A stretch of DNA of 64,000 bases, from NCBI GenBank assembly GCA_021730945.1, contig JAKFYH010000054.1, positions 1 to 64,000 of the forward strand, written 5' to 3'. This document shows, one piece after another, positions 1-64,000 of the stretch (positions within the stretch are counted from its first letter, which is position 1; every line of letters begins with the position of its first letter). A program made the position numbers and the translations under genes. This stretch comes from Acidobacteriota bacterium. Its GTDB lineage: Bacteria > Acidobacteriota > Vicinamibacteria > Vicinamibacterales > UBA2999. The notes below the pieces were generated by a model, which did no database searches, was not told where the DNA came from, and saw only the letters and a program-made list of their open reading frames with translations.

Positions 1-46
1 TACCAGTCCTACCTTCCCTCGTGCTATCCTTTGTAGTTCCTGTGGC

Positions 47-64
47 GCGGAAATTCAGTTCCGC
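47..64 (+). promoter_or_regulatory. Inverted repeat in the rplU leader
   Basis: GCGGAA and TTCCGC flank a 6-base spacer between the window edge and the L21 start. A hairpin here could serve autogenous control of the L21/L27 operon, as r-protein leaders often do, but with a 6-bp stem this is only a suggestion. Confidence 0.25.
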
Positions 65-86
65 AGTCCGAATCGGAGAGTTGACC

Positions 87-404
87 GTGTTTGCAATCAT
101 TCAGGCCTCGGGCCGCCAGTTCCGCGTCGAGCCGGGCGCCATTATCGCCATCGACGGGCACAACGCCGGCGATGCCGGCGGCGAAGTGTCGTTCGACCAG
201 GTCCTCCTTGTCAGCAATGACGCGGGCGACGTTACCGCGGGCACGCCGTTTGTGGCGGGTGCCAAGGTGGTGGGCGTCATCGGCGAACTCGACAAGACCA
301 AGAAGATTCGCGTGTTCAAGAAGAAGCGGCGCAAGCAGTACCGTCGGACCAAGGGCCATCGCAGCCTCCTGACGCGCGTCCGCATCACCGACATCCAGGT
401 GTAA
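87..404 (+). CDS. rplU: 50S ribosomal protein L21
   Basis: L21 binds 23S rRNA in the large ribosomal subunit. From the GTG at 87 the product is 105 residues, the usual length, starting [17 protein letters not shown] and ending in a very basic stretch ([15 protein letters not shown]) typical of the family. The GTG at 87 is preferred over an upstream in-frame GTG at 21 because GGAGAG sits at 75-80, six bases before it, and the extra residues do not look like L21. rpmA follows after five bases, so the two are certainly co-transcribed. The order rplU-rpmA-obgE is conserved across bacteria and supports the call. Confidence 0.97.
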
Positions 405-409
405 GTGCA

Positions 410-667
410 ATGGCTACAAAAAAAGGTCAGGGCTCCTCTCGTAACGGCCGCGACAGCAACTCGCAGCGGCTCGGCGTCAAGCGTTTTGAGGGCAACCTCG
501 TCACCGGCGGATCGATCCTCGTGCGCCAGCGTGGCCGCAAGTACCAGCCCGGGCTGAATGTCGGCCTCGGCAAGGACGACACGCTGTTTGCGAAGGTCAC
601 CGGCAAGGTGAAGTTCGAAGACCACGGCCAGCGCGGACGCTTCATCTCGGTCCACCCGGTCGAGTAA
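410..667 (+). CDS. rpmA: 50S ribosomal protein L27
   Basis: L27 lies near the peptidyl-transferase centre with its flexible N-terminus reaching toward the P-site tRNA. The 85-residue product starts [15 protein letters not shown] after Met and carries the LGVKRF and GSILVRQRG motifs of the family, with the Gly-rich [10 protein letters not shown] stretch near residue 58. There is no cleavable N-terminal extension of the kind seen in Firmicutes. It begins 5 nt after rplU and ends 7 nt before obgE, inside one operon. Confidence 0.97.
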
Positions 668-674
668 CTCGTAA

Positions 675-1802
675 GTGTTCGTCGACGAAGTCGACATCCA
701 CATCAAGGCTGGCGACGGAGGCCGGGGATCCCTCAGCTTCCGTCGCGAGAAGTTTGTCCCCAAGGGCGGACCCGACGGCGGCAACGGTGGCGCCGGCGGC
801 TCGGTCTTCGTGGTCGCCGATCCCCATCGCAACACCCTCGTCCACTTCCGCTTCAATCCCGACTACAAGGCGCAACGCGGCGGCAACGGCGCCGGGGCCT
901 TGCGCACGGGCCGTGGCGGACGCGACCTGGAAATTCCGGTCCCGGTCGGCACACTCGTCTTCAAGATCGATCCGGACACCGGCGAGAAGCTGGAGGCGGC
1001 CGACCTGACGGTGGTCGGACAGCGCGTGCTGCTCGCGCAGGGCGGACGCGGCGGCCTCGGCAACGCGCACTTTGCCACCTCGACCAATCGCGCCCCGCGC
1101 AAGGTGCAGCCGGGCGAGCCCGGGCAGGAGTTCGACCTCCACCTCAAGCTGAAGCTGCTGGCCGACGTGGGACTGGTCGGCTACCCGAACGCCGGCAAGT
1201 CGACGCTGATTTCGGTGATCTCGGCAGCGAAGCCGAAGATTGCCGCCTACCCTTTCACCACGTTGACACCGAACCTCGGCGTGGTCGCACTGAGCGGCGA
1301 TCGCGACTTCGTGGTTGCCGATGTACCCGGCCTGATCGAAGGGGCGCACGAAGGCCATGGCCTGGGCCACCAGTTCCTGCGCCACATTGAACGCACGAAG
1401 GTGATCATTCACCTGGTCGACGTGTCGGGCGCCTCGGGACGCGATCCGGTGGACGACTTCGACACCATCCGCAAGGAACTCGAGCTCTACAATCCCGACC
1501 TGCTGAAGAAACCCCACCTGGTGGCGGCTAACAAGATCGACGCGGTGGACGATCCCAAGCGGGTGATGGCGCTCGAGAAGCGGGCCAGGAAGCTCAAGCT
1601 CAAGTTCTTCCAGATTTCAGCCGTGGCCGGTACCGGCGTGAAGGAACTGGTCGAGACGGCCTGGCCGATCATTGCCAAGGCGCGCGAACTCGAGGCGAAG
1701 GCGATCACGGTCGAGCCAGACGAGGAGGAGCGGGACCTGCCGGCGGATTACAATCCGGCGCTGATGCCACCTCTTCGCAGTGGCACCCCCAAGAAACGAT
1801 GA
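675..1802 (+). CDS. obgE: GTPase ObgE/CgtA
   Basis: Obg is a ribosome-associated GTPase needed for 50S maturation. The 375-residue product has the Gly-rich Obg fold (residues 1-158, with GGDGGxGG-like runs such as GGPDGGNGGAGG), then a GTPase domain: P-loop GYPNAGKS at about 169-176, switch/G3 DVPGLIEG at about 216, and NKID at about 286. The tail after 340 is short and acidic, without the OCT domain found in some Obg proteins. Start is GTG, seven bases after rpmA. Its stop overlaps the nadD start by four bases, so translation is coupled. Confidence 0.95.
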   Translation: MFVDEVDIHIKAGDGGRGSLSFRREKFVPKGGPDGGNGGAGGSVFVVADPHRNTLVHFRFNPDYKAQRGGNGAGALRTGRGGRDLEIPVPVGTLVFKIDPDTGEKLEAADLTVVGQRVLLAQGGRGGLGNAHFATSTNRAPRKVQPGEPGQEFDLHLKLKLLADVGLVGYPNAGKSTLISVISAAKPKIAAYPFTTLTPNLGVVALSGDRDFVVADVPGLIEGAHEGHGLGHQFLRHIERTKVIIHLVDVSGASGRDPVDDFDTIRKELELYNPDLLKKPHLVAANKIDAVDDPKRVMALEKRARKLKLKFFQISAVAGTGVKELVETAWPIIAKARELEAKAITVEPDEEERDLPADYNPALMPPLRSGTPKKR

Positions 1803-2458
1803 CGCTGGGCGTCCTCGGCGGCACGCTCGACCCGGTTCACTACGGCCACCTCGCGGCCGGTCTCTGCGCCCAGTCCGCACTCGGCCTCGACCAGGTGATG
1901 CTGGTCCCGTCACACATCCCGCCGCACCGGCAGACGACGCTCGGCGCCGCGCCGGCAGCGCGACTGGCCATGGCGCAACTGGCCGCGGCCATGCATCCGG
2001 GCTGGACGGCCTCGGATATTGAACTCGCCCGCACCGGCCCGTCGTACACCTTCGACACGCTGACGGCGCTTCGAGCTGCCTCAACCGCGCAGATTTTTTT
2101 CATTATCGGGGCCGATGCGTTCGCAGAAATTGCGACCTGGTCCCGCTATCCCGGCGTCCTCGACCTCGCCCACTTCACCGTCGTCGCCCGGCCTGGAACC
2201 ACGCTACACTCATTGCAAGCGCGAGTCCCCGAGCTGGCTGACCGCATGACGACACCGGATAAATTCACGCTGACCGCTGCCCGCGACGCGGATGGGAACC
2301 AAACCCGCGTCATCCTGATTGAATCGGAGACCCCCGACGTCTCGTCCACTGAGATCCGCCGGCGCGCGCGCGCCGGTCTGAGCATTGACGGCCTGGTTCC
2401 CGACGCCGTCGCGTCGTACATCTCTCGTCATCACCTGTATGCGGAGCCGGCCCGATAA
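1799..2458 (+). CDS. nadD: Nicotinate-nucleotide adenylyltransferase
   Basis: NadD joins ATP and nicotinate mononucleotide to make deamido-NAD in NAD synthesis. The 219-residue product opens with the nucleotidyltransferase signature GGTLDPVHYGH (residues 7-17) and has the SSTEIRRR motif near residue 185 that binds the ATP phosphates. It overlaps obgE by four bases (ATGA) and is followed by rsfS, the common obgE-nadD-rsfS order. Leu replaces the more usual Phe in GGTFDP, a change that should be tolerated. Confidence 0.94.
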   Translation: MTLGVLGGTLDPVHYGHLAAGLCAQSALGLDQVMLVPSHIPPHRQTTLGAAPAARLAMAQLAAAMHPGWTASDIELARTGPSYTFDTLTALRAASTAQIFFIIGADAFAEIATWSRYPGVLDLAHFTVVARPGTTLHSLQARVPELADRMTTPDKFTLTAARDADGNQTRVILIESETPDVSSTEIRRRARAGLSIDGLVPDAVASYISRHHLYAEPAR

Positions 2459-2488
2459 GGGTTGCCGGACACCTGGAAAGCACCTTGC

Positions 2489-2905
2489 ATGGCAAAGACT
2501 GTGAAACCGCGGAAACCCAGCACGAAGGCGGCCGCGCCGCGTTCGCCCAAGCCGGCCAAATTGCCCAAGGCCATCCAGGTGGCAATTGAGGCGGCGCAGG
2601 ACAAGAAGGCGACCGGCGTCGTGGTCCTCGACCTGAAGAAGGCCGGCGCGTTCACGGATTACTTCGTGATCTGTTCGGGCACCAATCCGCGGCAGGTGCA
2701 GGCCATTGCCGATGCGATCGAACAGGCGCTCAAGGCGCAGAAGCAGCGTCCCACGCTCGTGGAAGGTTACGCGCGCGCGGAATGGGTGTTGCTCGACTAC
2801 TTCGACTTCGTCATCCACGTGTTCTCGAAGCACGCCCGCGATTTCTATGCGCTCGACCGCCTCTGGGGCAGCGCCGTGCGTCACGAACTGCCGGATCAGG
2901 ACTAG
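2489..2905 (+). CDS. rsfS: Ribosomal silencing factor RsfS
   Basis: RsfS binds L14 and blocks subunit joining under starvation. The 138-residue product has the family core: a basic Lys/Pro/Ala N-terminus, then DYFVICSGTN, the helix with QVQAIADAIEQAL, and the RAEWVLLDYFDFVIHVF block. The ATG at 2489 is chosen over an in-frame TTG at 2462 because GGAAAG lies eight bases upstream. It closes the obgE-nadD-rsfS set; 51 bases separate it from comF. Confidence 0.93.
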   Translation: MAKTVKPRKPSTKAAAPRSPKPAKLPKAIQVAIEAAQDKKATGVVVLDLKKAGAFTDYFVICSGTNPRQVQAIADAIEQALKAQKQRPTLVEGYARAEWVLLDYFDFVIHVFSKHARDFYALDRLWGSAVRHELPDQD

Positions 2906-2956
2906 GGATCGAACACCCGGGACGCCCGTCCCGTTCACGGCGCCGCGGTCAGCCCG

Positions 2957-3643
2957 ATGACCGCGCGCGCCCTTGCCAACGCCGTCCTCGCTGCGCTCTT
3001 TGAACCGCCGTGCGCGTCGTGCGCACGCGCGCTCCGCCGTCCCCTCGACGGCGCGGTCTGCGAGCAGTGCTGGGCCGCCATACCGCGCGACCGGGCCTGG
3101 CACGAGCGCCACAGCGGACGCCAGGCGGTGGATTGGGCGTGCGCGGTCGCGCACTACGAGGGCCGCCTGCGCGACATCATCCACGCGCTCAAGTACGAGG
3201 GCCGCCGATCGATCGCCAGGCCGCTCGGCGAATTGATGCGCGACCACGGCGCGGCAATGCTGCACGGCGCCGACCTCGCGGTGCCGGTCCCGCTCCACCC
3301 GCGCCGGCAGCGCACCCGCGGCTTCAACCAGGCCGACGACCTGGCCCGCCACCTGGGCCTGCCGGTCGCGCCGCTCCTGCAGCGGGTGAAGTACACGGCG
3401 CCACAGATCGATCTGCCGGCTGATGCACGCCACCAGAACGTGCGCGATGCATTTTCCCTGAGCCCTGATCCCCGAACCCTGATCCTCGATCCCCGATCGC
3501 CGCTCCCTGCCGTGGTCGTCCTGGTTGATGACGTGGCCACGACCGGCGCGACGCTCGAGGCGTGCGCGAAGATGTTGAAACGGGGCGGGGTGCAGGAAGT
3601 GCGGGCGCTTACAGCAGCCCGAGTCGTGACCGGACGGCGCTAA
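2957..3643 (+). CDS. comF: ComF-family phosphoribosyltransferase-like protein
   Basis: ComF proteins combine an N-terminal zinc-binding region with a type I phosphoribosyltransferase fold and are linked to DNA uptake and recombination. The 228-residue product has CASC at 19-22 and CEQC at about 37-40, the KYEGRRSIARPLGEL region, the VPLHPRRQRTRGFNQ block, and the PRPP loop VVLVDDVATTGATL near residues 188-202. Between NVRDAF and the PRPP loop is an odd Pro/Asp/Arg segment (SPDPRTLILDPRSPLP) encoded by tandem GATCCCCGA-like repeats. Its 3' end overlaps the 3' end of tmk on the other strand by 35 bases. Confidence 0.88.
   Translation: MTARALANAVLAALFEPPCASCARALRRPLDGAVCEQCWAAIPRDRAWHERHSGRQAVDWACAVAHYEGRLRDIIHALKYEGRRSIARPLGELMRDHGAAMLHGADLAVPVPLHPRRQRTRGFNQADDLARHLGLPVAPLLQRVKYTAPQIDLPADARHQNVRDAFSLSPDPRTLILDPRSPLPAVVVLVDDVATTGATLEACAKMLKRGGVQEVRALTAARVVTGRR
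3464..3503 (+). repeat. Tandem GATCCYCGA-like repeat inside comF
   Basis: Three to four degenerate copies of a unit like TGATCCCCGAACCC run through 3464-3503 in frame with comF. They encode a 16-residue Pro/Asp/Arg insert where ComF proteins usually have an ordinary short segment. It looks like the same class of low-complexity tandem repeat that elsewhere in this window follows stop codons. Confidence 0.6.
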
Positions 3644-4238
3644 GGACATCGGCCGACACCGCGTCCTTGTCGCGCGCGCCGTCCAGGTGCAGCCAGCCCG
3701 CATCGCCGCCGGCCTGTCGCAGGTAACTTTCCCGCACGCGGCTCAACAGGGGCAGGTCGCGCTCGAACTTGTCGCGCGCCACCTGCTTGCGCTGGAGCGA
3801 CGCCTCGGGCGGAATGTCGAGCAGCAGCGTCAGCACCGGCTGCGGCAGGCGGCGCTGGATCTCGGTCAGCCAGCCGGCATCCAGTCCCTGGGCCTCGCCG
3901 TAGGCAATGCTCGAGGCCAGATAACGATCGCACACCACCATCCGGCCCTGATCGAGCCACTGAAGAATACGGGGCCGAAACTCGAAGCGGTTGGCGATAT
4001 AGAGCAGTTGCAGGGTGTCGGGATCGTAGTCGCGCTCACCCTGGAGCGCGTGACCGATCTCCTGGCCAATGGCGGTGGTGTACTCCGGAAACGTCAGGAA
4101 CTCGGCGTCGAGCCCGGCCGCTCGAAACGCCGAGAGCAGCCGCTCGGCCTGGGTCTGCTTGCCGCTTTGGTCCAGACCTTCAAAGGCGATGAGGTGGCCC
4201 TGGGGCCTGGGTCTTGGGGTTTGGGGCTTGAGGGTCAT
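3609..4238 (-). CDS. tmk: Thymidylate kinase
   Basis: Tmk phosphorylates dTMP to dTDP. The 209-residue protein has the P-loop GLDQSGKQTQ at 21-30, the DRY motif in VVCDRYLASSIAYG near residue 100, and the LID-type Arg-rich region after 150. Start overlaps the lysA stop by four bases (ATGA), so the two are translationally coupled. Residues 2-13 (TLKPQTPRPRPQ) are not typical Tmk sequence; they are encoded by a tandem CCCCAAGACC-like repeat that starts right after the lysA stop. The real Tmk fold begins at HLIAFEG. Confidence 0.93.
   Translation of the reverse strand: MTLKPQTPRPRPQGHLIAFEGLDQSGKQTQAERLLSAFRAAGLDAEFLTFPEYTTAIGQEIGHALQGERDYDPDTLQLLYIANRFEFRPRILQWLDQGRMVVCDRYLASSIAYGEAQGLDAGWLTEIQRRLPQPVLTLLLDIPPEASLQRKQVARDKFERDLPLLSRVRESYLRQAGGDAGWLHLDGARDKDAVSADVLSAVRSRLGLL
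4196..4235 (-). repeat. Degenerate CCCCAAR repeat at the lysA/tmk junction
   Basis: On the minus strand, after the lysA stop TGA, come units such as CCCCAAA, CCCCAAG and CCCAGGC. The repeat forms the first 13 codons of tmk, a coding case of the stop-anchored repeats seen at other gene ends here. Confidence 0.55.
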
Positions 4239-5476
4239 TCGGTTTCGAGGCTGAGCAATTCATCGAGGGTCTGGCGCCGGCGGATCACGCGCCAGTCGCC
4301 GTCGTCCACCATCACCTCCGGCGACAGCGGCCGGCGCAGATACGTGTGGCCCATGACCGCCCCGTAAGCGCCGACGTCGCGTACGACCAGCAGGTCGTCA
4401 ACCGCTACCGGTGCCAGCATCCGGTCGCGAGCGTAGGCATCGGTGCTTTCGCAGATCGGCCCGACGACGTCCACCGGCCCGGGCTCGCCGGCACGCGGCG
4501 TCACCGGCTCAATCCGGTGGAACGCGTTGTAGAGCGCGGGTCGCATCAGCTCGGTCATCCCGGCGTCCACCACCACGAAGCGCCTGGCGCCGGGGAACTG
4601 CTTCACATCAACCACGGTGGTGAGGAGCACGCCGGCGGGACCAACCAGCACGCGGCCCGGCTCGATCGCAATCTTCAAGCCGCTGTCCCTGGTCGCCGAC
4701 ACGAGGGCGCGAACATAGTCGGCCGGGTTCACGACCGGCCCGCCGTCATACGAAATGCCGAGGCCGCCGCCCAGGTCGAGATGCTGAAGGTGGATGCCGT
4801 CGTCCCGCAGCGCCCGCGCCAGCGCGACCACCGCCTCGGCGGCGCGGCTCAGTGGGTCGAGCGTGGTGATCTGGGAACCGATATGGACGTGGGCGCCAAC
4901 CGGCACCAGCCCCTGCCGGCTTGCCATCTCGCGATATAGCGCCGGCGCCTCGCCGATCGGCACGCCGAACTTGTTCGACTTCAGTCCGGTCGAGATATGC
5001 GGATGGCTCTTCGCGTCGATATCGGGATTGACGCGAAGGGCGACGCGGGCCACCGTCCCCTGGGCCACCGCCCGCTGATCGATGCGGTCCAGCTCGCCCG
5101 GAGACTCGACGTTGATGGCCAGCAGGCCGAGTGAGACCGCGCGGTCAATCTCGGCAGCACTCTTGCCGACACCGGTAAAGACGATCTGATCGTGGCGGAA
5201 CCCGCATCGGGTTGCCACGTCGACCTCGCCAAGCGAGTTGGCATCGGCCTGGGCGCCGAGCGCGTGCAGCAACCGGACGATCGCCAGCGACGAGTTGGCC
5301 TTGAGCGCGTAGTGAATGGCGTGCGGATAGCCGTCAAACGCCTGGTCGAGCGCCGCGTAGGCGCCGCGAATCAGGCCGGCGTCATAGACGTAGCACGGCG
5401 TGCCGACGGCGGCGGCGATGTCCTGGAGCCGGCCGGTCGATGCCTGGGGAGAAGTCGAAGGAGTGGTGAACGCCAC
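4235..5476 (-). CDS. lysA: Diaminopimelate decarboxylase
   Basis: LysA makes lysine from meso-diaminopimelate with pyridoxal phosphate. The 413-residue protein shows the PLP lysine in HYALKANS (K59), HVHIGSQ, the phosphate-binding GGGLGI and EPGR motifs, and the C-terminal CESTDAYARDR with the catalytic Cys, then a Tyr-containing GAYGAVM loop. It is a group IV PLP decarboxylase; ornithine/arginine enzymes share the fold but not the CESxD pattern. The start is GTG. A TAGAAT hexamer ends seven bases before it, while the AAGGAG present abuts the start, so the mRNA may be leaderless. Confidence 0.95.
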   Translation of the reverse strand: MAFTTPSTSPQASTGRLQDIAAAVGTPCYVYDAGLIRGAYAALDQAFDGYPHAIHYALKANSSLAIVRLLHALGAQADANSLGEVDVATRCGFRHDQIVFTGVGKSAAEIDRAVSLGLLAINVESPGELDRIDQRAVAQGTVARVALRVNPDIDAKSHPHISTGLKSNKFGVPIGEAPALYREMASRQGLVPVGAHVHIGSQITTLDPLSRAAEAVVALARALRDDGIHLQHLDLGGGLGISYDGGPVVNPADYVRALVSATRDSGLKIAIEPGRVLVGPAGVLLTTVVDVKQFPGARRFVVVDAGMTELMRPALYNAFHRIEPVTPRAGEPGPVDVVGPICESTDAYARDRMLAPVAVDDLLVVRDVGAYGAVMGHTYLRRPLSPEVMVDDGDWRVIRRRQTLDELLSLETE

Positions 5477-5483
5477 TCCTTCG

Positions 5484-5489
5484 ATTCTA
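5484..5489 (-). promoter_or_regulatory. Candidate -10 box of lysA (leaderless type)
   Basis: TAGAAT on the minus strand, seven bases before the GTG start of lysA. Transcription would begin at about the first codon. Confidence 0.4.
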
Positions 5490-5535
5490 TCGCGCCCGGC
5501 CGTAGGCCATCCCGGTATCTACGGTTCGAACCGGG

Positions 5536-6522
<987 letters not shown>

Positions 6523-6535
6523 GAGTGAGCTCCTC

Positions 6536-9349
6536 CTACTGTGACGGGGGTATTCCGGCGCCGGTCAGCACTTTGACGATGTCCTGCCAGCGATTGGGTG
6601 ACACCTTGCGAATGACGTCCTCGGCTTGCCGCGTCCACTGCTGGCCGGCGGCTTCCACGTTCTTCTTCGTGTGCGCAACGAACGCGTCGGTATACCGGGA
6701 CTGATTGAACCGCTGCTCCACCGCCCACACCGCCCACTGCTTGATCGAGTCGGTATAGGCGGCGGGGTTGCTGTCGGGCCGGAGCAGTCCGGCGTGCTCG
6801 ACCCGATAGGCCGCCTGCAGCACCCGATTCATGGGCGCGAACTTTTGCTGCACGGCCGGCGGCGCCAGCCGCAGGATGGTGCCGGGCCGGGGCGGGGCCT
6901 TGAGTAATTCCACGCAGTACGCCGACAGTTCGAGCCGCACGGGCGCGGCCTTGGCCAGCCGTGAGAAGGCCTGCTGCACGCGTTGCTGCGCCTGCTGCCT
7001 GATCGGCTCGACCGCAAACGGCATGGACGACAGGCGGGCCGGCTTGCCGCTCAGGTTCAGGACCTGCAGCGTGAGGGTTTTGCCGGTCGAGCCGCCGGCG
7101 TCGCTCAACAGCAGGTGCACACCAGCCGGAAGCCCCGAGGCCTGGCCGCTGCTATACGGCGCGATGGCGGCGAGATCGCGTGGACTGATCAAGGGCGCCG
7201 GCCCGATGCTGCCGCGCCAGCGATCGACAGCCTGGGTCAGCGTGCGCGCCAGCAAGCCCAACGGGTTGAACCACGACCGCACCTCCTGCCGCGGCACCGG
7301 CGGAATCCACACGCCAGCAGCCGGTGGTTTCGACCATGTCGGGATACCGGGCGTCACGTTGAGGCGCTCTCGATACATCTCGCTGGAGAACTGCTGGAAG
7401 TCGAACGGGTCGAGAATGTCGACTTGCTTGACCTGAAACGCCGGGTCGGCGTCGCAGCCATCACACCCCCACGGTAACGGGCTGGTCAGGTCGATGCAGG
7501 TTTCACCCACGCCGCATGGCGGCGGCGAGCAGGTGCCGGGCACCCCGCAATCGGACTCGACCGGCGTGCAGGTGCCAGACTCTGCACACGACTGCCATTG
7601 GTCGGCACAGTCGCTGCCGAAGCAGGCGGCCGGCGGTGGTTCGCTGGCGCTGGCGGTCGTCTTGCACTTCTTGTTGCAGGCGGCCAGGGCTTCTGCCAGC
7701 TGCGCCAGCTTCGCGCGTTGCTCTTCGAATGCATCGAAGTCCGACTGCCGCTGCAAGTCGTTGGCACGCCGGGCCAGATCCTGAAGAGCGCGGTGCGCCG
7801 TGCGGAGCTGATTGGCCAGTGGCTCGCACTCCTTGCACGCCGCGATCGGCGTGATCGGATCGACGGTCACGGTTCGGTCTGCCGGACGCGTGCCCGTGCC
7901 GCCGGCGACGGCGACACCCCCCGTATCCCCAGCCCCGGTGGTGGCGCACTTGCGGTTACAGTCATCGAGCGCGGCTCTTGCCGTGGCGATCTCGGCCGTC
8001 AGTCGATCGATTCGCTGTTGATGACTGGCGCGCTCGCCGCGCAGCCGATCCTGAAACTCACGCAGCTCGGCCGCCCGTGCCTCAATCTCCTGCAATCGCG
8101 CGGCGACGTTCTGTTCGCCGGGCCGGTTGACGATGGCGCGATCGGTGGCCAGCCGGTCGCCAGAGATCATGCTGACATCGATTGCCGCCTGGGTCCGGTC
8201 TCGTTCCGCGGTCGCCGTCTGCCGGTCGCTGTTCAATCGGGCCAACTGCTCGGCTAACGCGGCGCAGTCCGGGCAGGCCGCGGGCGGCTGGGAGGTGGGC
8301 GCGACCGATGGCTCAGGTCGCGAATCGGTCACCGCGGTACCGGCATTGGCCGTCGTCGCGGTCTTGCAGCGATTCTCGCAGTCGATGATCAGCTTGATGA
8401 GGTCGGCGATCCGCCGGGTCTGCTCGGCAATCTCGACCTCGATCTCCTCCAGCCGGCGCCCGTCGCGCTCGACGCCTTCCTGCTGGTCCTTGTTCACATC
8501 CGTGAGACTGTCGATCTCCTTCTGGCGGGCGGCGCTGGCGGTGGAAAACAGTTGCTGGTATTCCAGGCGGGCGATCTCGTTGGCGCGATGGCCCATGGCG
8601 TTCTCGGTGATCGAGATGCCCTTGAGCAGCGCGAGCTTGCGGTCCCAGAGATAGTTGAGCGTGTCGTAGGCGCTGTTGGCCTTGTCGGCCAGGCCGGTGC
8701 ACTCCTTGCACAGCACGTGGACCTGGCGATGCGGCGGCTTCCTGAACTGCTGCACATTGGGCACGTCATTGATCCAGCCGTCCGGCGGATTCTCCAGATC
8801 GGGCGGCAACGGCCCCAGGTCGCCCGGGTCGTCAAAGGCAATGACATGGCTCATGTGCACTTCGAGTTCGGGATTCCAATCCGGGTACGACGCATTGGTC
8901 TTGCTGTCGTCATTGACATCGGGACAACACTGGCACCGCGTGGCGGTGTTCATGATGTAGAAGGCCTTGATCTTGCCGGCCGCCAGCTCGTCGCGCACCT
9001 GGCGCTCGCTTTGCGGATCCCAGCCAAAGGTGTGTGAGGTCCAGCGCCGGCCATTGGCGTCGGTCGGCGCGTTGTCGTCGTCGTTGTAGACAACCTTGAT
9101 GCCGAAGCTGTCGGAGGCATTCTCGACACACGCCACGCACTCCTCGCGGTCGAGCAGCGACAGGAAGCGCTCGGGAAACCCGCGCTGGCGCATCTGGGCT
9201 TTCTTGGCTTCGCGCACCCGGTTGGTGGCGGCTGGGTCGCGGCGATACCGCGGGCCGCAGTTGTCGTTGGGATTCTGGGCCGACAGCGCGTGGTCGCCGG
9301 CCATCCCCATCATGAGGAACGCGAAGAATACGAGGGGCCACCGTCGCAT
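6536..9349 (-). CDS. Large secreted protein with three Cys-bracketed coiled-coil modules
   Basis: No family is recognised. The 937-residue product has a signal peptide (residues 1-24, ending ALSAQ). Three similar modules follow an N-terminal region: CKEC at 214-217 to CENRC at 324-328, CPDC at 359-362 to CNRKC at 464-468, and CKEC at 505-508 to CNKKC at 558-562. Each starts CxxC(x)3L(A), runs through 58-115 residues of heptad-rich helix, and ends CxxxC followed by KT or AT. A Cys-rich, EGF-like stretch (about 575-640) and a C-terminal alpha/beta region follow. This suggests rigid, disulfide-stapled helical hairpins in the periplasm or outside. The second of two tandem start codons (GTG-ATG) is used, five bases after GGAGG. 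Confidence 0.8.
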   Translation of the reverse strand: MRRWPLVFFAFLMMGMAGDHALSAQNPNDNCGPRYRRDPAATNRVREAKKAQMRQRGFPERFLSLLDREECVACVENASDSFGIKVVYNDDDNAPTDANGRRWTSHTFGWDPQSERQVRDELAAGKIKAFYIMNTATRCQCCPDVNDDSKTNASYPDWNPELEVHMSHVIAFDDPGDLGPLPPDLENPPDGWINDVPNVQQFRKPPHRQVHVLCKECTGLADKANSAYDTLNYLWDRKLALLKGISITENAMGHRANEIARLEYQQLFSTASAARQKEIDSLTDVNKDQQEGVERDGRRLEEIEVEIAEQTRRIADLIKLIIDCENRCKTATTANAGTAVTDSRPEPSVAPTSQPPAACPDCAALAEQLARLNSDRQTATAERDRTQAAIDVSMISGDRLATDRAIVNRPGEQNVAARLQEIEARAAELREFQDRLRGERASHQQRIDRLTAEIATARAALDDCNRKCATTGAGDTGGVAVAGGTGTRPADRTVTVDPITPIAACKECEPLANQLRTAHRALQDLARRANDLQRQSDFDAFEEQRAKLAQLAEALAACNKKCKTTASASEPPPAACFGSDCADQWQSCAESGTCTPVESDCGVPGTCSPPPCGVGETCIDLTSPLPWGCDGCDADPAFQVKQVDILDPFDFQQFSSEMYRERLNVTPGIPTWSKPPAAGVWIPPVPRQEVRSWFNPLGLLARTLTQAVDRWRGSIGPAPLISPRDLAAIAPYSSGQASGLPAGVHLLLSDAGGSTGKTLTLQVLNLSGKPARLSSMPFAVEPIRQQAQQRVQQAFSRLAKAAPVRLELSAYCVELLKAPPRPGTILRLAPPAVQQKFAPMNRVLQAAYRVEHAGLLRPDSNPAAYTDSIKQWAVWAVEQRFNQSRYTDAFVAHTKKNVEAAGQQWTRQAEDVIRKVSPNRWQDIVKVLTGAGIPPSQ

Positions 9350-9471
9350 CACTTCCTCCGTGACCGCGGGCAGCGCGGCCTGGGCAGATGCTCGGCCTTT
9401 CCCGGGTCAGCGTCAAGCGCTTTTCCGCCCTCGGGTGCGCCCGCCCGCGGGGCGGTGTCCCGAGGGGGGAT

Positions 9472-9484
9472 GATATGATTCCGT
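9472..9484 (+). promoter_or_regulatory. Candidate -10 region upstream of the ECF sigma gene
   Basis: GATATGAT (TATGAT core) lies about 35-40 bases before the ATG at 9519, just after a GC-rich inverted segment (CCGCCCGCGGGGCGG). No clear -35 box is visible. Confidence 0.3.
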
Positions 9485-9518
9485 TCTGGAGGACGGCTCG
9501 TCCTTCGCCCACTGACAC

Positions 9519-10118
9519 ATGCCTGATCCTTCGCCAGCCCCTACCGAGGCCATCGACACGCTCATTGCGAACTGCCTGGGTGGCGACCAGACGGCGTGGG
9601 AGGACATTGTCCGCCAGCACCGGCGCAAGGTCTTCAACATCGCCTACAAGTTCACCGGCCGGCACGACGAGGCCGAGGACCTGACGCAGGACATCTTCCT
9701 CAAGATCTTCAAGTCGTTGCACACTTTCGACCGGCGCGCCAACTTCCAGACCTGGCTGGTCAGCGTGAGCCGGAACCTGTGCATCGACCACTACCGCAGT
9801 GTCCGCAAGGAGCGCGAGACCATCGACCGCGACGTCGACGCCGGTGAGTTGATGCCGGCCGCGCCCGGCCAGAACGCCTACCAGGCGCTCGAGCAGGCCG
9901 ACCGGGTTGAACTGCTGCGCAAGGCCATGGCCGGCTTGCCGCCGACGCTGCGCGACGCGGTGGTGAAGCGCGACCTCCAGGAGCTGTCGTACCAGGAAAT
10001 CGCCGACCAACTGAACCTGCCGGAAGGCACCGTGAAATCACGCATCAATCGCGGCCGCACCGAACTCGCGCGCCAGGTGCAGCGCATTCGAGAGGAAGAC
10101 GAAGGGGTAAAGGGATGA
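9519..10118 (+). CDS. ECF-family RNA polymerase sigma factor
   Basis: The 199-residue protein has region 2 (about 25-95: HRRKVFNIAYKFTG, DEAEDLTQDIFLKIFK, FQTWLVSVSRNLCIDHYR) and region 4 (about 125-185: LPPTLRDAVVKRDLQELSYQEIADQL, PEGTVKSRINRGR). This is the RpoE/SigW type that directs RNA polymerase to a stress or envelope regulon. Unusually, the next gene, overlapping by four bases, codes a STAS protein rather than a zinc-finger anti-sigma factor. No anti-sigma gene is adjacent, so control may be through partner switching. Confidence 0.93.
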   Translation: MPDPSPAPTEAIDTLIANCLGGDQTAWEDIVRQHRRKVFNIAYKFTGRHDEAEDLTQDIFLKIFKSLHTFDRRANFQTWLVSVSRNLCIDHYRSVRKERETIDRDVDAGELMPAAPGQNAYQALEQADRVELLRKAMAGLPPTLRDAVVKRDLQELSYQEIADQLNLPEGTVKSRINRGRTELARQVQRIREEDEGVKG

Positions 10119-10456
10119 ATCTGACGACCGACCGTGCACAAGGCGTCGCCATTGTTCGCATTGGTGAGACCCGACTGATGTATCCGCTGCTGGCCGATTT
10201 CTCCGGCGCGGTCATGTCACTGCTGACCGCCGGCGACAAGAAGGTCATGCTCGACCTGTCACAGGTCACCTACGTCGACTCGGCCACCATCGGCTGCCTG
10301 ATGGATCTCTATCGCCAGACGGCGGCGGCCGGCGCCGAGCTGCGGCTGGCCGGGGTCAACAAGCGGGTCGAGACCATGCTGACCATGACCGGCGCCCACA
10401 ACTTCCTCAAGATGTTCCCGGACGAGGCGGGCGCGCTCCTGAGCTTCGGGAGCTAG
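10115..10456 (+). CDS. STAS-domain protein, anti-sigma-factor-antagonist type
   Basis: The 113-residue protein is a single STAS domain (SpoIIAA/RsbV fold). The core KVMLDLSQVTYVDSATIGCLMDL holds the conserved Asp-Ser pair (VDSA), where the Ser is the usual phosphorylation site. Such proteins release a sigma factor by binding its kinase-type anti-sigma factor. The ATGA overlap with the ECF sigma gene implies coupled synthesis. No RsbW-like kinase is present in the window, so its partner must be elsewhere. Right after its stop TAG come three GATGACACA repeats. Confidence 0.88.
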   Translation: MNLTTDRAQGVAIVRIGETRLMYPLLADFSGAVMSLLTAGDKKVMLDLSQVTYVDSATIGCLMDLYRQTAAAGAELRLAGVNKRVETMLTMTGAHNFLKMFPDEAGALLSFGS

Positions 10457-10488
10457 GCCACAGATGACACAGATGACACAGATGGGAC
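10457..10488 (+). repeat. Tandem 9-mer repeat (GATGACACA) after a stop codon
   Basis: Starting directly at the stop TAG of the STAS gene the sequence reads TAGGCCACAGATGACACAGA and continues through three copies of CACAGATGA. The same family occurs on the minus strand at 21121-21162, and a decayed form at 40621-40645. Confidence 0.85.
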
Positions 10489-10495
10489 GCTGGCC

Positions 10496-10765
10496 ATGAG
10501 GAGCATCAAGACCACATCGGGTACCGAGATCGCGCTCGACGGCGACCTGCTCGCCGTCCTCGAGGCGCTGTTCCACGAAGTAACGGCCCGGCGGGAACTC
10601 GAGCGCTCGTTCGAGGACCTGAACCGCGAGATCAACCACCTGATCGATCAGTTGACCGATGACGAACGCCGGGCCTACCTGGCCGAGAGCCTGTTCCTGA
10701 ACCAGGTGAAGTACGAGAACGACAAGCTCGAGGCATACCTGAAGAAGATTGGGAAGACGTCCTAG
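10496..10765 (+). CDS. Small helical protein of unknown function
   Basis: The 89-residue product is not recognised. It is highly charged and predicted helical: a central run rich in Glu, Arg and Leu (residues 25-60) looks like a coiled coil, followed by a Tyr/Lys-rich segment. It has no signal peptide, membrane segment or cysteine. It lies 39 bases after the STAS gene and 37 bases before the radical SAM gene, so it is probably in the sigma-STAS operon. It could be an adaptor or a partner of the STAS protein, but nothing proves it. Confidence 0.65.
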   Translation: MRSIKTTSGTEIALDGDLLAVLEALFHEVTARRELERSFEDLNREINHLIDQLTDDERRAYLAESLFLNQVKYENDKLEAYLKKIGKTS

Positions 10766-10790
10766 GACCTGGGTCCTGGGTCCTGGGACC
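10766..10790 (+). repeat. Tandem CCTGGGW(C) repeat after a stop codon
   Basis: Immediately after the stop TAG of the 89-residue gene, units of CCTGGGTC or CCTGGGAC repeat three to four times. GGACC and GGTCC within it can pair. Confidence 0.8.
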
Positions 10791-10802
10791 TGAGAGAAAC
10801 GA

Positions 10803-12161
10803 ATGTCGCTCAACTATCAGGCAACCCGCTTCACCTGTTCGTGGCCGTGGTCGATCGGCGTGTTGCTGTGCGATGGCCGCATGGTCTGCGGGTGCGCCGA
10901 CCCGTATGCCAAGCGCGTGCTCGGCGACACCCGCACGACACCAGTCGCCGAGATCTGGCGCGGCCCGGTGGCATCCCAGCTTCGTTCCGACATCAACGGC
11001 GGCGGCTCGAGCTTCTGCGGCGACTGCCCGCTCAAACTGCCGCTGGCCCCAGACCAGGCGCCACCCCAGCGCGATCTCAACGTCGCCGGCATCCCGGGCC
11101 GGCTCTACATCGAGTGCACCGCCGCCTGTAACATCTCGTGCCTGCAGGCGTGCTGCGCGCCGGAGACCGGCATCACCCGTACCCGCCAGGCCGGCATGCT
11201 CGACTGGGACGTCTTCACCCGCGTCGTCGACGAAGCCGGCCCGTCGCTGGGCCGTATCGATTTCTTCAACTACGGCGAGGCCTTCCTGCACAAGCGGGCG
11301 GTCGAGATGTGCGAGTACATCAAGACCAAGTTCCCCCATATCTATCTCTACACGAGCACCAACGGCCTGGCCTTCACGGAAGAGAAGGTGCGGCAACTGG
11401 CGCATTCGGGCATCGACGAGGTCACGTTTTCGCTCGACGGCGCGTCGCAGGACACCTACGTCAAGTACCGCCAGCGGGGCAACTTCGACAAGGCGATCGG
11501 CAACCTGCGGGCCTTGCTCGACGAGAAGGCCAAAAGCGGCCACGACGTGCCGTTCGTCAATTGGCGCTACATCCTGTTCAACTGGAACGACCACGACGAA
11601 GAAATGGCGCGAGCCCGGCAGATGGCCGCCGACCTCGGCGTCGACCGGCTGTGCTGGGAGATCACCGATCACCCCGAAGACGGCTTCTCGCGCCGGTTCG
11701 CGCCAGGCACGCCCGATCACGATCGCATCCGCTACGAAATCTGGGACGCCAACAACCTGGGCAACGCCATTCCCGGCGCCACGCCACGCGCCGCTATCGA
11801 CGTCCACACCGTCCTGCCCGACCTGCCGTTCCTGACCCGCGCGGATTCGCCGCTCACGTTGACGGCCCAGGTCAAGAACCTGTCGACCCGGGCGTTCAGG
11901 GCGAAAGCCAGCTACGGCCGCCGCCTCGTCCGGCTCGGCGCGCAATTGACCAGCGACGATGGCACGGTGATCAATCGCGACTACGCCCGTGCGTGGCTGC
12001 CACAAGACCTGGCACCGGGTGCGGAAACGGCCATCCAGATCGAAGTGCCAGCGCCGGCGCCAGGCCGCTACGGCCTGAAGTTCGACCTGGTGAGCGAAGG
12101 AATTGACTGGTTCGAAGCCTGCGGCTCGCCGACGATTACCCGGGGGCTCTGGGTTCGATAA
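10803..12161 (+). CDS. Radical SAM protein with N-terminal Cys-rich cluster domain
   Basis: The 452-residue protein has a SPASM-like auxiliary cluster region at the N-terminus (CSWPW at 12, a C-x6-CGC segment, EIWRGP, and CGDC near 72), placed before rather than after the radical SAM core. The core begins ECTAACNISCLQACC (Cys 105, 109, 113, 117, 118), so spacing is CX3CX3C, not the textbook CX3CX2C. FNYGEAFLH, TSTNGL and FSLDGASQDTY follow as in peptide- or sugar-modifying enzymes. The last ~120 residues are a beta-sandwich like that found behind some sugar methyltransferases (RAWLPQDLAPG, PGRYGLKFDLVSEG). Substrate unknown. GAGAG precedes the ATG. Confidence 0.85.
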   Translation: MSLNYQATRFTCSWPWSIGVLLCDGRMVCGCADPYAKRVLGDTRTTPVAEIWRGPVASQLRSDINGGGSSFCGDCPLKLPLAPDQAPPQRDLNVAGIPGRLYIECTAACNISCLQACCAPETGITRTRQAGMLDWDVFTRVVDEAGPSLGRIDFFNYGEAFLHKRAVEMCEYIKTKFPHIYLYTSTNGLAFTEEKVRQLAHSGIDEVTFSLDGASQDTYVKYRQRGNFDKAIGNLRALLDEKAKSGHDVPFVNWRYILFNWNDHDEEMARARQMAADLGVDRLCWEITDHPEDGFSRRFAPGTPDHDRIRYEIWDANNLGNAIPGATPRAAIDVHTVLPDLPFLTRADSPLTLTAQVKNLSTRAFRAKASYGRRLVRLGAQLTSDDGTVINRDYARAWLPQDLAPGAETAIQIEVPAPAPGRYGLKFDLVSEGIDWFEACGSPTITRGLWVR

Positions 12162-12202
12162 GGTGCGGGGGTGCGGGGGTGCTGAAGTGCTGAAGTGCTG
12201 AC
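12162..12202 (+). repeat. Tandem GTGCTGAA repeat after a stop codon
   Basis: Directly after the radical SAM stop TAA come two GTGCGGGG units and then three GTGCTGAA-type units. The same family appears on the minus strand after the M19 gene at 25255-25284. Confidence 0.85.
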
Positions 12203-12216
12203 ATCCGGAGAATACG

Positions 12217-13338
12217 ATGAATAGACAACTGATGATCGCGGTCGTGATTGGTGGCGCTTTGTCGGTCAGCGTGCTGGCCCAGCAGCGGGCCGCTGATGGG
12301 GTGACGCTTAACGACGAGGGGTTGCCGCAGTACTCGACGTTCTCGCTCTGCGCGGTCGATCCGGTTTCCGGGCAATCAGGCGCCGGCGTGACGACCCGCG
12401 TGCCGTTTGTCGGCCGGGCCGTACCCCACGTCCGCGCCGGCATCGGGGCCGTGTGTACGCAGGCCTCGACGATGGTCGAGTACGGACCGCGCGGCCTGGA
12501 TCTGCTCGCCAAGGGCGTCGAGCCACAGGCGGCGCTGGCGCAATTGCTCGCCGACGACCTGCAGCGCGAGTCGCGCCAACTGGCGCTGATCGACATGAAG
12601 GGCCGCGCCGCCGCGCATACCGGCAAGCAGAACGGCAATTGGGCCGGCAGCCGCCAGGGCCCGAACTACACCGTGCAGGCCAACATCATGGTGGGCCCGG
12701 AAGTGGTGGAGGCTATCGCAACGACGTTCGAAGCCAGCGCCGGTACCGGCATGCCGCTGGCGGAACGGATGATCCTGGCGATGGAAGCCGGCCAGGCCAA
12801 GGGCGGCGACCGCCGCTGGGGCAACCTGCAGTCGGCCGCCATCAAGATCGCCGACCCGAACGATCCCGGGCGCGGCGGCGATCACATTGCCCTCGCAATT
12901 GAAGTCGGCGAGCACGCGGAACCCGTCGGCGAACTGAAGCGCATCTACTACACGACCGGGCGCCGGCTGGGATACCGCACGTTCTCGCGCGTGGAAGGCG
13001 CGGACGTCATCGAGCTGAAACGCATGCTGCACACCCTGGGCTACTGGAAGCCCACGCTGGCGGCATTCCCGAACGCGCCGGCCGGTACCAACACGCCGCA
13101 GATGCAGGAGCTGCGCAAGACCAATCCCGCGGCGTTCGAGAAGGCGCAAGCCGAGGCACGCCAGGCCTCAGCCACCTACACGCGCGAGTACGCCACGTTT
13201 GATGATGAGGCCATCGCGGCCGTGGACAGGTTCCGCGCCGACAAGTCCTTGAACTATCAGGGCAATCCACCGGGGTTGGTGGATTCGCGGTTGGTCGAGG
13301 CGCTCAGGGCTGCCTACTTCGCGAAGGTCAAGAAATAA
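12217..13338 (+). CDS. Secreted DUF1028-family Ntn-hydrolase-like protein
   Basis: The 373-residue protein has a signal peptide (residues 1-21, ending VLAQ) and then a DUF1028 domain: YSTFSLCAVDPVSGQSGAGVTTRVPFVG, VPHVRAGIGAVCTQA, GLDLLAKG, and the GRAAAHTG and NIMVG blocks. The family adopts an Ntn-hydrolase fold; its substrate is unknown. After residue 255 comes a region (IELKRMLHTLGYW) like a peptidoglycan-binding helix. GGAGA lies before the start. It is close to the radical SAM gene but separated by a repeat tail. Confidence 0.88.
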   Translation: MNRQLMIAVVIGGALSVSVLAQQRAADGVTLNDEGLPQYSTFSLCAVDPVSGQSGAGVTTRVPFVGRAVPHVRAGIGAVCTQASTMVEYGPRGLDLLAKGVEPQAALAQLLADDLQRESRQLALIDMKGRAAAHTGKQNGNWAGSRQGPNYTVQANIMVGPEVVEAIATTFEASAGTGMPLAERMILAMEAGQAKGGDRRWGNLQSAAIKIADPNDPGRGGDHIALAIEVGEHAEPVGELKRIYYTTGRRLGYRTFSRVEGADVIELKRMLHTLGYWKPTLAAFPNAPAGTNTPQMQELRKTNPAAFEKAQAEARQASATYTREYATFDDEAIAAVDRFRADKSLNYQGNPPGLVDSRLVEALRAAYFAKVKK

Positions 13339-13369
13339 CGGCAGGCGGACCCGCGAATTTGGCGATTTC

Positions 13370-13555
13370 GTGATGTGGTGAGTTGGTGATTTGGGTCTCG
13401 GATTTGGAGAGTTTGGGATTTGGGATTTGGGATTTGGGATTTGGGATTTGATGGATGTGATTTTGTGATTGGCAAGCTCGCGACTGTTTGGGAGCAATCG
13501 TCAAATCAGCAAATCACAAAATTCCGCAACCCAAATCACCAACTCACCACATCAC
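13370..13555. repeat. Long inverted repeat between convergent genes
   Basis: A 27-base arm (13370-13396) is repeated exactly, inverted, at 13529-13555. Between them are five TTTGGGA units (13412-13446). The right arm starts next to the TGA stop of the minus-strand gene. It is AT-richer than the surroundings and could stop transcription from both sides as one large hairpin. The rest of 13339-13567 holds no gene. Confidence 0.85.
13412..13446 (+). repeat. Five TTTGGGA tandem repeats
   Basis: Five perfect heptamers in a row in the spacer of the long inverted repeat. They are telomere-like in look only; the setting is an ordinary convergent intergenic gap. Confidence 0.9.
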
Positions 13556-13567
13556 AAGATCACCAAA

Positions 13568-14194
13568 TCATTCAACCACCACTGGCGCCACGCAGTCGGC
13601 CTTGGCGCCCGCGCCGATCGGCATCCAGCCCGAGAAGTCGGGCTGGGCCGCCATCATCAGGACCGGCGACAACGCCTCTGGGCTGAGCGCCGGCCCGGCC
13701 TGCTGCGCCAGTGCCGTACGAAACGCCTCGAATCCAGCCACGCTGAACAACACGTAATACAACTGACGCGTCGCCCCCATGGCCGACACGCGCCGATAGC
13801 CGACACAGGTGGGCACAATCGCCGCGCGGTCCAGGCCGGCCGACTGCGCCAGGCTCAACACCATCTCCGGTGTCATCGTCGATGGCAGCTCCTGCCGGAG
13901 GGCGAGCGGAATGCCGGGCTGGCTCGGCGTGCCCATCGACTCCATCTGCCGGCTGAACAACTGCCGGAACAGGTTCATCGGCAATTCGGGCGGCGGCCGC
14001 AGCGACACCACGGAGCCCTGCGAATCGGCGGCAGTGTCGAGGCCAAGGGTCCACCCCTGCAGATGCCGCGCCGACACCTGATAGGGCTCGGCCCGCGCGT
14101 CCTGCGCCGACCGTACGAATAACCACCCACCGCCGGCCAGGACGGTCAAGACGATGACCGCCTTGATCGCGGGATGAGTCTTCGGCGCCGCCAT
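13568..14194 (-). CDS. Membrane-anchored protein of unknown function
   Basis: The 208-residue product has an N-terminal membrane anchor (AIKAVIVLTVLAGGGWLFV, about residues 9-27) and then an extracytoplasmic region with two cysteines. No family is recognised. The ATG overlaps the stop of the upstream cytochrome c gene by one base (TGATG), so it is co-translated with it and may act with it at the membrane. Its stop TGA is the first triplet of the repeat TGATTTGGTGA that forms one arm of the long inverted repeat. Confidence 0.7.
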   Translation of the reverse strand: MAAPKTHPAIKAVIVLTVLAGGGWLFVRSAQDARAEPYQVSARHLQGWTLGLDTAADSQGSVVSLRPPPELPMNLFRQLFSRQMESMGTPSQPGIPLALRQELPSTMTPEMVLSLAQSAGLDRAAIVPTCVGYRRVSAMGATRQLYYVLFSVAGFEAFRTALAQQAGPALSPEALSPVLMMAAQPDFSGWMPIGAGAKADCVAPVVVE

Positions 14195-15162
14195 CAGGGC
14201 TCCCGCGACGCGGTGTAAGCCGCGATCGCGATCATGTCGTCAACCGTCAGTTTTTCCACCGCGGTCTTCATCAGCGCCGACCACGGCCCTTTCCTCACGC
14301 CTTGCTGCAGGTCGAACAACTGCCGCACGGTGTAGCTCGGCGAGCGGCCGGCCAGCGGCGGCACCGGGCCGAGACCCTTGAGATCCGGACCATGATAGGT
14401 GCCACATGCGACGGTCTTGCCGGCACCGCCGGTCTTCACCAGCGACTCGCCGCGGGCAATGCTGCCCGCCGGCACGTAGGCCACGAATCCAGACGAGGCA
14501 TCACGCAATTCCGTGCGCCGCAGATCCTCGGGCATCTCGACAATGCGCTGCCCCAGCGGTTCGTGGCCCTCACCGGTCGGCGTATGCATCCAACCGGCAA
14601 TCCGCGTCTTGGGCACGTCCGTGGCTTCGACGACGCGGACCCACTTCGTGAAGGGGAATGACGCGAAGTAGGCGGCGGCGACGCGGACCTCGTCGCCGGT
14701 GGCCGCCACGGCGTCCTGGATCATCGCGTTGGGCGGCCCCATCCTCGGCTCGGCGCTCTTGCGATCCCCGCTCTTGAAGTCGGCCATCTGTTGAACGATG
14801 TAGGCTGCCGGCAGGCCGGCGAGCGAGGCGTTTTCCGGCCGGCCCTGGCCGTTCACCAGGTGGCAGAAGCCGCACGCGCGCATCTCGGGACGCCGGCCAC
14901 GGGCGACCGGCTCAGGCATGAGGGGATGGGCCGACGGATGCCAGTCGGGCGGATTGAAGGCATCACGGGTCTGCGCGACGGTGAGCGAGGCCGCGCTCCC
15001 CGGCACCTGCTGCGGCGCGGGGTCGGGAGGGGTGGGCTTGGCGCCCGGTGTGGGCGGCGGGTTTACCGTGTAGGCCCAGGGCGGCGGCGCCGGCGCTTGC
15101 GCCCACGCGGTGCCTGCGCCCAGGGTCATAGCCAGGAGAACGACGGCGGGCCGTGAAATCAT
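14194..15162 (-). CDS. Periplasmic cytochrome c with one intact and one altered heme site
   Basis: The 322-residue secreted protein (signal ending TAWAQ) has a Pro-rich spacer, then two cytochrome c-like domains. Heme 1 is CGFCH (97-101). The second site reads CGTYH (253-257), where the second heme-binding Cys is Tyr; the surrounding GPDLKGLGPVPPLAGRSPSY is typical of class I cytochromes, so the site looks like a decayed CxxCH. A single G-to-A change would explain it. It may bind heme by one thioether or not at all. GATAAT ends six bases before the ATG, with no Shine-Dalgarno, suggesting a leaderless mRNA. Confidence 0.85.
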   Translation of the reverse strand: MISRPAVVLLAMTLGAGTAWAQAPAPPPWAYTVNPPPTPGAKPTPPDPAPQQVPGSAASLTVAQTRDAFNPPDWHPSAHPLMPEPVARGRRPEMRACGFCHLVNGQGRPENASLAGLPAAYIVQQMADFKSGDRKSAEPRMGPPNAMIQDAVAATGDEVRVAAAYFASFPFTKWVRVVEATDVPKTRIAGWMHTPTGEGHEPLGQRIVEMPEDLRRTELRDASSGFVAYVPAGSIARGESLVKTGGAGKTVACGTYHGPDLKGLGPVPPLAGRSPSYTVRQLFDLQQGVRKGPWSALMKTAVEKLTVDDMIAIAAYTASREP

Positions 15163-15168
15163 CCCTGA

Positions 15169-15174
15169 ATTATC
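15169..15174 (-). promoter_or_regulatory. Candidate -10 box of the cytochrome c gene (leaderless type)
   Basis: GATAAT on the minus strand, six bases from the ATG at 15162. Confidence 0.4.
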
Positions 15175-15206
15175 GCCTACAGTCCGGCCGCGGCCGCGCG
15201 GATCAA

Positions 15207-15491
15207 CTACTTCCCCAATGAGTAGTAGATGGCGGTGGCCAGGATGATCGCCACCACGAGCCAGAACAATCCGGCCGGCTGCGCGTTGCGGTTGGCGGTC
15301 CTGAATGAAGAGTCCAGGGCGGGATGCGACTGCAGGTGGCCCTCCACCAGGTCCTTGGCTTCCTTCAGCCCCAGCTTCTGCTCGGCCCGCATGATCTTGA
15401 TGGCGCCAATCTTGTCGCCGCGATGCAAGGCCGACAAAGCGGCGAGCGAGAGCGGCTGGTCTGGAGGACTGGGCGCGCCTTTCGTCACCAT
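15207..15491 (-). CDS. L7/L12 C-terminal-domain-like membrane protein
   Basis: The 94-residue protein carries a helix pattern resembling the C-terminal domain of ribosomal protein L7/L12 (KIGAIKIMRAEQKLGLKEAKDLVEG, about residues 26-50) and a C-terminal membrane helix (GLFWLVVAIILATAIYYSLG). Proteins of this kind are widespread and have no settled role; they are not ribosomal. GGAG lies eight bases before the ATG. The C-terminal anchor implies that the small domain stays in the cytoplasm. Confidence 0.75.
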   Translation of the reverse strand: MVTKGAPSPPDQPLSLAALSALHRGDKIGAIKIMRAEQKLGLKEAKDLVEGHLQSHPALDSSFRTANRNAQPAGLFWLVVAIILATAIYYSLGK

Positions 15492-15504
15492 TGATGGCTC
15501 CGTT

Positions 15505-15927
15505 TCAGGATAAGCGACGTGGCTTCAGGGTGTGCTTGACCGACGCCTCCACCAATTTCTTGAGCGTCGGCAGGTCGACGTCGGCCAACCGCTTGATGTG
15601 CAGGCAGGAGCCGCCGCGCGAATGCTTGCCGAGCTTCTTGAGCAATGGCTCGCACTCCTTGAAGTCGCCCAACACATAGAGCGTCAGGTTGTTCTTGCGT
15701 GGAGCGAATGCTGTCAACATCCAGTCGAGCTCACGGCCGTCGGGATACACCAGCGGGTGGCTGCCAAATCCCACGATGTTGGCGCCCCACATGGCCGGCT
15801 TCGCACCGGTGATCTCTTCCATCATGGCGGCGACCACCTTCGCGTCCTTGCGCAGTTGCTCGTTGGCTACCGTCTTCAGGAATGCGCCGACAGGCGCGGC
15901 CGTCTTGGAGGTCTTCAGTTCTGCCAT
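15505..15927 (-). CDS. DUF1801-family protein
   Basis: About 140 residues from the ATG at 15927. It matches the DUF1801/YdhG-like fold: a helical start (VGAFLKTV), MMEEITGAKPAMWGANIVGFG, then FAPRKNNLTLYVLGDF and KHSRGGSCLHIKRLADVDLPTLKKLVEAS. The family is a small cytosolic alpha/beta protein of unknown function. An upstream in-frame TTG at 15945 would add six residues and has no better ribosome-binding site. Confidence 0.82.
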   Translation of the reverse strand: MAELKTSKTAAPVGAFLKTVANEQLRKDAKVVAAMMEEITGAKPAMWGANIVGFGSHPLVYPDGRELDWMLTAFAPRKNNLTLYVLGDFKECEPLLKKLGKHSRGGSCLHIKRLADVDLPTLKKLVEASVKHTLKPRRLS

Positions 15928-15983
15928 AAGGTCACGGCCCCACAAATGGGAGCCTCACGATAGTTATCGAATGGGACTCGTAC

Positions 15984-18143
15984 TCAGCGTTTCGGTAGCT
16001 CGAACACGTACAGGGTGTGGCCGTTGGACGGCGGGTTGATCTCTGGCGTGATGGTACGCGGCACCACGCGCGGGCTGCCGCCGCCGACGCCGGTCGTGAC
16101 GGCGACATACTGCTTGCCGTTGGCCGCGAACGACACCGGGAAACCCTGCACGGCGGTTCCCAGGCGAGCCGACCACAACACCTCGCCGGTCTTGACGTCG
16201 AGGGCGCGGAACTGGCGATCGAGGTCGCCGATGAACACCACGCCGCCCGCCGTGCTGAGCGCCGCCGTCAGGTAGGCCGCGCGCTGGTCACGGCTCCACG
16301 TCTCCTTCATTGTCGTCACATCGATGGCCAGGAGCTTGCCGACGTTGCCGTCGCTGCCGGGCATCTCGAAGAACCTCCGGGCAGCCGACACGCCGCCCGA
16401 GCCTTCCGCAAACTCCACCTTGCGGGCGACGATCTCCATGCACGACTGGCTGAGCGGGATGATCAGCTGCCTGGTCGGCGGGTGATAGGTCATGGCCTGC
16501 CAGTTGTGCCCGCCCTCGGTGCTCGGGCACACGGCCAGCCACTCGTCCAGCTTCTGGTCGATGATGTCCTGCCGGTAGGTCGGCGTGCCCTTCTCGGGAT
16601 CGATCTTGTCGAACATGTTCTGGAACACCGTGTGCTTGTAGCCCAGGAACTTGCCGGTCTTGCGATCGAGCTTCCACAGGATGCCGGCCTTGCCGATGGT
16701 GAAGACCGCCTGTTCGGGACCGTTGTCGATCAGCACCCGCTCGTAGACCTCATCCTGGTCGAGCGTCTCGCCGGGAATGTGCTGGTGATGCCACGCCAGC
16801 GATCCATCCTCGGCCCTGATCGCCACGGTCGAGCCGGTGTAGAGCGCCGCATCGCTTACCTTGGTGCCGCGGCTGGCCGGCATCCACGGCTTGGGCTGCG
16901 CGATGCCGTAGTAGATGAGATCGAGATCGGGATCGTAGCTGCCGACGATCCAGGTGTCGCCACCGGCGCGCATGCCGTCTGGCAGGGCGCCCCAGGTGTC
17001 GCCGCCGGGTTCGCCCGTGCGCGCGACGGTGTGAAACTTCCACAACAACTTGCCAGTGCTCGAATCGTAGGCGCTGATGAAACAGCGCTCGTTGGCGCGG
17101 AAGCGGTCGCAGCCCTGCAGTCCCTGGATCACCTTGCCCCGAACCACGATTGGACCACTGGTCTGGTAGTACCCCTTGGTGTTGTCGGCGACGACGGTGC
17201 TCCAGACCACCTTGCCGTTGCGGGCATCGAGCGCATACAGCCTGGCGTCGGTGGTCGAGAGGAAGATCTTGTCCTGGTAGATCGCGATGTTGCGCATCGA
17301 GGCGAAGGATCCGACTGCCGCATTGGGGCCGACCTGGTTTTCCCAGATCAGGTCGCCGGTCGCGGCATCAAGCGCCTGCACCATGTTCAGCGTATTGGTG
17401 AGGTACATGATGCCGTTGTGCACGAGCGGCATCGGCTGGTTCGACCCGCCCTCGTTCATGGCCCAGCTCCACGCGAGTTTCAGGTCCTTGACGTTCTTGG
17501 CGTTGATCTCGGCCAGCGGACTGTAGCTCCACGCCTGGTAGGTGCGGCGCGCCATCAGCCAGTCGCCCGGATCGGGATTGCGCAGCATGGCGTCGGTGAC
17601 CGGCACATAGTTCTTCACTTCGCCCGCCACCGACAATCCGCGAGGTGGGGGCGGGGCTCCGCCGCGGCCGGCCGGTGCGGCCGGCGCCGGGCCGGTCGCC
17701 GCACGCTGGCCGGTGGCGATGGCGCCGATCGGCGTCTCGGTGGCCACCGCCAGCGCTCGCGCCCCGGCAGTTGCGCCATTGAACTGCAGGATGTAGGCGG
17801 TGATGTTGAGATACTCGGCCTCACCAAGGCTCGGCCGCCCTGGCGGCATGGTCGCCGACATGTACTCGACCAGATCCTTGGTCGTGCGCCCGCGCCAGGT
17901 GGTCATGAAGTTGGCGCCTGCGAGCGCCGGGGCTTCGTTCTGCCCCACCAACGTCGCCTGATGGCAACTGGCGCAATTGGCCTGGTACGAGGCCTGGCCC
18001 GCGGCCGCTTGTGCGGCCGTGTAAACGGTCGCCGGCGGTGCCTGGCCCTCCGTTGCCGTGGCGAAAGTGGCTCGAGCCGAGAGTGTGAGCGAGACGCCGG
18101 CGACGACAGCCAGCGTGGCGAGGGTTCCCATCATCGCCTTCAT
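15984..18143 (-). CDS. PQQ-dependent dehydrogenase with N-terminal cytochrome c domain
   Basis: The 719-residue secreted quinoprotein has a signal peptide (1-30), a cytochrome c domain with CASCH at 57-61, and a long PQQ beta-propeller with repeated W-motifs ([45 protein letters not shown]). Family members oxidise alcohols or sugars and pass electrons through heme c. The substrate cannot be told. I could not assign the metal (Ca or lanthanide) with confidence. The start at 18143 shares a base with the stop of the CHRD gene (TAATG), so they are coupled. The MxaR/A/C/K/L-like operon 2-9 kb away may mature such an enzyme. Confidence 0.9.
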
Positions 18144-18586
18144 TACTTCTTCCCTTCCTGCGTCAGCAGCCAGCCCCACAGATTGCCGTCTGGAGCCTTC
18201 TCGCTGTGGAGTTGGATGTAGAGCCGTCCGTTGGCCAGATCGTCGGCCTGTTCCTTGGTCAACTCGAGCGTGCCGGTAATGGTGCCGCTCGTGCCGGCCG
18301 TGAGTTTCAGGTCGCCGATCGGGGTACCACGCATGGCGGTTCGCGGACTGCGGTGCATGCGCACAACGGTCGCCGGCGTCTTCAGGCCCGCGTAGGTTCC
18401 ACTGATCGTAAGGGTGCTGCCGGTCAGAACCGCGGTCACCGAACCCGATCCGGCGACAGAGGCCTGCATGGCCACGTCCAGCGGCACTGGTGAGAGCCGC
18501 GCCCGATACTGGCGCGTCTGCGCACCCGCCGTCGTCGCCAATGCGGCCACAAGGCAGGCCGCTGAGAGAAGGGACCGTCTGGTCAT
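18143..18586 (-). CDS. Secreted CHRD-domain protein
   Basis: The 147-residue product has a signal peptide (residues 1-21, ending GAQTRQ) and one CHRD domain ([26 protein letters not shown]-type strands and the [23 protein letters not shown] end; CHRD was first named in chordin). Bacterial CHRD proteins are secreted and of unknown role, often beside quinoprotein or redox genes. It overlaps the PQQ dehydrogenase start by one base. TATCAT ends eight bases before the ATG at 18586. Confidence 0.85.
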
Positions 18587-18594
18587 GGGCCGGA

Positions 18595-18600
18595 ATGATA
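18595..18600 (-). promoter_or_regulatory. Candidate -10 box of the CHRD-PQQ operon (leaderless type)
   Basis: TATCAT on the minus strand, eight bases before the ATG at 18586. Confidence 0.4.
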
Positions 18601-18604
18601 CCTC

Positions 18605-18760
18605 GGGCCGCAGAGGACTCACAGCCGCAGATTTGCTGCAGACCGCAGTGCCAGACGGCCGCCGATTTGACGCAGACCAAATTGCCAGACAGCCGCCGTC
18701 TGGTCGCAGATTCAGCGGCTCGCCAGCAACCGATGAGCGCGGGTCCCTGGCAGCACTGGA
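18605..18760. repeat. Degenerate GCCGCAGATT / CCAGACGGC repeats between divergent genes
   Basis: The divergent gap upstream of the CHRD gene (minus) and the reductase (plus) holds several imperfect copies of CCGCAGATT and TTGCCAGACRGCCGCCG, plus the inverted pair CCAGACGGC/GCCGTCTGG. It looks like decayed repeat DNA. No gene is visible. Confidence 0.45.
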
Positions 18761-18811
18761 CTGCGCGCGACCGGCGGGTGTTATCATTTGCCGCTGCGGC
18801 GGAACCCCACG

Positions 18812-19375
18812 ATGCCAAGCCAGTCAATCGTCACCATCCATATGGCCGCCAGTCTGGACGGCTTTGTCGCTCGACTGGACGGGAGCGTCGACTGGATCGA
18901 GACTGCGGACGAATTTGCCGGTGGGGAGACCATGGACGCGGCCATGGTCGATGCGTTTCTCAAGACGATCGACTGTTATGTCATGGGAGCGCGCACCTAC
19001 GAGACCGCGCTGAACTTCGAGGCCAAAGGCCAGGGGTGGTCGTACGGCGACAAGCCGACGATCGTGCTCACCCACCGCGAGCTACCGCGAACCCGCGAGA
19101 GCGTGGAGTTCTATGCCGGCGATCTCGCGCAATTGGTGAACGATCGCCTGAGGCCGGCGTTCGGCTCCATCTGGTTTGTCGGCGGCAGTGCCGTCTCCGC
19201 CGAATGCCTGCGCCTGGGGCTGGCCGACGAAGTGCGATACTCGATCCTGCCGGTGCTGATCGGTCACGGGATCCCGTTCTTCGACAAGCTCGACCGCGAC
19301 GTCGCCCTCCACCTGATGGAGGTCAAGGGCTACACAAGCGGCATGGTGTCGCTTCGCTACCAGGTGCGGCGATAG
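18812..19375 (+). CDS. RibD C-terminal / dihydrofolate-reductase-like protein
   Basis: The 187-residue protein has the DHFR-like fold found in the RibD reductase domain: [19 protein letters not shown] at the start, the [10 protein letters not shown] strand-turn, KPTIVLTH, and [32 protein letters not shown] (the NADPH-binding Gly-Gly). These stand-alone proteins are NADPH-linked reductases of mostly unknown substrate. The start at 18812 is preferred over a TTG at 18788. The next gene, a membrane protein, follows after 29 bases. Confidence 0.88.
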
Positions 19376-19404
19376 CCGGTCGTGCGGCTACACTTCGAGG
19401 CATT

Positions 19405-19833
19405 ATGAATCGGCGGCAGATCCAGTTGGGATTCGTCCTCATCCTGCTGGCCCTGGCCTCGGGCCTCGGCGGGCCGTTCTACACCAACGCGCGGCTGGGC
19501 CTTGCCGCTCACATGGTGGGCCTCACCGGCGGCCTGGTGCTGATCGCCCTGGGCGCGCTCAACGAGTCGTTCCACCTCGGCGCCCGCCAATCGGCCGTAA
19601 TGATGTGGTGCTGGGTCTATGCGACCTACGCCAACTTTGTGGCCTCGCTGCGCGGCGCGATCACGGGTGCCAGCCGGCTGACGCCGATTGCCGGCGCCGG
19701 CACGACCGGGTCGGCGCTGGCGGAAGGCGGTGTCACCTTGCTCCTCCAATCGCTCGCGGTCGCCGCGCTGGTCGGCTCGGCGCTGTCTGTGTGGGGGTTG
19801 CGTGGCGCGCGAACCTCGCCAGCCGACAGGTGA
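19405..19833 (+). CDS. Hydroxylaminobenzene-mutase-like membrane protein
   Basis: The 142-residue protein has four predicted membrane helices. NARLGLAAHMVGLTGGLVLIALG, CWVYATYANFVASL and PIAGAGTTG recall the HabA/HabB family, which isomerises hydroxylaminobenzene to 2-aminophenol in nitroarene users. The resemblance is from memory of motif positions; the real role could differ. TACACT lies ten bases before the ATG. Its stop overlaps a small downstream ORF (GTGA). Confidence 0.7.
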   Translation: MNRRQIQLGFVLILLALASGLGGPFYTNARLGLAAHMVGLTGGLVLIALGALNESFHLGARQSAVMMWCWVYATYANFVASLRGAITGASRLTPIAGAGTTGSALAEGGVTLLLQSLAVAALVGSALSVWGLRGARTSPADR

Positions 19834-19955
19834 ACGCGCGCGCCGGTTGCCGTTCACTCGGCGTCTTCTCCTTGGCCGTCGGGCTCAGTGCCGTTGGCGG
19901 TGGCCTCTACGGCATTTCCGGAGCGCCCGCCACGTCGCGGAGCTGGCCGGGCTGA
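19830..19955 (+). CDS. Possible small membrane protein (41 residues)
   Basis: Starts at a GTG overlapping the stop of the mutase-like gene by four bases. It holds one hydrophobic helix (LGVFSLAVGLSAVGGGLYGI). Overlap and composition suggest a coupled small membrane protein, but it is short and could be chance. Confidence 0.4.
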   Translation: MNARAGCRSLGVFSLAVGLSAVGGGLYGISGAPATSRSWPG

Positions 19956-19972
19956 CACAGCTCGGCTGGATA

Positions 19973-19988
19973 GGCGTGCAAGCACGCC
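19973..19988. terminator. Hairpin between convergent genes
   Basis: GGCGTGC-AA-GCACGCC: seven paired bases and a two-base loop, directly after the stop of the minus-strand VWA gene. No U-run. Likely end of the MoxR/VWA operon. Confidence 0.4.
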
Positions 19989-21107
19989 CTACCAAAGAAC
20001 GCCGAGCAGGCCGGCGGCCGTGGCGAGAGCGGCGGCCACTTGCAGGCTTAACTCGGTGCGCTCGCGGAGAAACACGGTGCCGGCCACCGACAACGCCACC
20101 CCGGCGGCCAGGAATCGCCAATACAAGTCCTGCACCCGGCCCTCCTCGGTGGTGGTGGGCGCCTGCCGACGGCCCGCATCGATGATCGCGTTAGCGATCT
20201 CGCGATCGGGATCGCGGTCCAGCTCGAAGTACTGCCCACCGCCCGCGGCGGCGATTCGCTGCAGCGACGGACGATCGAGCCGCGATCGGCCTGGCGACGG
20301 CTCCACTTCGCCGTCGGTATTGACGCTGACCGGCAGCATCCCGCCCGCCAGGGTGCCCACGCCGATCACATACAGCGGCACGTGCGCCTGGCCCGCCAGT
20401 TCGATCGAGCGCGCCACTTCACCACTCCACGACTCGCCGTCCGACAACATTACGAACAACTTCGCGTTCGGTGATGGCCCGTGAAGCTCCCGGTCTTTCT
20501 CGAGCAGGCGCAGGCCCCAGGCAATCCCCTGCTCAAGGTTGGTGTCCCACGTGGTGTCGTCCTCGATCCGGAACGGCGGACGGCCGTGCAGATGATCCAG
20601 GAAAAAGAACACGGTATTGGGATCGCGCGTCAGCCGGATCTGCGGCGTGGCGATGTGCGCAAACACCGTCAGCGCGAGCCGGTCGTCGTTCCAGCTGAGT
20701 GAGTCGCCCAGCAGCCGCAGAAAGGTCATCGCGCGCTGCCAGCGAGTGTCTCGCTGCAGTTCGCCAGCAGTGCCGGCGGAGGCGGCGACATCGGTCACGT
20801 GCATCGATGCGGAACCATCCTGCAGCACGACGAGGTCGACGCCGGCGCGCCCGACCACGGTGGTGACGCCTTGCGGCCGGGCCACCGCGACGATCAGGCT
20901 GGTCGCCGCCAGGATCGCGCACAGCCAGAAGGGCAGGTCGCCGGTCACGCTGAGCCGCTCGCGCACCGGAATCGTGCGGCGCGCGCGCAGGCGGCGCACA
21001 TCCGACCACCGCCGCCCGACGCGCCAGAGCCACGCCACCGCCAGCATTGCCGGCGCGGCCAGCAGCCACAAAAACTGCGGCGCCGCAAATCGCAGTCCCT
21101 CGAACAC
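19989..21107 (-). CDS. VWA-domain membrane protein, MxaL/BatB-like
   Basis: The 372-residue protein has two N-terminal membrane helices (about 10-28 and 58-76), a von Willebrand A domain with the MIDAS motif DGSAS (97-101) and LFVMLSDGESWSG, and a C-terminal pair of helices. It is last in a five-gene operon matching MxaR-A-C-K-L order. MxaL-type proteins help insert metal into methanol dehydrogenase; BatB-type proteins act in stress. Four TCATCTGCG repeats lie between it and the preceding gene. Confidence 0.82.
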   Translation of the reverse strand: MFEGLRFAAPQFLWLLAAPAMLAVAWLWRVGRRWSDVRRLRARRTIPVRERLSVTGDLPFWLCAILAATSLIVAVARPQGVTTVVGRAGVDLVVLQDGSASMHVTDVAASAGTAGELQRDTRWQRAMTFLRLLGDSLSWNDDRLALTVFAHIATPQIRLTRDPNTVFFFLDHLHGRPPFRIEDDTTWDTNLEQGIAWGLRLLEKDRELHGPSPNAKLFVMLSDGESWSGEVARSIELAGQAHVPLYVIGVGTLAGGMLPVSVNTDGEVEPSPGRSRLDRPSLQRIAAAGGGQYFELDRDPDREIANAIIDAGRRQAPTTTEEGRVQDLYWRFLAAGVALSVAGTVFLRERTELSLQVAAALATAAGLLGVLW

Positions 21108-21120
21108 CCTTCAGCCGTTC

Positions 21121-21162
21121 TGCGTCATCTGCGTCATCTGCGTCATCTGTGTCATCTGCGGC
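21121..21162 (-). repeat. Tandem 9-mer repeat (GATGACRCA) after a stop codon
   Basis: On the minus strand the sequence from the stop of the MxaK-like gene reads TAGGCCGCAGATGACACAGA and continues as GATGACGCA units, four in all. This matches the repeat at 10454-10485 almost base for base, including the TAG. Confidence 0.9.
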
Positions 21163-21867
21163 CTATCCTTTGCGCTGGATCTTGCCGCCGGGCGTGGCCT
21201 CGGGCTGCGCCTCGCGGTCGCCGTATTCCATCGGCGCAATCACCTGGAACTCCTCGGCCTTGGCTTCGGGCGGCGGCCCGCCGGGCCGCCCGTGAATGGT
21301 GGTGCCGTCGGGCAGGTCCCCCGCGCGGGTTCCCGCCGCCGTGACCGGCGTGGGCAGCGTCTTTCCGGCCACTCGTGCCGCCACCTGGTCGCGCACCCGC
21401 GAAACGTATTCGTAGTTGTAGGCGGCGTCGGCGTGACGCGGCGAGGCCTTGAGGACGGCGGCATACGCCTGCAGCACGCCATCGAGGCGCTGGACCTGTT
21501 GCGGTTGCGCCGCTGACGGACCGCGCTCGGTCGACCGATACGCCGCGTTCGCCGCCGCCAGCAGCACCTCCGCATCCAGGTCCTGGCGGCCGTCGTCCAT
21601 CACCTCGTCGTAGCTGCCAATCCAATAGGCGACGGTGGCGCGGATGCGGCGGATGTCGCCGGCGAGGGGTCCGTTCTGACCCGGCCAGTAGTCCGAGATC
21701 GAGGCCGCCGGTGCCAGCGTGTCGTCGATCTGGAACTGCAGTGTGGCCATCTGCTGCCGCGCGTCGGCCACGCGCCCGGCGAGGCGCGCTTCCGACCACG
21801 ACAGCCAGGCGGCGGCGAACAACACGACGGCAACCAGCGCTCTGACGATGACGGTGCGATTGATCAT
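21163..21867 (-). CDS. MxaK-like membrane-anchored helical protein
   Basis: The 234-residue protein has an N-terminal anchor (VRALVAVVLFAAAWLSW), then a helical region with a TPR-like pattern (VLQAYAAVLKASPRHADAAYNYEYVSRV, about residues 130-160), ending in a Pro/Gly-rich charged tail. The place between two VWA genes fits MxaK, whose exact role is unknown; the sequence alone would not identify it. Start overlaps the upstream VWA stop by four bases (ATGA). Its stop starts the repeat described above. Confidence 0.65.
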   Translation of the reverse strand: MINRTVIVRALVAVVLFAAAWLSWSEARLAGRVADARQQMATLQFQIDDTLAPAASISDYWPGQNGPLAGDIRRIRATVAYWIGSYDEVMDDGRQDLDAEVLLAAANAAYRSTERGPSAAQPQQVQRLDGVLQAYAAVLKASPRHADAAYNYEYVSRVRDQVAARVAGKTLPTPVTAAGTRAGDLPDGTTIHGRPGGPPPEAKAEEFQVIAPMEYGDREAQPEATPGGKIQRKG

Positions 21868-23003
21868 GGCAGTTTTCCAAACCAGGGAGTGGCAAGCTTG
21901 AGGCCGGCCGCGCCGGTCCAGAGCGCGGCGGCGGCGAGCGCGAACAGGCTGTAGCGCGCCTGCTGGCTCGAGTACTGGCGCGTCTCGATCGTGCCGACCG
22001 CCTCGCGATCGATGTCTTCCACCGCGGCGATCAGGCTGGCCTCGTTCTTGGCGACATAGTAGCGACCGCCGGTCTTCTCCACCGCGGCCTGCCACTTGGC
22101 GTCGGGAATCCCCTCGCCAAACTCCTTGTTGTAGTTCGTGCGCACGAAGAACAGCGGGATCTTGTTGTCGACCGCACTCTGGAGGATGTCGTCGAGGCTG
22201 CGGCCGTGCACGATCGAGGTAGTGTCTTCGCCGTCGGTGAAGATCACCATCAGGTTCCCTGATGCCTCGAGAAAGTCGAACGCCTTGAAGATTTCGATGC
22301 TCTCCTCGAGCGCGCTGGCGATAACGGTACCCGACTCGGGAAACTGCGAAAACTCCACCGGGTCGCCGATCAACGCCATGCTCAGCAACAAGTTGTCGTA
22401 ATCACTGGTAAACGGCGTGATCACGTAGGCGCGGCTGCCAAACTCCACGAGTGCCATCAGGTCGCGATGCCGGCCCTTCTGCCGCAGTTGCACAAACCGT
22501 TCGGCCGCGGCGATGGTGGTGAAAAACGCGGGCTGCACATCGTTGCGGGTGTTGAGCGTGGTGGCGGTGAACGCCGTCTGCATGCTGTCCGAGGCGTCGA
22601 TCATCAAGCTGATACGGCGGCCGGGATAGGTGACGTTCTGCACCACCAGCGATGAATACGGATCCGCGAGCGCCAGCACCGCGCATGGCAGCGCGGCCAG
22701 GAACAGCGCCACCGGCAGATGCCGGATCCAGGCCAGGCGCGAGCCCGGCACCGACGCCAGCACTGCGGGCAGGACAATGTGATGCCGGCCTGGTCTGCGG
22801 GCCACGGCGGCCCGGATCAGCAGCAGCACCACCGCCGTCGCGATCAGGGCGACCAGGGCCAGGCGTCCGGTATCGCGGCGCCAGAACTGCAGGCCGCCCC
22901 AGTCCAGCACCCCCCACTCGGCGGCCACCGCCTGCGCCACCGCCGTCAGCGCTGCGACCACGATGTGCCTTGGGCGATCAGGCCCTGGCGAAGGGTGCGC
23001 CAT
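21864..23003 (-). CDS. VWA-domain membrane protein, MxaC/BatA-like
   Basis: The 379-residue protein has two N-terminal membrane helices, a VWA domain with MIDAS DASDS (136-140), GTVIASALEESIEIFKAF (the Thr of MIDAS) and LMVIFTDGEDTTS, and a C-terminal helix (YSLFALAAAALWTGAAGL). The start at 23003 overlaps the end of the preceding gene by 58 bases; a GTG about 15 codons further in is possible. The neighbours make MxaC the best guess. Confidence 0.82.
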   Translation of the reverse strand: MAHPSPGPDRPRHIVVAALTAVAQAVAAEWGVLDWGGLQFWRRDTGRLALVALIATAVVLLLIRAAVARRPGRHHIVLPAVLASVPGSRLAWIRHLPVALFLAALPCAVLALADPYSSLVVQNVTYPGRRISLMIDASDSMQTAFTATTLNTRNDVQPAFFTTIAAAERFVQLRQKGRHRDLMALVEFGSRAYVITPFTSDYDNLLLSMALIGDPVEFSQFPESGTVIASALEESIEIFKAFDFLEASGNLMVIFTDGEDTTSIVHGRSLDDILQSAVDNKIPLFFVRTNYNKEFGEGIPDAKWQAAVEKTGGRYYVAKNEASLIAAVEDIDREAVGTIETRQYSSQQARYSLFALAAAALWTGAAGLKLATPWFGKLP

Positions 23004-24211
23004 GCACTGCGTTCGCGCTGCAGGTCGTGGGCCACTTCCTCGACATGCCGCGCCGCCTCGTTCAGGACGGCGGCGTCGCGAGCCGGCGCCTGCCGATACA
23101 ACGCGGCGGTCAAGTCGGCCAGCGCCGCCTGCAGACCCTGGAGCTGATGACGATGGCTGAGCGAGACCGCATCGTCCAGGCGCGAGGCGGCCAGCGCCAC
23201 GTCGGCCGCCGTGGCCGAACTCGAGACCGCCGCTCGTCTCGCCTTCAGGCGACCGTGCGAAACGGCGAGGCGGCCCTCGGGAACTGGCACATTGGCTTTT
23301 AGCGCCTTCTCGCTGATGTGGTGGTCAATGGCGAGCGCGGCGACCACGCGGGTGGCCGCCAGCGCCCGCGCGACGGCGGCGTCGCTCCAGCCCTCGGCGG
23401 CGGCCAGCGCCTGGGCGCTGTGGAGCTCGTCGGCGGTGGCGGCAGCAACCGCGCGATCCGGCAGGCGATCGCTCGTGATCGTTCCACTGTTGCCAGCCCT
23501 CCGCGCCAATGGCAGCAGGGCCAGGACGGCCATCACGGCGCCGATGACCCCGAAGGCCAGCGCGAGCATCTCGAACAGGCTGCTGCGGAAGCGCAGCGAC
23601 TCAACGGCGCCGAGGCTGGCGTCCGATCCGTCGCGGATGTCGGCGGCGTCCGCCGGCACCAATGACAGCACTTTGATCGGCAATGCCGGCAACAGATAGG
23701 TGAGGTCTCGGCCCTCGAGGGCGGCGGCGGCGCCGACGCGGCTGTGGACGCGGTACGGAATCGACAGCGCCGGCACGTTGATGTCGTGGCCGATCGCGTC
23801 GGCGCTGATCAATCGCAATTGGTAGTGATACTGGAAGAACCGGCGCTGCAAGTGGTGCGCATCGGCAGGATGCGTGCCGCCAAGAATCTCGAACGGCGCC
23901 ATCTGGATGGACGCCACCCCCAGCCGCGATTCATCGGCCACGACTTGCATCGAGACGGTCTCGATCACGGCGCAGGTGAGAACGACCTCGAACGACTCGC
24001 CAATCGTGATGGCACCTGCACTGGACTGCCACCAGCAACGAATCGGGTCGATGCCACCGGGACGCAGTTGCGCGGCGGTTGGTGGCGGCGGCGGCGCCGG
24101 TCGTGCCGGCACCGGCTTGGCGGGCGCGTGGACGGCGTGATCCTGCAACGGCGCGGCGGGCGCAACCCCCGTCGAGAGCGCGAGAACGGCGAGCGCCGCG
24201 ATGGTCTTCAT
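22946..24211 (-). CDS. MxaA/BatD-like membrane protein
   Basis: The 421-residue protein has a signal peptide (1-20), a Pro/Ala-rich spacer, an Ig-like extracytoplasmic domain (about 55-200, ITIGESFEVVLTCAVIE...), one membrane helix (MLALAFGVIGAVMAVLALLPLA, about 230-252), and a long helical cytoplasmic tail. This plan fits MxaA, second or third gene of mxaRSACKL, and also BatD. No DUF58 domain is seen here or next to it, so the expected MxaS is missing. ATGA overlap with the moxR stop. Confidence 0.7.
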   Translation of the reverse strand: MKTIAALAVLALSTGVAPAAPLQDHAVHAPAKPVPARPAPPPPPTAAQLRPGGIDPIRCWWQSSAGAITIGESFEVVLTCAVIETVSMQVVADESRLGVASIQMAPFEILGGTHPADAHHLQRRFFQYHYQLRLISADAIGHDINVPALSIPYRVHSRVGAAAALEGRDLTYLLPALPIKVLSLVPADAADIRDGSDASLGAVESLRFRSSLFEMLALAFGVIGAVMAVLALLPLARRAGNSGTITSDRLPDRAVAAATADELHSAQALAAAEGWSDAAVARALAATRVVAALAIDHHISEKALKANVPVPEGRLAVSHGRLKARRAAVSSSATAADVALAASRLDDAVSLSHRHQLQGLQAALADLTAALYRQAPARDAAVLNEAARHVEEVAHDLQRERSAWRTLRQGLIAQGTSWSQR

Positions 24212-25248
24212 GGCACGGGGACCTGGGCGATAACATCGCGGATGACCGCCTCGGCGGTCAGGCCGTGGGCGGCCGCGTGGGGGCCGAGCCAGATGCGATG
24301 CCCGAGCACAAAGGGCGCCAGGTCCTGGATGTCCTCGGGATAGACCTCGGCGCGCCGGTGTTGCAGCAGCGCCCATACCTTGGCCAGCCGGCTCCAGCAG
24401 ATGATGGCGCGCGGCGAAGCGCCAAGATCAACCCCGCGCTCGACCAGCTCGGACACCGAGTGATGACGCCAGTCGGTGTCCTCGTTGTAGGGGCGAGTGG
24501 CCGCGACCAGGCGCTGGATGTAGCGGCCCAGGCGATCGTGCAGGAACACGCCCTCGCTGATCACGGCGCGCAGTTGGACAATGCGCTCCTTCGACAGCAG
24601 CGGGTTGAGGCGCACCTGTTTGAAGTCGAAGCTGACCAGCTTCTCTTCCTCCTCGGGCGGCAGGTAGCCGATGTTGACCATCGCGGCAAACCGGTCGGTG
24701 GCCGCCTCCGACAGCGGAAACGTGCCCTGTCCCAGCTCTACCGGGTTCATGGTCGCGATCGCGAAGCTGAACGACGGCAGTTCGTAGGTCGTCTTGCCGA
24801 CGGTGATGGTCCGATCCTGCAGCGCCTCGAGAAACGCGCTCTGCGACTTGAGGGGGATGCGGTTGATCTCGTCGAGCAGGATCACCTCGGCCGACGCCAT
24901 GGGGCCGAACTCGGTCACCAGTTCGCCGGTCGAGGGATTGATCATCTGGAAGCCCACCACTTCGGTGGGCTGCAAGTCGGCGCGGCCCTGGATGCGGGCG
25001 AACTTGGCGTCGCTGATGGCTGACAGGATGACGCCAAAGAAAGTCTTGCCGACTCCAGGCACGCCGCGCAGCAGCAGATTGCCGGCATTGACCTGGCGGT
25101 CGGTGCGCTTGTCGTAGGTGGTCGGGATCTCCGACAGCAGCACCACGTTGGCGACTGCCTTGGCGGTATCGTAGCCAACCAGCGCCTTGCTGCCCTCGGC
25201 GATGACCGCGACGTGAAAGTCGATCGCCTCCTGTAGCTCAGCGTTCAT
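24208..25248 (-). CDS. MoxR-family AAA+ ATPase
   Basis: The 346-residue ATPase has Walker A GVPGVGKT (about 65-72), Walker B VILLDEINRIP, sensor 1 ATMNPVE, and arginine-finger LSEAATDRF, the pattern of MoxR chaperone-like ATPases. It heads an operon with two VWA proteins, the usual partner type. Start at ATG 25248 rather than a GTG four codons upstream. The 36 bases to the upstream M19 stop hold tandem GTGCTGAGG repeats, so it may be transcribed with M19. Confidence 0.92.
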   Translation of the reverse strand: MNAELQEAIDFHVAVIAEGSKALVGYDTAKAVANVVLLSEIPTTYDKRTDRQVNAGNLLLRGVPGVGKTFFGVILSAISDAKFARIQGRADLQPTEVVGFQMINPSTGELVTEFGPMASAEVILLDEINRIPLKSQSAFLEALQDRTITVGKTTYELPSFSFAIATMNPVELGQGTFPLSEAATDRFAAMVNIGYLPPEEEEKLVSFDFKQVRLNPLLSKERIVQLRAVISEGVFLHDRLGRYIQRLVAATRPYNEDTDWRHHSVSELVERGVDLGASPRAIICWSRLAKVWALLQHRRAEVYPEDIQDLAPFVLGHRIWLGPHAAAHGLTAEAVIRDVIAQVPVP

Positions 25249-25254
25249 GGCCAC

Positions 25255-25284
25255 GAGCACTTAAGCACCTCAGCACCTCAGCAC
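25255..25284 (-). repeat. Tandem GTGCTGAGG repeat after a stop codon
   Basis: On the minus strand the M19 stop TAA is followed at once by GTGCTGAGG, GTGCTGAGG and GTGCTTAAG units. Same family as 12162-12202, opposite orientation. Confidence 0.85.
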
Positions 25285-26598
25285 TTATTTCTGTCCCGCC
25301 TGAATCTGCCGGGCAACCTTCTCGACCTCGGCCATGACGCGCAACAAGTTGCCGCTCCAGATCTTGCCGATCTGCTCTTCGGTGTAGCCGCGCCGCACCA
25401 GTTCGAGGGTCACGTTAAAGGTCTCTTCGGCGCCGTTCCAGCCGGTGACGCCGCCGCCGCCGTCGAAGTCCGAGGAGATGCCGACGTGCTCGAGGCCAAT
25501 CTTCTTGACGAGATAGTCGATGTGGTTGACGAAGTCCGCCACGGTCGCGCGGGGATCACCTGGCGTCTTCTTGTCGATCTCGGCCATGCGGGCGATGTAC
25601 TGCGTGCGTTGTTCCGGCGTGAGCCGGTTCATGGCGCCGCCGCCACCGCCGCCGCCCGTGCCCGGACCGCCGCCCTGCCCCTGGGCCGGCAGGTCGAACT
25701 GCTTGCGCAGCGCCGCAATCGCCGCGGTGCGCTCGGCCGAATCGGGCTTGTTGATCTTCACGTAACTGGCAAACGCCACCGTCTGGACGACGCCGCCGTT
25801 CGTCTTGAGCGCCATCAGCTGCTCGTCATCCATGTTGCGGCTGTGATCGGCCAGCGCGCGGGCGGCCGAGTGCGAGGCGATCACCGGCGCCTTCGACAGC
25901 GCCATCGCCTGCATGTTGGCGGCCTTGGACGGATGCGAGAGGTCGACCATGATGCCCCACTTGTTCATCTCGGCAATGGCCTGCTTGCCGAGCTCGCTCA
26001 GGCCGTTGTGCAGCCACTTGCCATCGCGCTCGCCGGTGTTTGAATCAGCCAGCTGGCTGTGACCGTTATGGGCCAGCGACATGTAGCGGCCACCGCGGTC
26101 GTAAAACTCCTTCACCCGCTTGATGTCGGTGCCGATCGAATAGCCGTTCTCGATGCCGATCAGCGCCACTTTCTTGCCCGACTTCGCGATCCGCGGCACG
26201 TCGGCGGCGGTCAGTGCCAGCTCGATCTGGTCGGGGGCAATCTCCTTGGTCAGGTGATGCACGGCATCGAACTTGGCCACCGCCTGCTTGTAGGCGCCGT
26301 CATAGCCTTCGGGGGTCAGCGGCCCCTGGCCGACGTAGACGATCATGAAGGAGACATCAAGGCCGCCTTCGACCATCTTTGGCAGGTTGACCTGGGTGTC
26401 GAGACGCTGGGTGTAGTTCTTCTGCCGCGTGAAGTTGGCCGGGTTGATATCGTCGTGGGTATCGAGCGTGATCACGCGCTCGTGAATCGCCCTGGCCTTG
26501 GCAACGAGGGCGGCATCGGCGCCGGTCTGCGCCGACGGCCGCGGGTCGGCAAGAGTGACAAACAGTAAACAGGCGGCAATCGGCACAAGGCGGGTCAT
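25285..26598 (-). CDS. Membrane dipeptidase (peptidase family M19)
   Basis: The 437-residue secreted enzyme (signal 1-24) matches renal-dipeptidase-like M19 zinc peptidases: TLDTHDDIN (first metal His-x-Asp), ALIGIENGY with the bridging Glu, MSLAHNGHSQLAD, VDLSHPS, ASHSAARAL, and GISSDFDGGGG. Members cleave dipeptides, including some with a D-residue. A Gly-rich insert (GGGPGTGGGGGGG) lies near residue 310. AGGAGA lies before the ATG. In this window D-aminoacylase and a class IV aminotransferase may also touch D-amino acids. Confidence 0.9.
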   Translation of the reverse strand: MTRLVPIAACLLFVTLADPRPSAQTGADAALVAKARAIHERVITLDTHDDINPANFTRQKNYTQRLDTQVNLPKMVEGGLDVSFMIVYVGQGPLTPEGYDGAYKQAVAKFDAVHHLTKEIAPDQIELALTAADVPRIAKSGKKVALIGIENGYSIGTDIKRVKEFYDRGGRYMSLAHNGHSQLADSNTGERDGKWLHNGLSELGKQAIAEMNKWGIMVDLSHPSKAANMQAMALSKAPVIASHSAARALADHSRNMDDEQLMALKTNGGVVQTVAFASYVKINKPDSAERTAAIAALRKQFDLPAQGQGGGPGTGGGGGGGAMNRLTPEQRTQYIARMAEIDKKTPGDPRATVADFVNHIDYLVKKIGLEHVGISSDFDGGGGVTGWNGAEETFNVTLELVRRGYTEEQIGKIWSGNLLRVMAEVEKVARQIQAGQK

Positions 26599-26660
26599 GG
26601 GCGGTCTCCTAAAGCGCAGATCCTACCATCCCGGCCGAATCTGAGACACGATCAGGGCAG

Positions 26661-27551
26661 ATGGACGAGGCGCGGGCGGCACGCCTGTATCGAGACGCCG
26701 ACGGTGGGCGCTGGGACCTGCCGGTCGAGGCCTTCGTCGAGGCGCTGGAGCGGAGCACCGCCAAGGCGCTCGCCGGCCGCCCCGCCGGGGCGTCTGAGCG
26801 CGATCGCTACCTCGCCTCGCTGCACCTGGCCGACCTCGCACTGGCCTGCGCCTGTGCCCGCGGGCACGAGGCGGCCTGGGATCACTTCGTCGCCCAATTC
26901 CGGCCGGCCCTTTATCGCGCGGCAGACGCACTCGATGCCAGCGGCGGCGCCCGTGAGGTGGCCGACGCCTTGTACGGGGAACTCTACGGCGTTCGAGAGC
27001 GCGAGGGCGGACGCCAGTCACTGTTTCGCTACTTCCATGGCCGCAGCAGCCTCAGTACCTGGCTGCGGTCGCTGGTGGCCCAGCGCTATGTCGACCGCAT
27101 TCGCGAAGTGCGGCGGCTGGCGCCGCTGCCCGAAGACTCGTCGCCGGCGGCCCTGCCGGCGCCGCCGGCACCACCCGACCCCGACCGCTCGCGATTCGCA
27201 GCGGCCATGCGCGCGGCGCTGGGCACCGCCATTGCCGCCCTGGCGGCCCGGGACCGGCTGCTGCTCGGCTGCTACTATGCGCAGGAGATGACGCTCGCCC
27301 AGATCGGACGGCTCACGGGCGACCACGAAGCCACGGTGTCGCGCCACCTGGCGCGCACGCGCCGGGAGATCCGCGCGGCGGTCGAACAGCTCCTGCGCGA
27401 CAAGCACCACTTCGGCGACCGGGAAATCACCGAGTGCTTCGCCAGCCTGGCGGCCGAAGCCGGGCCGATCAACCTCGACGATTGGCTGGCCCCACCGGCC
27501 GCGCGCAAGAAATCCCTCGCCGCCCGTTCTAACCTTGAGGACCCCTCGTGA
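26661..27551 (+). CDS. ECF-like sigma factor
   Basis: The 296-residue product has sigma region 2 (about 75-150: AWDHFVAQFRPALYRAA, LYGELYG, SLFRYFHGRSSLSTWLRSLVAQRYVDRIRE) and region 4 (about 185-245: LAARDRLLLGCYYAQEMTLAQIGRLTGDHEATVSRHLARTRREI). An N-terminal ~70-residue helical extension and a short C-terminal tail are additional. The GTGA overlap with a zinc-finger anti-sigma gene is the classical arrangement and supports the call. Confidence 0.88.
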   Translation: MDEARAARLYRDADGGRWDLPVEAFVEALERSTAKALAGRPAGASERDRYLASLHLADLALACACARGHEAAWDHFVAQFRPALYRAADALDASGGAREVADALYGELYGVREREGGRQSLFRYFHGRSSLSTWLRSLVAQRYVDRIREVRRLAPLPEDSSPAALPAPPAPPDPDRSRFAAAMRAALGTAIAALAARDRLLLGCYYAQEMTLAQIGRLTGDHEATVSRHLARTRREIRAAVEQLLRDKHHFGDREITECFASLAAEAGPINLDDWLAPPAARKKSLAARSNLEDPS

Positions 27552-28453
27552 ACGCCGAACGCGATCGCGATTCGCTGTTGGAACGCGCGCTCAAGCGGGA
27601 AATGAGCGCGGAGCGCGAGGCTCCGGCCGGCGACGCCTGTCTCGACCCGGAAACGCTGGCCGCGTGGATGGACGGTGGCCTTGATGCCCACTCGCTGGCG
27701 TTGGCCGAGGCGCACGCGTCGAGTTGCGCGCGGTGCCAGTCCCTGGTGGCCACGCTGGTCCGCACCCTGCCGGCAGAGCCGGCGGCAGCGCCAGCGGGCA
27801 TGCGCCTGTGGCGGTGGTGGTTCGCGCCAGTCGCGGCGACCGCGGCGGCGGTGACCCTCTGGATGGTCGTGCCACCGCAACCGGTGACCGCACCCGATCA
27901 AGCCGAGTTAAAGACATTCGCGTCGGCGGAAGCATCGGTCGACCCGGTCACGCCGGCACCGGCACCGGCTCCAGCCGCGACCTTTGGCACGCCGCAGTCG
28001 AGTGCTGCGCAGGTGGGCCAGAGAGTGCGGGAGCGCGCGGAGGCGCCCGCCTCACCCGTGGCACCGGCCAGGGCCGACGCCGCCAGGCGCGGCCTGGCTG
28101 AACCCGAAGTCCTCGAACCGAAGGCCGAAGCCCCCCAACTGCGCGACAACGCGGCCGAAGGGCGTTTGACGGCCGCGGCCCCTCCAGCTGCGACCGGGGC
28201 CAACCGGGCGCAGCAGGACAGGGACGACTTCACGGCGCGCGCGGCGCCCTCGCCCAATGTCATCTGGCGGGTCGGTCGCGCTGGACTGGTGCAGTTGGCC
28301 ACCGACGGCCGCACGTTCGTGAGAATCGCATTTCCGGAGGCCGTCGACCTCACCGCCGTCACGGCCACCGACGAGCGTCAGGCGAAGGTAACCACCGCCG
28401 ACGGCCGGACATTCCAGACGGCCGATGGCGGCCACACCTGGCAGCGGCCGTAG
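27548..28453 (+). CDS. Zinc-finger anti-sigma factor with C-terminal sensor-like domain
   Basis: The 301-residue protein begins with a zf-HC2-type anti-sigma domain (AEAHASSCARCQSL, HxxxCxxC, about residues 57-67) followed by one membrane helix (WWFAPVAATAAAVTLWMVV). A long Ala/Pro/Glu linker leads to a periplasmic end (WRVGRAGLVQLATDG, DGGHTWQRP) like a single repeat of BNR/photosystem-II-type propellers. It likely holds the overlapping ECF sigma factor until a signal outside is sensed. Start GTG overlaps the sigma stop. Confidence 0.85.
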   Translation: MNAERDRDSLLERALKREMSAEREAPAGDACLDPETLAAWMDGGLDAHSLALAEAHASSCARCQSLVATLVRTLPAEPAAAPAGMRLWRWWFAPVAATAAAVTLWMVVPPQPVTAPDQAELKTFASAEASVDPVTPAPAPAPAATFGTPQSSAAQVGQRVRERAEAPASPVAPARADAARRGLAEPEVLEPKAEAPQLRDNAAEGRLTAAAPPAATGANRAQQDRDDFTARAAPSPNVIWRVGRAGLVQLATDGRTFVRIAFPEAVDLTAVTATDERQAKVTTADGRTFQTADGGHTWQRP

Positions 28454-28636
28454 GGCGGGCCTGCAGCCCTTCTGGGACTCGGTCCTTCGGACCTTCGTGG
28501 GGCTCGGGCGCTTCGCGCCCTCGTGGGGGGGAAATGCTCGTCCCCACGAACGCGGTGAGCCCCAGGACGCTCGCGTAGCGAGCGACACCGACGAGCGCCG
28601 CAGGCGCGAGTCCCACCGGCTGCAAGAAATCCCGCC
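28454..28636 (+). other. 183-nt multibranch structured element
   Basis: It begins right after the TAG of the anti-sigma gene. Perfect stems: 28454-28459/28631-28636, 28462-28468/28618-28624, 28473-28480/28608-28615 as outer helix; inside are hairpin 28481-28493, stem 28499-28505/28557-28563 enclosing hairpins 28506-28520 and 28521-28549, then hairpins 28568-28584 and 28595-28607. Four of the hairpins have 3-base loops. It could be an RNA, a DNA repeat element, or a complex terminator. The rest of the gap to 28694 has nothing clear. Confidence 0.75.
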
Positions 28637-28694
28637 GACCCCGTTCTAAGGGAAAGGGCCACGAACGGCCCCCAATTCTCAAGGAGCGGTTCCC

Positions 28695-30191
28695 ATGTCT
28701 GCACGCACGTATCTCGCGTCCCTGGTCGTTGTCGGTGGCGCGCTGCTGATGCGGCCCGAAACCCAGCCGGTGCTGCTGGCCGGGCCAGAGGTGAACGACG
28801 CGGCGCCGGCGACCGGCGGCGACCAGGATCTGACGACGACCCTGGACGACCAGTCCGAACTCGCCATCACGGTTTACAACTCCGATATCGCGCTCATCCG
28901 CGACGTTCGCAACCTGCAACTTGCGCGCGGCACGGGCAACCTGCGATTCATGGACATTGCCGCCACGGTCAACCCGGCGACCGTGCATTTCCGGTCGCTC
29001 ACCGACCCCGCCCGCGTCCGTGTGCTCGAGCAGAACTACGAATACGACCTGCTTGAACCGGACAAGCTGCTGCGGAAGTACGTGGGGCGCGAAGTGACGC
29101 TCATGCGGAATCGTCAGGACGGCGGCACCACCCGGCAAGAGGAAGTGAAGGCGCTGCTCCTGAGCTACAACGCCGCGCCGGTCTGGAAGATCGGCAGCGA
29201 AATCGTCACCGGAATCGGCGCCGACCACATTCGCTTCCCGGAACTGCCGAGCACCCTCTATTCGCGGCCGACGCTGATCTGGACGGTAGCCAATGACGGC
29301 GCCGCCCGCCACCGGGTCGAGGCGTCCTACCTGGCCGGCAAGCTGGCCTGGAACGCCGACTACGTGCTCACGGTCTCGCGCGACGACAAGCTGGCCGACC
29401 TCAATGGCTGGGTGACGCTCACCAACGGGAGCGGCACCGCCTTCCGCAACGCCAAGCTGCAGTTGGTGGCCGGCGACCTGAACCGCGTTCGCCAGCAGTT
29501 CGGCAAGATGGAGATGGCGCTGCACGAGCGTCGCGACGCCGCGGCCCCAGCCGTCAACATGGCCGAGGAGTCGTTCTCGGACTATCACCTCTACACGCTC
29601 GGACGAAAGACGACCATCAACAACAACCAGACCAAACAGGTCAGCTTGCTCGAAGGCACCGACGTGCCGGTGATCAAGCGCTACGTCGTTGAGGGGCAGG
29701 CCTTCTATTACCGCAATCAACAGCACCCGGGGTCGCCGATCAAGGATCTGGTGCAGGTTTACTACCAGTTCAAGAACGAGCAGAAGGGCGGCCTCGGCAT
29801 TCCCATGCCGGCCGGCGTGCTCCGCGTCTATCAGGAGGACTCCAAGGGCGGCGTGCAGTTCGTGGGTGAGGACCGCCTGACGCACACGCCGAAGGACGAG
29901 ACGCTGAACGTGAAGATTGGCAACGCCTTCGACGTGGTGTGCGAACGCAAGCAGACCGACTTCCAGAAGATCGCCAGCAACGTCTACGAGATGGAATACG
30001 AGGTCACCCTGCGCAACCACAAGGCGACCGCCGTCTCGGTGGAGGTCAACGAACCGCTGGGGGGCACCTGGCGGATGATTCGCTCATCGCACGAATGGAC
30101 CAAGACCGACGCCTGGGCGGCGCAGTTCCATGTGCCGGTCGCGGCCGACGGCGCGGCGGTGCTCCGCTACCGGGTGCGGGTGACGTACTGA
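28695..30191 (+). CDS. Secreted DUF4139-type protein
   Basis: The 498-residue protein starts with a signal-like hydrophobic stretch (residues 3-20). It then shows features of the DUF4139 family: ITVYNSDIALIRDVRNL, FMDIAATVNPATVHF, YNAAPVWKIG, WTVANDGAARHRVEASYLAGKLAWNADYVL and the late LRNHKATAVSVEVNEPL. The fold is beta-rich; function unknown. CAAGGAG lies ten bases before the ATG. Confidence 0.85.
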   Translation: MSARTYLASLVVVGGALLMRPETQPVLLAGPEVNDAAPATGGDQDLTTTLDDQSELAITVYNSDIALIRDVRNLQLARGTGNLRFMDIAATVNPATVHFRSLTDPARVRVLEQNYEYDLLEPDKLLRKYVGREVTLMRNRQDGGTTRQEEVKALLLSYNAAPVWKIGSEIVTGIGADHIRFPELPSTLYSRPTLIWTVANDGAARHRVEASYLAGKLAWNADYVLTVSRDDKLADLNGWVTLTNGSGTAFRNAKLQLVAGDLNRVRQQFGKMEMALHERRDAAAPAVNMAEESFSDYHLYTLGRKTTINNNQTKQVSLLEGTDVPVIKRYVVEGQAFYYRNQQHPGSPIKDLVQVYYQFKNEQKGGLGIPMPAGVLRVYQEDSKGGVQFVGEDRLTHTPKDETLNVKIGNAFDVVCERKQTDFQKIASNVYEMEYEVTLRNHKATAVSVEVNEPLGGTWRMIRSSHEWTKTDAWAAQFHVPVAADGAAVLRYRVRVTY

Positions 30192-30204
30192 CGCAAGTGG
30201 GGTG

Positions 30205-30230
30205 GAGGCAACCCCTTCCGGGGTTGCCTC
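30205..30230. terminator. 11-bp hairpin between convergent genes
   Basis: GAGGCAACCCC-TTCC-GGGGTTGCCTC, perfect, between the DUF4139 stop and the STAS stop on the other strand. No U-run on either side, so likely a bidirectional stop or an RNA end-stabiliser. Confidence 0.7.
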
Positions 30231-30235
30231 GCGAC

Positions 30236-30577
30236 TCAGGCGGTGAAGCTGGCCAGCGCCTTCTCTTCCGAGTCGTAGGTGTCGAACACGGTCAACAACT
30301 TGGTGATGGTGAGCAAGTCGGTGATGCGGTTGGTGAGGTTGGCGAGCTTCACGGCGCCGTTGGCCTTGCGCGCGGCCATCGAGCAGCGAACCAGTTCGCC
30401 CAGCCCGCCGCTGTCCATGTAGCCGACGCCGGCGAGGTTGAGCACCACCTTGTTCTGTCCCTGAAAGACGACGCTGGCGACCTTGTCGCGCAGCAGCGCC
30501 GCGCCGTCATCAATGGTGAGCTTGCCTTCGAGGTCCAGGACGGTGATGTCGCCGACGGTGCGTTCGTTGATCTGCAT
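30236..30577 (-). CDS. STAS-domain anti-sigma-factor antagonist
   Basis: The 113-residue protein has the STAS core: MQINERTVGDITVLDLEGKL, KVVLNLAGVGYMDSGGLGELV with the phosphorylatable Ser in MDSGGLG, and a C-terminal helix. It matches the SpoIIAA/RsbV type better than the STAS protein at 10115. It stands alone without kinase or sigma neighbour. Start is the ATG at 30577; an extra 12 codons upstream would be a poor fit. Confidence 0.9.
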   Translation of the reverse strand: MQINERTVGDITVLDLEGKLTIDDGAALLRDKVASVVFQGQNKVVLNLAGVGYMDSGGLGELVRCSMAARKANGAVKLANLTNRITDLLTITKLLTVFDTYDSEEKALASFTA

Positions 30578-30689
30578 TGCGGAATCCCTGTCGGCCCGGA
30601 CGCCCCCGGGCAATGGTGAGACTTCCGCTGGTTCGGGGGGCGGCGTCTCGCCCGGCGAGTTTACCTCATACGGCAGGCGGGTGCGCCGC

Positions 30690-31682
30690 CTAGTAGGGCA
30701 CGTCGGTCAGGCGATCCCGTCCGCTGGCCATGTCCTGCTCAAGCAGGGTCAGCAGCGCCTTGGCCACCGGCCCCGGCCGGCCGTCGCCAATCTTCGCGCC
30801 GTCCCAGGTGACAATCGGCGCCACCTTGATGGAACTGCCGATCAGCATCATCTCTCGGGCCGCGCGGGCGTCGGCCGCAGGCACGTCGCACACTTCAACC
30901 CCGGCGATCACGCCCTGCGCGACCAGGGCCGGCGCCAGGTCCAGCAGCCGCCTCGACGTGCAGCCGGACAGGATGTGATCGAACTTCGGGTGGCGCAACA
31001 CCCCGTCGGTCGTGACAAACGCCACGTTCATGTTCGAGCTCTCGCCGACGTTGCCGGCGGCGTCGAGGAAGACGCCATTGTCGAGGCCAGCCTGCTTGGC
31101 CTCCATCTGCATCAACACGTTGGGCAGGTAATTGGTGCTCTTGGTAATGGCGTACAACGAGGGCTTGATCGGGTAGGTCGTCGTCATGACCTTCAAGCCC
31201 TCGGTGTACCAGCGTTCGGGATAGACCAGGCCGGCGAACACCATCACAAAGAACCCGGGTTCGGCGCCGGCGGCGGGGCTGAGCTCAAGGCTGCCGGGAC
31301 CTGACGACAGCCAATAGCGAATCGCGCCGTCGCGCCGGCCACTCGCAGCCGTGGTCTTGACGATCAGGTCGCGCATCTGCTCACGCGAACCATAGAGGGC
31401 GAGCCTGGAGCGTTTTGCCGATCCCACGAACCGGTCGAGGTGTGCGTCGAGGTCGTAAATCCTGCCGTTGACGATGCCGGCGGTGTCGAAGATGCCGTGG
31501 CCGCGATGCACGATGTGATCGTCGAAGGGGATCACCATCAGCGCCGGGTCGGTGACGATGCCACCCAGCTGACTCGAATAGAACGCCGAATACTTGACCG
31601 GCTGTCTCTGGCGCAGCGCGCGCAGTCCGGCCAGCACGTCGTCGGCGCCGAGTAATGGAAGCGGTGATGTCGTCGCAGGCAT
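30690..31682 (-). CDS. Class IV aminotransferase
   Basis: The 330-residue PLP enzyme belongs to the branched-chain/D-amino-acid aminotransferase and aminodeoxychorismate lyase group: DHIVHRGHGIFDTAGIVNGRIYDLDAHLDRF, the PLP Lys in ITKSTNYLPNVLMQMEAKQ, NVGESSNMNVAFV, and GCTSRRLL. Motifs do not decide between branched-chain, D-alanine and ADC lyase roles. TAGAGT lies ten bases before the ATG at 31682. Confidence 0.87.
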   Translation of the reverse strand: MPATTSPLPLLGADDVLAGLRALRQRQPVKYSAFYSSQLGGIVTDPALMVIPFDDHIVHRGHGIFDTAGIVNGRIYDLDAHLDRFVGSAKRSRLALYGSREQMRDLIVKTTAASGRRDGAIRYWLSSGPGSLELSPAAGAEPGFFVMVFAGLVYPERWYTEGLKVMTTTYPIKPSLYAITKSTNYLPNVLMQMEAKQAGLDNGVFLDAAGNVGESSNMNVAFVTTDGVLRHPKFDHILSGCTSRRLLDLAPALVAQGVIAGVEVCDVPAADARAAREMMLIGSSIKVAPIVTWDGAKIGDGRPGPVAKALLTLLEQDMASGRDRLTDVPY

Positions 31683-31722
31683 GGGTGTGTTCACTCTAGC
31701 ATGCGGCACGTGGGACGGTGCC

Positions 31723-33309
31723 TCACCTGGGCCTGGTCGACGGGCCGTAGAGCACGCGGCCGGGGCGCGCGGCGGTCATCTTGCCGGCCTCGAACGCGAC
31801 CTGGCCGTTGACGATCACCAGGCTGACGCCCTCGGCGTAACTGTGGGGCTTCTCGAAGGTCGCGGTATCGCGGACGGTGGCCGCATCGAAGACCGCGATG
31901 TCGGCCTTCAGTCCCTGGCGCAGCACGCCGCGATCGCTCAAGCCGAGCCGCTGCGCGGGAAACGCCGACATCTTCTGCACCGCGGTCTCGAGCGGCAGCA
32001 GCTTCTTGTCGCGCGCGTAGAGGCCCAGCACGCGAACGAACGTGCCATAGCTGCGCGGGTGTGGGACATTGCGGCCAAACACCGCCACTTCGCCGTCCGA
32101 CGCGATCATGGTCGCCGGATGCACGAGGATGCGCTCCAGGTCCTCCTCGCCGATCGCGTGGAAGATGCCGCCGCAGCCGCCCTGCTCCACAATCCACATC
32201 GCCGTCTCGGCCGCGTTCTCGATCGTGACGGCAAGACCGCGGCCTTGGGTGATCTGGGCCAGGTTCTGGCCCGCGAGCTTGGGATCGAACTGGCAGGCTG
32301 AGACCGACACGTTCTTCGGATCGCCGCCTCCGCGCTCATCGCGAATGATGGCTGTGCTCTCGGCCTTGATCCGGGCCCGCGTGGCCGGATCCTTGAGGCG
32401 TTTGAGCGTCGAGTCGCGCCCGCCTTCCTGCGCCCACGCCGGCAGCAAGGCGGCGCCAATGCTGGTCGCCGAGGCGGTATACGGATACTGATCGATGGTG
32501 GCATCCACACCGCGGGCCCGCGCTTCATCCACCATGCGCAGGGTCTCGACCGAGGCGCCCCAATACTTCTTGCCGACCACCTTGTGATGGGTCAACTGCG
32601 TCGGCAGGCCGCCCTTTTCCCCGATGGCGATGGTCTCGCGCACGCTGTCGCCGAGACCCCTGGCCTCGTCACGCATATGGGAAATGTAGATGCCTCCCAG
32701 GCGCCCGGCGACCCGGGCCAGGTCGATCACTTCTTCGGTCGGCGTGAAGTTGCCGGGCACATAGAAGAGCCCGGAGCTCAGGCCGAACGCGCCCTGCTCC
32801 ATGCCCTGGGTTACCAGCGCGCGCATCTGCTCGAGCTCGGCCCGGGTCGCGGGACGATCCACTTCGCCCATCACCGTGCCGCGAATCGACCCCTGCCCGA
32901 TAAAGCTGGCAAAGTTTGGCGTGATGCGGGTGGCCGCCACCTTGGCGAGAAACGGTCCCAGCGGCACCTCGGAGCTGCCGTCGGGGCCCTCGATCAGCGT
33001 GGTGACCCCCTGCCGGATGTAGTTGTCGGCGGTCGGCACCTCGAAGATGCCCCGCCGGGCGTGGGTGTGGATGTCGATGAACCCCGGCGCCACCACCAGG
33101 CCCTTGACATCAACCACGCGGGTGGCCGGCTCCGCGATCGAGGTCGCGATGCGGACGATGGTGTCGCCCTTGATGGCAATGTCGGCCTGGTACCACGGGC
33201 TGGCGGTGCCATCGACGATGCGGCCGCCGCGCAGCACGAGGTCGTAGGCCGGCGCCTGGCCGAACATCATCACGGGAACCACCAGCAGCAACGGAAGCAA
33301 TCGGCGCAT
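31723..33309 (-). CDS. N-acyl-D-amino-acid deacylase (D-aminoacylase)
   Basis: The 528-residue secreted amidohydrolase has a signal peptide (MRRLLPLLLVVPVMMFG), YDLVLRGGRIVDGT, the metal motif PGFIDIHTHARR, GVTTLIEGPDG, GLSSGLFYVPG, YISHMRDEARG and LTHHKVVG. The D-aminoacylase group removes acyl groups from D-amino acids; actual substrate is inferred only. TATAGT ends six bases before the ATG, pointing to a leaderless message. Confidence 0.9.
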   Translation of the reverse strand: MRRLLPLLLVVPVMMFGQAPAYDLVLRGGRIVDGTASPWYQADIAIKGDTIVRIATSIAEPATRVVDVKGLVVAPGFIDIHTHARRGIFEVPTADNYIRQGVTTLIEGPDGSSEVPLGPFLAKVAATRITPNFASFIGQGSIRGTVMGEVDRPATRAELEQMRALVTQGMEQGAFGLSSGLFYVPGNFTPTEEVIDLARVAGRLGGIYISHMRDEARGLGDSVRETIAIGEKGGLPTQLTHHKVVGKKYWGASVETLRMVDEARARGVDATIDQYPYTASATSIGAALLPAWAQEGGRDSTLKRLKDPATRARIKAESTAIIRDERGGGDPKNVSVSACQFDPKLAGQNLAQITQGRGLAVTIENAAETAMWIVEQGGCGGIFHAIGEEDLERILVHPATMIASDGEVAVFGRNVPHPRSYGTFVRVLGLYARDKKLLPLETAVQKMSAFPAQRLGLSDRGVLRQGLKADIAVFDAATVRDTATFEKPHSYAEGVSLVIVNGQVAFEAGKMTAARPGRVLYGPSTRPR

Positions 33310-33315
33310 GGCGCG

Positions 33316-33321
33316 ACTATA
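33316..33321 (-). promoter_or_regulatory. Candidate -10 box of the D-aminoacylase gene (leaderless type)
   Basis: TATAGT on the minus strand, six bases before the ATG at 33309. Confidence 0.45.
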
Positions 33322-33364
33322 GCGCCAGCGGTGCGCGAAGAGAAAGCAAGACCCGCGCAGGCAC

Positions 33365-33393
33365 AAAAAAAGGCCGCGGGGCGACCCGCGGCC
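33365..33393 (-). terminator. Rho-independent terminator after lpxC
   Basis: On the minus strand GGCCGCGGG-TCGC-CCCGCGGCC (9 bp) is followed by seven T. It lies 40 bases after the lpxC stop. Confidence 0.92.
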
Positions 33394-33432
33394 TAATGCG
33401 TTCACATTGGAGGTTGAGAGCGAGTCGGACTG

Positions 33433-34338
33433 CTAGTGTGCGCGCGCCGCTCCCGGCACGCCCACGGCATCGAACGCCCCTTCGGGCACGGCGGACGGCG
33501 CCTCGACCAGGCACCACGCCTCTTGATCGCTGAGAATCTCGGCCGCCAACTGCGTATGCAAGGCGTGACCGGCGCGATGGGCGACGACGTGGCCCACGAT
33601 CGGCCGGCCGACCAGCGCCAGGTCGCCGACGACATCGAGAATCTTGTGACGGACAAACTCGTCCTCGAAGCGCAGCGCGTTCAGCACGCCGGTGTCACCA
33701 ATGACGATGGCGTTCTCGAGTGAACCGCCGAGCGCGAGGCCATTCTGGCGCAGCCACTCCACTTCCTTGAGGAAGCCAAAGGTGCGCGCCGCCGCGATGT
33801 TGTCGGCAAAGCTCGCTTCGGTGATGCGTTCGGTGCGCGACTGGAGCCGCAGCAACGGATGGTCGAAGCTGATGGTGTAGCTGACCTTGAAGTGATCGGA
33901 CGGGTAAATCGCGATGCGCTTGTCGCCGCTGGCAATCTGCACCGGCTTCAGGATCTTGAGATACTTGCGCGACGGCGCCAGCTTCTTGATGCCCGCCTCC
34001 TGCAGCAGATACAGGAACGGGGCGCTGCTGCCGTCCATGATCGGCACTTCGCGGTGGTTGAGCTCGACCAGGACGTTGTCGATGCCGGCCGAGACCAGCG
34101 CGGCCAGCAGGTGCTCAACCGTCTCCACGGTCGCGCCGGCCTTGCCGAGCACCGTGGCGTGCTGCACACTGGAAACTTCAGAAACCGAAGCGGGGATCTC
34201 GACGCCCAGGTCGGTCCGGCGAAACCGGATGCCGGTGTCGGCAGCCGCGGGTTTCAACGTCAGCGTGACCTTCTGGCCGGAGTGAAGCCCGATGCCAGCG
34301 CACGAGATATGCCGTTTGATCGTCCGTTGTGCGTCCAT
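33433..34338 (-). CDS. lpxC: UDP-3-O-acyl-N-acetylglucosamine deacetylase
   Basis: LpxC does the committed zinc-dependent step of lipid A synthesis. The 301-residue protein has QRTIKRHISCAGIGLHSG, the zinc/His region VETVEHLLAAL, the NHREVPIMDGSSAPF strand, EDEFVRHKILDVVGDLALVG with zinc ligands H and D, and GHALH near the C-terminus. Its presence shows an outer membrane with lipopolysaccharide. It is followed by a strong terminator and stands alone. Upstream (34339-34559) is an AT-rich promoter region without a gene. Confidence 0.96.
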   Translation of the reverse strand: MDAQRTIKRHISCAGIGLHSGQKVTLTLKPAAADTGIRFRRTDLGVEIPASVSEVSSVQHATVLGKAGATVETVEHLLAALVSAGIDNVLVELNHREVPIMDGSSAPFLYLLQEAGIKKLAPSRKYLKILKPVQIASGDKRIAIYPSDHFKVSYTISFDHPLLRLQSRTERITEASFADNIAAARTFGFLKEVEWLRQNGLALGGSLENAIVIGDTGVLNALRFEDEFVRHKILDVVGDLALVGRPIVGHVVAHRAGHALHTQLAAEILSDQEAWCLVEAPSAVPEGAFDAVGVPGAARAH

Positions 34339-34559
34339 TCAGTCTACGGTTCCGGTCACCAGAGAAGCAAAGTCGATGCCTAAGATGCACCGGAGCGATT
34401 GAATCGAATAAGTCTATTATTCACAACGTTTACACAGATTTTCACATTCAGGCACTCCCAACGACTGTGTTTCTGGAACCACAGCGGCCTTGGCCCGAAG
34501 TGTGGCAATACGGCCACTTGCCATCGCCTTTGAGGCTTCGGCAGAGCGGGCTCAGTCGT
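34339..34559 (-). promoter_or_regulatory. AT-rich lpxC upstream region, no gene
   Basis: Between lpxC and the uvrA stop the sequence is visibly AT-richer (for example TATTATTCACAACG). It must hold the lpxC promoter, but I cannot name the boxes with confidence. Confidence 0.3.
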
Positions 34560-37451
34560 TCACGCCTTCAACATTTCTGCCAGGAATTGACCGGTCGCCG
34601 AGTGCTTCACCTTGGCCACATGCTCGGGCGTCCCCTGCGCCACCACCCGGCCACCACCCTCGCCGCCCTCCGGCCCCAAGTCGATCAACCAGTCGGCTGA
34701 CTTGATGACGTCGAGGTTGTGCTCGATGACGACGATCGTGTTGCCCTGGTCGACCAGGCGCATCAAGACATCGAGCAGTTTGCGCACGTCCTCGAAGTGC
34801 AGGCCGGTGGTGGGCTCATCGAGAATGTAGAGCGTGCGCCCGGTGCCGCGCTTGGACAACTCGCGCGACAGCTTGACCCGCTGCGCCTCGCCGCCACTGA
34901 GGGTGGTCGCCGACTGGCCCAGGGTGATGTAGCCAAGGCCGACGCTCTGCAAGGTCCGCAGCTTGATTGCCAGCGGCGGATAGTTCTCGAGCAACGGCAA
35001 GGCCTGGTCGACCGTCAGTTCGAGCACATCGGCGATCGACTTGCCGCGATACTTGATCTCCAGCGTCTCGCGGTTGTACCGGCGCCCCTTGCACTGCTCG
35101 CAGGTCACATAGACATTGGGCAGGAAGTGCATCTCGATGGCGATCACGCCGTCGCCCTGGCAGGCCTCGCACCGCCCGCCCTTGACGTTGAACGAGAAGC
35201 GCCCGGGCTTGAAACCGCGGGCACGCGCCTCCGGCACCATCGCGAACAGCTCGCGGATGAAGGTAAACAGGCTGGTGTAGGTGGCCGGATTCGAGCGCGG
35301 CGTGCGGCCGATCGGTGACTGATCGATCTCGATCACCTTGTCGATCAGGCTGATGCCCTCGATCGCATCGTGGGCGCCCGGCTCGTCGGCGGCGCGGTAG
35401 AACTCGCGGGCCAGCGCCTTGTAGAGGATGTCGTTGACCAGCGTGCTCTTGCCCGACCCGCTGACGCCGGTGACGGCGACCAGCCGCCCGAGCGGAATCT
35501 TCACATCCACCGACTTGAGGTTGTTGGCGCGGGCGCCGCGGATGACGATCTCGCCCTTGGTGTCCTTGCGGCGGGCCGGCGGCGTGGCAATGGCGTGATG
35601 ACCGGCGAGAAACGCCCCCGTCAACGAGCCGTTGTCGCCGCCGATCAGGTCGGCGGGCGTGCCCTGGAACATCACCTGTCCGCCGAGGTCACCGGCGCCG
35701 GGACCGAGGTCGACGACGTAGTCCGCGGTGCGAATGGTCTCCTCGTCATGCTCGACCACCACGACGGTGTTCCCCAGGTCGCGCAGGCGGCCGAGCGTGG
35801 TCAGGAGCTTTCGGTTGTCGCGCTGGTGCAGGCCAATCGACGGCTCGTCCAGCACGTAGAGCACGCCGGTGAGGTTGGAGCCAATCTGCGTGGCCAGGCG
35901 GATCCGCTGGCCTTCGCCGCCCGAGAGCGTCGCCGCCGAGCGGGCCAGCGTGAGGTAGCCGACGCCGACTTCGTTCAGGAACCGGAGCCGATCCTTGATT
36001 TCCTTGAGAATGCGGGTGGCGATGATCGCTTCGCGGTCCTGCAACTCGATCGCCTCGAACACGGCCAGCGCGCCGGAGATCGGCAAGTTGACGTAGTCGG
36101 CGATCGATTTGCCCTTGACGGTCACGACCTGGCTTTCCGGCCGCAGGCGGTTGCCATGGCACACCGGGCACTGTCGCAAGGCGCGGTACGGATCGAGTTC
36201 CTCCTGGACCGCCCAGGAACCCTCTTCGAACCGCCGTCGCAGGTTGGGGACCACGCCCTCGAAGTCGCGGCCGAATGGCTCGGGCGCCAGGACCTTCTTC
36301 CGGCTGCCTTTCTTTGCCGCCGGCGCCGCCGGTGCGGCGGGACCGAAGTCCCGCCCACCTGGCAGCTTGCCATCCGGCTTGTCGCGTTGGGCCGCGCCGG
36401 GACCGTGCAGGATCAGATCACGATGCTTCTTCGGCAACTTGCCGAACGGCACCTGGGGATCGATGCCGTAGTACGAGGAAATCGCCAGCACGGCGTCGGT
36501 CACCAACTTGCCGTCGCCGCGGCCCCACGGCGCGATGGCGCCGCCCGCCAGCGACAACGCGTCGTCGGGGACGATCCGCGCCGGATCGAAGTCCCATGTC
36601 GCACCCAGTCCCTGGCACGACTGGCAGGCGCCGTGCGGCGAGTTGAACGAGAAGGCCCGCGGCGACATCTCGGGGACGCTGATGCCGCACACCACGCACG
36701 CCAGCTTGCGCGAAAACAGGCGATCGCCGGCATCGAGCGAATTGATCACGACCACATCGTCGGCCATCGTGAGGGCGACCTCGACCGACTCGGCCAGGCG
36801 CCGCTCGATGCCGCTGCGCACGATCAGGCGGTCGATGATGATGTCGATGTCGTGGTTGCGGCGGCGGTCGAGCTTGATCTCGTCCTCGAGCGACCGGATG
36901 TGGCCATCGACCCGGGCCTTGGTAAAGCCGCGGGTCCTGAGCGCCAGCAGTTCCTTCTTGAACTCGCCCTTGCGGCCGCGGACGATCGGCGCCATCACGT
37001 TGATGCGCGTGTCCTGCGGGTAGGTCATCACCAGGTCGACGATCCGCTCGAGCGACTGCGAGGCGATCTCGCGGCCGCAGTTCGGGCAGTGCGGCACGCC
37101 GATGTTGGCGAACAGGAGCCGCAAGTAGTCGTAGATCTCGGTGACGGTACCAACGGTCGAGCGCGGATTGGAGCCGGTGGTCTTCTGCTCAATCGAGATG
37201 GCCGGCGACAGGCCCTCGATCAGGTCGACGTCCGGCTTCTCCATCTGTTCGAGGAACTGCCGGGCATAGGCCGAGAGCGACTCGACATAGCGCCGCTGCC
37301 CCTCGGCGTAGAGGGTGTCGAAGGCGAGCGACGACTTGCCCGACCCCGACAAGCCCGTGATCACCACGAGCTGGTTGCGCGGGAGGTCAACGTCGATGTC
37401 CTTGAGGTTATGGACGCGCGCGCCCCGGACAGAGATCCAATCGTGCGGCAT
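34560..37451 (-). CDS. uvrA: Excinuclease ABC subunit A
   Basis: UvrA is the damage-sensing ATPase of nucleotide excision repair. The 963-residue protein has two ABC modules: Walker [10 protein letters not shown] near 33 and GVSGSGKST near 655, signature LSGGE twice, and zinc motifs CPNC, CVVCG...CQSC and CEAC...CEQC. A Lys/Ala-rich insert (about residues 365-395) is unusual. On the minus strand its upstream region has a perfect TATAAT (37492-37497), a 19-bp palindrome over it and a 21-bp inverted repeat in the leader. LexA control is possible but not shown. Confidence 0.96.
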
Positions 37452-37462
37452 GATGGCACTGC

Positions 37463-37483
37463 GGCGTCCACGCCGTGGACGCC
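37463..37483 (-). promoter_or_regulatory. Inverted repeat in the uvrA leader
   Basis: GGCGTCCAC-GCC-GTGGACGCC, nine perfect pairs, about 12 bases before the uvrA ATG. It can act as an operator or as an mRNA hairpin. Confidence 0.55.
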
Positions 37484-37491
37484 AATCGCCA

Positions 37492-37497
37492 ATTATA
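37492..37497 (-). promoter_or_regulatory. uvrA -10 box
   Basis: A perfect TATAAT on the minus strand, about 40 bases before the uvrA start. No good -35 sequence is seen. Confidence 0.5.
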
Positions 37498-37513
37498 CCC
37501 CGGCCCGGGGTAT
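37495..37513. promoter_or_regulatory. 19-bp palindrome between uvrA and nhaC
   Basis: ATACCCCGG-C-CCGGGGTAT overlaps the uvrA -10 box and lies 18 bases before the antiporter start, so a bound repressor could affect both divergent genes. Confidence 0.5.
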
Positions 37514-37531
37514 CATCCCGACCGGCAGCTC

Positions 37532-38989
37532 ATGTCCAGCCCGATCCCACGCACACCTTCGCTTTTCTGGTCATCCGTCCCGGTCCTCGTTCTGGTCGCC
37601 CTGCTGGCGGCGGCGGTCGCGCTGTTCGGCGACGGCGCGTCGAGTGGAGCCAACCCGATTGCGCTGCTGCTGGCCGCCGGGGTCGGCATCCTGATTGGCA
37701 CCGCCCACGGCCACTCCTGGAAAGAGATCGAGAAGGGCATCGTCCACGGCATCTCGCTGGCGCTCGGCGCGGTGATCATCCTGCTGACGGTGGGCGCGTT
37801 GATTGGATCGTGGATCCTGTCGGGCACGGTGCCGACCATGATCTATTACGGATTGATGCTGCTGACGCCGTCGATCTTCCTGCCGAGCGCGTGCGCACTC
37901 TGCTGCCTCGTCTCGCTCGCCACCGGCAGTTCGTGGACCACGGCCGGCACGGTCGGCGTGGCGCTGATCGGCATTGCCGTGGCCCAGGGCATCAGTCCCG
38001 GACTGGCGGCCGGGGCGGTCATCTCCGGCGCCTACTTCGGCGACAAGATGTCGCCGCTCTCCGACACCACCAACCTGGCGCCGGCCGTCGCCGGCACCGA
38101 GCTCTTCACCCACATCCGCCACATGGCCTGGACGACGACGCCCAGCCTGGTCATCGCGCTGCTCCTCTATGCGGTGCTGGGCCTTTCGGTCACGCCGCCG
38201 CAGGACACGACCCAGGTCAATGCCATCCTCGCGGCGCTCAGCGGCACCTTTGCCGTCGGCCCGCACCTGCTGATCCCGGTCGTCCTGGTGCTGGTGATGG
38301 TGGTGATGAAGATGCCGGCATTTCCGGCGCTGTTGATCGGATCGCTGGTCGGCTGCGCCTTCGCGGTGGTGTTCCAGCCGGCAGTGGTGGCCGCCTACGC
38401 CAACTCGCCCGACCTGCCGGCCTGGGTCGGGTTGGCCAAGGGCGCCTGGATGTCGTTGTTCGACGGCTTCAAGCTGGAGTCGCCCAACGCCGCCCTCAAC
38501 GATCTGCTGTCGCGCGGCGGCATGGCGAACATGCTGAACACCGTGTGGCTGATCCTGATGGCGATGACGTTCGGCGCGGTCATGGAAGTGACCGGCATGC
38601 TGCAGCAGATTGCCGCCGGTATCCTCAGCATGGTGCGCGGGACCGGGTCGCTGATCACGGCCACGCTCGCCACCGCGATCGGCATGAATGTGATCGCCTC
38701 CGATCAGTACATGGCCATCGTGCTGCCAGGGCGGATGTTTCGCGCCGAGTTTGCCCGCCGCGGCCTTCACCCGAAGAACCTGTCGCGGGCACTCGAGGAC
38801 GCCGGCACGCTGACCTCGCCGCTCGTCCCCTGGAATACCTGCGGGGCGTTCATGGCCACCACCCTCGGCGTGGCGACCTTTGCGTACGCGCCGTTTGCAT
38901 TTTTCAACCTGATCAACCCGGTCATCTCCGGCATTTACGGCTTCACCGGATTCACGATCGAGAAGCTGCCGCCCGCCGGACCCCGATAG
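37532..38989 (+). CDS. Na+/H+ antiporter, NhaC family
   Basis: The 485-residue protein has about 11-12 membrane helices. [30 protein letters not shown] is the NhaC signature, and [21 protein letters not shown] fits the second half. The ATG at 37532 is chosen because upstream codons are not membrane-like. It exchanges sodium for protons across the inner membrane. The M28 peptidase gene starts nine bases after the stop. Confidence 0.9.
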
Positions 38990-38997
38990 GACTGTTC

Positions 38998-40623
38998 ATG
39001 CGACAAACTGCGCTACTCGGCATCCTGGTGTTCGCGACCGCCGTGTCGGCGCAAAGCGGCGCCCCCTTCAACGACTCGATCAGGGTCGCCGACCTCAAAG
39101 CCGACCTGTTCTTCCTGGCCGGCGACGGCATGAAAGGGCGGCTGGTGGGCACGGCGGAGAATGCGCTCGCCGCCGAGTTCGTGCGCTCGCGCTTCGAACG
39201 GGCCGGGCTCAAGCCGGGCGCGCCCAACGGCACGTTCATCCAGGCCACGCAGCTCATGGCCGCCAGCCTCGGCACGCCGAACGCACTCACCGTGACCCTG
39301 CCGGGAGGCTCCACCCTCAGCCTCAAGCCCGAGCAGGACTTCTACCCGCAGCGCTTCAGCGCCAGTGGCTCGGTCAAGGCGCCGGTCGTCTATGCCGGCT
39401 TCGGCATTCACTCGCCCGCACTCGGACACGACGACTACCGCGACCGGGTCAAGGGACGCATCGCGCTGATCCTCGAACACGAACCGGGCGAGCGTGACCC
39501 GAAGAGCCCCTTCGACGGTGTCGTCACCGCCGAGGCCGCGGTCGCCATCAAGAAGGTGCTGGCGGCGCAGGAGAAGGGCGCGGCCGGGGTGTTGTTTGTG
39601 ACTGATGTGCACAACCATCCGGCGACGGCCAACTTCGAGGCGTCGGCGCGCGCGTTCTGGCCCGCCCAGCCGCCGCGCATCGACCGCTTTACGCTGGCCA
39701 GTTGGGCCGATCGCATCCACATTCCGGTGGGCCAGATCTCGCCGGCGCTGGCCGAACTGATGGTGCGTGGCACCGGCCGTTCACTGCTCGAGCTGGCAGG
39801 GGCCGCCGAGACGGCCGGCGGTTTCGCCGGTCTGCCGCTCGACGGCGTCGAGGCAACCCTGGTGACCGCGGTCGACCGGCATATCGTGCCCGACCGCAAT
39901 GTGCTGGCGTACGTCGAGGGCGGCGATCCCAAGCTCAAGGAGGAAGTCGTCATCATCTCCGCGCACTACGACCACGAGGGCGCCGACGGCGCGGTGATCT
40001 TCAACGGCGCCGATGACGATGGCTCGGGCACGGTGGCGCTGATCGACATCGCCGAGGCCTACGCGTTGGCGGCCGCGGCCGGTCAGCGGCCACGGCGGTC
40101 GGTGCTGTTTGCGGCATGGGGATCTGAAGAGCGGGGACCGCTGCTGGGCGCGTGGGCGTACACCGAGAGCCCGACCTTCCCGCTCGCGCGCACGGTCGGG
40201 GTCCTCAACATGGACATGATCGGCCGCAACGAAGAGGTGCAAGCCGGCGGCGGCCCGCGCTTCAACGGTCTTGACGTGCAGACCGCGGAGTCCAACCGCA
40301 ACGCGGTGAACATCCTCGGCTACAGCCGTCACCCGGAGCTCAGCGCCGTGGTGGAGCGCGCCAATCGATCGTCGGTGGGGATCGGCCTCGAACTGAAGAT
40401 GCGCTACGACAACAACAGCTCGAACCTGCTGCGGCGAAGCGACCAGTGGCCGTTCCTGCAGGTTGGCGTGCCCGCGCTCTGGTTCCACACCGGCCTGCAT
40501 CCCGATTACCACACGCAGTACGACCGGCCCGAGAAGATCAACTACGAGAAGATGGAACGGATCGCGCGGCTGGTACACCAGGCGAGCTGGGTGCTGGCCA
40601 ACCAGGACGGACGGCCGAAGTAG
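38998..40623 (+). CDS. Secreted M28-family metallopeptidase with PA domain
   Basis: The 541-residue protein has a signal peptide (1-18), a protease-associated insert (about 110-270), and an M28 zinc aminopeptidase core: SAHYDHEG (metal His/Asp), [27 protein letters not shown] (Glu-Glu), LNMDMIGR, and late [12 protein letters not shown] with a metal His. It probably cuts peptides outside the cytoplasm. From its stop the sequence reads TAGGCCGCAGAT, the start of the repeat seen after two other genes. Confidence 0.92.
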
Positions 40624-40645
40624 GCCGCAGATTCACGCCGATGGT
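40621..40645 (+). repeat. Decayed GATGACRCA-family repeat at a stop codon
   Basis: TAGGCCGCAGATTCACGCCG begins with the M28 stop TAG. The first 12 bases match the repeats at 21165 (minus) exactly; further units are degenerate. Confidence 0.6.
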
Positions 40646-40669
40646 GCGGCGGCGCCAGGCGGCGGAGTT

Positions 40670-41008
40670 CTACAACTGGTACGGAATACGAATGCCCGGC
40701 TCGTCGGCCGGGAAGTCCTTGGTGTTACGGGTCACGAGCAACGCCGATTCGTGTCGTGCCGAAGCCCAGATGAGGGCGTCGGGCACGCGAATCCGCGAGG
40801 TCTGCCGGATCTCCGCGGCATCCCGGGCAATGGCGCGCGTCACCTCAATGACGCGAAAGTCGCGTAGGAACATCTCGACGACATCGCCTTCTGCTGCGCT
40901 GCGAACACCGGCCTGCAACTCCACCCAGGTCACGATGCTGATCAGCGGCTGGCGATGACGGGTGAGCTCCGCCTGCGCAGGTTCGATGCCCTTGAGCGCA
41001 CCATGGCT
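40670..41008 (-). pseudogene. Truncated PIN-domain (VapC-like) toxin remnant
   Basis: The frame reads ...LKGIEPAQAELTRH, then RQPLISIVTWVELQAGV, VIEVTRAIARDAAEI, RVPDALIWASARHESALLVTRNTKDF: the second half of a PIN ribonuclease with the acidic residues in VEL, PDALI and TKDF. The N-terminal strand with the first catalytic Asp and a start codon is missing; upstream the frame runs into another gene. No antitoxin gene is adjacent. It is likely a decayed toxin; sequencing error is another possibility. Confidence 0.65.
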
Positions 41009-41010
41009 TC

Positions 41011-41373
41011 TTAGAGGAGCACGTAGGCAGCCACCGGCAGGCCCGCGAGAAAAGCCCAACGGAGCATGACCGCCCATCCGGGGCTGGTTCCGACGCGTAA
41101 CCAGCCGGCTCGGCGCCCGCGCGACAGAAACCACCACTTGGTCACGTCGAACACGCCCGCGGGAGACAGCGACATCATCAGGCCCAGTCCGAACTCGAAC
41201 ACGCGGTAACTGTCGGACACCTCGAGCACCACGGCCGTCCAGAGCGCGCCGGCGATGATCGACAGCGCCATGCGATCCAGGGGATGCGCGCCCGGACTGA
41301 GCAGCATCGACGTGGAGCGGAGCCCGAGCGACAAGCCGGCCAGCGACACCAGCAGCACCAGCAGGACGATCAT
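41011..41373 (-). CDS. Small membrane protein of unknown function
   Basis: The 120-residue product is rich in hydrophobic residues with three or four predicted membrane helices (MIVLLVLLVSLAGLSLGL, MALSIIAGALWTAVVL, WAVMLRWAFLAGLPVAAYVLL). No family is recognised. The ATG overlaps the stop of the upstream beta-propeller gene by four bases, so the pair is coupled. Confidence 0.65.
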   Translation of the reverse strand: MIVLLVLLVSLAGLSLGLRSTSMLLSPGAHPLDRMALSIIAGALWTAVVLEVSDSYRVFEFGLGLMMSLSPAGVFDVTKWWFLSRGRRAGWLRVGTSPGWAVMLRWAFLAGLPVAAYVLL

Positions 41374-42398
41374 GCGAGGGCCGTCCGGCTCTCGCCCGGC
41401 GCGGTGTCGGCGGCAAACGAGAAGACCGATTCATTGGAGGCCACCACGAGTTGGCCGCCGGGACCAAATGCCAGGCCGACCAACCCGCCGCCGGCGACCA
41501 CGAGCTCGGGTGGCGATCCTGGGCGCACGGCATAGACGCCGGAGGCGCCGGCCAACGCTTCCACCACGTGCAAGGTGCCCGACGCGTCGAATGCCAGCCC
41601 TTGAGGCCGGCCGAACCTGAAGTCGAGCGTCTCAACCGCACCGTTGGGACTGATGCGCCGCACCGAGTCGTACGACGCCAGCGTCGGCGCGGCGACATAC
41701 AGGTCGCCGGTGGGCGACATCGCCAGGTGAAACGCCGCGACGCTCGACGGCACGGTGGCAAACGTCTCGGTCCGTCCGCTCGGGTGAATGCGAAAGATGG
41801 TGCCGCCGCGATCGCCGACGTACAACGAGCCTTCGGCGTCGAAGGCCAGGCCGCACGCCACACCCAGGTCGGAGGCCATCACCTCGTACTGGCCATCGGC
41901 AAACACGCGGTAGACACGGCCATCGAAGCGGCTCGACACATACAGCCGGCCGTCAGGCCCCATCGCCATCGAGGTCGGGTTGACCAGGCCATGCACAAAG
42001 GGCTCGCGCGCGCCGCCCGCCGCCGGGATTCTGAACACCGAGACCGACGCCTCTTGTCCGCGCGATCCGCTGTAGGTGACATAAAGCGATCCGTCGGGGC
42101 CGAAGACGGGGTTATCAACCTGATGCAGTCCCGTGGCGAGCAACGCGCCGATCCGTGCGTACAACGTGGCGCCGGGGACCCAGGCCACCTTCACGGGCGA
42201 CTCGCCGCCGTCGAGTCCGGCGGGCACGATCACGGCCAGGCGCCCGGTGGACGCGAAGGCCATGCGGGCGGGCTGGCCGCCGATGGTCACGAGGTCTGAG
42301 GTGGATTCGGGCTGCGGAAAGCCATCGCCGCTCAGCCACAGCCGGCCGCCTTCCACGGCGCGAACCGGCTCCAGGCTTGTCAAGACCGGCAAAGGCAC
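41370..42398 (-). CDS. NHL/SMP-30-type beta-propeller protein with IPT-like N-terminus
   Basis: The 342-residue product opens with an IPT/TIG-like domain (VLTSLEPVRAVEGGRLWLSGDGF, residues 5-70), then six or so propeller blades with repeats like PDGSLYVTYSG, GPDGRLYVSSRFDGRV, DAEGSLYVGDRGGTIFRI, SPTGDLYVAAP. Such proteins bind ligands or act as lactonases; no catalytic residues are clear. The GTG at 42398 is the likely start, 22 bases after the HNH stop. No signal peptide is visible. Confidence 0.75.
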   Translation of the reverse strand: MPLPVLTSLEPVRAVEGGRLWLSGDGFPQPESTSDLVTIGGQPARMAFASTGRLAVIVPAGLDGGESPVKVAWVPGATLYARIGALLATGLHQVDNPVFGPDGSLYVTYSGSRGQEASVSVFRIPAAGGAREPFVHGLVNPTSMAMGPDGRLYVSSRFDGRVYRVFADGQYEVMASDLGVACGLAFDAEGSLYVGDRGGTIFRIHPSGRTETFATVPSSVAAFHLAMSPTGDLYVAAPTLASYDSVRRISPNGAVETLDFRFGRPQGLAFDASGTLHVVEALAGASGVYAVRPGSPPELVVAGGGLVGLAFGPGGQLVVASNESVFSFAADTAPGESRTALA

Positions 42399-42420
42399 AT
42401 CACTTTCGACCCACGCGACA

Positions 42421-42954
42421 TCACGCGTCGTCCAGTTCGAGATTCCAGTACAGGTAGTCGCGCCAGCTCTCGGGCGCACTGCGCAGCCCAATGGTGATGC
42501 GGATGGCCGGGGCCGACATCGGCCGCCGCGGCGGGCGCACCAGCCGCATGCGCGCCTCGTCTGGCGTGCGTCCACCCTTGCGCCGATTGCACGAGACGCA
42601 GCAGGTGACGATGTTCTCCCAGTCCTTGCGGCCGCCCTGCGACACCGGTACCACGTGGTCGAAGGTGAGTTCTTGTGTCGGGAACACATCCGCGCAGTAC
42701 TGGCAGGTGAACTCGTCGCGCGCGTAGATATTGGCGCGCGAGAACGGCACGTAATCGAATCGCTTCTTGATCCGAACGTAACGCAACAGGCGGATGACCG
42801 AGGGAAGTTTGAAGGCGAACGACACCGCGCGGACTTCCCGGTCGTGATGCGCGATGATCTCGACCTTGCCCTGGCACCACAACGTCACCGCCTTCTGCCA
42901 GTTGACAACCTTCAGCGGCTCGTAGGTAGCGTTAAGGAGGAGCGTCTGCTCCAT
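42421..42954 (-). CDS. HNH endonuclease-domain protein
   Basis: The 177-residue protein begins LLLNATYEPLKVVNWQKAV and has the HNH zinc-finger: CQYCADVFPTQELTFDHVVPVSQGG (H and the first CxxC), then NIVTCCVSCNRRKG (second CxxC). It is the widely conserved single-domain type with unknown target. No restriction or phage genes adjoin, so it is unlikely to be a simple restriction enzyme. CACAAT lies nine bases upstream of the start. Confidence 0.9.
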   Translation of the reverse strand: MEQTLLLNATYEPLKVVNWQKAVTLWCQGKVEIIAHHDREVRAVSFAFKLPSVIRLLRYVRIKKRFDYVPFSRANIYARDEFTCQYCADVFPTQELTFDHVVPVSQGGRKDWENIVTCCVSCNRRKGGRTPDEARMRLVRPPRRPMSAPAIRITIGLRSAPESWRDYLYWNLELDDA

Positions 42955-43027
42955 TTACGCGACATTGTGCCATGAATCACGCGGGACTACACAATTCGGC
43001 ACGCGGGCCGATAAGGACAAAGAAGTG

Positions 43028-43657
43028 ATGGTCCACCTGTGCGCGATGCGCTTCGGCGGGCAGGCGCGAATCCTGTTGGCCGCCGGCCTGGCGGCCCTTG
43101 TGACCGGGTGCGCCAGTTCCGGCAGCATGGTGCACACGCCGCGGCCCTTCCCGACCCCCGGGGGGAATGGCCCGACCGCGGCTCCCGCCCCCGCCGAGGC
43201 GGGGGGCGCGCCTGCTGCCGCCGTGCCACCACCGTCGGTACCCGGCCGCCCACGGACATCGGGACCCAGCCTCCCGTCCGGCCGGACCGCCGATGGCTAC
43301 GCGCTGTCGAGCACGGCCCTGTCGTTACGCGGCGCCCCTTATCGCGACGGCGGCGGCGACCCGAGCGGTTTCGACTGCAGCGGCTTTGTCACCTACGTTT
43401 ATCAGCAGCACGGCGTCGCCGTGCCGCGGGTGGTCCGCGATCAGTTCCGGGTCGGCAAGACCGTCGATCGCAGCCGGCTCGAGGCCGGCGACCTGGTGTT
43501 CTTCAGCACGGTGGCGCCGGGCGCCTCGCACGTGGGCATCATGATTGGCGGCGACCAGTTCATCCACGCTCCGAGCGAACGCGGCGTCGTCCGGGTCGAG
43601 AACCTGAGCTCGCAGTACTGGTCCAGCCGCTACGTCGGCGCCCGACGGGTCAGCTAG
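43028..43657 (+). CDS. NlpC/P60-family lipoprotein endopeptidase
   Basis: The 209-residue product has a lipoprotein signal (LAAGLAALVTGC, lipid Cys near 28), a Pro/Gly-rich linker, and an NlpC/P60 domain with FDCSGFVTYVYQ (catalytic Cys), ASHVGIMIGGDQFIHAPS (catalytic His pair) and GDLVFF. It cuts peptide stems of peptidoglycan at the outer membrane. Start could also be the ATG at 43046. The gene overlaps mtgA tail-to-tail by 8 bases; both work on the cell wall. Confidence 0.92.
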   Translation: MVHLCAMRFGGQARILLAAGLAALVTGCASSGSMVHTPRPFPTPGGNGPTAAPAPAEAGGAPAAAVPPPSVPGRPRTSGPSLPSGRTADGYALSSTALSLRGAPYRDGGGDPSGFDCSGFVTYVYQQHGVAVPRVVRDQFRVGKTVDRSRLEAGDLVFFSTVAPGASHVGIMIGGDQFIHAPSERGVVRVENLSSQYWSSRYVGARRVS

Positions 43658-44444
43658 GCGGCGGCACCGGCGGCGACTGATTGACGGGCGCCGGGAACGG
43701 CGCCGGCGCAGGCGCGACCGGCGGCGTGTCCCTGATCCCCATCCGCCTGATGATGATTTGCTGACGGCGGAGCAGCCGCCGGGTCGGTTTCGCCGGGCTG
43801 TGCTCGCGCGGGTTGATGATGGCGCCGGCGAGCAGCGCCGCCTGCTCGACGCTCAACGATGCGCACGGCCCGCCGAAGTAGGCGCGCGCCGCGGCCTCGC
43901 ACCCGAAGATGCCGTCGCCCCATTCGATCATGTTCAGGTAGATCTCGAAGATGCGCCGCTTGCTGAGCGCCACTTCAAGGCGGCGGGCAATCAACAACTC
44001 CGTCACCTTGCGCATCGGATTACGCGTGGGCGACAGGTAGAGGTTCTTCGCCAGCTGCTGCGTGATGGTGCTGCCGCCGCGCAGGAACTGGCCCTCCTCC
44101 CAGTTCTTCTCCAGCGACGCCCTGAGTTCGGTGAGATCGACGCCGTCGTGATCGTAGAAAGCGGCGTCCTCGGTCACGATCACGGCGCGGCGCAGGACGG
44201 CGGAAATCTGGCTGTGGGGAACCCAACGGTGTCGAATCTGGAACTGGTCGCGGCCGGCCGCGGCGGCTTCCCTGATGCGCAGCTCCATGAACGCCGTCGT
44301 CGCAGGATTGACGGTCGCCAGGCCGCGCACGTCGGGGAGGGTCAGGTAGAGGTAGGCGATATAGGCAAAACCGAGCGCGCCAAAGGCGAGGACGCTCTTC
44401 AGGATCCGCTTCCAAATGGAGGTCCGCGCCCGGGCCGCTGGCAT
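43650..44444 (-). CDS. mtgA: Monofunctional peptidoglycan glycosyltransferase
   Basis: The 264-residue GT51 enzyme has an N-terminal membrane anchor (ILKSVLAFGALGFAYIAYLYL), catalytic motif VIVTEDAAFYDHDGVD (first Glu), GGSTITQQLAKNLYLSPTRN, RRLEVALSKRRIFEIYLNMIEWGDG (second Glu), and AALLAGAIINP. A Pro-rich tail ends it. It polymerises lipid II glycan strands. TATAAT, a perfect -10, ends six bases before the ATG, the best leaderless candidate in the window. Confidence 0.95.
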   Translation of the reverse strand: MPAARARTSIWKRILKSVLAFGALGFAYIAYLYLTLPDVRGLATVNPATTAFMELRIREAAAAGRDQFQIRHRWVPHSQISAVLRRAVIVTEDAAFYDHDGVDLTELRASLEKNWEEGQFLRGGSTITQQLAKNLYLSPTRNPMRKVTELLIARRLEVALSKRRIFEIYLNMIEWGDGIFGCEAAARAYFGGPCASLSVEQAALLAGAIINPREHSPAKPTRRLLRRQQIIIRRMGIRDTPPVAPAPAPFPAPVNQSPPVPPPS

Positions 44445-44450
44445 CCAGCG

Positions 44451-44456
44451 ATTATA
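44451..44456 (-). promoter_or_regulatory. mtgA -10 box (leaderless type)
   Basis: Perfect TATAAT on the minus strand, six bases before the mtgA ATG. No Shine-Dalgarno is present in between. Confidence 0.6.
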
Positions 44457-44461
44457 CGGGG

Positions 44462-45904
44462 CTAACCCTCGACCACAATCTTGATGCGCTCGCCTGCTTG
44501 CGGCTGGGCGTTCACCTCATGGTCGTTCATGATCGCCAGCGTCGCCGCGTTCACGATGTTCTTGCCCTGGCGCACCGCGATCGACTGCCACGAGTCGCCG
44601 GCCTTCACGACATAGAAGTCAACCCGATTGGGCTGCACGCGGGACGCCTCGGCAGCGCTCAGTTGATGGAAGGACTGGATCGACCCCAGCACGTCGCGAT
44701 CCACCAGATCGAACTCGGCTTCCGGCGCGAAGCCGGCCACGACATAGAACTGGCGGCCCAGGGCGATGTGCGCCGCCCGCATCATCACCTTGCCCGTGCC
44801 CTTTGCCGTCCCGCGGTAGAGGCCGACATGCGCGGCCTGGCCGTTGATCTGCTCGCTGCGGCCATCCACCACGGCATAGCCGGCCGCCCGCATCGACGCC
44901 GTCGCCACGTCGCCCAGCGAACTGGACGACCGCGGCCGCTCCACCTCCTGCAGCACCATGTAGTGTTCAGTGCCAGGCTCGCGCGCCATCACCGCGTCGG
45001 GGGTATTGGTGACCTCCCAGCCTTCGGGAAAGCTGAGTCCGAACCGCAAGGCGGGATGCAGGAACACATGGCCGCGCACGATCCCGTCTTCAGGATTGTC
45101 GCCGTAGACCAGGCCCTCGATGTGATCGAGATAGACGTCGCGATTGCGCTTGGCCGCAGTCGGTGACGCAAACCTGGCGACCACCGGCTCGGCTTCGCCG
45201 ACCCGCGAACCGGGATCGGGATGGGTCGAGAGCCAGTTGGGCACGCCGCGCTCGCTAAGCGAGTCCACCCGCGCGAGCGTCGACAAGAACCGCGGCACGC
45301 CGGCGGGATCCCAACCCGCGCTCGATCCGTACTCCACGCCGAGCCGGTCGGCTTCGAGCTCGGCATCGCGCCCATGCTTGAGGAACAGCACGCCGAGTCC
45401 GGTGGCGCCAAGATCGGTGAACGGACGCGTGCTCGGAACGAAGATGCTGAGCACGGTCAGTCCGAGGTTGGCCTGCGCCTGCCGCGTGTAGGCCTGCGCC
45501 GCGTGGCGCGCCGTGACATGGCCGATCTCGTGACCTAACACGCCGGCCAACTCCGACTCGTCGTCCAGATACGAGAGAATGCCGCGCGTGAGGTAGATGT
45601 AGCCGCCCGGCAACGCGAACGCGTTGATGGCCGGACTGTCGACGATGGTGAAGGTCCAGGGGAGATTGGGCCGATGCGAGGTGCGCGCCAGGTCCTGGCC
45701 AATCTCGCTGACGTAGGCCTGAAGCTTGGGGTCGTTATAGACGCCCATCTCCCGGCGAATCTCCGCATCCTGCTGCTGGCCGATGGCCAGTTCCTCGGCC
45801 TCGCTGAGCAACGACATCTGCCGCTTGCCGGTGACCGGATTGGTGGCGCACGCCGCCGTGAGCGTGGCGAGAACCACGACGAGGACGCCGGTACCCTTTC
45901 TCAT
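44462..45904 (-). CDS. M48-family metallopeptidase lipoprotein with LysM domain
   Basis: The 480-residue product has a lipoprotein signal (MRKGTGVLVVVLATLTAAC), an M48 domain with HEIGH zinc motif (VLGHEIGHVTARHA) and downstream Glu in DAELEADRLGVEYG, a middle domain, and a C-terminal LysM (DFYVVKAGDSWQSIAVRQGKN). It resembles BepA-type outer-membrane quality-control proteases, with LysM added for binding peptidoglycan. A sigma54-like -24/-12 pair lies 11-27 bases before the ATG. Confidence 0.9.
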   Translation of the reverse strand: MRKGTGVLVVVLATLTAACATNPVTGKRQMSLLSEAEELAIGQQQDAEIRREMGVYNDPKLQAYVSEIGQDLARTSHRPNLPWTFTIVDSPAINAFALPGGYIYLTRGILSYLDDESELAGVLGHEIGHVTARHAAQAYTRQAQANLGLTVLSIFVPSTRPFTDLGATGLGVLFLKHGRDAELEADRLGVEYGSSAGWDPAGVPRFLSTLARVDSLSERGVPNWLSTHPDPGSRVGEAEPVVARFASPTAAKRNRDVYLDHIEGLVYGDNPEDGIVRGHVFLHPALRFGLSFPEGWEVTNTPDAVMAREPGTEHYMVLQEVERPRSSSSLGDVATASMRAAGYAVVDGRSEQINGQAAHVGLYRGTAKGTGKVMMRAAHIALGRQFYVVAGFAPEAEFDLVDRDVLGSIQSFHQLSAAEASRVQPNRVDFYVVKAGDSWQSIAVRQGKNIVNAATLAIMNDHEVNAQPQAGERIKIVVEG

Positions 45905-45915
45905 ACCCTGGGGAC

Positions 45916-45931
45916 TGCAACCCCCGTACCA
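45916..45931 (-). promoter_or_regulatory. Candidate sigma54 promoter of the M48 gene
   Basis: TGGTACG-GGGG-TTGCA on the minus strand: GG and GC are ten bases apart as required. Start of transcription would fall at about the ATG (45904), so the fit to the start codon is tight. Confidence 0.4.
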
Positions 45932-46041
45932 GAGCCGGGCGTCACGGTTTACGGACATCCGGCGAATCTTTCACCTTCTTCAATGCCTGAAGTGGCAAAT
46001 CGACCAGTTCTGGGGACGAACGGGAGTCGCAGCCCGGGCGG

Positions 46042-46968
46042 CTAGGACTCCCGGTCGGGTGCGGCGACCAGGTTGGTCGCCAGCACGATGGCGAAGATGG
46101 CGATGGCCGGGGTCAGCGTCCAGGGAAAGCGCGCGACGGCATTGTAGTTGCCGGCTTCCGCCAGCATGGTCCCCCAGCTGGCCACCGGCTCGGGGAACCC
46201 GAGTCCGACAAACGACAGCGTGGCTTCAGCCAGGATGAATCCCGGCAACAACAGGGTCGCCTGGATCACCAGGTGCCCCGAGCAGGCGGGGATCAGGTGG
46301 TGAAGCAGAATGCGCAACGGGCTCGCGCCGAGCGAGCGCGCGGCCTGGACGTACTCGCGATCGCGTTCGGCGGCAACGATCGCGCGCACGCCCCGGGCGA
46401 CAAAGGGCCAGCCGACCGCGACAAAGATGCCGGCGACCAGCAGGAACACGGTGGAGGCCGGCAGCACCAGCGGCAGCACCGACCGCAGGACCAGCACGAC
46501 ATAGATCACCGGCAGGATGAGCACGAAGTCGGCCACTCGCATGACCAGATCGTCGACCCAGCCACCGCGAAAACCAGCCCAGGCACCGGCGAGCGCGCCA
46601 ATCACGACGGCACCGAGCGTCGCAAACAAGGCCAGGCCGACCGACGTCCGCGCGCCGTAGAGCAAGCGCGAGAGCACATCGCGCCCGAAGTTGTCGGCGC
46701 CAAGCAGGAACACCGGTGGATCGCCGGCGGCCACGAACCATGGCAGCGGCAACGCCCGCGTGCGATCGGTGTCGAAGCGTTGCTCGAGGCGATCGGCGAG
46801 TACGACCGGATGCACCACCGGCAGGCCGAGGCCTTGCAGGTAGGGCCGCATCGGCGGCGCGTGCAGGAAATCGCGGAACGCCTGGCTGGCCTGATACGGC
46901 GCCAGCCACGGCGCGGCCAGCGACAGCGCGGTCAGGAGGAGGACGAAGGTGGCGGCGCGCCTGGTCAC
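46042..46968 (-). CDS. Oligopeptide ABC transporter permease (OppC/DppC type)
   Basis: The 308-residue inner-membrane protein has six or so helices and the permease EAA loop (AARSLGASPLRILLHHLIPAC). It has the OppC N-terminal extension and FLLGADNFGRDVLSRLLYGARTSV. It overlaps the OppB-like gene by four bases. Neither OppD nor OppF ATPase genes follow; the next gene is the M48 peptidase. Confidence 0.9.
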   Translation of the reverse strand: MTRRAATFVLLLTALSLAAPWLAPYQASQAFRDFLHAPPMRPYLQGLGLPVVHPVVLADRLEQRFDTDRTRALPLPWFVAAGDPPVFLLGADNFGRDVLSRLLYGARTSVGLALFATLGAVVIGALAGAWAGFRGGWVDDLVMRVADFVLILPVIYVVLVLRSVLPLVLPASTVFLLVAGIFVAVGWPFVARGVRAIVAAERDREYVQAARSLGASPLRILLHHLIPACSGHLVIQATLLLPGFILAEATLSFVGLGFPEPVASWGTMLAEAGNYNAVARFPWTLTPAIAIFAIVLATNLVAAPDRES

Positions 46969-47933
46969 GGCGTCTCCCGGGATCGCAGGCGCGGATCAGC
47001 CATCGCCATCAGCGCATCGGCCAGCCACGTGCCGGCGGCCAGGAAGAAGGCGCCGGTCGCGGCGCAGCCGGCCACCAGGTACAGGTCGCGCGCCTTGAGC
47101 GCGTCGTACATCAGGCGCCCCAATCCAGGCCACGCGGTCACCACTTCGACCACGAAGGAGCCGCTGAACAGGCTGCCGATCATCACCCCGTAGAGCCCCA
47201 GCACCGACCGCAGTGACACCGGCCACGCGTGACGGATGATCGCCTGCGCCTGGCCGAGGCCGCGGGCGCGGCTGGCCGCCACGAACGGTTCGCGGCTCGT
47301 CTTCTCGATTGCCTGCGACTGCAGGCGCTCGAGTGTCGCGGCCAACGGCAGGGCGAGCGCGAGCGCGGGAATCGGAACGTGACGGGCAAGGTCCACCAGC
47401 CATCGCGCCCAGTCCTGATCGACACCGGCGGCCGAGGTCATCCCGCCGACCGGCAACCAGCCGGTGCGGGCGGCGAGAAAGACCAGCGCCAGCGATCCGA
47501 TCAGAGGCGGCACCGACAACGCCAGGACCGACAAGCCACGGACCACGCTGCGACCCAGCCCACGGGAGCGGCTGCCCGAGTACACGCCAAGCGGCAGGCC
47601 CACCAACGTGGCGACCAGCAGGGCGACCACCGCCAGGACCGCGGTATTGAGCGCGCGTTCACCGATCAGCGTGTTGACGGGGCGTGAGTAAAGCAGGGAG
47701 CGGCCAAAATCGAGCCTTGCCAGGCCGCCGAGCCACGACAGGTATTGGCTGGCGAGCGGCCGATCGAGGCCCAACTCGGCGCGCAGCCGGGAAAGCGCCT
47801 CGGGATCGAGCGCCAGGGCCTGCTCGGAGGCGATGTCGCCGGGCGCCAGGCGCGTGAGCAACAGCGACGCCGACGAAACAGTGAGGACCAGGAGCAGGGC
47901 AAAGCCGAGACGCCTCAGCAGGTAGCGTCCCAT
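46965..47933 (-). CDS. Oligopeptide ABC transporter permease (OppB/DppB type)
   Basis: The 322-residue protein starts MGRYLLRRLGFALLLVLTVS, has DRPLASQYLSWLGGLARLDFGRSL typical of OppB, an EAA loop (SRARGLGQAQAIIRHAWPVS) and six helices. It lies six bases after the binding-protein stop. Together the three genes make most of a peptide or nickel/opine importer; the ATPases must be coded elsewhere. Confidence 0.92.
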   Translation of the reverse strand: MGRYLLRRLGFALLLVLTVSSASLLLTRLAPGDIASEQALALDPEALSRLRAELGLDRPLASQYLSWLGGLARLDFGRSLLYSRPVNTLIGERALNTAVLAVVALLVATLVGLPLGVYSGSRSRGLGRSVVRGLSVLALSVPPLIGSLALVFLAARTGWLPVGGMTSAAGVDQDWARWLVDLARHVPIPALALALPLAATLERLQSQAIEKTSREPFVAASRARGLGQAQAIIRHAWPVSLRSVLGLYGVMIGSLFSGSFVVEVVTAWPGLGRLMYDALKARDLYLVAGCAATGAFFLAAGTWLADALMAMADPRLRSRETP

Positions 47934-47939
47934 GCCGCG

Positions 47940-49709
47940 CTAGCGGCCTCCCTGCCCTGCCGGTGCCGGCGAACGCACGGTAATGGTGTCGGCGGCCCAC
48001 AGTAACTGCGGGCGCAGGATCGACGGCGAGAGCGAACCCAGCCGCGAGCTGACGCCGATGTACATGCGCGGCGCGACAAAGTAGAGGGCGGGCAGGTGCT
48101 CGGCAAAGATGTCCTGCACCTGATCGAACAGGCGCTTGCGTTCCGGCTGGTCGATGCTCGACATCATCTGGTGCATCAAGGTGTCGATCTGCGCTTCCCA
48201 CTCCGTGGCCGGCGAGGCTTGCCCGATGTTCCAGATGTGCGCCGTCCCGGAGCTCAGCCAGAAATCCGGCGACATCGCGGGGTCGAGGGCCGACGCGGTC
48301 AGGACGAAGAAGATCGCCTCGAAATCCCCCTTGAGCATCCGCTGCACGAGCGCGCCCTGCTCGAGTGCGACCACGTCGACGGCAATGCCGAGCGGGCGCA
48401 GGTCGTCGCGCAGGACCGCCGCGGATCGTTCGAGCGACGAATTGCCGCGATAGGTCAACAGCGTGAAGCGTGCCTCGGTCCCCTGCTCGTCTTCGAGCCA
48501 CTCATCGGCGTCGCGATTGGCCAGGCCCAGCCCGGTCAAAAGCTCCTTGGCCTTGTCGAGCGAGAAGCCGTAGCGCCGCACGTTTGGTGAGAACCATTTC
48601 TGGTTGCCGGGTGTCACCGGCCCCCAAATAGGCACGCCGGCGCCGAGGAACACGGTGTTGGCAAAGGCCTCGCGGTCGACCGCGTGGGAGATCGCCTGCC
48701 GAAACTCGCGCCGGTTGATCCAGCTGCCGCGCGGATCCTTGGCCCACTGCTGCGGCCGCAAGTTGAAGAAGAACACGTCGGGATCGGTGCCGACACCAAG
48801 TTCCAGCAATTGCAGCTTGCCCTGGTCCACGAGCGGCCGCAGCGTGGCAATGTCTTCGGGCCGGACCTGCTGCTGCAGCATGTCGATCTGGCCCGACTGG
48901 AGTCTCACCAGTTCGGCGTTCTGGTCGGGCACCACCTCCGCCACGATCTGATCAAGATACGGCAGGGCCACGCCCGAGGCGTCCTTCTTCCAGTAGCGCG
49001 GGTTGCGGTCGAAGACCAGCCGTTGGCCCGGCTCGTAGCGCGTGAGCAGGAAGGGCCCGAGCGAAACCAGCTCGCCAACCGGCGTCGAGGCATTCCAGGC
49101 CTTGGCGAACGTGCCTGCCGCTAGTGCCGCTTCGAGCTTGTGGCGGGGCGCCAGCATCAGGTTGTCGAGCAGGGCGATGCCGGGGCCAAAGCTGCCGGGA
49201 AAGCCGACGACGACGGTCCGCGCGTCCGGCGCGGTCACGGCCAGGGGCTGGCCATCCACCTTGAGAGAGCCGGCCAGGATGCTGTTGGCGTTGGGATCGT
49301 AGATGGCCTTGAAGGTAAAGAGGACGTCGGCAGACGTGAAGGGCGTGCCGTCCGACCAGGCCGCGTCGCGCAGGGTCAGTGTGAAGGTGCGACCGTCAGC
49401 CGAGGTGGTCCAGGACTCGGCCATCGCCGGCTCGACCTCCTGGGTGGCGCGGTTGAGGCGCACCAGGGTGCTCTGGGTCAGGTGGGAGATGAACGAGGTC
49501 GGGAAGCTGCGATCGACCCACCGGTTGAAGGAGGTCGGTTCACTGCGAAGCGACGAAGTCATGACCCCGCCGCGGGTGTTGACGTCGGAGAAAACAATCT
49601 CCGTGCCTGAATCAGCTGGCGGCTGTTGATCCGACCACCAGCGCCAGGCCATGAAAGCAATCAAGCCCAACAGCAGAACGCTCAGCAATGCCCGCGGTTG
49701 TCGGTTCAC
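47940..49709 (-). CDS. Oligopeptide-binding protein (OppA/DppA, family 5)
   Basis: The 589-residue protein is a family 5 solute-binding protein: RGGVMTSSLRSEPTSFNRW, MAESWTTSADGRTFTLTLRDAAWSDGTPFTSADV, and FRQAISHAVDREAF. The N-terminus (ALLSVLLLGLIAFMAW) is an uncleaved anchor. The GTG at 49709 is preferred over ATG/GTG codons upstream because AGGA lies six bases before it. It leads its own operon with two permeases. Confidence 0.9.
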   Translation of the reverse strand: MNRQPRALLSVLLLGLIAFMAWRWWSDQQPPADSGTEIVFSDVNTRGGVMTSSLRSEPTSFNRWVDRSFPTSFISHLTQSTLVRLNRATQEVEPAMAESWTTSADGRTFTLTLRDAAWSDGTPFTSADVLFTFKAIYDPNANSILAGSLKVDGQPLAVTAPDARTVVVGFPGSFGPGIALLDNLMLAPRHKLEAALAAGTFAKAWNASTPVGELVSLGPFLLTRYEPGQRLVFDRNPRYWKKDASGVALPYLDQIVAEVVPDQNAELVRLQSGQIDMLQQQVRPEDIATLRPLVDQGKLQLLELGVGTDPDVFFFNLRPQQWAKDPRGSWINRREFRQAISHAVDREAFANTVFLGAGVPIWGPVTPGNQKWFSPNVRRYGFSLDKAKELLTGLGLANRDADEWLEDEQGTEARFTLLTYRGNSSLERSAAVLRDDLRPLGIAVDVVALEQGALVQRMLKGDFEAIFFVLTASALDPAMSPDFWLSSGTAHIWNIGQASPATEWEAQIDTLMHQMMSSIDQPERKRLFDQVQDIFAEHLPALYFVAPRMYIGVSSRLGSLSPSILRPQLLWAADTITVRSPAPAGQGGR

Positions 49710-49721
49710 TTTTTGTCCTGT

Positions 49722-49739
49722 CGGCCAATAACTTGGCCG
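49722..49739. promoter_or_regulatory. Inverted repeat in the binding-protein leader
   Basis: CGGCCAA-TAAC-TTGGCCG, seven paired bases, just upstream of the ribosome-binding site. It may be an operator half of a control region or a 5' hairpin. Confidence 0.4.
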
Positions 49740-49756
49740 GTTCATTTCCTGCACTG

Positions 49757-49777
49757 AAATCGAATTTCATTCGATTT
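49757..49777. promoter_or_regulatory. AT-rich 21-bp palindrome (operator-like)
   Basis: AAATCGAAT-TTC-ATTCGATTT, nine perfect pairs, unusually AT-rich for the region, about 50 bases before the binding-protein start. The spacing looks like a repressor or activator site. Confidence 0.55.
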
Positions 49778-49935
49778 GCGTGCAATTCCCCGGTCGTTGC
49801 CGGCGGCCAGCCCGGCCGGGGCAACGCCTTGGCCGCCGACGCCCGGACGCCGCCGGTGCGATCGCAGGCATCGTAGAACACCAAACCCTGCCGATGCAAT
49901 CACTTAGCGGAATATGGCCACGGTTACCGTGCAGC

Positions 49936-49951
49936 TGGCACCGGCCGTGCC
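49936..49951 (+). promoter_or_regulatory. Candidate sigma54 promoter of the HTH-subtilase locus
   Basis: TGGCAC-C-GGCC-GTGCC. The -24 half is perfect; the -12 half has GTGC for TTGC. GG and GC are ten bases apart. A start near 49962 gives a short leader with AAGGAG at 49965-49970. A sigma54 activator is coded 4 kb downstream. Confidence 0.4.
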
Positions 49952-49977
49952 CTAACAAACGTGGAAGGAGCACCCCG

Positions 49978-50190
49978 ATGGACGTTCAAGCGATGACGTT
50001 TAGTGAACCGGAATTTCAGCCGCAGGTAGGCCGCAGCGTGAGTATCGAGCAGGCCGCCCAGTTGTTGTCGGTGTCGCGCCGGACCGTCTACTACCGCATC
50101 CGCGACGGACGGCTCCGCACTATTCGCACGCGAGGCGGTTCGCAGCGCGTCTTGATGGATTCGGTCGACGAATTGCGCGGCTCCCATTAG
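49978..50190 (+). CDS. Small helix-turn-helix (excisionase/MerR-type) DNA-binding protein
   Basis: The 70-residue protein is mostly one winged-HTH: VSIEQAAQLLSVSRRTVYYRIRDGRLRTIRTRGGSQRVLMDSVDEL. It matches the HTH_17 type in excisionases and small regulators, which bind DNA as part of larger switches. AAGGAG lies eight bases before the ATG. It is followed after 64 bases by the subtilase. No integrase or phage gene is near, so a transcriptional role is likelier than excision. Confidence 0.85.
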   Translation: MDVQAMTFSEPEFQPQVGRSVSIEQAAQLLSVSRRTVYYRIRDGRLRTIRTRGGSQRVLMDSVDELRGSH

Positions 50191-50254
50191 CCGCGCCGCC
50201 CTCTTGTCCCTGAACTTTGCACTTAACCGTACGGTTGTGACCCTGGAGACCCTG

Positions 50255-51991
50255 ATGGACACCTTGCAGCCCAATGGCCGGCGCCGCGGACGCGGCCTCT
50301 GGCCGACGTGGCGTGGTTCCACTGCCCTATTGACCGCGGCCATCCTCCTGGCCTGCGCCAGCTCGGCTCTGGCCGGCAACCGGCGCGCGCGGCTGTCGTC
50401 TGACCTCACGGCGCATCTCAACTCGAGCTCGTCGGCTGCGGTCGATGTGATCGTCTCGGGATCGCAGGAGCGGATTGACCGCCTGGTGAAGCGTCACGGT
50501 CTCAAGGTGAAGAAGGTGCTCTCGTCGGGTGCCGTCTTGCGGGTATCGCGACGGGCGCTTGAATCGCTGGCCAACGACCTGGATCTCGAGGCCGTGTCCG
50601 GCGATGCGATCGTGCGGTCGATTGACCAGGGCAGGGCTCGGGGCACAGGGGCCAGCGCGGCCTCCCCCACGGGCGTGGGAGCCGCCGGCCTGACGGCGGA
50701 GGTGATTGGCGCCGACGCCGCGTGGGCGGGCAGCATCCAGACCCTTGGCGCGGTGGATGGGCGCGGCATTGGTGTGGCGATCATCGACAGCGGGATTGCC
50801 GACCATCCGGCGCTGCGCGACCGGGTGGTGGCGGCCGTGGATTTCACCGACCCCCGGGGCCGCGGCCACGACAGCTACGGGCACGGCACGCACATCGCCG
50901 GCATCATCGCGGCGCGGTCGTTCAAGAACACCGCCGAGGGCGCCGGCAGCGGCATGGCGCCTGGAGCGCACTTGATCAGCCTGAAGGTGTTGGGCGCCGA
51001 CGGCACGGGCATGGCCAGCAGCGTGATCGAGGCGATCGATTGGGCGATCCGTTATCGCAAGCCATTTGGCATTCGCGTGTTGAACCTGTCGTTGGGAGCG
51101 GCGCCGACGCAGAGCTACAAGGACGACCCGCTGTGCCAGGCGGTCGAGCGGGCGGTGAAGGCCGGGCTGGTCGTGGTGACCTCGGCGGGCAACTACGGCA
51201 CCAACGAACAGGGCCAGTTGATTTTCGGCAGCGTCACCTCGCCGGGCATCTCGCCGTATGCGATCACGGTCGGGGCCGTGCGCACGCAGGGTACGGCGGA
51301 CAAGTCGGATGACGAGGTGGCGCCGTGGAGTTCCAAGGGCCCGACGCTGGTGGATCACATTGTCAAGCCCGACCTGGTGGCGCCCGGCTCCAAGATCGTG
51401 TCGACGGCGGCGGCGGCGGCGACGTTGATGACGCAGTTCCCGGAGCGCTTCATCGACGGCCCCGGCGCGCGCGACTACTTCTCGATGAGCGGCACCAGCA
51501 TGGCGGCGGCCGTGGTCAGCGGAGCGGCGGCGCTACTGCTTGACGGGCGCGGTGACCTGACGCCACTGCAGGTGAAACTGGCGCTGCAGGCCAGCGCCGA
51601 CTTCATGCCGTCGGCCGGCTTGCTGGCAGGTGGCGCGGGGAGCCTGGATCTGGAAGGGCTGGAGGCAATTCTAGACAAGGTTCGAGTTCTAGACGCAGTC
51701 GGACCGCGCGCATTCGCATACCCTGGAGCTGCCAAGTCCCTAGTCGATTCGAACACCATCATCTGGGGTGACACCATCATCTGGGGCGACACCATCATCT
51801 GGGGCGACACCATCATCTGGGGCGACACCATCATCTGGGGTGACACCATCATCTGGGGTGACACCATCATCTGGGGCGACACCATCATTTGGGGTGACAC
51901 CATCATTTGGGGTGACACCATCATTTGGGGTGACACCATCATTTGGGGTGACACCATCATCTGGGGCGACACCATCATCTGGGGCGACTAA
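50255..51991 (+). CDS. Secreted S8 subtilase with C-terminal (TIIWGD)13 repeat
   Basis: The 578-residue protein has an Arg-rich N-terminus and signal helix (STALLTAAILLACASSALA), a propeptide-like region (about 45-140), and a subtilisin catalytic domain with Asp178 (IIDSGIADH), His210 (YGHGTHIAG) and Ser415 (SGTSMAAAVVSG). Residues 501-578 are 13 perfect TIIWGD hexapeptides up to the last codon. The repeat may form a beta-solenoid or be a sorting/adhesive tail. From about codon 470 the base composition drops and rare CTAG appears, matching the following genes. Start ATG at 50255, after GGAGA, is preferred over TTG at 50204. Confidence 0.93.
   Translation: MDTLQPNGRRRGRGLWPTWRGSTALLTAAILLACASSALAGNRRARLSSDLTAHLNSSSSAAVDVIVSGSQERIDRLVKRHGLKVKKVLSSGAVLRVSRRALESLANDLDLEAVSGDAIVRSIDQGRARGTGASAASPTGVGAAGLTAEVIGADAAWAGSIQTLGAVDGRGIGVAIIDSGIADHPALRDRVVAAVDFTDPRGRGHDSYGHGTHIAGIIAARSFKNTAEGAGSGMAPGAHLISLKVLGADGTGMASSVIEAIDWAIRYRKPFGIRVLNLSLGAAPTQSYKDDPLCQAVERAVKAGLVVVTSAGNYGTNEQGQLIFGSVTSPGISPYAITVGAVRTQGTADKSDDEVAPWSSKGPTLVDHIVKPDLVAPGSKIVSTAAAAATLMTQFPERFIDGPGARDYFSMSGTSMAAAVVSGAAALLLDGRGDLTPLQVKLALQASADFMPSAGLLAGGAGSLDLEGLEAILDKVRVLDAVGPRAFAYPGAAKSLVDSNTIIWGDTIIWGDTIIWGDTIIWGDTIIWGDTIIWGDTIIWGDTIIWGDTIIWGDTIIWGDTIIWGDTIIWGDTIIWGD
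51755..51988 (+). repeat. 13 tandem 18-nt repeats encoding TIIWGD
   Basis: The unit is ACCATCATCTGGGGCGAC. Copies differ only at synonymous third bases (GGT/GGC, ATC/ATT), in blocks: copies 8-11 are all ATT...GGT. That pattern suggests recent expansion with selection on the peptide. Confidence 0.97.
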
Positions 51992-52020
51992 GAAGCACTT
52001 CTACCGATGAATTGAACGTT

Positions 52021-52032
52021 TCCTATATAGGA
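52021..52032. promoter_or_regulatory. 12-bp palindrome over the mini-ORF ribosome-binding site
   Basis: TCCTATATAGGA, perfect, overlapping AGGAG at 52029-52033. It could be an operator. It is a rare AT-core palindrome for this genome. Confidence 0.35.
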
Positions 52033-52041
52033 GAAGCAGTC

Positions 52042-52071
52042 ATGAGCCGATTGATTATTTGGGGCGAATAA
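52042..52071 (+). CDS. Nine-codon mini-ORF encoding MSRLIIWGE
   Basis: ATG AGC CGA TTG ATT ATT TGG GGC GAA TAA. AGGAG ends eight bases before the ATG, one of the cleanest ribosome-binding sites in the window. The peptide repeats the IIWG core of the preceding subtilase tail, ending in acidic Glu where the repeat has Asp. It lies 50 bases after the subtilase stop and 56 before the HD-GYP gene. It could be a peptide signal, a leader peptide, or a remnant copy. No family is known to me. Confidence 0.5.
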   Translation: MSRLIIWGE

Positions 52072-52127
52072 GGGTCGAGGCACGGCGAGCCAAGCGCTGA
52101 GCCGAAGCAGATCAAATTGCGACAACC

Positions 52128-54014
52128 ATGAATCTCACGCCAAGAGGTCAGCTGTACATCGTAGTTGTGGCTGCAGCGGGCCTTCTCGTCGTAGGCCACT
52201 GCATCACAATGCTGCTGGCCAGCCCAATCGGCTGGGAGTGGGTAGTCCTAGCTGGGCTAACCCTCCTGAGTGGTTCGTTCACCGTTCGTGTCCCGTCCTT
52301 TCAGGCGCGAATCTCGGTCTCGGAGACGTTTGTTTTCACGTCGGTTCTCCTTTTTGGAACCTGCGCTGGGACTCTGACGGTGGCCCTCGACACTTTGGTC
52401 GCCGCCCTTAGCTCCAGACGGCGAGCTCGAGAACCACTGCGGGTCCTCTTCAACCTTGCGTCGGCATCTCTGTCGATTTGGACCGCAGGGCACGCCTTCT
52501 ACGCCTTGTCTGGCATTCAGCCGCTGTCCATGGCCGATACTCGGGTCCCCGAGTTGCTCTGGCCACTCGTGGGCATGACGTCGATCCACTTCTTGCTCAA
52601 TAGTGGGTTGGTCGCTGCGGCACTGTCAACTGAACGCAATGACAGCGCGTTCATGATCTGGCGAAAGATCTTTCCCTGGCTATCGATTAACTACTTCGGA
52701 GGTGCTTCGGTCGCGGCGTTGTTGGTGTCCTACACAAGGACCGTCGACTTCATGGCGCTGAGCATTATCGTTCCGCTCCTCGTCATCTCGTATTTGACCT
52801 ACAAGACGGCTCTGGGCCGTGTCGAAGATGCAGTGGTCCATGTCGACGAAGTGAATCGCCTTTACATTTCCACCATCGAAACACTAGCAACGGCGATTGA
52901 TGCGAAGGACCAAGTGACTCACGGCCATATTCGGCGAGTCCAACGATTCGCGCTTGGCCTGGCTGGAAAGCTCGGAGTCAACGACCCCCTTCAGCTCAAA
53001 GCCCTCGAGGCCGCCGCGCTCCTGCACGACATGGGCAAGATAGCCGTGCCGGAACACATCCTAAACAAGCCCAGCCGGCTGACGAGTGGAGAGTTCGACA
53101 AAATGAAACTCCACGCCAGCGTTGGCGCCGACATCCTATCCTCCATTCAATTCCCATATCCAGTGGTTCCAATCGTTAGGCATCATCACGAGAACTGGGA
53201 CGGGACCGGTTACCCTGACGGACTCCGAACAACACAGATTCCTCTTGGCGCCCGAATCCTAGCGGTGGTTGATTGCTTCGACGCACTGACATCAGATAGA
53301 CCATATCGAACGAAATTGACCGACTCCGAGGCCGTTGAGATTCTCATGGAGCGACGCGGCGTCATGTACGACCCTTTAGTTGTTGACAGATTCGTCACCT
53401 ACAAGGACGAACTACTTGAGACGCTCACCGGGAGTCTCGAGTCCCCGAGCGATGTGGAAGACCTACTCAAGCCTCATGTTGAAGCTGGCTCGGAACAATA
53501 CAAGGCTTCACGACAAGCCGTTTTCGAGGCCGACAGAATGGAGCTTCAGCGCGCGGTCAGAGTCGTATTGGCATCGATCAACAAAGAGATCTCATCGTCG
53601 CTTTCAATCGTTTATCTGAAGGAACGCTCTAGGGATGTTTTGTTTGCAGTGGACGCCCTCGGAATGCAGGCCGCTGCGGTCGTCGGAGTGACCGTCCCCC
53701 TTGGAACCAAAGTGACAGGTTGGGTCGCGGCAAACGGAACTCCTATCATCAACACCGATGCTAGGCTTGAAATTCCCGCGTCAGCCGGACTTGAACGGGA
53801 CATGCTTTGCTCAGCCCTCCCCATTCGATCGAGCATCGAGGTGATTGGCGTTTTACTGGTTACAAGGGCCCAGTCGCGGCCATTTGACTCGGTGGAAATA
53901 GGCTTGCTCGAAAGCCTGTGTCTGCGGTTTCGCGAAGCCCCACTGCGCGAGCTTGTTGCGAATTCTGGAGGCAGTTCGAGATCCGATTCTCAAAAACGTC
54001 CCAGTATCCACTAG
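52128..54014 (+). CDS. Membrane HD-GYP phosphodiesterase with GAF domain
   Basis: The 628-residue protein has six to seven N-terminal membrane helices (to about 230), then an HD-GYP domain: HDMGKIAVPEHILNKPSRLT (about 299) and HHENWDGTGYPDG (about 351). HD-GYP enzymes break down cyclic di-GMP. A GAF-like region (about 440-590) and a short tail follow. Base composition is about 50-55% GC, well below flanking genes, with many codons rare elsewhere here. It is followed by the sigma54 activator after nine bases. Confidence 0.92.
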   Translation: MNLTPRGQLYIVVVAAAGLLVVGHCITMLLASPIGWEWVVLAGLTLLSGSFTVRVPSFQARISVSETFVFTSVLLFGTCAGTLTVALDTLVAALSSRRRAREPLRVLFNLASASLSIWTAGHAFYALSGIQPLSMADTRVPELLWPLVGMTSIHFLLNSGLVAAALSTERNDSAFMIWRKIFPWLSINYFGGASVAALLVSYTRTVDFMALSIIVPLLVISYLTYKTALGRVEDAVVHVDEVNRLYISTIETLATAIDAKDQVTHGHIRRVQRFALGLAGKLGVNDPLQLKALEAAALLHDMGKIAVPEHILNKPSRLTSGEFDKMKLHASVGADILSSIQFPYPVVPIVRHHHENWDGTGYPDGLRTTQIPLGARILAVVDCFDALTSDRPYRTKLTDSEAVEILMERRGVMYDPLVVDRFVTYKDELLETLTGSLESPSDVEDLLKPHVEAGSEQYKASRQAVFEADRMELQRAVRVVLASINKEISSSLSIVYLKERSRDVLFAVDALGMQAAAVVGVTVPLGTKVTGWVAANGTPIINTDARLEIPASAGLERDMLCSALPIRSSIEVIGVLLVTRAQSRPFDSVEIGLLESLCLRFREAPLRELVANSGGSSRSDSQKRPSIH

Positions 54015-54023
54015 AAAGTCTTC

Positions 54024-56813
<2,790 letters not shown>

Positions 56814-56978
56814 CCGGGGCCGGCCCCCGGTGGCGCGATCTGGCTCGCCCCTGATGAGCTGGCCAGCTTGCACGGGAAAACACGATCCCGGCTGGATCCT
56901 GGGACGAACCGGACCATACTGAATACAGGTCGGCTTCCCGCCCCCCATCGACTTTCCGGGAGCCGTTTGTAACTCTTG

Positions 56979-57497
56979 GTGAGCCAGGCGACTGTGCATG
57001 CATTGCCAGTACTGACGCAGGACGATTTGTCCCTGCGGGAGGTACATCTGTCTGACGCGGCGGCGCTCGTCGCACTCTTCGCGAGGGCCGACGTGTCGGC
57101 GCACCTCGATCCCCCTCCCGCCACGATCGACGACTTCTGCGCCTGGATTACGCTCAGCCAGGCACGACGGGTGGACGGCCGCGCGGCATGCTACACGCTG
57201 CTTGCGGGCAACCAGGAAGTGTCCGGGCTGTTCATGGCCCTGCGGAGTCCGGAACCCACTCGCGCCGAGATCGGCTTCGCCATGTCGCCGGCGCTGTGGG
57301 GCACCGGCGCGTTCCAGAAGGCCGCCGGCTTGTACCTGGATTTCCTGTTCAACGAATGGGGCGTGAAGACACTGGTGGGCAAGACGCTGGTGCGCAACGC
57401 GCGCGGCGTTGGCGCCATGCGGAAGCTCGGCGCCGTGGTGGTCGAGGAGTCGGTCCGCAACGGCCAGCCGGAATACATCTGGACGTTAGAGCGCTAG
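56979..57497 (+). CDS. GNAT-family acetyltransferase (RimJ/RimL type)
   Basis: The 172-residue protein has LREVHLSDAAALVALFARADVSAHLDPPP, AEIGFAMSPALWGTGAFQKAAGLYLDFLF (acetyl-CoA loop region) and KTLVRNARGVGAMRKLGAVVVEESV, the pattern of N-terminal acetyltransferases acting on proteins or small molecules. Its stop overlaps the tail of the convergent gene by 12 bases. GTG at 56979 is taken as the start; the TTG three bases before is equal. Confidence 0.85.
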   Translation: MSQATVHALPVLTQDDLSLREVHLSDAAALVALFARADVSAHLDPPPATIDDFCAWITLSQARRVDGRAACYTLLAGNQEVSGLFMALRSPEPTRAEIGFAMSPALWGTGAFQKAAGLYLDFLFNEWGVKTLVGKTLVRNARGVGAMRKLGAVVVEESVRNGQPEYIWTLER

Positions 57498-58736
57498 CGT
57501 CTCCTTGAGGATCTCGGCGATCGCCTGGCGCACCGCCGGCGTCAGGTGCGCGTACTTCCTGCCGGCGACCTCCCCCGCCAACACGCGATGAATCTTTCCC
57601 ATCACCAAACCCTTCACCGGCGCCGGCAGCGCCTGGAATGGTGTCGAGTAGATCATGTAGCTGAGCGGGTACTGCTGCAGCCGTGTCTGCAGGTTGAGGT
57701 CGCGTAACGACCGGCCCTTCGCATCGCGCGGGCCCGCGGCGGCAAATTTCTCCGCGAAGCCAGACGACCCGACGATCGGACCGTCGACGATCGGCGCCTC
57801 ATCCACGAACAGCATGTAGTCGACGATCGCGTCGGCGGCCTCGGCCACCCGCGACTCTGAGGCGGGACCGCCCACCCGCCACTCCCACGTCGCCCGCGTC
57901 AGCAGGTTGAACAAGTGCGCCTGGTGCTCCATCACCATCAAGGCGACGATGTCGCTGTAGGGGGTGGGATAGCCGGTCAGGTCGAACTGCCCCTCGAGCG
58001 AAACTCTGGCCGGCGGCGGCACCGGGTGGGGCCGGCCGGCCCGCGCGGCCTCCACGAAAGCCGGCATGAACAACGGCAGGTTGCCGGCATGCCGCGCCGG
58101 CACGCGCTTGCCGGTGACATACCACCCGCCCCAGCGATCCTCGATTGGCCGATAGTGATCCACGGTGAAGCCGTTGGCGTAGTCGTTCTCGTCCTTGCGC
58201 GGGAACGTGCTCAGAATGGTCTGGCCGGGCACCCCCAGCGTGTCCCACGACAGGTGGCACCGCAGGCACTGCGACTCGCGGCCAACGGTGGGCGCGGCCG
58301 TGCGTTCCTGGTGGACCGCGTAGAACACCGAGCCCAACACCGGGTCCTGCGCGACAATCTCGAGCAGCCCGCCGCCCCGGACAAACCCCACCGACACTTG
58401 GTCGTTGAAGTAGATCGCGCGCGGGTTGGTCATGGTGATGTGCGGCGCCTGCAAGCTGGTCTGGGTGTAGACCAGCACCTGCGATTCCACCGGAACCTCG
58501 AGCAGGTCCAGCACCGACTTCAGGTAGCCTGACTTCTCGTCGAACACGAGGGTCGCCGACTGGTCGGCCAGCTTGCGGTTGAGCGCCTCAACTACCGTGA
58601 CGGCGTCGGCGGTGTTGTAGCGAATGGCGGGGTGATTGATCGACTGATCGAAGGCGCCCGGACGCTGGGCGATCGCCGTCGAGACGGCGCCCACCAGCGC
58701 GACGCCCGCAAGCCCGATGAGAGTGGCCGGTTTCAC
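57486..58736 (-). CDS. Secreted mono-heme cytochrome c-like protein
   Basis: The 416-residue protein has a signal peptide (1-23), one CLRCH motif at 157-161, and a long unusual body with several WxxRV/Gly-Pro motifs but no named family that I recognise. It may be a periplasmic electron carrier or peroxidase-like enzyme. The GTG start is preceded by GATATC eight bases upstream. It faces the GNAT gene tail-to-tail. Confidence 0.75.
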   Translation of the reverse strand: MKPATLIGLAGVALVGAVSTAIAQRPGAFDQSINHPAIRYNTADAVTVVEALNRKLADQSATLVFDEKSGYLKSVLDLLEVPVESQVLVYTQTSLQAPHITMTNPRAIYFNDQVSVGFVRGGGLLEIVAQDPVLGSVFYAVHQERTAAPTVGRESQCLRCHLSWDTLGVPGQTILSTFPRKDENDYANGFTVDHYRPIEDRWGGWYVTGKRVPARHAGNLPLFMPAFVEAARAGRPHPVPPPARVSLEGQFDLTGYPTPYSDIVALMVMEHQAHLFNLLTRATWEWRVGGPASESRVAEAADAIVDYMLFVDEAPIVDGPIVGSSGFAEKFAAAGPRDAKGRSLRDLNLQTRLQQYPLSYMIYSTPFQALPAPVKGLVMGKIHRVLAGEVAGRKYAHLTPAVRQAIAEILKETLAL

Positions 58737-58772
58737 CCTCTCAGGATATCGCCATCCGCCCGGGCGCGGATA

Positions 58773-59345
58773 CTACAACGCGGCGTCGTAGGCCTGGCGA
58801 ATCCAGCCAATCAGCTCGTGGTCGACTTCGTCAGTGGCCGTGACTTTGACCTTGTACTGGCACATGCCGCCGGGCTTCTGCGCCTCGAGCCGAGCGGTGC
58901 CCAACACGCCCTTCATGTTCAGGCCGACTTCGACCCGCGAGTTGGTGGCGGGGCCGACCATCGCAAACTGTTTCTTGCCGCGCAGGCTGAGGTACCCCTT
59001 CTTGGGGGCAATCTCAAAGGGGCCGAACCGGGTGATGGCGGCCATCAAGGCATCGTGGATGGGACGCAGCGCCGCCTTCGGGCCTGAGTAGATTTCGTCA
59101 ATCAGCTGGTCGGGATCGCTGCCACTCGCGGCCGCCGCCGAGGCGCCGTCTGATTTCAGCACGTGATGCACCAGTGTGTTGGCGTCGCCGTGGCCCATGC
59201 CCAGGTCGGCCTTGAGCATCGCCACCAACTCGCCGTGCCTGGCCAGCCCGCTGCCCGTCACGACCTTCGCGAGTTGCGCCAGGGTCTTACCGGTCCGCTT
59301 TTCGATGTTCGCCAGTTGGGTGGCGACGGCCTTGTCCATGTCCAT
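58773..59345 (-). CDS. DUF4287/DUF5655-type protein
   Basis: The 190-residue protein starts with a DUF4287-like helical domain (ANIEKRTGKTLAQL, HGELVAMLKADLGMGHGDANTLVHHVL) and ends with a DUF5655-like domain (GPKAALRPIHDALMAAITRFGPFEIAPKKGYLSLRGKKQFAMVGP). Function unknown; members are cytosolic. It lies between a cytochrome gene and an oxidoreductase, on the same strand. Confidence 0.82.
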   Translation of the reverse strand: MDMDKAVATQLANIEKRTGKTLAQLAKVVTGSGLARHGELVAMLKADLGMGHGDANTLVHHVLKSDGASAAAASGSDPDQLIDEIYSGPKAALRPIHDALMAAITRFGPFEIAPKKGYLSLRGKKQFAMVGPATNSRVEVGLNMKGVLGTARLEAQKPGGMCQYKVKVTATDEVDHELIGWIRQAYDAAL

Positions 59346-59384
59346 GGGACACTATTCAACAGCGGTAGCGAGGTTGTGTACAAG

Positions 59385-59411
59385 AAAAAGGCGGGTGCCG
59401 GCACCCGCCTT
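59385..59411 (-). terminator. Rho-independent terminator after the DAPDH-like gene
   Basis: A perfect 24-base palindrome, AAGGCGGGTGCC and its complement, ends with TTTTT on the minus strand, directly after the stop at 59418. Confidence 0.9.
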
Positions 59412-59417
59412 CGAACG

Positions 59418-60419
59418 CTACCGGCCGCCGAACCAGCTCGGAATCGGCATGTCGGCCATCGTCCGCAGGCCCGGCGCCACGCGCAGGATCTTGGGGATGG
59501 AGTTGACGGTGATCGACGCCGTTGCGACGTCGCCGTGCAGGCCGCCGGCCACCTTCGAGGTCACGCGCGGGTGGCCTTCGACGGTGACGGCATCAAACGA
59601 CTCCGGCGCGCCGAGGTAGGCCTCCATGTGGAGCGTGATGACCGGCTTGCCCTTGCTGTAGCCGATGCCGTCCTGGATGATGCCGCAGACGTAGCCGGGG
59701 TCGACCGCGATCAATTCGCTTTCCACCTGCTGCTCGGCAATCTTCGGCTGAATCTCGTCGGTGACCTTGTCGAGCTTCCACCCCATCGAGTCGGCAATCA
59801 TCTGCACGCTCTCGGCCAGGCCGACGTGACGGACGCTGCCGTCCTTGACCTTGGCGGCGAACTGCTGCTTGGTGAGGCCGGAGCCGATCTTCTGCTGGAA
59901 CGGCAGGCGGCGCGTGCGGGCGTCCTGGATGCGGTCAACCCGAATGCTGTCGACGCGTTCGCAGATGCCGGTGAGCGTGATGGGCAGCGCGTCCATGGCA
60001 AAGCCCGGGTTGACGCCGGTGCCGACCACGGCGACCTTGGCCTTCTTCGCCAAGGCATCGATCTTCCTGGCCAGCGCGCGGTTCTTGCCGACCGGATACG
60101 ACAGCTCCTCGGTGGTCGACACAATCGCCACCTTCTTGCTGAGCACCTGGGCAATCTGCGGCATCACCTTCTTGAGCGACGAGCTGGTGCAGAGCACCGC
60201 CACGTCCGGCTTGCCGGCCTTGATGGCGCCCAGCGCGTCGTTGGTGACGCGAATGCGCAGCTTCTTGTCGAGACCGATCACCTGCCCGAGGTCGAGGCCG
60301 ATCTTTGCGTGGTCGATATCAACCGCGCCGACAATCTGAAAACCCTTGCGTGAAGCCACCTGGCGCGCGACCGCCGCACCAATGGGCCCCAACCCGTAGA
60401 ACAACACTCTAATCGCCAT
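59418..60419 (-). CDS. DAPDH-like NAD(P)-dependent dehydrogenase
   Basis: The 333-residue protein has a Rossmann start (GLGPIGAAVARQVAS) and resembles the dihydrodipicolinate-reductase-like/2,4-diaminopentanoate dehydrogenase family: VVGTGVNPGFAMDALPITLTG, RIQDARTRRLPFQQKIGSG and GHPRVTSKVAGGLHGD. Family members oxidise amino acids in ornithine or lysine breakdown. TATAAT lies 11 bases before the ATG. Confidence 0.82.
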   Translation of the reverse strand: MAIRVLFYGLGPIGAAVARQVASRKGFQIVGAVDIDHAKIGLDLGQVIGLDKKLRIRVTNDALGAIKAGKPDVAVLCTSSSLKKVMPQIAQVLSKKVAIVSTTEELSYPVGKNRALARKIDALAKKAKVAVVGTGVNPGFAMDALPITLTGICERVDSIRVDRIQDARTRRLPFQQKIGSGLTKQQFAAKVKDGSVRHVGLAESVQMIADSMGWKLDKVTDEIQPKIAEQQVESELIAVDPGYVCGIIQDGIGYSKGKPVITLHMEAYLGAPESFDAVTVEGHPRVTSKVAGGLHGDVATASITVNSIPKILRVAPGLRTMADMPIPSWFGGR

Positions 60420-60430
60420 AGGAACTTTGG

Positions 60431-60436
60431 ATTATA
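60431..60436 (-). promoter_or_regulatory. -10 box of the DAPDH-like gene
   Basis: Perfect TATAAT on the minus strand, 11 bases before the ATG at 60419; the leader would be about 4-5 bases. Confidence 0.5.
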
Positions 60437-60439
60437 CCC

Positions 60440-60462
60440 GCCTTCGCCAGGCTACGGCGAGG
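60440..60462 (+). repeat. CTTCGCCAGGSTMCGGCGA repeat, copy 1
   Basis: CCTTCGCCAGGCTACGGCGAGG. A close copy lies at 62573-62596 inside the start of the last plus-strand gene. TCGCC and GGCGA can pair. Confidence 0.55.
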
Positions 60463-60466
60463 CCAG

Positions 60467-60528
60467 CGCCGACTTCACCCGGCTGCAGCGGGGCAAGCAC
60501 CGACTTCACCGGGCTAGGGCGGGGCAAG
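60467..60528 (+). repeat. Two imperfect 31-nt tandem repeats before the M1 gene
   Basis: Units of CGCCGACTTCACCCGGCTGC-type sequence at 60467-60497 and 60498-60528, ending GGGGCAAG. They lie directly before the start at 60539. Confidence 0.7.
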
Positions 60529-60538
60529 CCGGGTTACG

Positions 60539-62569
60539 ATGCCGGTGGTGACTGACAGAAAGGGACTCGGCGGACCCGGATGCTTGGCGTTGCTGGCAGC
60601 CGTCCTCCTGCTGCAGGCAGGACCGGTGGCACAGCAACCCGCGGCCCCGGCGCCGCTGTCGCCCCGAAATGCCAACTACGACATCCAGGTCACGCTTGAC
60701 CCTGCCACCCGGTCGCTAACCGGCACCGAGGTCATCGAGTGGCGCAACCTCGGCACCATGGCGGCCTATTCGGTGCGGGTGCACCTGTACTGGAACGCGT
60801 TCCGCAACACCAACTCCACCTGGCTGCGGCAGCGAAAGCTGGCGGGCGACGATTCCTTCGCGGAAGCGCCGGAAGGCGACTTCGGCTACTCCGAGATCGC
60901 CACCATCGCCGTCATCAACGAGGATGGCAGCGTGAAGGCGGACCTGAAGCCGGTGCTGCGATTCATCTCGCCCGACGACCAGAACCCCGACGACCGCTCG
61001 CTCACCTCGGCCGAACTGCCGGTGCCGGTGCAGCCGGGCGAACAGTTGCGGCTGCGCATCACCTGGACCGGAAAGTTCCCGAAGAATTTCGATCGCACCG
61101 GGGTGATCGGCGACTACTACTTCGTGTCGCAGTGGTTCCCCAAGCTCGGCGTGTTCGAGGCCGGCGGCTGGACCGCTCACCAGTTCTTCGCCAATTCAGA
61201 GTTCTATTCCGACTTCGGCCGCTACGACGTGCGCATGACGGTGCCTTCGGGCTGGATGGTCGGCGCCACCGGCACCGAGCAGTCGCGCACCGACAGCGGC
61301 GGCACCACCACCCATCGCTACGTGCAAGACGATGTCCACGACTTCGCGTGGACGACGAGCCCGGCGTTCATCGAACGCCGGCAGCGGTTCGAGCATCCCG
61401 GGCTGCCGCCGGTGGACCTGCGCCTGCTGCTGCAGCCCGAACACGCCGGCCAGGCCGACCGCCACTTTGCCGGTGCCGCCGCGGCGCTACGCTACTACGG
61501 CGAATGGTACGGCGCCTATCCCTACGGGCACCTCACGATTGTCGATCCCCCGTTCCAGAGCAACTCCGGCGGCATGGAGTACCCGACCCTGTTCACCGGC
61601 GGCACGCGCTGGCTGGCGCCGCGCGGCAGCAACGATCCCGAATACGTCGTCTTGCACGAGGCGGGCCATCAGTTCTGGTACGGCATGGTGGCCAACAACG
61701 AGACCGAGCGCGGGTGGCTCGATGAAGGCCTGAACGAGTATTCCGACTCGCGGGTGCAGGCCGAAGCACTGCAGCCCAACTACCTCGTCCAGCGCTTCTT
61801 CGGCGACTTCATCCCGTGGCAGTTCCGCGACATCCCACTGAAGCGCGCGACCGACACCAACTGGATGAACACCTACCGGCGGCTGGGCGATCGCGACGCG
61901 CTGTCGACGCCGACCTTCGCGCTGTGGCCGGGCAGCCACCAGGCGCAGTCGTACCACAAGACGGCGCTGATGCTGCACACGCTGGAGCGCCGGCATTCAT
62001 GGGACGTCATGCAGAAGGTGCTGGCGGCGTTTTTCTCGCGCTGGCAATTCAGGCACCCGCAGCCCGATGATTTCTTCGCCGTGGTCGAGGAGGTCACCGG
62101 CATGCCGCATGCATGGTTCTTCGACCAGATCTATCGCAGCTCCAACACCTTTGACTACGCGATTGAGCGATTCGACAGCGTGGTGCCATCGTCGCGAGGG
62201 CTGCAGGAGTCGGGCGGCGGCCTCGCGTTCGCCGAAACCACCGCGACCGGCACCTATCGCACGACGGTAGTGGTGCGCCGGCTGGAGGCCGGGGTGTTTC
62301 CGGTCGACGTGCTGGTGACGTTTGCCAACGGCGAGCAGGCGCGCGAATCGTGGGACGGCCGCGCCCGCTGGCGCGCGTTTACCTTCGACCGGCCGGTGAA
62401 GGCGGTCTCGGCGCAGGTGGATCCCGAGCGCGTATTGCTGCTCGACACCAACTACACCAACAACAGCTCGACGCTCACGCCCGCCACCGAGGCGGCCGCC
62501 ACCAAGTGGTCGCTGCGCTGGATGGTGTGGCTGCAGGACTTGATGATGACCTACGCGTTCTTCGTATGA
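60539..62569 (+). CDS. M1-family metallopeptidase
   Basis: The 676-residue secreted peptidase has a signal-like N-terminus (CLALLAAVLLLQAG), a large beta domain and an M1 zinc motif: HEAGHQFWYGMVANNETERGWLDEGLNEY (HExxH, then Glu after 18 residues). The GAMEN exopeptidase motif is replaced by SGGMEYP. The tail has no membrane anchor. ATGA overlaps the next gene, so they are coupled. Confidence 0.93.
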   Translation: MPVVTDRKGLGGPGCLALLAAVLLLQAGPVAQQPAAPAPLSPRNANYDIQVTLDPATRSLTGTEVIEWRNLGTMAAYSVRVHLYWNAFRNTNSTWLRQRKLAGDDSFAEAPEGDFGYSEIATIAVINEDGSVKADLKPVLRFISPDDQNPDDRSLTSAELPVPVQPGEQLRLRITWTGKFPKNFDRTGVIGDYYFVSQWFPKLGVFEAGGWTAHQFFANSEFYSDFGRYDVRMTVPSGWMVGATGTEQSRTDSGGTTTHRYVQDDVHDFAWTTSPAFIERRQRFEHPGLPPVDLRLLLQPEHAGQADRHFAGAAAALRYYGEWYGAYPYGHLTIVDPPFQSNSGGMEYPTLFTGGTRWLAPRGSNDPEYVVLHEAGHQFWYGMVANNETERGWLDEGLNEYSDSRVQAEALQPNYLVQRFFGDFIPWQFRDIPLKRATDTNWMNTYRRLGDRDALSTPTFALWPGSHQAQSYHKTALMLHTLERRHSWDVMQKVLAAFFSRWQFRHPQPDDFFAVVEEVTGMPHAWFFDQIYRSSNTFDYAIERFDSVVPSSRGLQESGGGLAFAETTATGTYRTTVVVRRLEAGVFPVDVLVTFANGEQARESWDGRARWRAFTFDRPVKAVSAQVDPERVLLLDTNYTNNSSTLTPATEAAATKWSLRWMVWLQDLMMTYAFFV

Positions 62570-63591
62570 GCGGCCTTCGCCAGGGCTCCGGCGAGACAGG
62601 GCCCGTGCCGGCGTTCATCGACGGGTTGAGGCGGGTGAAGCGGGCGCCGTGGCTGGTGCTCGGCCTCTGGCTGTCAACGTTGCTGCTGGCCCTGCCACTG
62701 TCGCTGGCCCTGCACGCCCTGATCGGCGAGCATCTGGGCAGCAGCCTGGCCGCAGCGGCCGCCGCCGACGGCATGAACTACGACTGGTGGAACGAGTTCC
62801 TGGCCCAGACCACTGGCGTCGGCAAGACTTTTGTCCCGGCCATTCTCGGGTTCGCCGCGGTCCTCTCCAACCTCTCCGGGGTCGTGGATGCCATCGGCCC
62901 GCCGCCGCCGGTCGTGTGGGTGGTGGCGGCACAGGCCCTCGTCTCGACCTTTGTCCTTGGCGGCGTGCTGGATCGGCTGGCGCGCGATCGCGCCATCGGC
63001 GCCGGCGCCTTCTTCGCGGCGTGCGGGGTCTACGTCTTCCGTTTCCTGCGGTTGAGCGTGATGGCGATCGCGGTGTACGCGTTCCTCTTCATCACCGTGC
63101 ATGGCTGGCTGTTCGGCGGGCTCTACCCGCGGCTGCTGGAGGACTTGACGGTCGAGCGCACGGCGTTCCTCTACCGGGTTGCCCTCTACGCCGTGTTCGG
63201 AACGCTGGTGCTGTTCGCGAACCTGGTGTTCGACTACGCCAAGGTGCGAGCAGTGGTGGAGGATCGGCGCAGCATGATCGGTGCGCTCGCCGCGGGGTTC
63301 CGGTTCGTTCGCCGGAATCTTTCTGCCACAATCGGCCTGTACGCGCTGAACGCGCTGGCGTTCCTGGGAGTCTTGGCGCTGTACTCCCTGGCGGCGCCGG
63401 GCGCGGGCGCCAACACGGTCGCATTCGCGGCCGGCCAGCTCTTCATCGTGCTCCGGGTCGTCATCCGCCTGCAGTTTGCCGCGTCGCAGACGGCGCTGTT
63501 CCAGGGACGCCTGGCGCATGCGGGCTACGTGGCGCGTCCCATCGCAAAGTGGCCGGAGTCGCCCTCGGCAGAGGCGATCGGTCCGGGATGA
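62566..63591 (+). CDS. Polytopic membrane protein of unknown function
   Basis: The 341-residue protein has about six predicted membrane helices (VLGLWLSTLLLALPLSLAL, VVWVVAAQALVSTFVLGGVL, LSVMAIAVYAFLFIT and others) and a cytosolic C-terminus. No family is recognised. Its ATG overlaps the M1 stop by four bases; the first 12 codons lie in a copy of the repeat seen at 60440. Its stop is inside the 31-bp palindrome shared with the next gene. Confidence 0.75.
   Translation: MSGLRQGSGETGPVPAFIDGLRRVKRAPWLVLGLWLSTLLLALPLSLALHALIGEHLGSSLAAAAAADGMNYDWWNEFLAQTTGVGKTFVPAILGFAAVLSNLSGVVDAIGPPPPVVWVVAAQALVSTFVLGGVLDRLARDRAIGAGAFFAACGVYVFRFLRLSVMAIAVYAFLFITVHGWLFGGLYPRLLEDLTVERTAFLYRVALYAVFGTLVLFANLVFDYAKVRAVVEDRRSMIGALAAGFRFVRRNLSATIGLYALNALAFLGVLALYSLAAPGAGANTVAFAAGQLFIVLRVVIRLQFAASQTALFQGRLAHAGYVARPIAKWPESPSAEAIGPG
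62573..62596 (+). repeat. CTTCGCCAGGSTMCGGCGA repeat, copy 2, inside a gene start
   Basis: CCTTCGCCAGGGCTCCGGCG forms codons 3-9 of the membrane protein (GLRQGSGE). Copy 1 is at 60440-60462. Confidence 0.55.
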
Positions 63592-63615
63592 TTGGGGCCT
63601 GGCCCCAATCATCCC
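63585..63615. terminator. 31-bp palindrome holding both stop codons of convergent genes
   Basis: GGGATGATTGGGGCC-T-GGCCCCAATCATCCC, 15 perfect pairs. TGA of the plus gene (63589-63591) and the end of the minus gene's stop (63615) lie within or at its edge. It should form a hairpin on both mRNAs. Confidence 0.85.
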
Positions 63616-64000
63616 TACAGCGCGTCGACACCGGCGGCGGCCGCCGCGGCGTGACGCAGCTTTTCGCGGGCGTCGACGGCCGTGGCCCGGAGCAGCGGGT
63701 CGCTGTCCTGGGCCCACTCGTCCAACGTGGCCGCGAACCGCGTCAGGCGCATCTCGCCCATCGCATAGGCGGCACACGAGCGCAGCCACGGGTCCTGACT
63801 GAGCGCCATCACCTCAATCGCCTCTTCGCGGTCACCGAGCGGGGCCCCCAGCATCCGGTTGGCCGACTCGATCCGCGCTAGCACCGCTACTTCCCGATCG
63901 AACAGCGGGATCACCACCGCGCGCACTTCCGGCGGCAACACCGAGTCCAGGAACTCGACGGCGTTGTCGTGGACGATCGGATCGTTCGACTGCAGGCCGA
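63615..64000 (-). CDS. HEAT-repeat-type protein, C-terminal part (runs off the window)
   Basis: The frame is open from the right edge to the stop at 63615. LPPEVRAVVIPLFD, ARIESANRMLGAPLGDREEAIEVMALSQDPWLRSCAAYAMGEM and RLTRFAATLDEWAQDSDPLLRATAVDAREKL show HEAT-like helical repeats. In related genomes such tails follow an ADP/ATP-translocase-like transporter; that part is outside the window, so the product cannot be named. Confidence 0.7.
   Translation of the reverse strand, partial: GLQSNDPIVHDNAVEFLDSVLPPEVRAVVIPLFDREVAVLARIESANRMLGAPLGDREEAIEVMALSQDPWLRSCAAYAMGEMRLTRFAATLDEWAQDSDPLLRATAVDAREKLRHAAAAAAGVDAL

Follow-up and report, generated by a model that had tools for sequence, protein, structure and literature searches.

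The gap between two converging genes

The window, a 64,000-nucleotide stretch of an Acidobacteriota draft genome (G000; 4.73 Mb in 67 contigs), contains two converging genes whose stop codons, TAA on the plus strand and TGA on the minus strand, leave a gap of 229 bp. Most of this gap is occupied by a quasi-palindrome (Table 1). An initial annotation of the DNA had pointed to a perfect 27-bp inverted repeat with TTTGGGA repeats between its arms, each arm following the 3' end of a gene. Direct reading confirmed the repeat, whose first copy is GTGATGTGGTGAGTTGGTGATTTGGGT and is identical to the reverse complement of the second; the TTTGGGA tract comprises five units, and the stops of the two open reading frames lie as described. 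A repeat finder extends the 27-bp core to 49-nt arms that are 88% complementary and 114 nt apart. The match had also been called too long for chance, and our hand estimate agrees: about 5e-11 exact inverted matches of 27 bp are expected in 1.4 kb of random sequence.

Table 1. Features of the convergent gap and its flanking genes, in window coordinates
Feature	Position	Strand	Description
Left convergent gene, DUF1028 protein (PF06267), 373 aa	12217..13338	+	ORF and Pfam
Left arm	13357..13405	+	Degenerate octamers TGATGTGG TGAGTTGG TGATTTGG ...; begins 18 bases past the stop of the left gene
27-bp core, copy 1	13370..13396	+	Sequence; first 20 bases used as genome-wide query
(TTTGGGA)5	13412..13446	+	Five GGG tracts joined by 4-nt loops, as in the G-quadruplex pattern; nothing equivalent on the right side
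Inner left arm	13460..13473	+	Pairs with 13509-13522 at 93%
Inner right arm	13509..13522	-	Pairs with the inner left arm, 13460-13473
Right arm	13520..13568	-	Octamers of the left arm on the minus strand; outer end shares one base with the TGA of the right gene (13570-13568)
27-bp core, copy 2, inverted	13529..13555	-	Sequence, repeat finder and genome search
Right convergent gene, 208 aa	13568..14194	-	ORF; no Pfam hit (E 0.001)

Relatives of the left protein were found in 21 named loci. Fourteen of these are titled Acidobacteria, Acidobacteriota or Acidobacterium, one is labelled Vicinamibacterales and one Sulfopaludibacter, which we take to belong to the Acidobacteriota; five carry other labels. 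The MAG records L123, L127, L128, L136 and L137 are assigned to other phyla and encode relatives 71 to 82% identical to the left protein, as acidobacterial MAGs do. Their phylum labels may be wrong.

A dispersed family of octamer arrays

We searched G000 with the first 20 bases of the core. Allowing up to three mismatches, there were 36 overlapping matches, against 1 for a reversed control; by hand count they form 27 arrays, that is, the two window arms and 25 others. Only the window arms carry the exact 20-mer, and the next three copies have one mismatch. The repeat unit is a degenerate octamer, TGATTTGG and its variants. Conservation across neighboring words in G000 and three congeners is 91 to 98% at the second, third and last positions; the fifth base equals the consensus in 52 to 55%. 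This contrast between word positions is weaker in two further genomes, G047 and G057 (last base 64%, fifth 67%). The initial annotation had seen a private event between two gene tails. That view is not supported, as the arms belong to a family of dispersed inverted arrays that also occupies co-directional and divergent gaps.

Genes were called with a home-made gene finder. None of 22 octamer clusters lay inside a predicted gene in 427 kb of stretches chosen for their hits; under a looser word pattern the count was 12 of 95 over all sets and, for the G000 set chosen by hits, 1 of 30. Because many loci were chosen for holding the octamer, these densities are not genome estimates, and 400 kb of G000 sampled regardless of matches held one octamer cluster. 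We printed 16 octamer gaps. Several of them, whether convergent, co-directional or divergent, form a palindrome over most of their length: TGATNTGG words lead off from the left gene, and inverted words from the right gene. When such a gap is co-directional, the right arm is antisense to the gene that follows. Other gaps, for example those in L011, L023 and L027, have arrays on a single strand. In L020 (9692-9723) and L022 (near 9914), octamer words continue into the final codons of the upstream genes, whose TGA stop codon is thereby supplied by the array. By eye, the gap at L017 9654-9926 contains a tRNA-like sequence with an octamer array downstream of it.

Arm order and polarity

We surveyed arm order in 79 octamer gaps from six genomes (G000, G005, G006, G008, G047 and G057), most of the loci having been chosen for the octamer and not for its order. 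All 28 two-armed gaps have TGATTTGG on the left and CCAAATCA on the right (p = 7e-9). The other 51 carry arrays on one strand, and the palindrome is thus not obligatory. In these, the 5' end of the array is nearer a gene in 36 cases and not in 15 (p = 0.005). A looser cluster definition gives 65 for this polarity and 15 against. These counts include gaps that are not independent, namely the orthologous gaps of L015 and L156 and a near-identical pair in L160. Divergent gaps account for 2 of 21 octamer gaps in G000 and 8 of 20 in G057.

Facing pairs of TTTGGGA arrays exist in other genomes of the order. Read by eye over 20 loci, with seven whose matches fall outside called gaps left out, six gaps of G020, G021, G022 and G033 are AAATCCC-left and two printed G040 gaps are TTTGGGA-left; the remaining printed heptamer gaps hold one array. 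The opposite order in G020, G021, G022 and G033 indicates that polarity varies by vocabulary or species.

The two arms resemble each other beyond the family background

The window arms are each other's nearest relatives found. In nine two-armed gaps of G000, the mean arm alignment score was 22.7 within gaps and 16.5 between gaps (permutation p = 0.0005); two-armed gaps were defined differently here and in the arm-order survey, which counts six in this genome. None of 144 cross-gap arm comparisons in G000, which cover two-armed gaps only, shared 20 bases, and the longest shared string was 19, against 27 in the window. The match is thus beyond chance for its own family too, within this genome. 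The other genomes are less uniform: G008 and G057, with three gaps each, show no excess of arm similarity within gaps, and G005 has two two-armed gaps only, one of them with 20 shared bases. One of 12 cross-gap comparisons in G008 shares at least 20 bases (25 in this case), and long shared strings can therefore form between gaps as well.

The family explains the vocabulary of the arms, and local copying, by template switching or inverted duplication, best explains their identity. Since this mutual identity exceeds the family background in G000, the window arms were probably copied locally or homogenized. Duplication-inversion or gene conversion, as invoked in the initial annotation, may account for this identity; it leaves the source of the vocabulary and the arm order unexplained. 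Quasi-palindrome template switching, a mutation process reported in yeast and not an element (PMC3820800), would homogenize arms in the way proposed here. A search for a close strain in which to follow concerted change of the arms found none.

Orthologous gaps and distribution

In three congeners the two orthologous genes also lie next to each other and converge, and the gap measures 53 bases in G005, 18 in G006 and 26 in G003. Identical gap sequences and the identity values suggest that G006 is MAG Baikal-deep-G12 (L121) and that G003 is MAG Baikal-G1 (L120). None of the three gaps contains octamers, which indicates that these were gained on the G000 lineage (or lost repeatedly). The gaps of G005 and G006 contain a GC hairpin, GTCCGGCT..AGCCGGAC, and in each case 0.5% of plain shuffles fold equally well; the G003 gap shows no significant fold by the same test. 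In G005 a second hairpin lies inside the GC hairpin. Another hairpin inside a hairpin was seen in G057 (L182 2920-3103), where a CACGGAGA/TCTCCGTG palindrome is nested at the center of a TGATTTGG palindrome.

We also considered the GC hairpin as a repeat of G000 and rejected it. It occurs at four exact places, and allowing 2 mismatches gave 20 matches against 55 per strand for the reversed control, that is, no enrichment. Its description as "REP-like" is a judgment from shape only. In the G005 sample, GTCCGGCT lies near the edge of 8 of 174 gaps.

The inverted arms close to either end of the gap would suit a MITE with terminal inverted repeats. The orthologous gaps lack octamers and two of them hold the GC hairpin, and the site therefore looks replaced, not cleanly empty; comparison of the orthologous gaps by eye yielded no alignable junction at which to read a target-site duplication. 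Different vocabularies fill the same gap in G000 and G005 at L093 1847 and 15907 (by eye), and one gap (L015/L156) has kept its octamer palindrome in both G000 and G008. The distribution of the family is patchy. It was found in 17 of 60 genomes with up to two mismatches and in 10 of 396 genomes of the phylum with up to one, G000 being included in both counts; only one of these 10 lies outside the order, with a single site.

Other short repeats are present in the window. The gap before the DUF1028 gene (12162-12216) carries GTGCTGAA/GGTGCGGG octamers, and the orthologous gap of G005 is 29 bp long (GGCGGGTGGGGCCGG...). A TCTGCGTCA nonamer array at 21108-21162 corresponds to a gap of 0 bp in G005, and a long GC-rich gap with inverted parts at 28454-28694 (GGGGCTCGGGCGCTTCGCGCC...) has a relative in the orthologous gap of that genome. 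The 18-bp unit ACACCATCATCTGGGGTG is repeated 13 times in near-perfect copies at 51753-51988, and CGTCGG occurs in about 13 copies at 5848-5926.

Folding and a possible role at 3' ends

As RNA, the gap has a minimum free energy of -105.4 kcal/mol (z = -8.0 against dinucleotide shuffles). We folded gaps of 30 to 450 bp in samples of G000 (400 kb) and G005 (nearly 400 kb). After three hit-chosen loci were dropped, strong folds (z < -4) numbered 8 among 36 convergent gaps, 25 among 207 co-directional gaps and none among 73 divergent gaps; before that, 2 of 83 divergent gaps folded strongly. Gaps with at least one gene 3' end thus differ from divergent ones (33 of 243 against 0 of 73, p = 1.3e-4), and convergent and co-directional gaps show no significant difference (p = 0.11). 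By eye, strongly folding gaps of both genomes include other vocabularies built in the same way, and some of the strong folds are GC hairpins or other structured gaps outside the quasi-palindrome class. Alignment detected inverted halves in 7 of 174 gaps of G000 and 9 of 142 of G005 (one of the nine divergent) at loci not chosen by match.

The gap shows neither a U-tract nor the GC-rich stem, short loop and T-run of an intrinsic terminator; the terminator scan returned one weak 5-bp stem on the minus strand, at chance level (shuffles: mean 0.4, SD 0.7). Among 52 co-directional inverted-repeat gaps, wobble-compatible and incompatible transitions between arms numbered 77 and 74 (p = 0.87). As G-U-compatible changes are not in excess, selection for RNA pairing is not supported. 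Rfam gave no match at the gathering score, and the sub-threshold matches, six microRNA precursors and one snoRNA-type family, are read as an effect of the long hairpin. Both converging transcripts would enter this one hairpin, so that they could share it as a 3'-end structure. Such a role suggests itself for a convergent gap and is plausible but unproven, with mixed support: closeness to both stops, strong folding, the rarity of strong folds among divergent gaps in G000 and G005, and a hairpin of other sequence in two congeners speak for it, and the divergent octamer gaps of G057, the missing U-tract and the null wobble result against it.

Proposed explanation and alternatives

Our preferred reading, which we hold tentatively and at somewhat less than an even chance, is that the locus carries a dispersed polar intergenic quasi-palindrome, with (TGATNTGG)n as its left half and the inverted counterpart as its right half, whose arms were homogenized locally. 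A palindromic copy would have arrived, or nucleated, between the two stop codons. Slippage would have expanded the octamers and later the TTTGGGA heptads, and a template switch across the hairpin during replication would have copied one arm onto the other, leaving the 27-bp identity. The long hairpin would have taken the place of the compact GC hairpin found in two congeners, and it may act as a shared 3'-end structure: an aid to pausing or termination, a block to antisense read-through, or a means of 3' protection. No enzyme that would mobilize the octamer element was identified.

A broader proposal, which we consider possible and rather doubtful, is that the order harbors an unnamed general class of quasi-palindromes that take up most of a gap and use many short degenerate vocabularies, fixed in order, exchanged between orthologous gaps and produced by polar synthesis or insertion without an RVT_1 enzyme. 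The vocabularies recognized by eye are TGATNTGG, CAGGAGATCA, CCGCAGATGACACAGATGA, CGGGAGTC, CACGGAAA, GGGCTCGGCGC and TTTGGGA, and the arm order of those other than the octamer looks fixed within species, also by eye.

Among the alternatives, a selected bidirectional terminator is the one to which we give most room, unlikely as we hold it to be. Each converging gene would keep its own array, and the inverted repeat would be a by-product of facing tails. The arms do lie close to both stops, the gap folds strongly, strong folds are absent from the 73 divergent gaps of the survey, and a GC hairpin takes the same place in G005 and G006. Yet similar palindromes occupy co-directional gaps, where the right arm is antisense, and divergent gaps of G057; convergent gaps do not fold strongly more often than co-directional ones by a significant margin; and the missing U-tract and wobble signature, like the G003 gap with no significant fold, also speak against it. 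Independent simple-sequence expansion at each tail, with shared words drawn from a small vocabulary, would suit a family with few common words and frequent single arrays, as well as the G008 pair with 25 shared bases. It leaves unaccounted for the order of 28 to 0 and the 144 cross-gap pairs of G000 that never share 20 bases, and variation confined to particular word positions in the genus, weaker in G047 and G057, is unlike random decay; we rate it as quite improbable.

Movement of a REP/BIME-type element by a RAYT transposase seems less probable still. The element is intergenic and palindromic, few of the G000 octamer gaps (2 of 21) are divergent, and G000 has five matches to Y1_Tnp, the family that includes RAYTs. 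Against this, the gap contains, by eye, no 20-40 bp hairpin that carries GTAG or CGTC as an unpaired tag, and G057 is rich in octamer palindromes and has no Y1_Tnp match (at 74% completeness). Three of the five Y1_Tnp genes were inspected. The flanks of one hold a different GC-hairpin array, and octamers directly border none of them. The Y1_Tnp gene on C10 is surrounded by tandem GC hairpins that belong to another family, which leaves the link to the octamers unsupported; of the five matches, two lie 1 to 2 kb from an octamer array, each time with another gene intervening. Y1_Tnp matches occur in 45 of 60 genomes, G000 included; by hand count, 15 of the 17 genomes with octamers and 30 of the 43 without have one, which shows no clear association. 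At L027 6808-8284, a Y1_Tnp gene stands between tandem GGAGAGCGACGGCTTTAGCCGTCGCT-like hairpin arrays in what looks like a REP-RAYT arrangement. Healing of a break in a telomere-like manner, with a reverse transcriptase adding GT-rich words outward to both ends before they were joined, would match the GT strand that leads away from the gene edge on both sides of two-armed gaps, a polarity of the kind that fused telomeres show. We think it highly improbable, given that G000, G005, G006, G008 and G057 all bear octamers and gave no RVT_1 match (against 5 in G047 and 1 in G002) and that the AAATCCC-left heptamer palindromes of G020, G021, G022 and G033 have, by eye, the opposite polarity. Finally, long palindromes are hard to assemble and the genome is a draft in 67 contigs; an assembly artefact is nonetheless barely credible, because unlinked loci and several other assemblies show the same construction.

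Comparison with known systems

REP and BIME palindromes are described as intergenic, mostly in co-directional and convergent gaps, and as possibly transcribed hairpins (Di Nocera et al. 2013, PMC3733652), and frequent GT pairing in REP stems is cited as a sign of transcription (in PMC3733652). The element described here is likewise intergenic and palindromic. It differs in that its arms are tandem octamers over about 50 nt and not GTAG- or CGTC-tagged hairpins of 20-40 bp, and in that G-U-compatible changes are not in excess between the arms of the 52 co-directional inverted-repeat gaps. The TAACTGA repeats of Beggiatoaceae are, as reported, also abundant intergenic arrays of a heptamer, patchy among lineages (PMC4679880). 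Unlike the octamer element, they are repeated in direct orientation, mostly immediately upstream of start codons, and include a single indirect repeat (MacGregor 2015, PMC4679880).

Among the papers listed by the literature searches, no title or beginning of an abstract mentions octamer palindromes in Acidobacteriota, and six repeat strings of the class used as a text query matched one paper, on eye development. The strict arm order and the replacement of one palindrome by another in an orthologous gap provide a testable handle on how intergenic palindromes form, and on whether convergent 3' ends need any hairpin rather than a particular sequence.

The GGGAATC repeats of Xanthomonas are reported as 70 and 75 pairs in two genomes, in "convergent orientation" with one array per strand (Rehm et al. 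2015, PMC4692102). In the same account, the heptamer arrays lie nearer to the 5'-side ORF regardless of its orientation, few lie between divergent ORFs (PMC4692102), and the Nostoc heptamer GGGGA(C/T)T is treated alongside the Xanthomonas repeats (PMC4692102). Both systems have a short unit (6-9 nt) repeated in tandem, dispersed and mostly non-coding, with arrays facing each other on opposite strands, and the TTTGGGA tract is the same kind of G-rich heptamer. The arms described here differ in being degenerate octamers without tandem GGG tracts, and only the TTTGGGA spacer, which could still form a G-quadruplex, fits that pattern. We therefore rejected quadruplex formation as the common cause of the arrangement shared with Xanthomonas. 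The gap arms are part of a polar class that is spread over the genome and stands close to the heptamer pairs of Xanthomonas. The polar inverted layout of G4-forming heptamers also holds for arrays free of G-tracts, in another bacterial lineage.

Follow-up and report, generated by a model that had tools for sequence, protein, structure and literature searches.

A composite hairpin array at the 3′ end of a putative anti-sigma factor gene in Acidobacteriota, best explained as a genus-level variant of REP-like repeats

The closest described counterparts of the array reported here are the GTAG-tagged REPs (Di Nocera et al. 2013, PMC3733652), extragenic palindromes that carry GTAG or GTRG at one end, lie near the 3′ ends of co-directional or convergent genes, form head-to-head dimers of the BIME/REPIN type, accept alternative complementary residues in their stems and reach about 100 copies. 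It was also reported that their GTAG ends often provide TAG stop codons, and it was suggested that the unlike stems of neighbouring REPs avoid the removal of long perfect palindromes (PMC3733652). The same work described CGTC-tagged REPs, which resemble the present repeats in being palindromic and devoid of an associated transposase gene, but bear another tag sequence. Another related system is the Group 3 REPtron of Marinomonas (REPMb; PMC8266576), comparable in its short perfect stem of 5 bp with a 4-nt loop and a GTAG nearby, which is cleaved by its TnpAREP; its REPs cluster by tnpAREP and are placed 2 nt from GTAG, neither of which applies here.

An array whose family resembles the GTAG-tagged REPs in location, supply of stop codons, head-to-head composites, stem variation and copy number, and carries a GTRG set farther from the stem, was found in a 64,000-nt stretch of an Acidobacteriota genome, hereafter the window (contig JAKFYH010000054.1, positions 1 to 64,000), where it occupies positions 28450..28618 of the + strand. 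It is preceded by the genes of an ECF-type RNA polymerase sigma factor (26661..27551, +) and of a putative anti-sigma factor (27548..28453, +) with a weak zf-HC2-like N-terminus and a TAG stop supplied by the repeat, and the next gene downstream codes for a DUF4139-like protein (28695..30191, +; 31.6 bits against a cut-off of 31.8). With a probability of about 0.83, this element belongs to a family of REP/BIME-like, non-autonomous palindromic DNA repeats that is confined to the genus, and the array is best explained as a variant of REP-like repeats at the genus level. In contrast to the GTAG-tagged REPs (PMC3733652), its conserved 12-nt linker separates GTRG from the stem by 5 nt, the 5-6-bp stems vary freely in sequence, same-direction tandem arrays predominate, and no adjoining RAYT was found.

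The initial annotation had described the 183 nt at 28454-28636 as a closed multibranch fold and proposed comparing its energy with that of shuffled sequence. The RNA minimum free energy (MFE) of this stretch was −115.6 kcal/mol, against a mean of −86.1 (sd 4.45) for 200 dinucleotide shuffles, none of which was equally low (z −6.63; opposite strand, z −6.43), and the MFE structure recovered the listed stems together with all the 3-base hairpin loops TTC, TTC, GTA and GCA. The closing helix (28473..28615, +) pairs a linker, TGGGACTC at 28473-28480, with an inverted linker, GAGTCCCA at 28608-28615. Within it, the hairpin GGTCC-TTC-GGACC (28481..28493, +) is followed by the linker TCGTGGGGCTCG (28495..28506, +), which is identical to the family linker and contains the GTRG motif. 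A second pairing of forward and inverted linkers forms the inner stem (28498..28564, +; TGGGGCTC at 28498-28505 with GAGCCCCA at 28557-28564), which encloses the hairpin GGGCGC-TTC-GCGCCC (28506..28520, +; match to covariance model R1 at 28497-28528, E 1.9e-5) and the central hairpin TCGTGGGG...CCCCACGA (28521..28549, +), the point at which orientation switches, present also in the orthologues L188 and L208. The inverted half carries the hairpins CGCTCGC-GTA-GCGAGCG (28568..28584, −), kept as GCGAGCGTAGCGAGCG in L208 and in the C7 copy, and GCGCC-GCA-GGCGC (28595..28607, −); all these hairpins and stems belong to the MFE structure.

The limits of the element differ from those first proposed. 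The stretch does adjoin a stop codon, but the element opens earlier, as its left end GTAGGGC (28450..28456, +) takes in the TAG of the anti-sigma gene (28451-28453). Similarly, three outer helices are present in the MFE structure, but the two outermost draw their right arms (GGCTGCA...CCCGCC, 28618-28636) from TGCAAGAAATCCC...CGTTCTAAG, a block preceding the DUF4139 gene; since this block is conserved in array-free relatives, these two helices represent the repeat paired with non-repeat DNA. The right boundary near 28618 is approximate, being placed by comparison with the array-free loci L190 and L107. Beyond it lies a promoter-like block, GCTGCAAGAAATCCC...CCGTTCTAAG (28619..28650, +), kept in relatives with or without an array, which may act as the promoter of the DUF4139 gene. 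Blocks like GCAAGAAATCCC...CGTTCTAA were observed both at 28619-28650, upstream of this gene, and at 27507-27533, where the sigma-factor gene ends, and their similarity could reflect an autoregulated ECF promoter; a promoter and terminator scan returned no matches.

The array is not alone in its genome, since the 183 nt gave 48 BLAST matches at E≤1 within the 4.73-Mb genome and a covariance model detected at least 96 units there, contrary to the absence of other copies that the initial annotation had named as a refuting condition. The best composite match (C7:30201-30337 in G000, this genome) showed 76% identity over 146 of the 183 nt (query 20-165). The repeating unit consists of the 12-nt linker TCGTRGGGCTCG and a GC-rich hairpin of 5-6 bp, with a period of 24-25 nt, or 18 with a mini-stem; GTRG occurs in nearly all units, 5 nt from the stem and thus farther than in described REPs, and the outer ends are often GTAG. 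Exact tandem units were found at C10:96785-96886 (period 18) and at C1:49232 and C18:2039 (period 25). An inverted half often comes after the forward units, so that the whole array folds back on itself, and such head-to-head composites (++-- and +- arrays) fold as single structures. A separate 18-nt tandem repeat, GACACCATCATCTGGGGC, was noted at 51750-51990 of the window, apparently coding (repeated DTIIWG) and apparently ending at a TAA stop, its sequence being unrelated to the hairpin arrays.

The exact linker TCGTRGGGCTCG occurs 46 times in this genome, against 8 for a reversed-pattern control, and short GC-rich segments lie between successive linkers. When 56 such segments were picked by their flanking linkers alone, 49 paired into a perfect, flush stem of 4 bp or more, compared with 9% of shuffled and 41% of half-swapped segments, and the stem sequences were varied (GGCGC, GCGCC, GCGGC, GGGGC, GCCGC, GGGCC and others). 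Covariation, which the initial annotation had suggested testing, was evident: linkers were constant while stems differed between copies and still paired. Among 39 distinct units, 99.5% of cells were paired, covariation reached 0.596 against 0.138 in shuffled sets, and double-sided changes numbered 47 against 18.8, values attained by none of 500 shuffles. Because this set had been chosen partly for clean alignment, the fairer figures are those of the 49 of 56 segments and of 19 less strictly selected units, with 96.8% of cells paired and a covariation of 0.648 against 0.229.

The position of the arrays relative to genes was established in a local census of 768 kb of this genome, comprising the stretches around BLAST- or pattern-detected arrays and extra regions, with gene calls from a simple codon-usage caller and not a published one. 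Of 40 array calls, 34 were intergenic and 6 lay within predicted genes; the intergenic arrays were placed between co-directional (17), convergent (13) and divergent (4) gene pairs, and among the divergent cases two span about 2 kb in which genes may have been missed. Moreover, TAGGGC was found at 13 of the 33 gene ends situated up to 80 nt from an array and at 15 of the 611 other gene ends (Fisher p 3e-11). The GTAGGGC terminus thus often furnishes the TAG stop codon of the adjoining gene, in agreement with the published remark on GTAG REPs, for which the 3′-end location was likewise described (PMC3733652).

Comparison of orthologous sites revealed gain and loss of arrays. The block TGCAAGAAATCCC...CGTTCTAAG is kept in relatives with and without an array, and just upstream of it G005 and G001 (L188 and L208) carry arrays of similar layout and different stems, with strong folds (z −8.0 and −6.5, respectively). 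No array was found at this site in L190 and L107. At the same position L106 and L113 present other GTAG-tagged hairpins, GTAGCGCGGAACTTTAGTTCCGCG (near 2920-2960) and GTAGTGTCCGGCTTCAGCCGGAC (near 2690-2770), respectively, so that one intergenic site has received three kinds of palindromic repeat. Filled and empty sites were also paired elsewhere: G005 L259:4870-5200 (TGGTAG) against G000 L076:8045-8640 (TGGTAA), and G005 L256:4960-5200 against L089, in both cases with TAG opposed to TAA, whereas L264 and L085 share a common site with unlike stems and tandem number. These filled, empty and stem-swapped sites indicate that arrays were gained or lost between species and that stems change while pairing is kept; no signature of target sites was recognised. 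A second repeat, like TTCCACCTTCGCCAAGGCTACGGCGGACA, was observed in or beside the hairpins of some G005 and G006 arrays (L262:4500-4550, L265:1390-1430, L259:6640-6710 and L260:4970-5000).

Such changes might also arise by palindrome expansion with no transposase involved, in which units would multiply through slippage and template switching during replication, spread by recombination at shared linkers, and regain arm complementarity by intramolecular quasi-palindrome correction. The exact tandem units, the constant linker beside wholly different stems in L264 and L085, and the lack of units near RAYT genes agree with this account, which is possible if rather doubtful: arrays are dispersed over around 30 separate gene ends and in many cases share the GTAGGGC terminus, which, together with several filled and empty sites, calls for some route to new sites.

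A functional 3′ UTR element, whose hairpins would make the mRNA upstream more stable or dampen read-through under selection on RNA pairing, would account for the placement of arrays after stop codons and for pairing that survives sequence change, the low energies of the orthologous arrays included. However, the same site in relatives is empty or holds unrelated hairpins, there is no U-tract terminator, and a mechanism acting on DNA would preserve pairing too, which makes this explanation unlikely. The terminator option of the initial annotation is disfavoured, as a GC hairpin followed by a U-run was looked for and no site was found in 27500-29500. The ncRNA option also raised earlier, taken here as a dedicated structured ncRNA or a riboswitch acting on the sigma/anti-sigma/DUF4139 module, is highly improbable despite the strong multibranch fold lying between the anti-sigma gene and the promoter-like block, because at least 96 units occur elsewhere in the genome, the stems are free in sequence, the element is not conserved as a gene and is missing from the same locus in some relatives, and the Rfam covariance-model scan gave no match in the window.

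A family of REP-like DNA repeats is further consistent with the distribution across genomes. The covariance model detected at least 96 units in this genome, at least 80, 61, 57 and 17 in four congeners and 8, 4, 1 and 0 in the other four, all counts being lower bounds because no more than 150 candidates were scored in each genome; two genomes of other genera in the family yielded 3 and 1 weak units. A strict double-linker pattern gave 33, 15, 10, 3 and 1 matches in five species of the genus, and outside it single matches in 4 genomes among 184 others from the class and in three from a phylum sample, one of them common to both; none of the matches listed in these class and phylum samples forms the stem. 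As judged from these sequence searches, the family appears restricted to the genus, with almost nothing elsewhere except scattered unpaired pattern matches. Viral contigs gave 19 pattern matches, none of which forms the stem, and these are apparently due to chance.

The suggestion that the array is a REP-like element moved by a RAYT-type transposase was upheld in its first part, by the dispersed copies, the GTRG stop-codon end, the location at gene 3′ ends, the head-to-head composites and the filled and empty sites, but not in its second, as no RAYT-type gene was found flanked by these arrays. This genome holds five Y1 (PF01797) genes, with no linker or unit found within about 1.5 kb of any of them. 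Around 44 RAYT-type genes from 9 genomes of the genus (45 loci, one gene having been counted twice), no covariance-model match was found within about 1.5 kb, which leaves the RAYT step unproven; in L216, an element lying about 165 nt from a RAYT was noticed by visual inspection only. Searches of RAYT flanks by linker, GTAG hairpin and model showed that they carry other hairpin families and not these arrays, such as GTAGCGACGGCTAAAGCCGTCGC palindromes near the L033 RAYT, a protein that scores above the NCBIfam cut-off for REP-associated transposase, and GTGGCGTCCGGCTTCAGCCGGAC hairpins near L228 and L233. In L098 (G000:C10:36000-55500, about 8800-10400) and L033, a REP-associated tyrosine transposase gene lies amid tandem GTAGCGACGGCTAAAGCCGTCGC palindromes, for which 36 pattern matches were counted in the stretches taken from this genome, spaced by 37 nt where seen. 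In a tree of Y1 proteins, one clade occurs in the five high-copy species (G000, G001, G005, G006 and G007) and not in G003 or G004; its neighbours in the tree are G002 (8 copies) and a G008 protein on a long branch (0 copies). Much of this pattern follows ancestry in the LpxC tree, so the match is suggestive only, and this clade can be considered a lead to a candidate mobiliser.

In the mechanism that we favour, each unit comprises the GTRG-containing linker TCGTRGGGCTCG and then a short hairpin of free sequence in which pairing is kept. Units multiply either in tandem or in head-to-head composites whose GTAG ends point outward, and settle between genes near 3′ ends, where the GTAG end often becomes the stop codon. 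They would spread as single-stranded DNA hairpins through a Y1/HUH (RAYT-type) transposase acting in trans, and would be retained where gene 3′ ends tolerate them. Described REP enzymes recognise GTAG and a short palindrome, in one case a 5-bp stem with a 4-nt loop (PMC8266576), which suits a family with free stem sequence, and if, as published for neighbouring REPs (PMC3733652), unlike stems avoid the removal of long perfect palindromes, this could explain the diversity of stems. At the RNA level, the array would do no more to the anti-sigma mRNA than a generic hairpin at a 3′ end, and it lies upstream of the putative promoter of the next gene.

A more tentative idea, which we regard as somewhat improbable, is that inheritance is limited to the linker and to pairing as such, stems being swapped or rewritten as modules that remain perfectly self-complementary. 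If true, it would imply either a transposase that reads structure plus the 12-nt linker or a replication process in which one arm is rewritten from the other. These arrays extend REP-like, GTAG-associated biology to an uncultured genus of Acidobacteriota and offer a clean natural dataset, with constant linkers, variable paired stems, filled and empty sites and three palindrome types at one site, which makes it testable whether recognition depends on structure and whether selection or a copying mechanism maintains arm complementarity.

Follow-up and report, generated by a model that had tools for sequence, protein, structure and literature searches.

Peptide signalling of the leaderless kind is best known from Firmicutes. 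Short hydrophobic peptides that look alike can compete for one TPR receptor, as do cCF10 and its inhibitor iCF10 at PrgX, one of the two coming from another protein. Very short hydrophobic ORFs also occur ahead of larger genes, as in the Erm and TnaC leader peptides. Leaderless communication peptides (LCPs), of which SIP with its receptor RopB is an example, are placed in Streptococcus and other Firmicutes in the relevant portions of PMC6565748 and PMC10518010, which describe them as leaderless, 8-10 residues long and read by a TPR receptor, with a secreted protease gene adjoining in the case of SIP. In open-licence PMC papers we find nothing on the motifs IIWGD, IVWGD, IVWGN or NIVWGT, and neither MASE9 nor peptide signalling in Acidobacteriota comes up there.

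Here we describe a minigene in a 64,000-nucleotide stretch of an Acidobacteriota genome (referred to as the window; on contig JAKFYH010000054.1). The mini-ORF occupies positions 52042..52071 of the forward strand. Read directly from the sequence, it starts with an ATG at 52042, encodes MSRLIIWGE in nine codons, and stops with the TAA at 52069-52071, and the ribosome-binding site AGGAG (52029..52033, forward strand) lies 8 bases 5' of the ATG. Upstream on the same strand is a subtilase gene (50255..51991; Peptidase_S8, PF00082 E 2.4e-51; the start codon is a chosen one), the C-terminus of which consists of 13 tandem TIIWGD units (51755..51988, by direct reading and repeat count). The subtilase stop codon (51989-51991) is separated from the mini-ORF start by 50 bases. 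This arrangement, first described in the first-pass annotation, is confirmed by the direct reading. In the genome to which the window belongs, I-[IV]-W-G-[DE]-stop occurs twice, at the end of the subtilase and in the mini-ORF. The nine residues include no N-terminal export signal. The subtilase, judged by its N-terminus, is probably exported; its score as a T7SS mycosin (TIGR03921, 150.8 bits) falls below the cut-off of 278.75.

The mini-ORF belongs to a conserved gene set, all members of which are present in the window. On the reverse strand are the genes for an Opp/Dpp-type peptide-binding protein (SBP_bac_5, E 8.8e-76; 47940..49754), an OppB-type permease (BPD_transp_1; 46965..47933) and an OppC-type permease (BPD_transp_1, with OppC_N below cut-off; 46042..46968). 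The others are on the forward strand: a 70 aa HTH protein of the excisionase type immediately before the subtilase (49978..50190; HTH_17, with TIGR01764 above cut-off), the WG-tailed subtilase, the mini-ORF, a membrane HD-GYP phosphodiesterase with a GAF domain, whose N-terminal 240 aa are homologous to MASE9-type sensors (52128..54014), and an activator combining TPR, GAF-like, sigma54 AAA+ and Fis-type HTH parts (54024..56813; PF00158 E 9.4e-65). For the 35 class loci besides the window, we find the HD-GYP gene in 34 (it is missing in L102), the TPR-sigma54 activator in all 29 with room for it (the other 6 are cut by contig ends), and the Opp-type binding protein in 30 of the 32 with room (absent in L149 and L150, cut in 3). 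The subtilase ORF is present in 32 of the 35, being cut in one, reduced to tail repeats at a contig edge in L121, and missing in L102. The small HTH gene is found in 29 of the 35 (absent despite room in 4, cut in 2), and in a count over 49 loci it is found in 30. The catalytic residues of the subtilase (33 sequences) and the catalytic motifs of the HD-GYP protein (32 sequences) are invariant. Some loci depart from this layout. L157, in a genus relative (G003 contig 34, 2957-4135), has the N-terminal part of the subtilase joined directly to the C-terminal portion of HD-GYP, and lacks the tail, the mini-ORF and the HD domain, by deletion or assembly fault. L171 (G126, 5766-7287) has a transposase-like ORF, recognised by eye, between the subtilase and TPR-sigma54 genes, in the place expected for the mini-ORF and HD-GYP. 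In L106 (4803-7129), the HD-GYP gene of G006 is in two overlapping frames, by frameshift or sequencing error.

In a sample of 193 genomes of the class Vicinamibacteria, the codon pattern [MV]xxhI[IV]WG[DE]-stop is found in 26, with a single match per genome, and the reversed pattern used as control has no match in any of the 193. The earlier suggestion that a strong Shine-Dalgarno site together with the repeat motif goes beyond chance holds up on these counts. With one mismatch allowed, there are 33 matches in the 193 genomes, 31 of them in the cassette; the two outside (G012 and G038) were dropped for lack of a cassette. Eight-codon forms add three loci, and reading the junctions of known cassettes adds another two, VRPLIIWTD and MKTIFVWD, for a total of 36 mini-ORF loci in 36 of the 193 class genomes, one each at the locus. 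The peptides have the form M-x-x-[LIV]-I-[IV]-W-[GET]-[DEN] or the 8-residue form. The 32 nine-codon forms all have Ile at codon 5 and Trp at codon 7; codon 4 encodes L, V or I, codon 6 encodes I or V, and codon 9 encodes E, D or N. ATG or GTG serves as start codon, and TAG, TAA or TGA as stop. For codons 4-9, the 28 distinct sequences from these 32 forms show 405, 53 and 933 pairwise differences at the first, second and third codon positions, and nearest neighbours differ by 23 synonymous versus 14 nonsynonymous codons. The flanks show no phase bias, with 1910-2096 differences per phase upstream and 2151-2222 downstream. At 31 of the 36 loci the mini-ORF is preceded by an AGGAGG-like site (4 or more bases). 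Checked for frame disruption and for loss of the ribosome-binding site, the relatives preserve the frame and nearly always the site. The peptide is more conserved than the cassette proteins. On this codon pattern, the nine-codon ORF can securely be taken as a real, conserved coding gene.

The same pattern has 40 matches in a named genome collection, 22 in the cassette and 18 without it. In 21 of the 22 the record is titled Acidobacteria or Acidobacteriota, Vicinamibacteria(les) or Sulfopaludibacter; the remaining one (L071) is labelled 'Cyanobacteria bacterium', which is probably a mislabel. The 18 matches without a cassette, four of which are Lon-protease-like C-termini (named by eye), were set aside, as was one match in the phylum sample (G374), also without a cassette.

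In the phylum sample, hexapeptide repeats of the WG, WS or WA type are found in 54 of 337 genomes. These tails (L195-L275) are widespread in Acidobacteriota and mostly sit on subtilase-like ORFs, and their units are near-identical inside one gene and different between genomes. We examined 39 different repeat-ORF ends that have 250 bases or more of sequence behind them, from 30 genomes with listed repeat places, and counted ORFs of at most 16 codons preceded by a Shine-Dalgarno site and carrying a hydrophobic-hydrophobic-Trp (hhW) motif. Such a mini-ORF follows 9 of the 39 tails, versus 0.02 expected from shuffled sequence; a stricter motif gives 8 of 39 versus 0.007 expected, with 0 matches on the reverse strand. 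These counts exclude mini-ORFs whose ribosome-binding site does not pass, as in L269 and as for MVRIVYWTD and MVQIVYWTD in L270. Five families outside the class have the mini-ORF (f61, f62, f71, f73 and f74), with the peptides MIAQIVYWTD with MNREKIVYWGD; MKSSFIIWEDNQPR; MQFIVYWGD; MNKIVHWTD; and MRTAFIVWEGPRP with MRTNLIFWDGTTP. The minigene has 8-9 codons in Vicinamibacteria and 9-14 in other Acidobacteriota families, and its product is a leaderless peptide with a hydrophobic-hydrophobic-Trp core that copies one unit of the subtilase tail. Since the frame is kept and distant families show the pairing again, it is well supported that the ORF is translated and that its resemblance to the protease repeat, pointed out in the first-pass annotation, is not accidental. 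Tandem copies occur in G280 and G396 (family f61 has such copies). At two G280 loci the copies differ mostly by synonymous changes, and G396 has three mini-ORFs in a row, two of them without a passing ribosome-binding site. The tandem copies and the synonymous G280 differences fit a free peptide whose dose matters.

Where, among these 39 tails, a true HD-GYP gene is the neighbour, the mini-ORF is present in 6 of 6 cases. Three of the 39 have the mini-ORF without HD-GYP, two of which are cut at the subtilase side and one of which is a second copy; 26 have neither, and four (L220, L230, L231 and L271) have a MASE9-like ORF directly at the subtilase stop, with no HD domain match and no mini-ORF. 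In f71, f61 and f73 the next gene encodes an HD-GYP protein with homology to that of the window over its first 240 residues, and in f71 and f61 Pfam names MASE9 in this N-terminus, with GAF and GGDEF parts behind. In f74 (L216) the HD-GYP gene is upstream of the subtilase. In L216 and L217 no HD-GYP gene comes after the mini-ORF. A terminator-like hairpin with a T run stands behind it in both, so the mini-ORF looks like the last cistron.

Within the class, 35 of the 36 mini-ORFs come after a WG tail, at a distance of 19-89 nt from the tail stop in nearly all measurable loci. Three class loci (L128, L134 and L138) have the subtilase and HD-GYP pair without the mini-ORF. The tail units differ among genomes and the mini-ORF does not, so an exact one-to-one correspondence between tail and peptide is unsupported; the covariation between the two is weak (p 0.033, with kinship ignored). 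The one exception to the tail rule is L102 (G103 contig 283, 1-3219), which carries a DTIVWGN peptide in place of the WG tail. There the mini-ORF lies behind a small HTH gene and beside Opp genes, and downstream of it come another small ORF, MNVKTQIKAGSDGDTIVWGN, and then genes for an HlyD protein and a C39-peptidase ABC exporter. The 6,110-base contig of L102, a draft-genome fragment, has no subtilase and no HD-GYP gene. L102 is the sole locus here at which WG peptides go together with an exporter. In four f19 genomes, HlyD relatives (34-36% identity) have no WG peptide in the 1.5-kb flanks scanned, which makes L102 unique so far.

At 17 of the 36 loci, the sequence CCGATA is found 9-11 nt after the Trp codon TGG. 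It is part of a predicted sigma28-like element (L100-L169) consisting of TAAT, about 16 bases, and GCCGATAA, which overlaps the 3' end of the mini-ORF and ends just past its stop. In the nine-codon forms, CCGATA goes with TA at codon 4, which gives the TAAT: 14 of the 32 have both, 2 have TA only, and 16 have neither (Fisher p 5e-7, with kinship ignored). The part of PMC8325347 dealing with FliA/WhiG (flagellar sigma) promoters gives the consensus as TAAA and GCCGATAA, and has WhiG promoters preceding c-di-GMP genes in Rubrobacter; the -35 of the predicted element reads TAAT instead of TAAA. A FliA/WhiG sigma factor scores above cut-off in 35 of the 36 genomes. At some loci, the HD-GYP gene seems to have its own predicted promoter inside the mini-ORF. 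The element is absent from the window at the corresponding place, so the peptide is conserved without it.

What the minigene does can be read in several ways. Repeat arrays could leave fragments downstream, and the overlap of the 3' end with the sigma28-like element in about half of the loci could make a promoter look like an ORF, but a relic of the subtilase repeats or a non-coding element reading as an ORF by chance is very improbable: it is already contradicted by the codon pattern with its third-position variation, and start, stop and ribosome-binding site are kept even where the promoter element is missing, while distant families have independent mini-ORF sequences. Besides a signal peptide and a substrate or inhibitor of the protease, either of which may still hold, the first-pass annotation had proposed a leader for the HD-GYP gene. 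Such a leader would control this gene in cis, by ribosome stalling or coupling at the mini-ORF. The mini-ORF is upstream of HD-GYP in 34 of the 35 loci and in the window, usually 24-69 nt away, the HD-GYP start has no clear Shine-Dalgarno site, and the fixed length, constrained C-terminus and high conservation of the peptide would suit a leader. We nevertheless consider a leader improbable. The 36 loci show no conserved RNA structure (mean z -0.29) and a spacer of variable length; at the 17 loci with the sigma28-like element, HD-GYP transcripts from that predicted promoter would lack the mini-ORF, because the element ends past the stop; L102 has a second mini-ORF and exporter genes downstream instead of HD-GYP; HD-GYP is upstream of the subtilase in L216; and f61 has tandem copies. 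A leader also leaves the likeness to the protease tail unexplained. The two WG mini-ORFs ahead of the HlyD and C39-peptidase ABC exporter genes in L102 would be expected if the mini-ORF product were a precursor made for export, perhaps of a modified or an antimicrobial peptide, a reading that we regard as quite unlikely given that this is one locus in 36, that the f19 HlyD relatives have no WG peptide in their 1.5-kb flanks, and that no modification enzyme is recognised among the profile matches of the cassette proteins.

It is a less distant prospect, though still a doubtful one, that the peptide partners the subtilase in the cytoplasm, pairing with the nascent WG tail and, until export, acting as a chaperone that keeps the tail soluble or as an inhibitor that holds the protease inactive. 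The position of the class mini-ORFs behind a WG tail speaks for such a partner, even the exceptional L102 having its DTIVWGN peptide, as does the apparent last-cistron position in L216 and L217. On the other side, the mini-ORF is missing behind 30 of the 39 WG-tailed subtilases outside the class, so the tail can do without it; the association extends to HD-GYP (6 of 6); tail and peptide hardly covary; and the tail is predicted to be disordered, in a poor subtilase model (pLDDT about 26) that we leave out of our conclusions. Best fitting, though we put it somewhat short of an even chance, is a free regulatory peptide that may act in trans within a protease and c-di-GMP signalling module. A trans-acting free peptide would account for the translation signals, the lack of a fixed gene order, the tandem copies, the resemblance to a repeat that is exported and the variant with exporter genes; against it are the lack of an export signal, the weak covariation with the tail, the absence of Opp genes beside the mini-ORF in L149 and L150 despite room, and the loci that do without a mini-ORF, namely the 30 of 39 tails outside the class and L128, L134 and L138 within it. 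In this reading the exported subtilase would display or release WG units outside the cell, the minigene would supply the matching motif inside, and a common receptor would read both, their ratio setting HD-GYP activity and, in Vicinamibacteria, sigma54-dependent transcription. In a fuller scheme the message would be present twice, as a secreted tail array and as an intracellular minigene, and the cell would compare released outside units, arriving via Opp, with the inside peptide and adjust c-di-GMP and sigma54 transcription to the outcome. We offer this fuller scheme as speculative and rather unlikely as it stands.

Two parts of the cassette are candidate receptors. One is the MASE9-like membrane part of the HD-GYP protein, which by homology would be a partner shared across the phylum. 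MASE9 (PF20972) scores 19.1 bits on the HD-GYP protein of the window, against a gathering score of 24.3, and homologues in L264, L268 and L270 that are above the gathering score can be aligned to it. The other, found in the class, is the TPR domain of the sigma54 activator, which has genes of the Opp importer nearby and in whose favour it counts that each class locus with room encodes it. Residues 1-600 of this protein are modelled with a mean pLDDT of 87.5, and fold comparison gives Z 22.2 with MalT, 21.4 with Rap, 20.3 with RapF bound to its peptide, 18.3 with NprR bound to NprX and up to 19.8 with AimR (17-21 for Rap, NprR, PlcR and AimR); eukaryotic APC subunits match too (Z 20-21), TPR folds being generic. 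In Pfam the same residues have only weak TPR matches, and they match no NCBIfam family, the RopB/Rgg clan (TIGR01716) included, at E up to 1. Mean entropy over 25 sequences is 2.43 in the TPR region versus 0.91 in the AAA part; a poorly conserved TPR region and a peptide that hardly varies argue against the TPR domain as sole receptor.

Genes as short as 8-9 codons escape annotation. A minigene that is conserved across a bacterial phylum and linked to both a protease tail and a c-di-GMP enzyme would bring leaderless peptide regulation into a new branch of the bacteria. It would also provide a candidate ligand for a membrane HD-GYP sensor, and the WG tails of Acidobacteriota subtilases would gain a first function that can be tested. 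Among known systems, the pair cCF10 and iCF10 differs from ours, where the mimic lacks an export signal and its counterpart is an array of repeats carried by a protease, and Erm and TnaC differ in that here we find no attenuator structure, the gene order is not fixed, and there are tandem copies. The RRNPP systems (Rap, NprR, PlcR, AimR) resemble the cassette in the predicted TPR fold of the N-terminal part of the activator, a fold match that proves no kinship, and in the Opp genes alongside, but there is here no HTH-TPR receptor and no propeptide with an export signal, and the TPR part shares one protein with a sigma54 activator. The LCPs, as far as the portions of PMC6565748 and PMC10518010 on SIP and its kin describe them, share with our minigene a stand-alone ORF of about 8-10 codons for a hydrophobic/aromatic peptide, with its own ribosome-binding site and no leader, a protease gene next door, and a TPR protein in the cassette. 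They differ, within the same portions, in that LCP sequences are distinct codes, whereas the Acidobacteriota peptide is nearly invariant across families, and in that here the tail of the neighbouring protease bears the peptide motif and an HD-GYP enzyme is part of the module. As the TPR protein of the cassette has no match to the RopB/Rgg clan of receptors that defines LCPs, we do not file the mini-ORF as one; by analogy, leaderless communication peptides appear to be the nearest in kind to the mini-ORF peptide.
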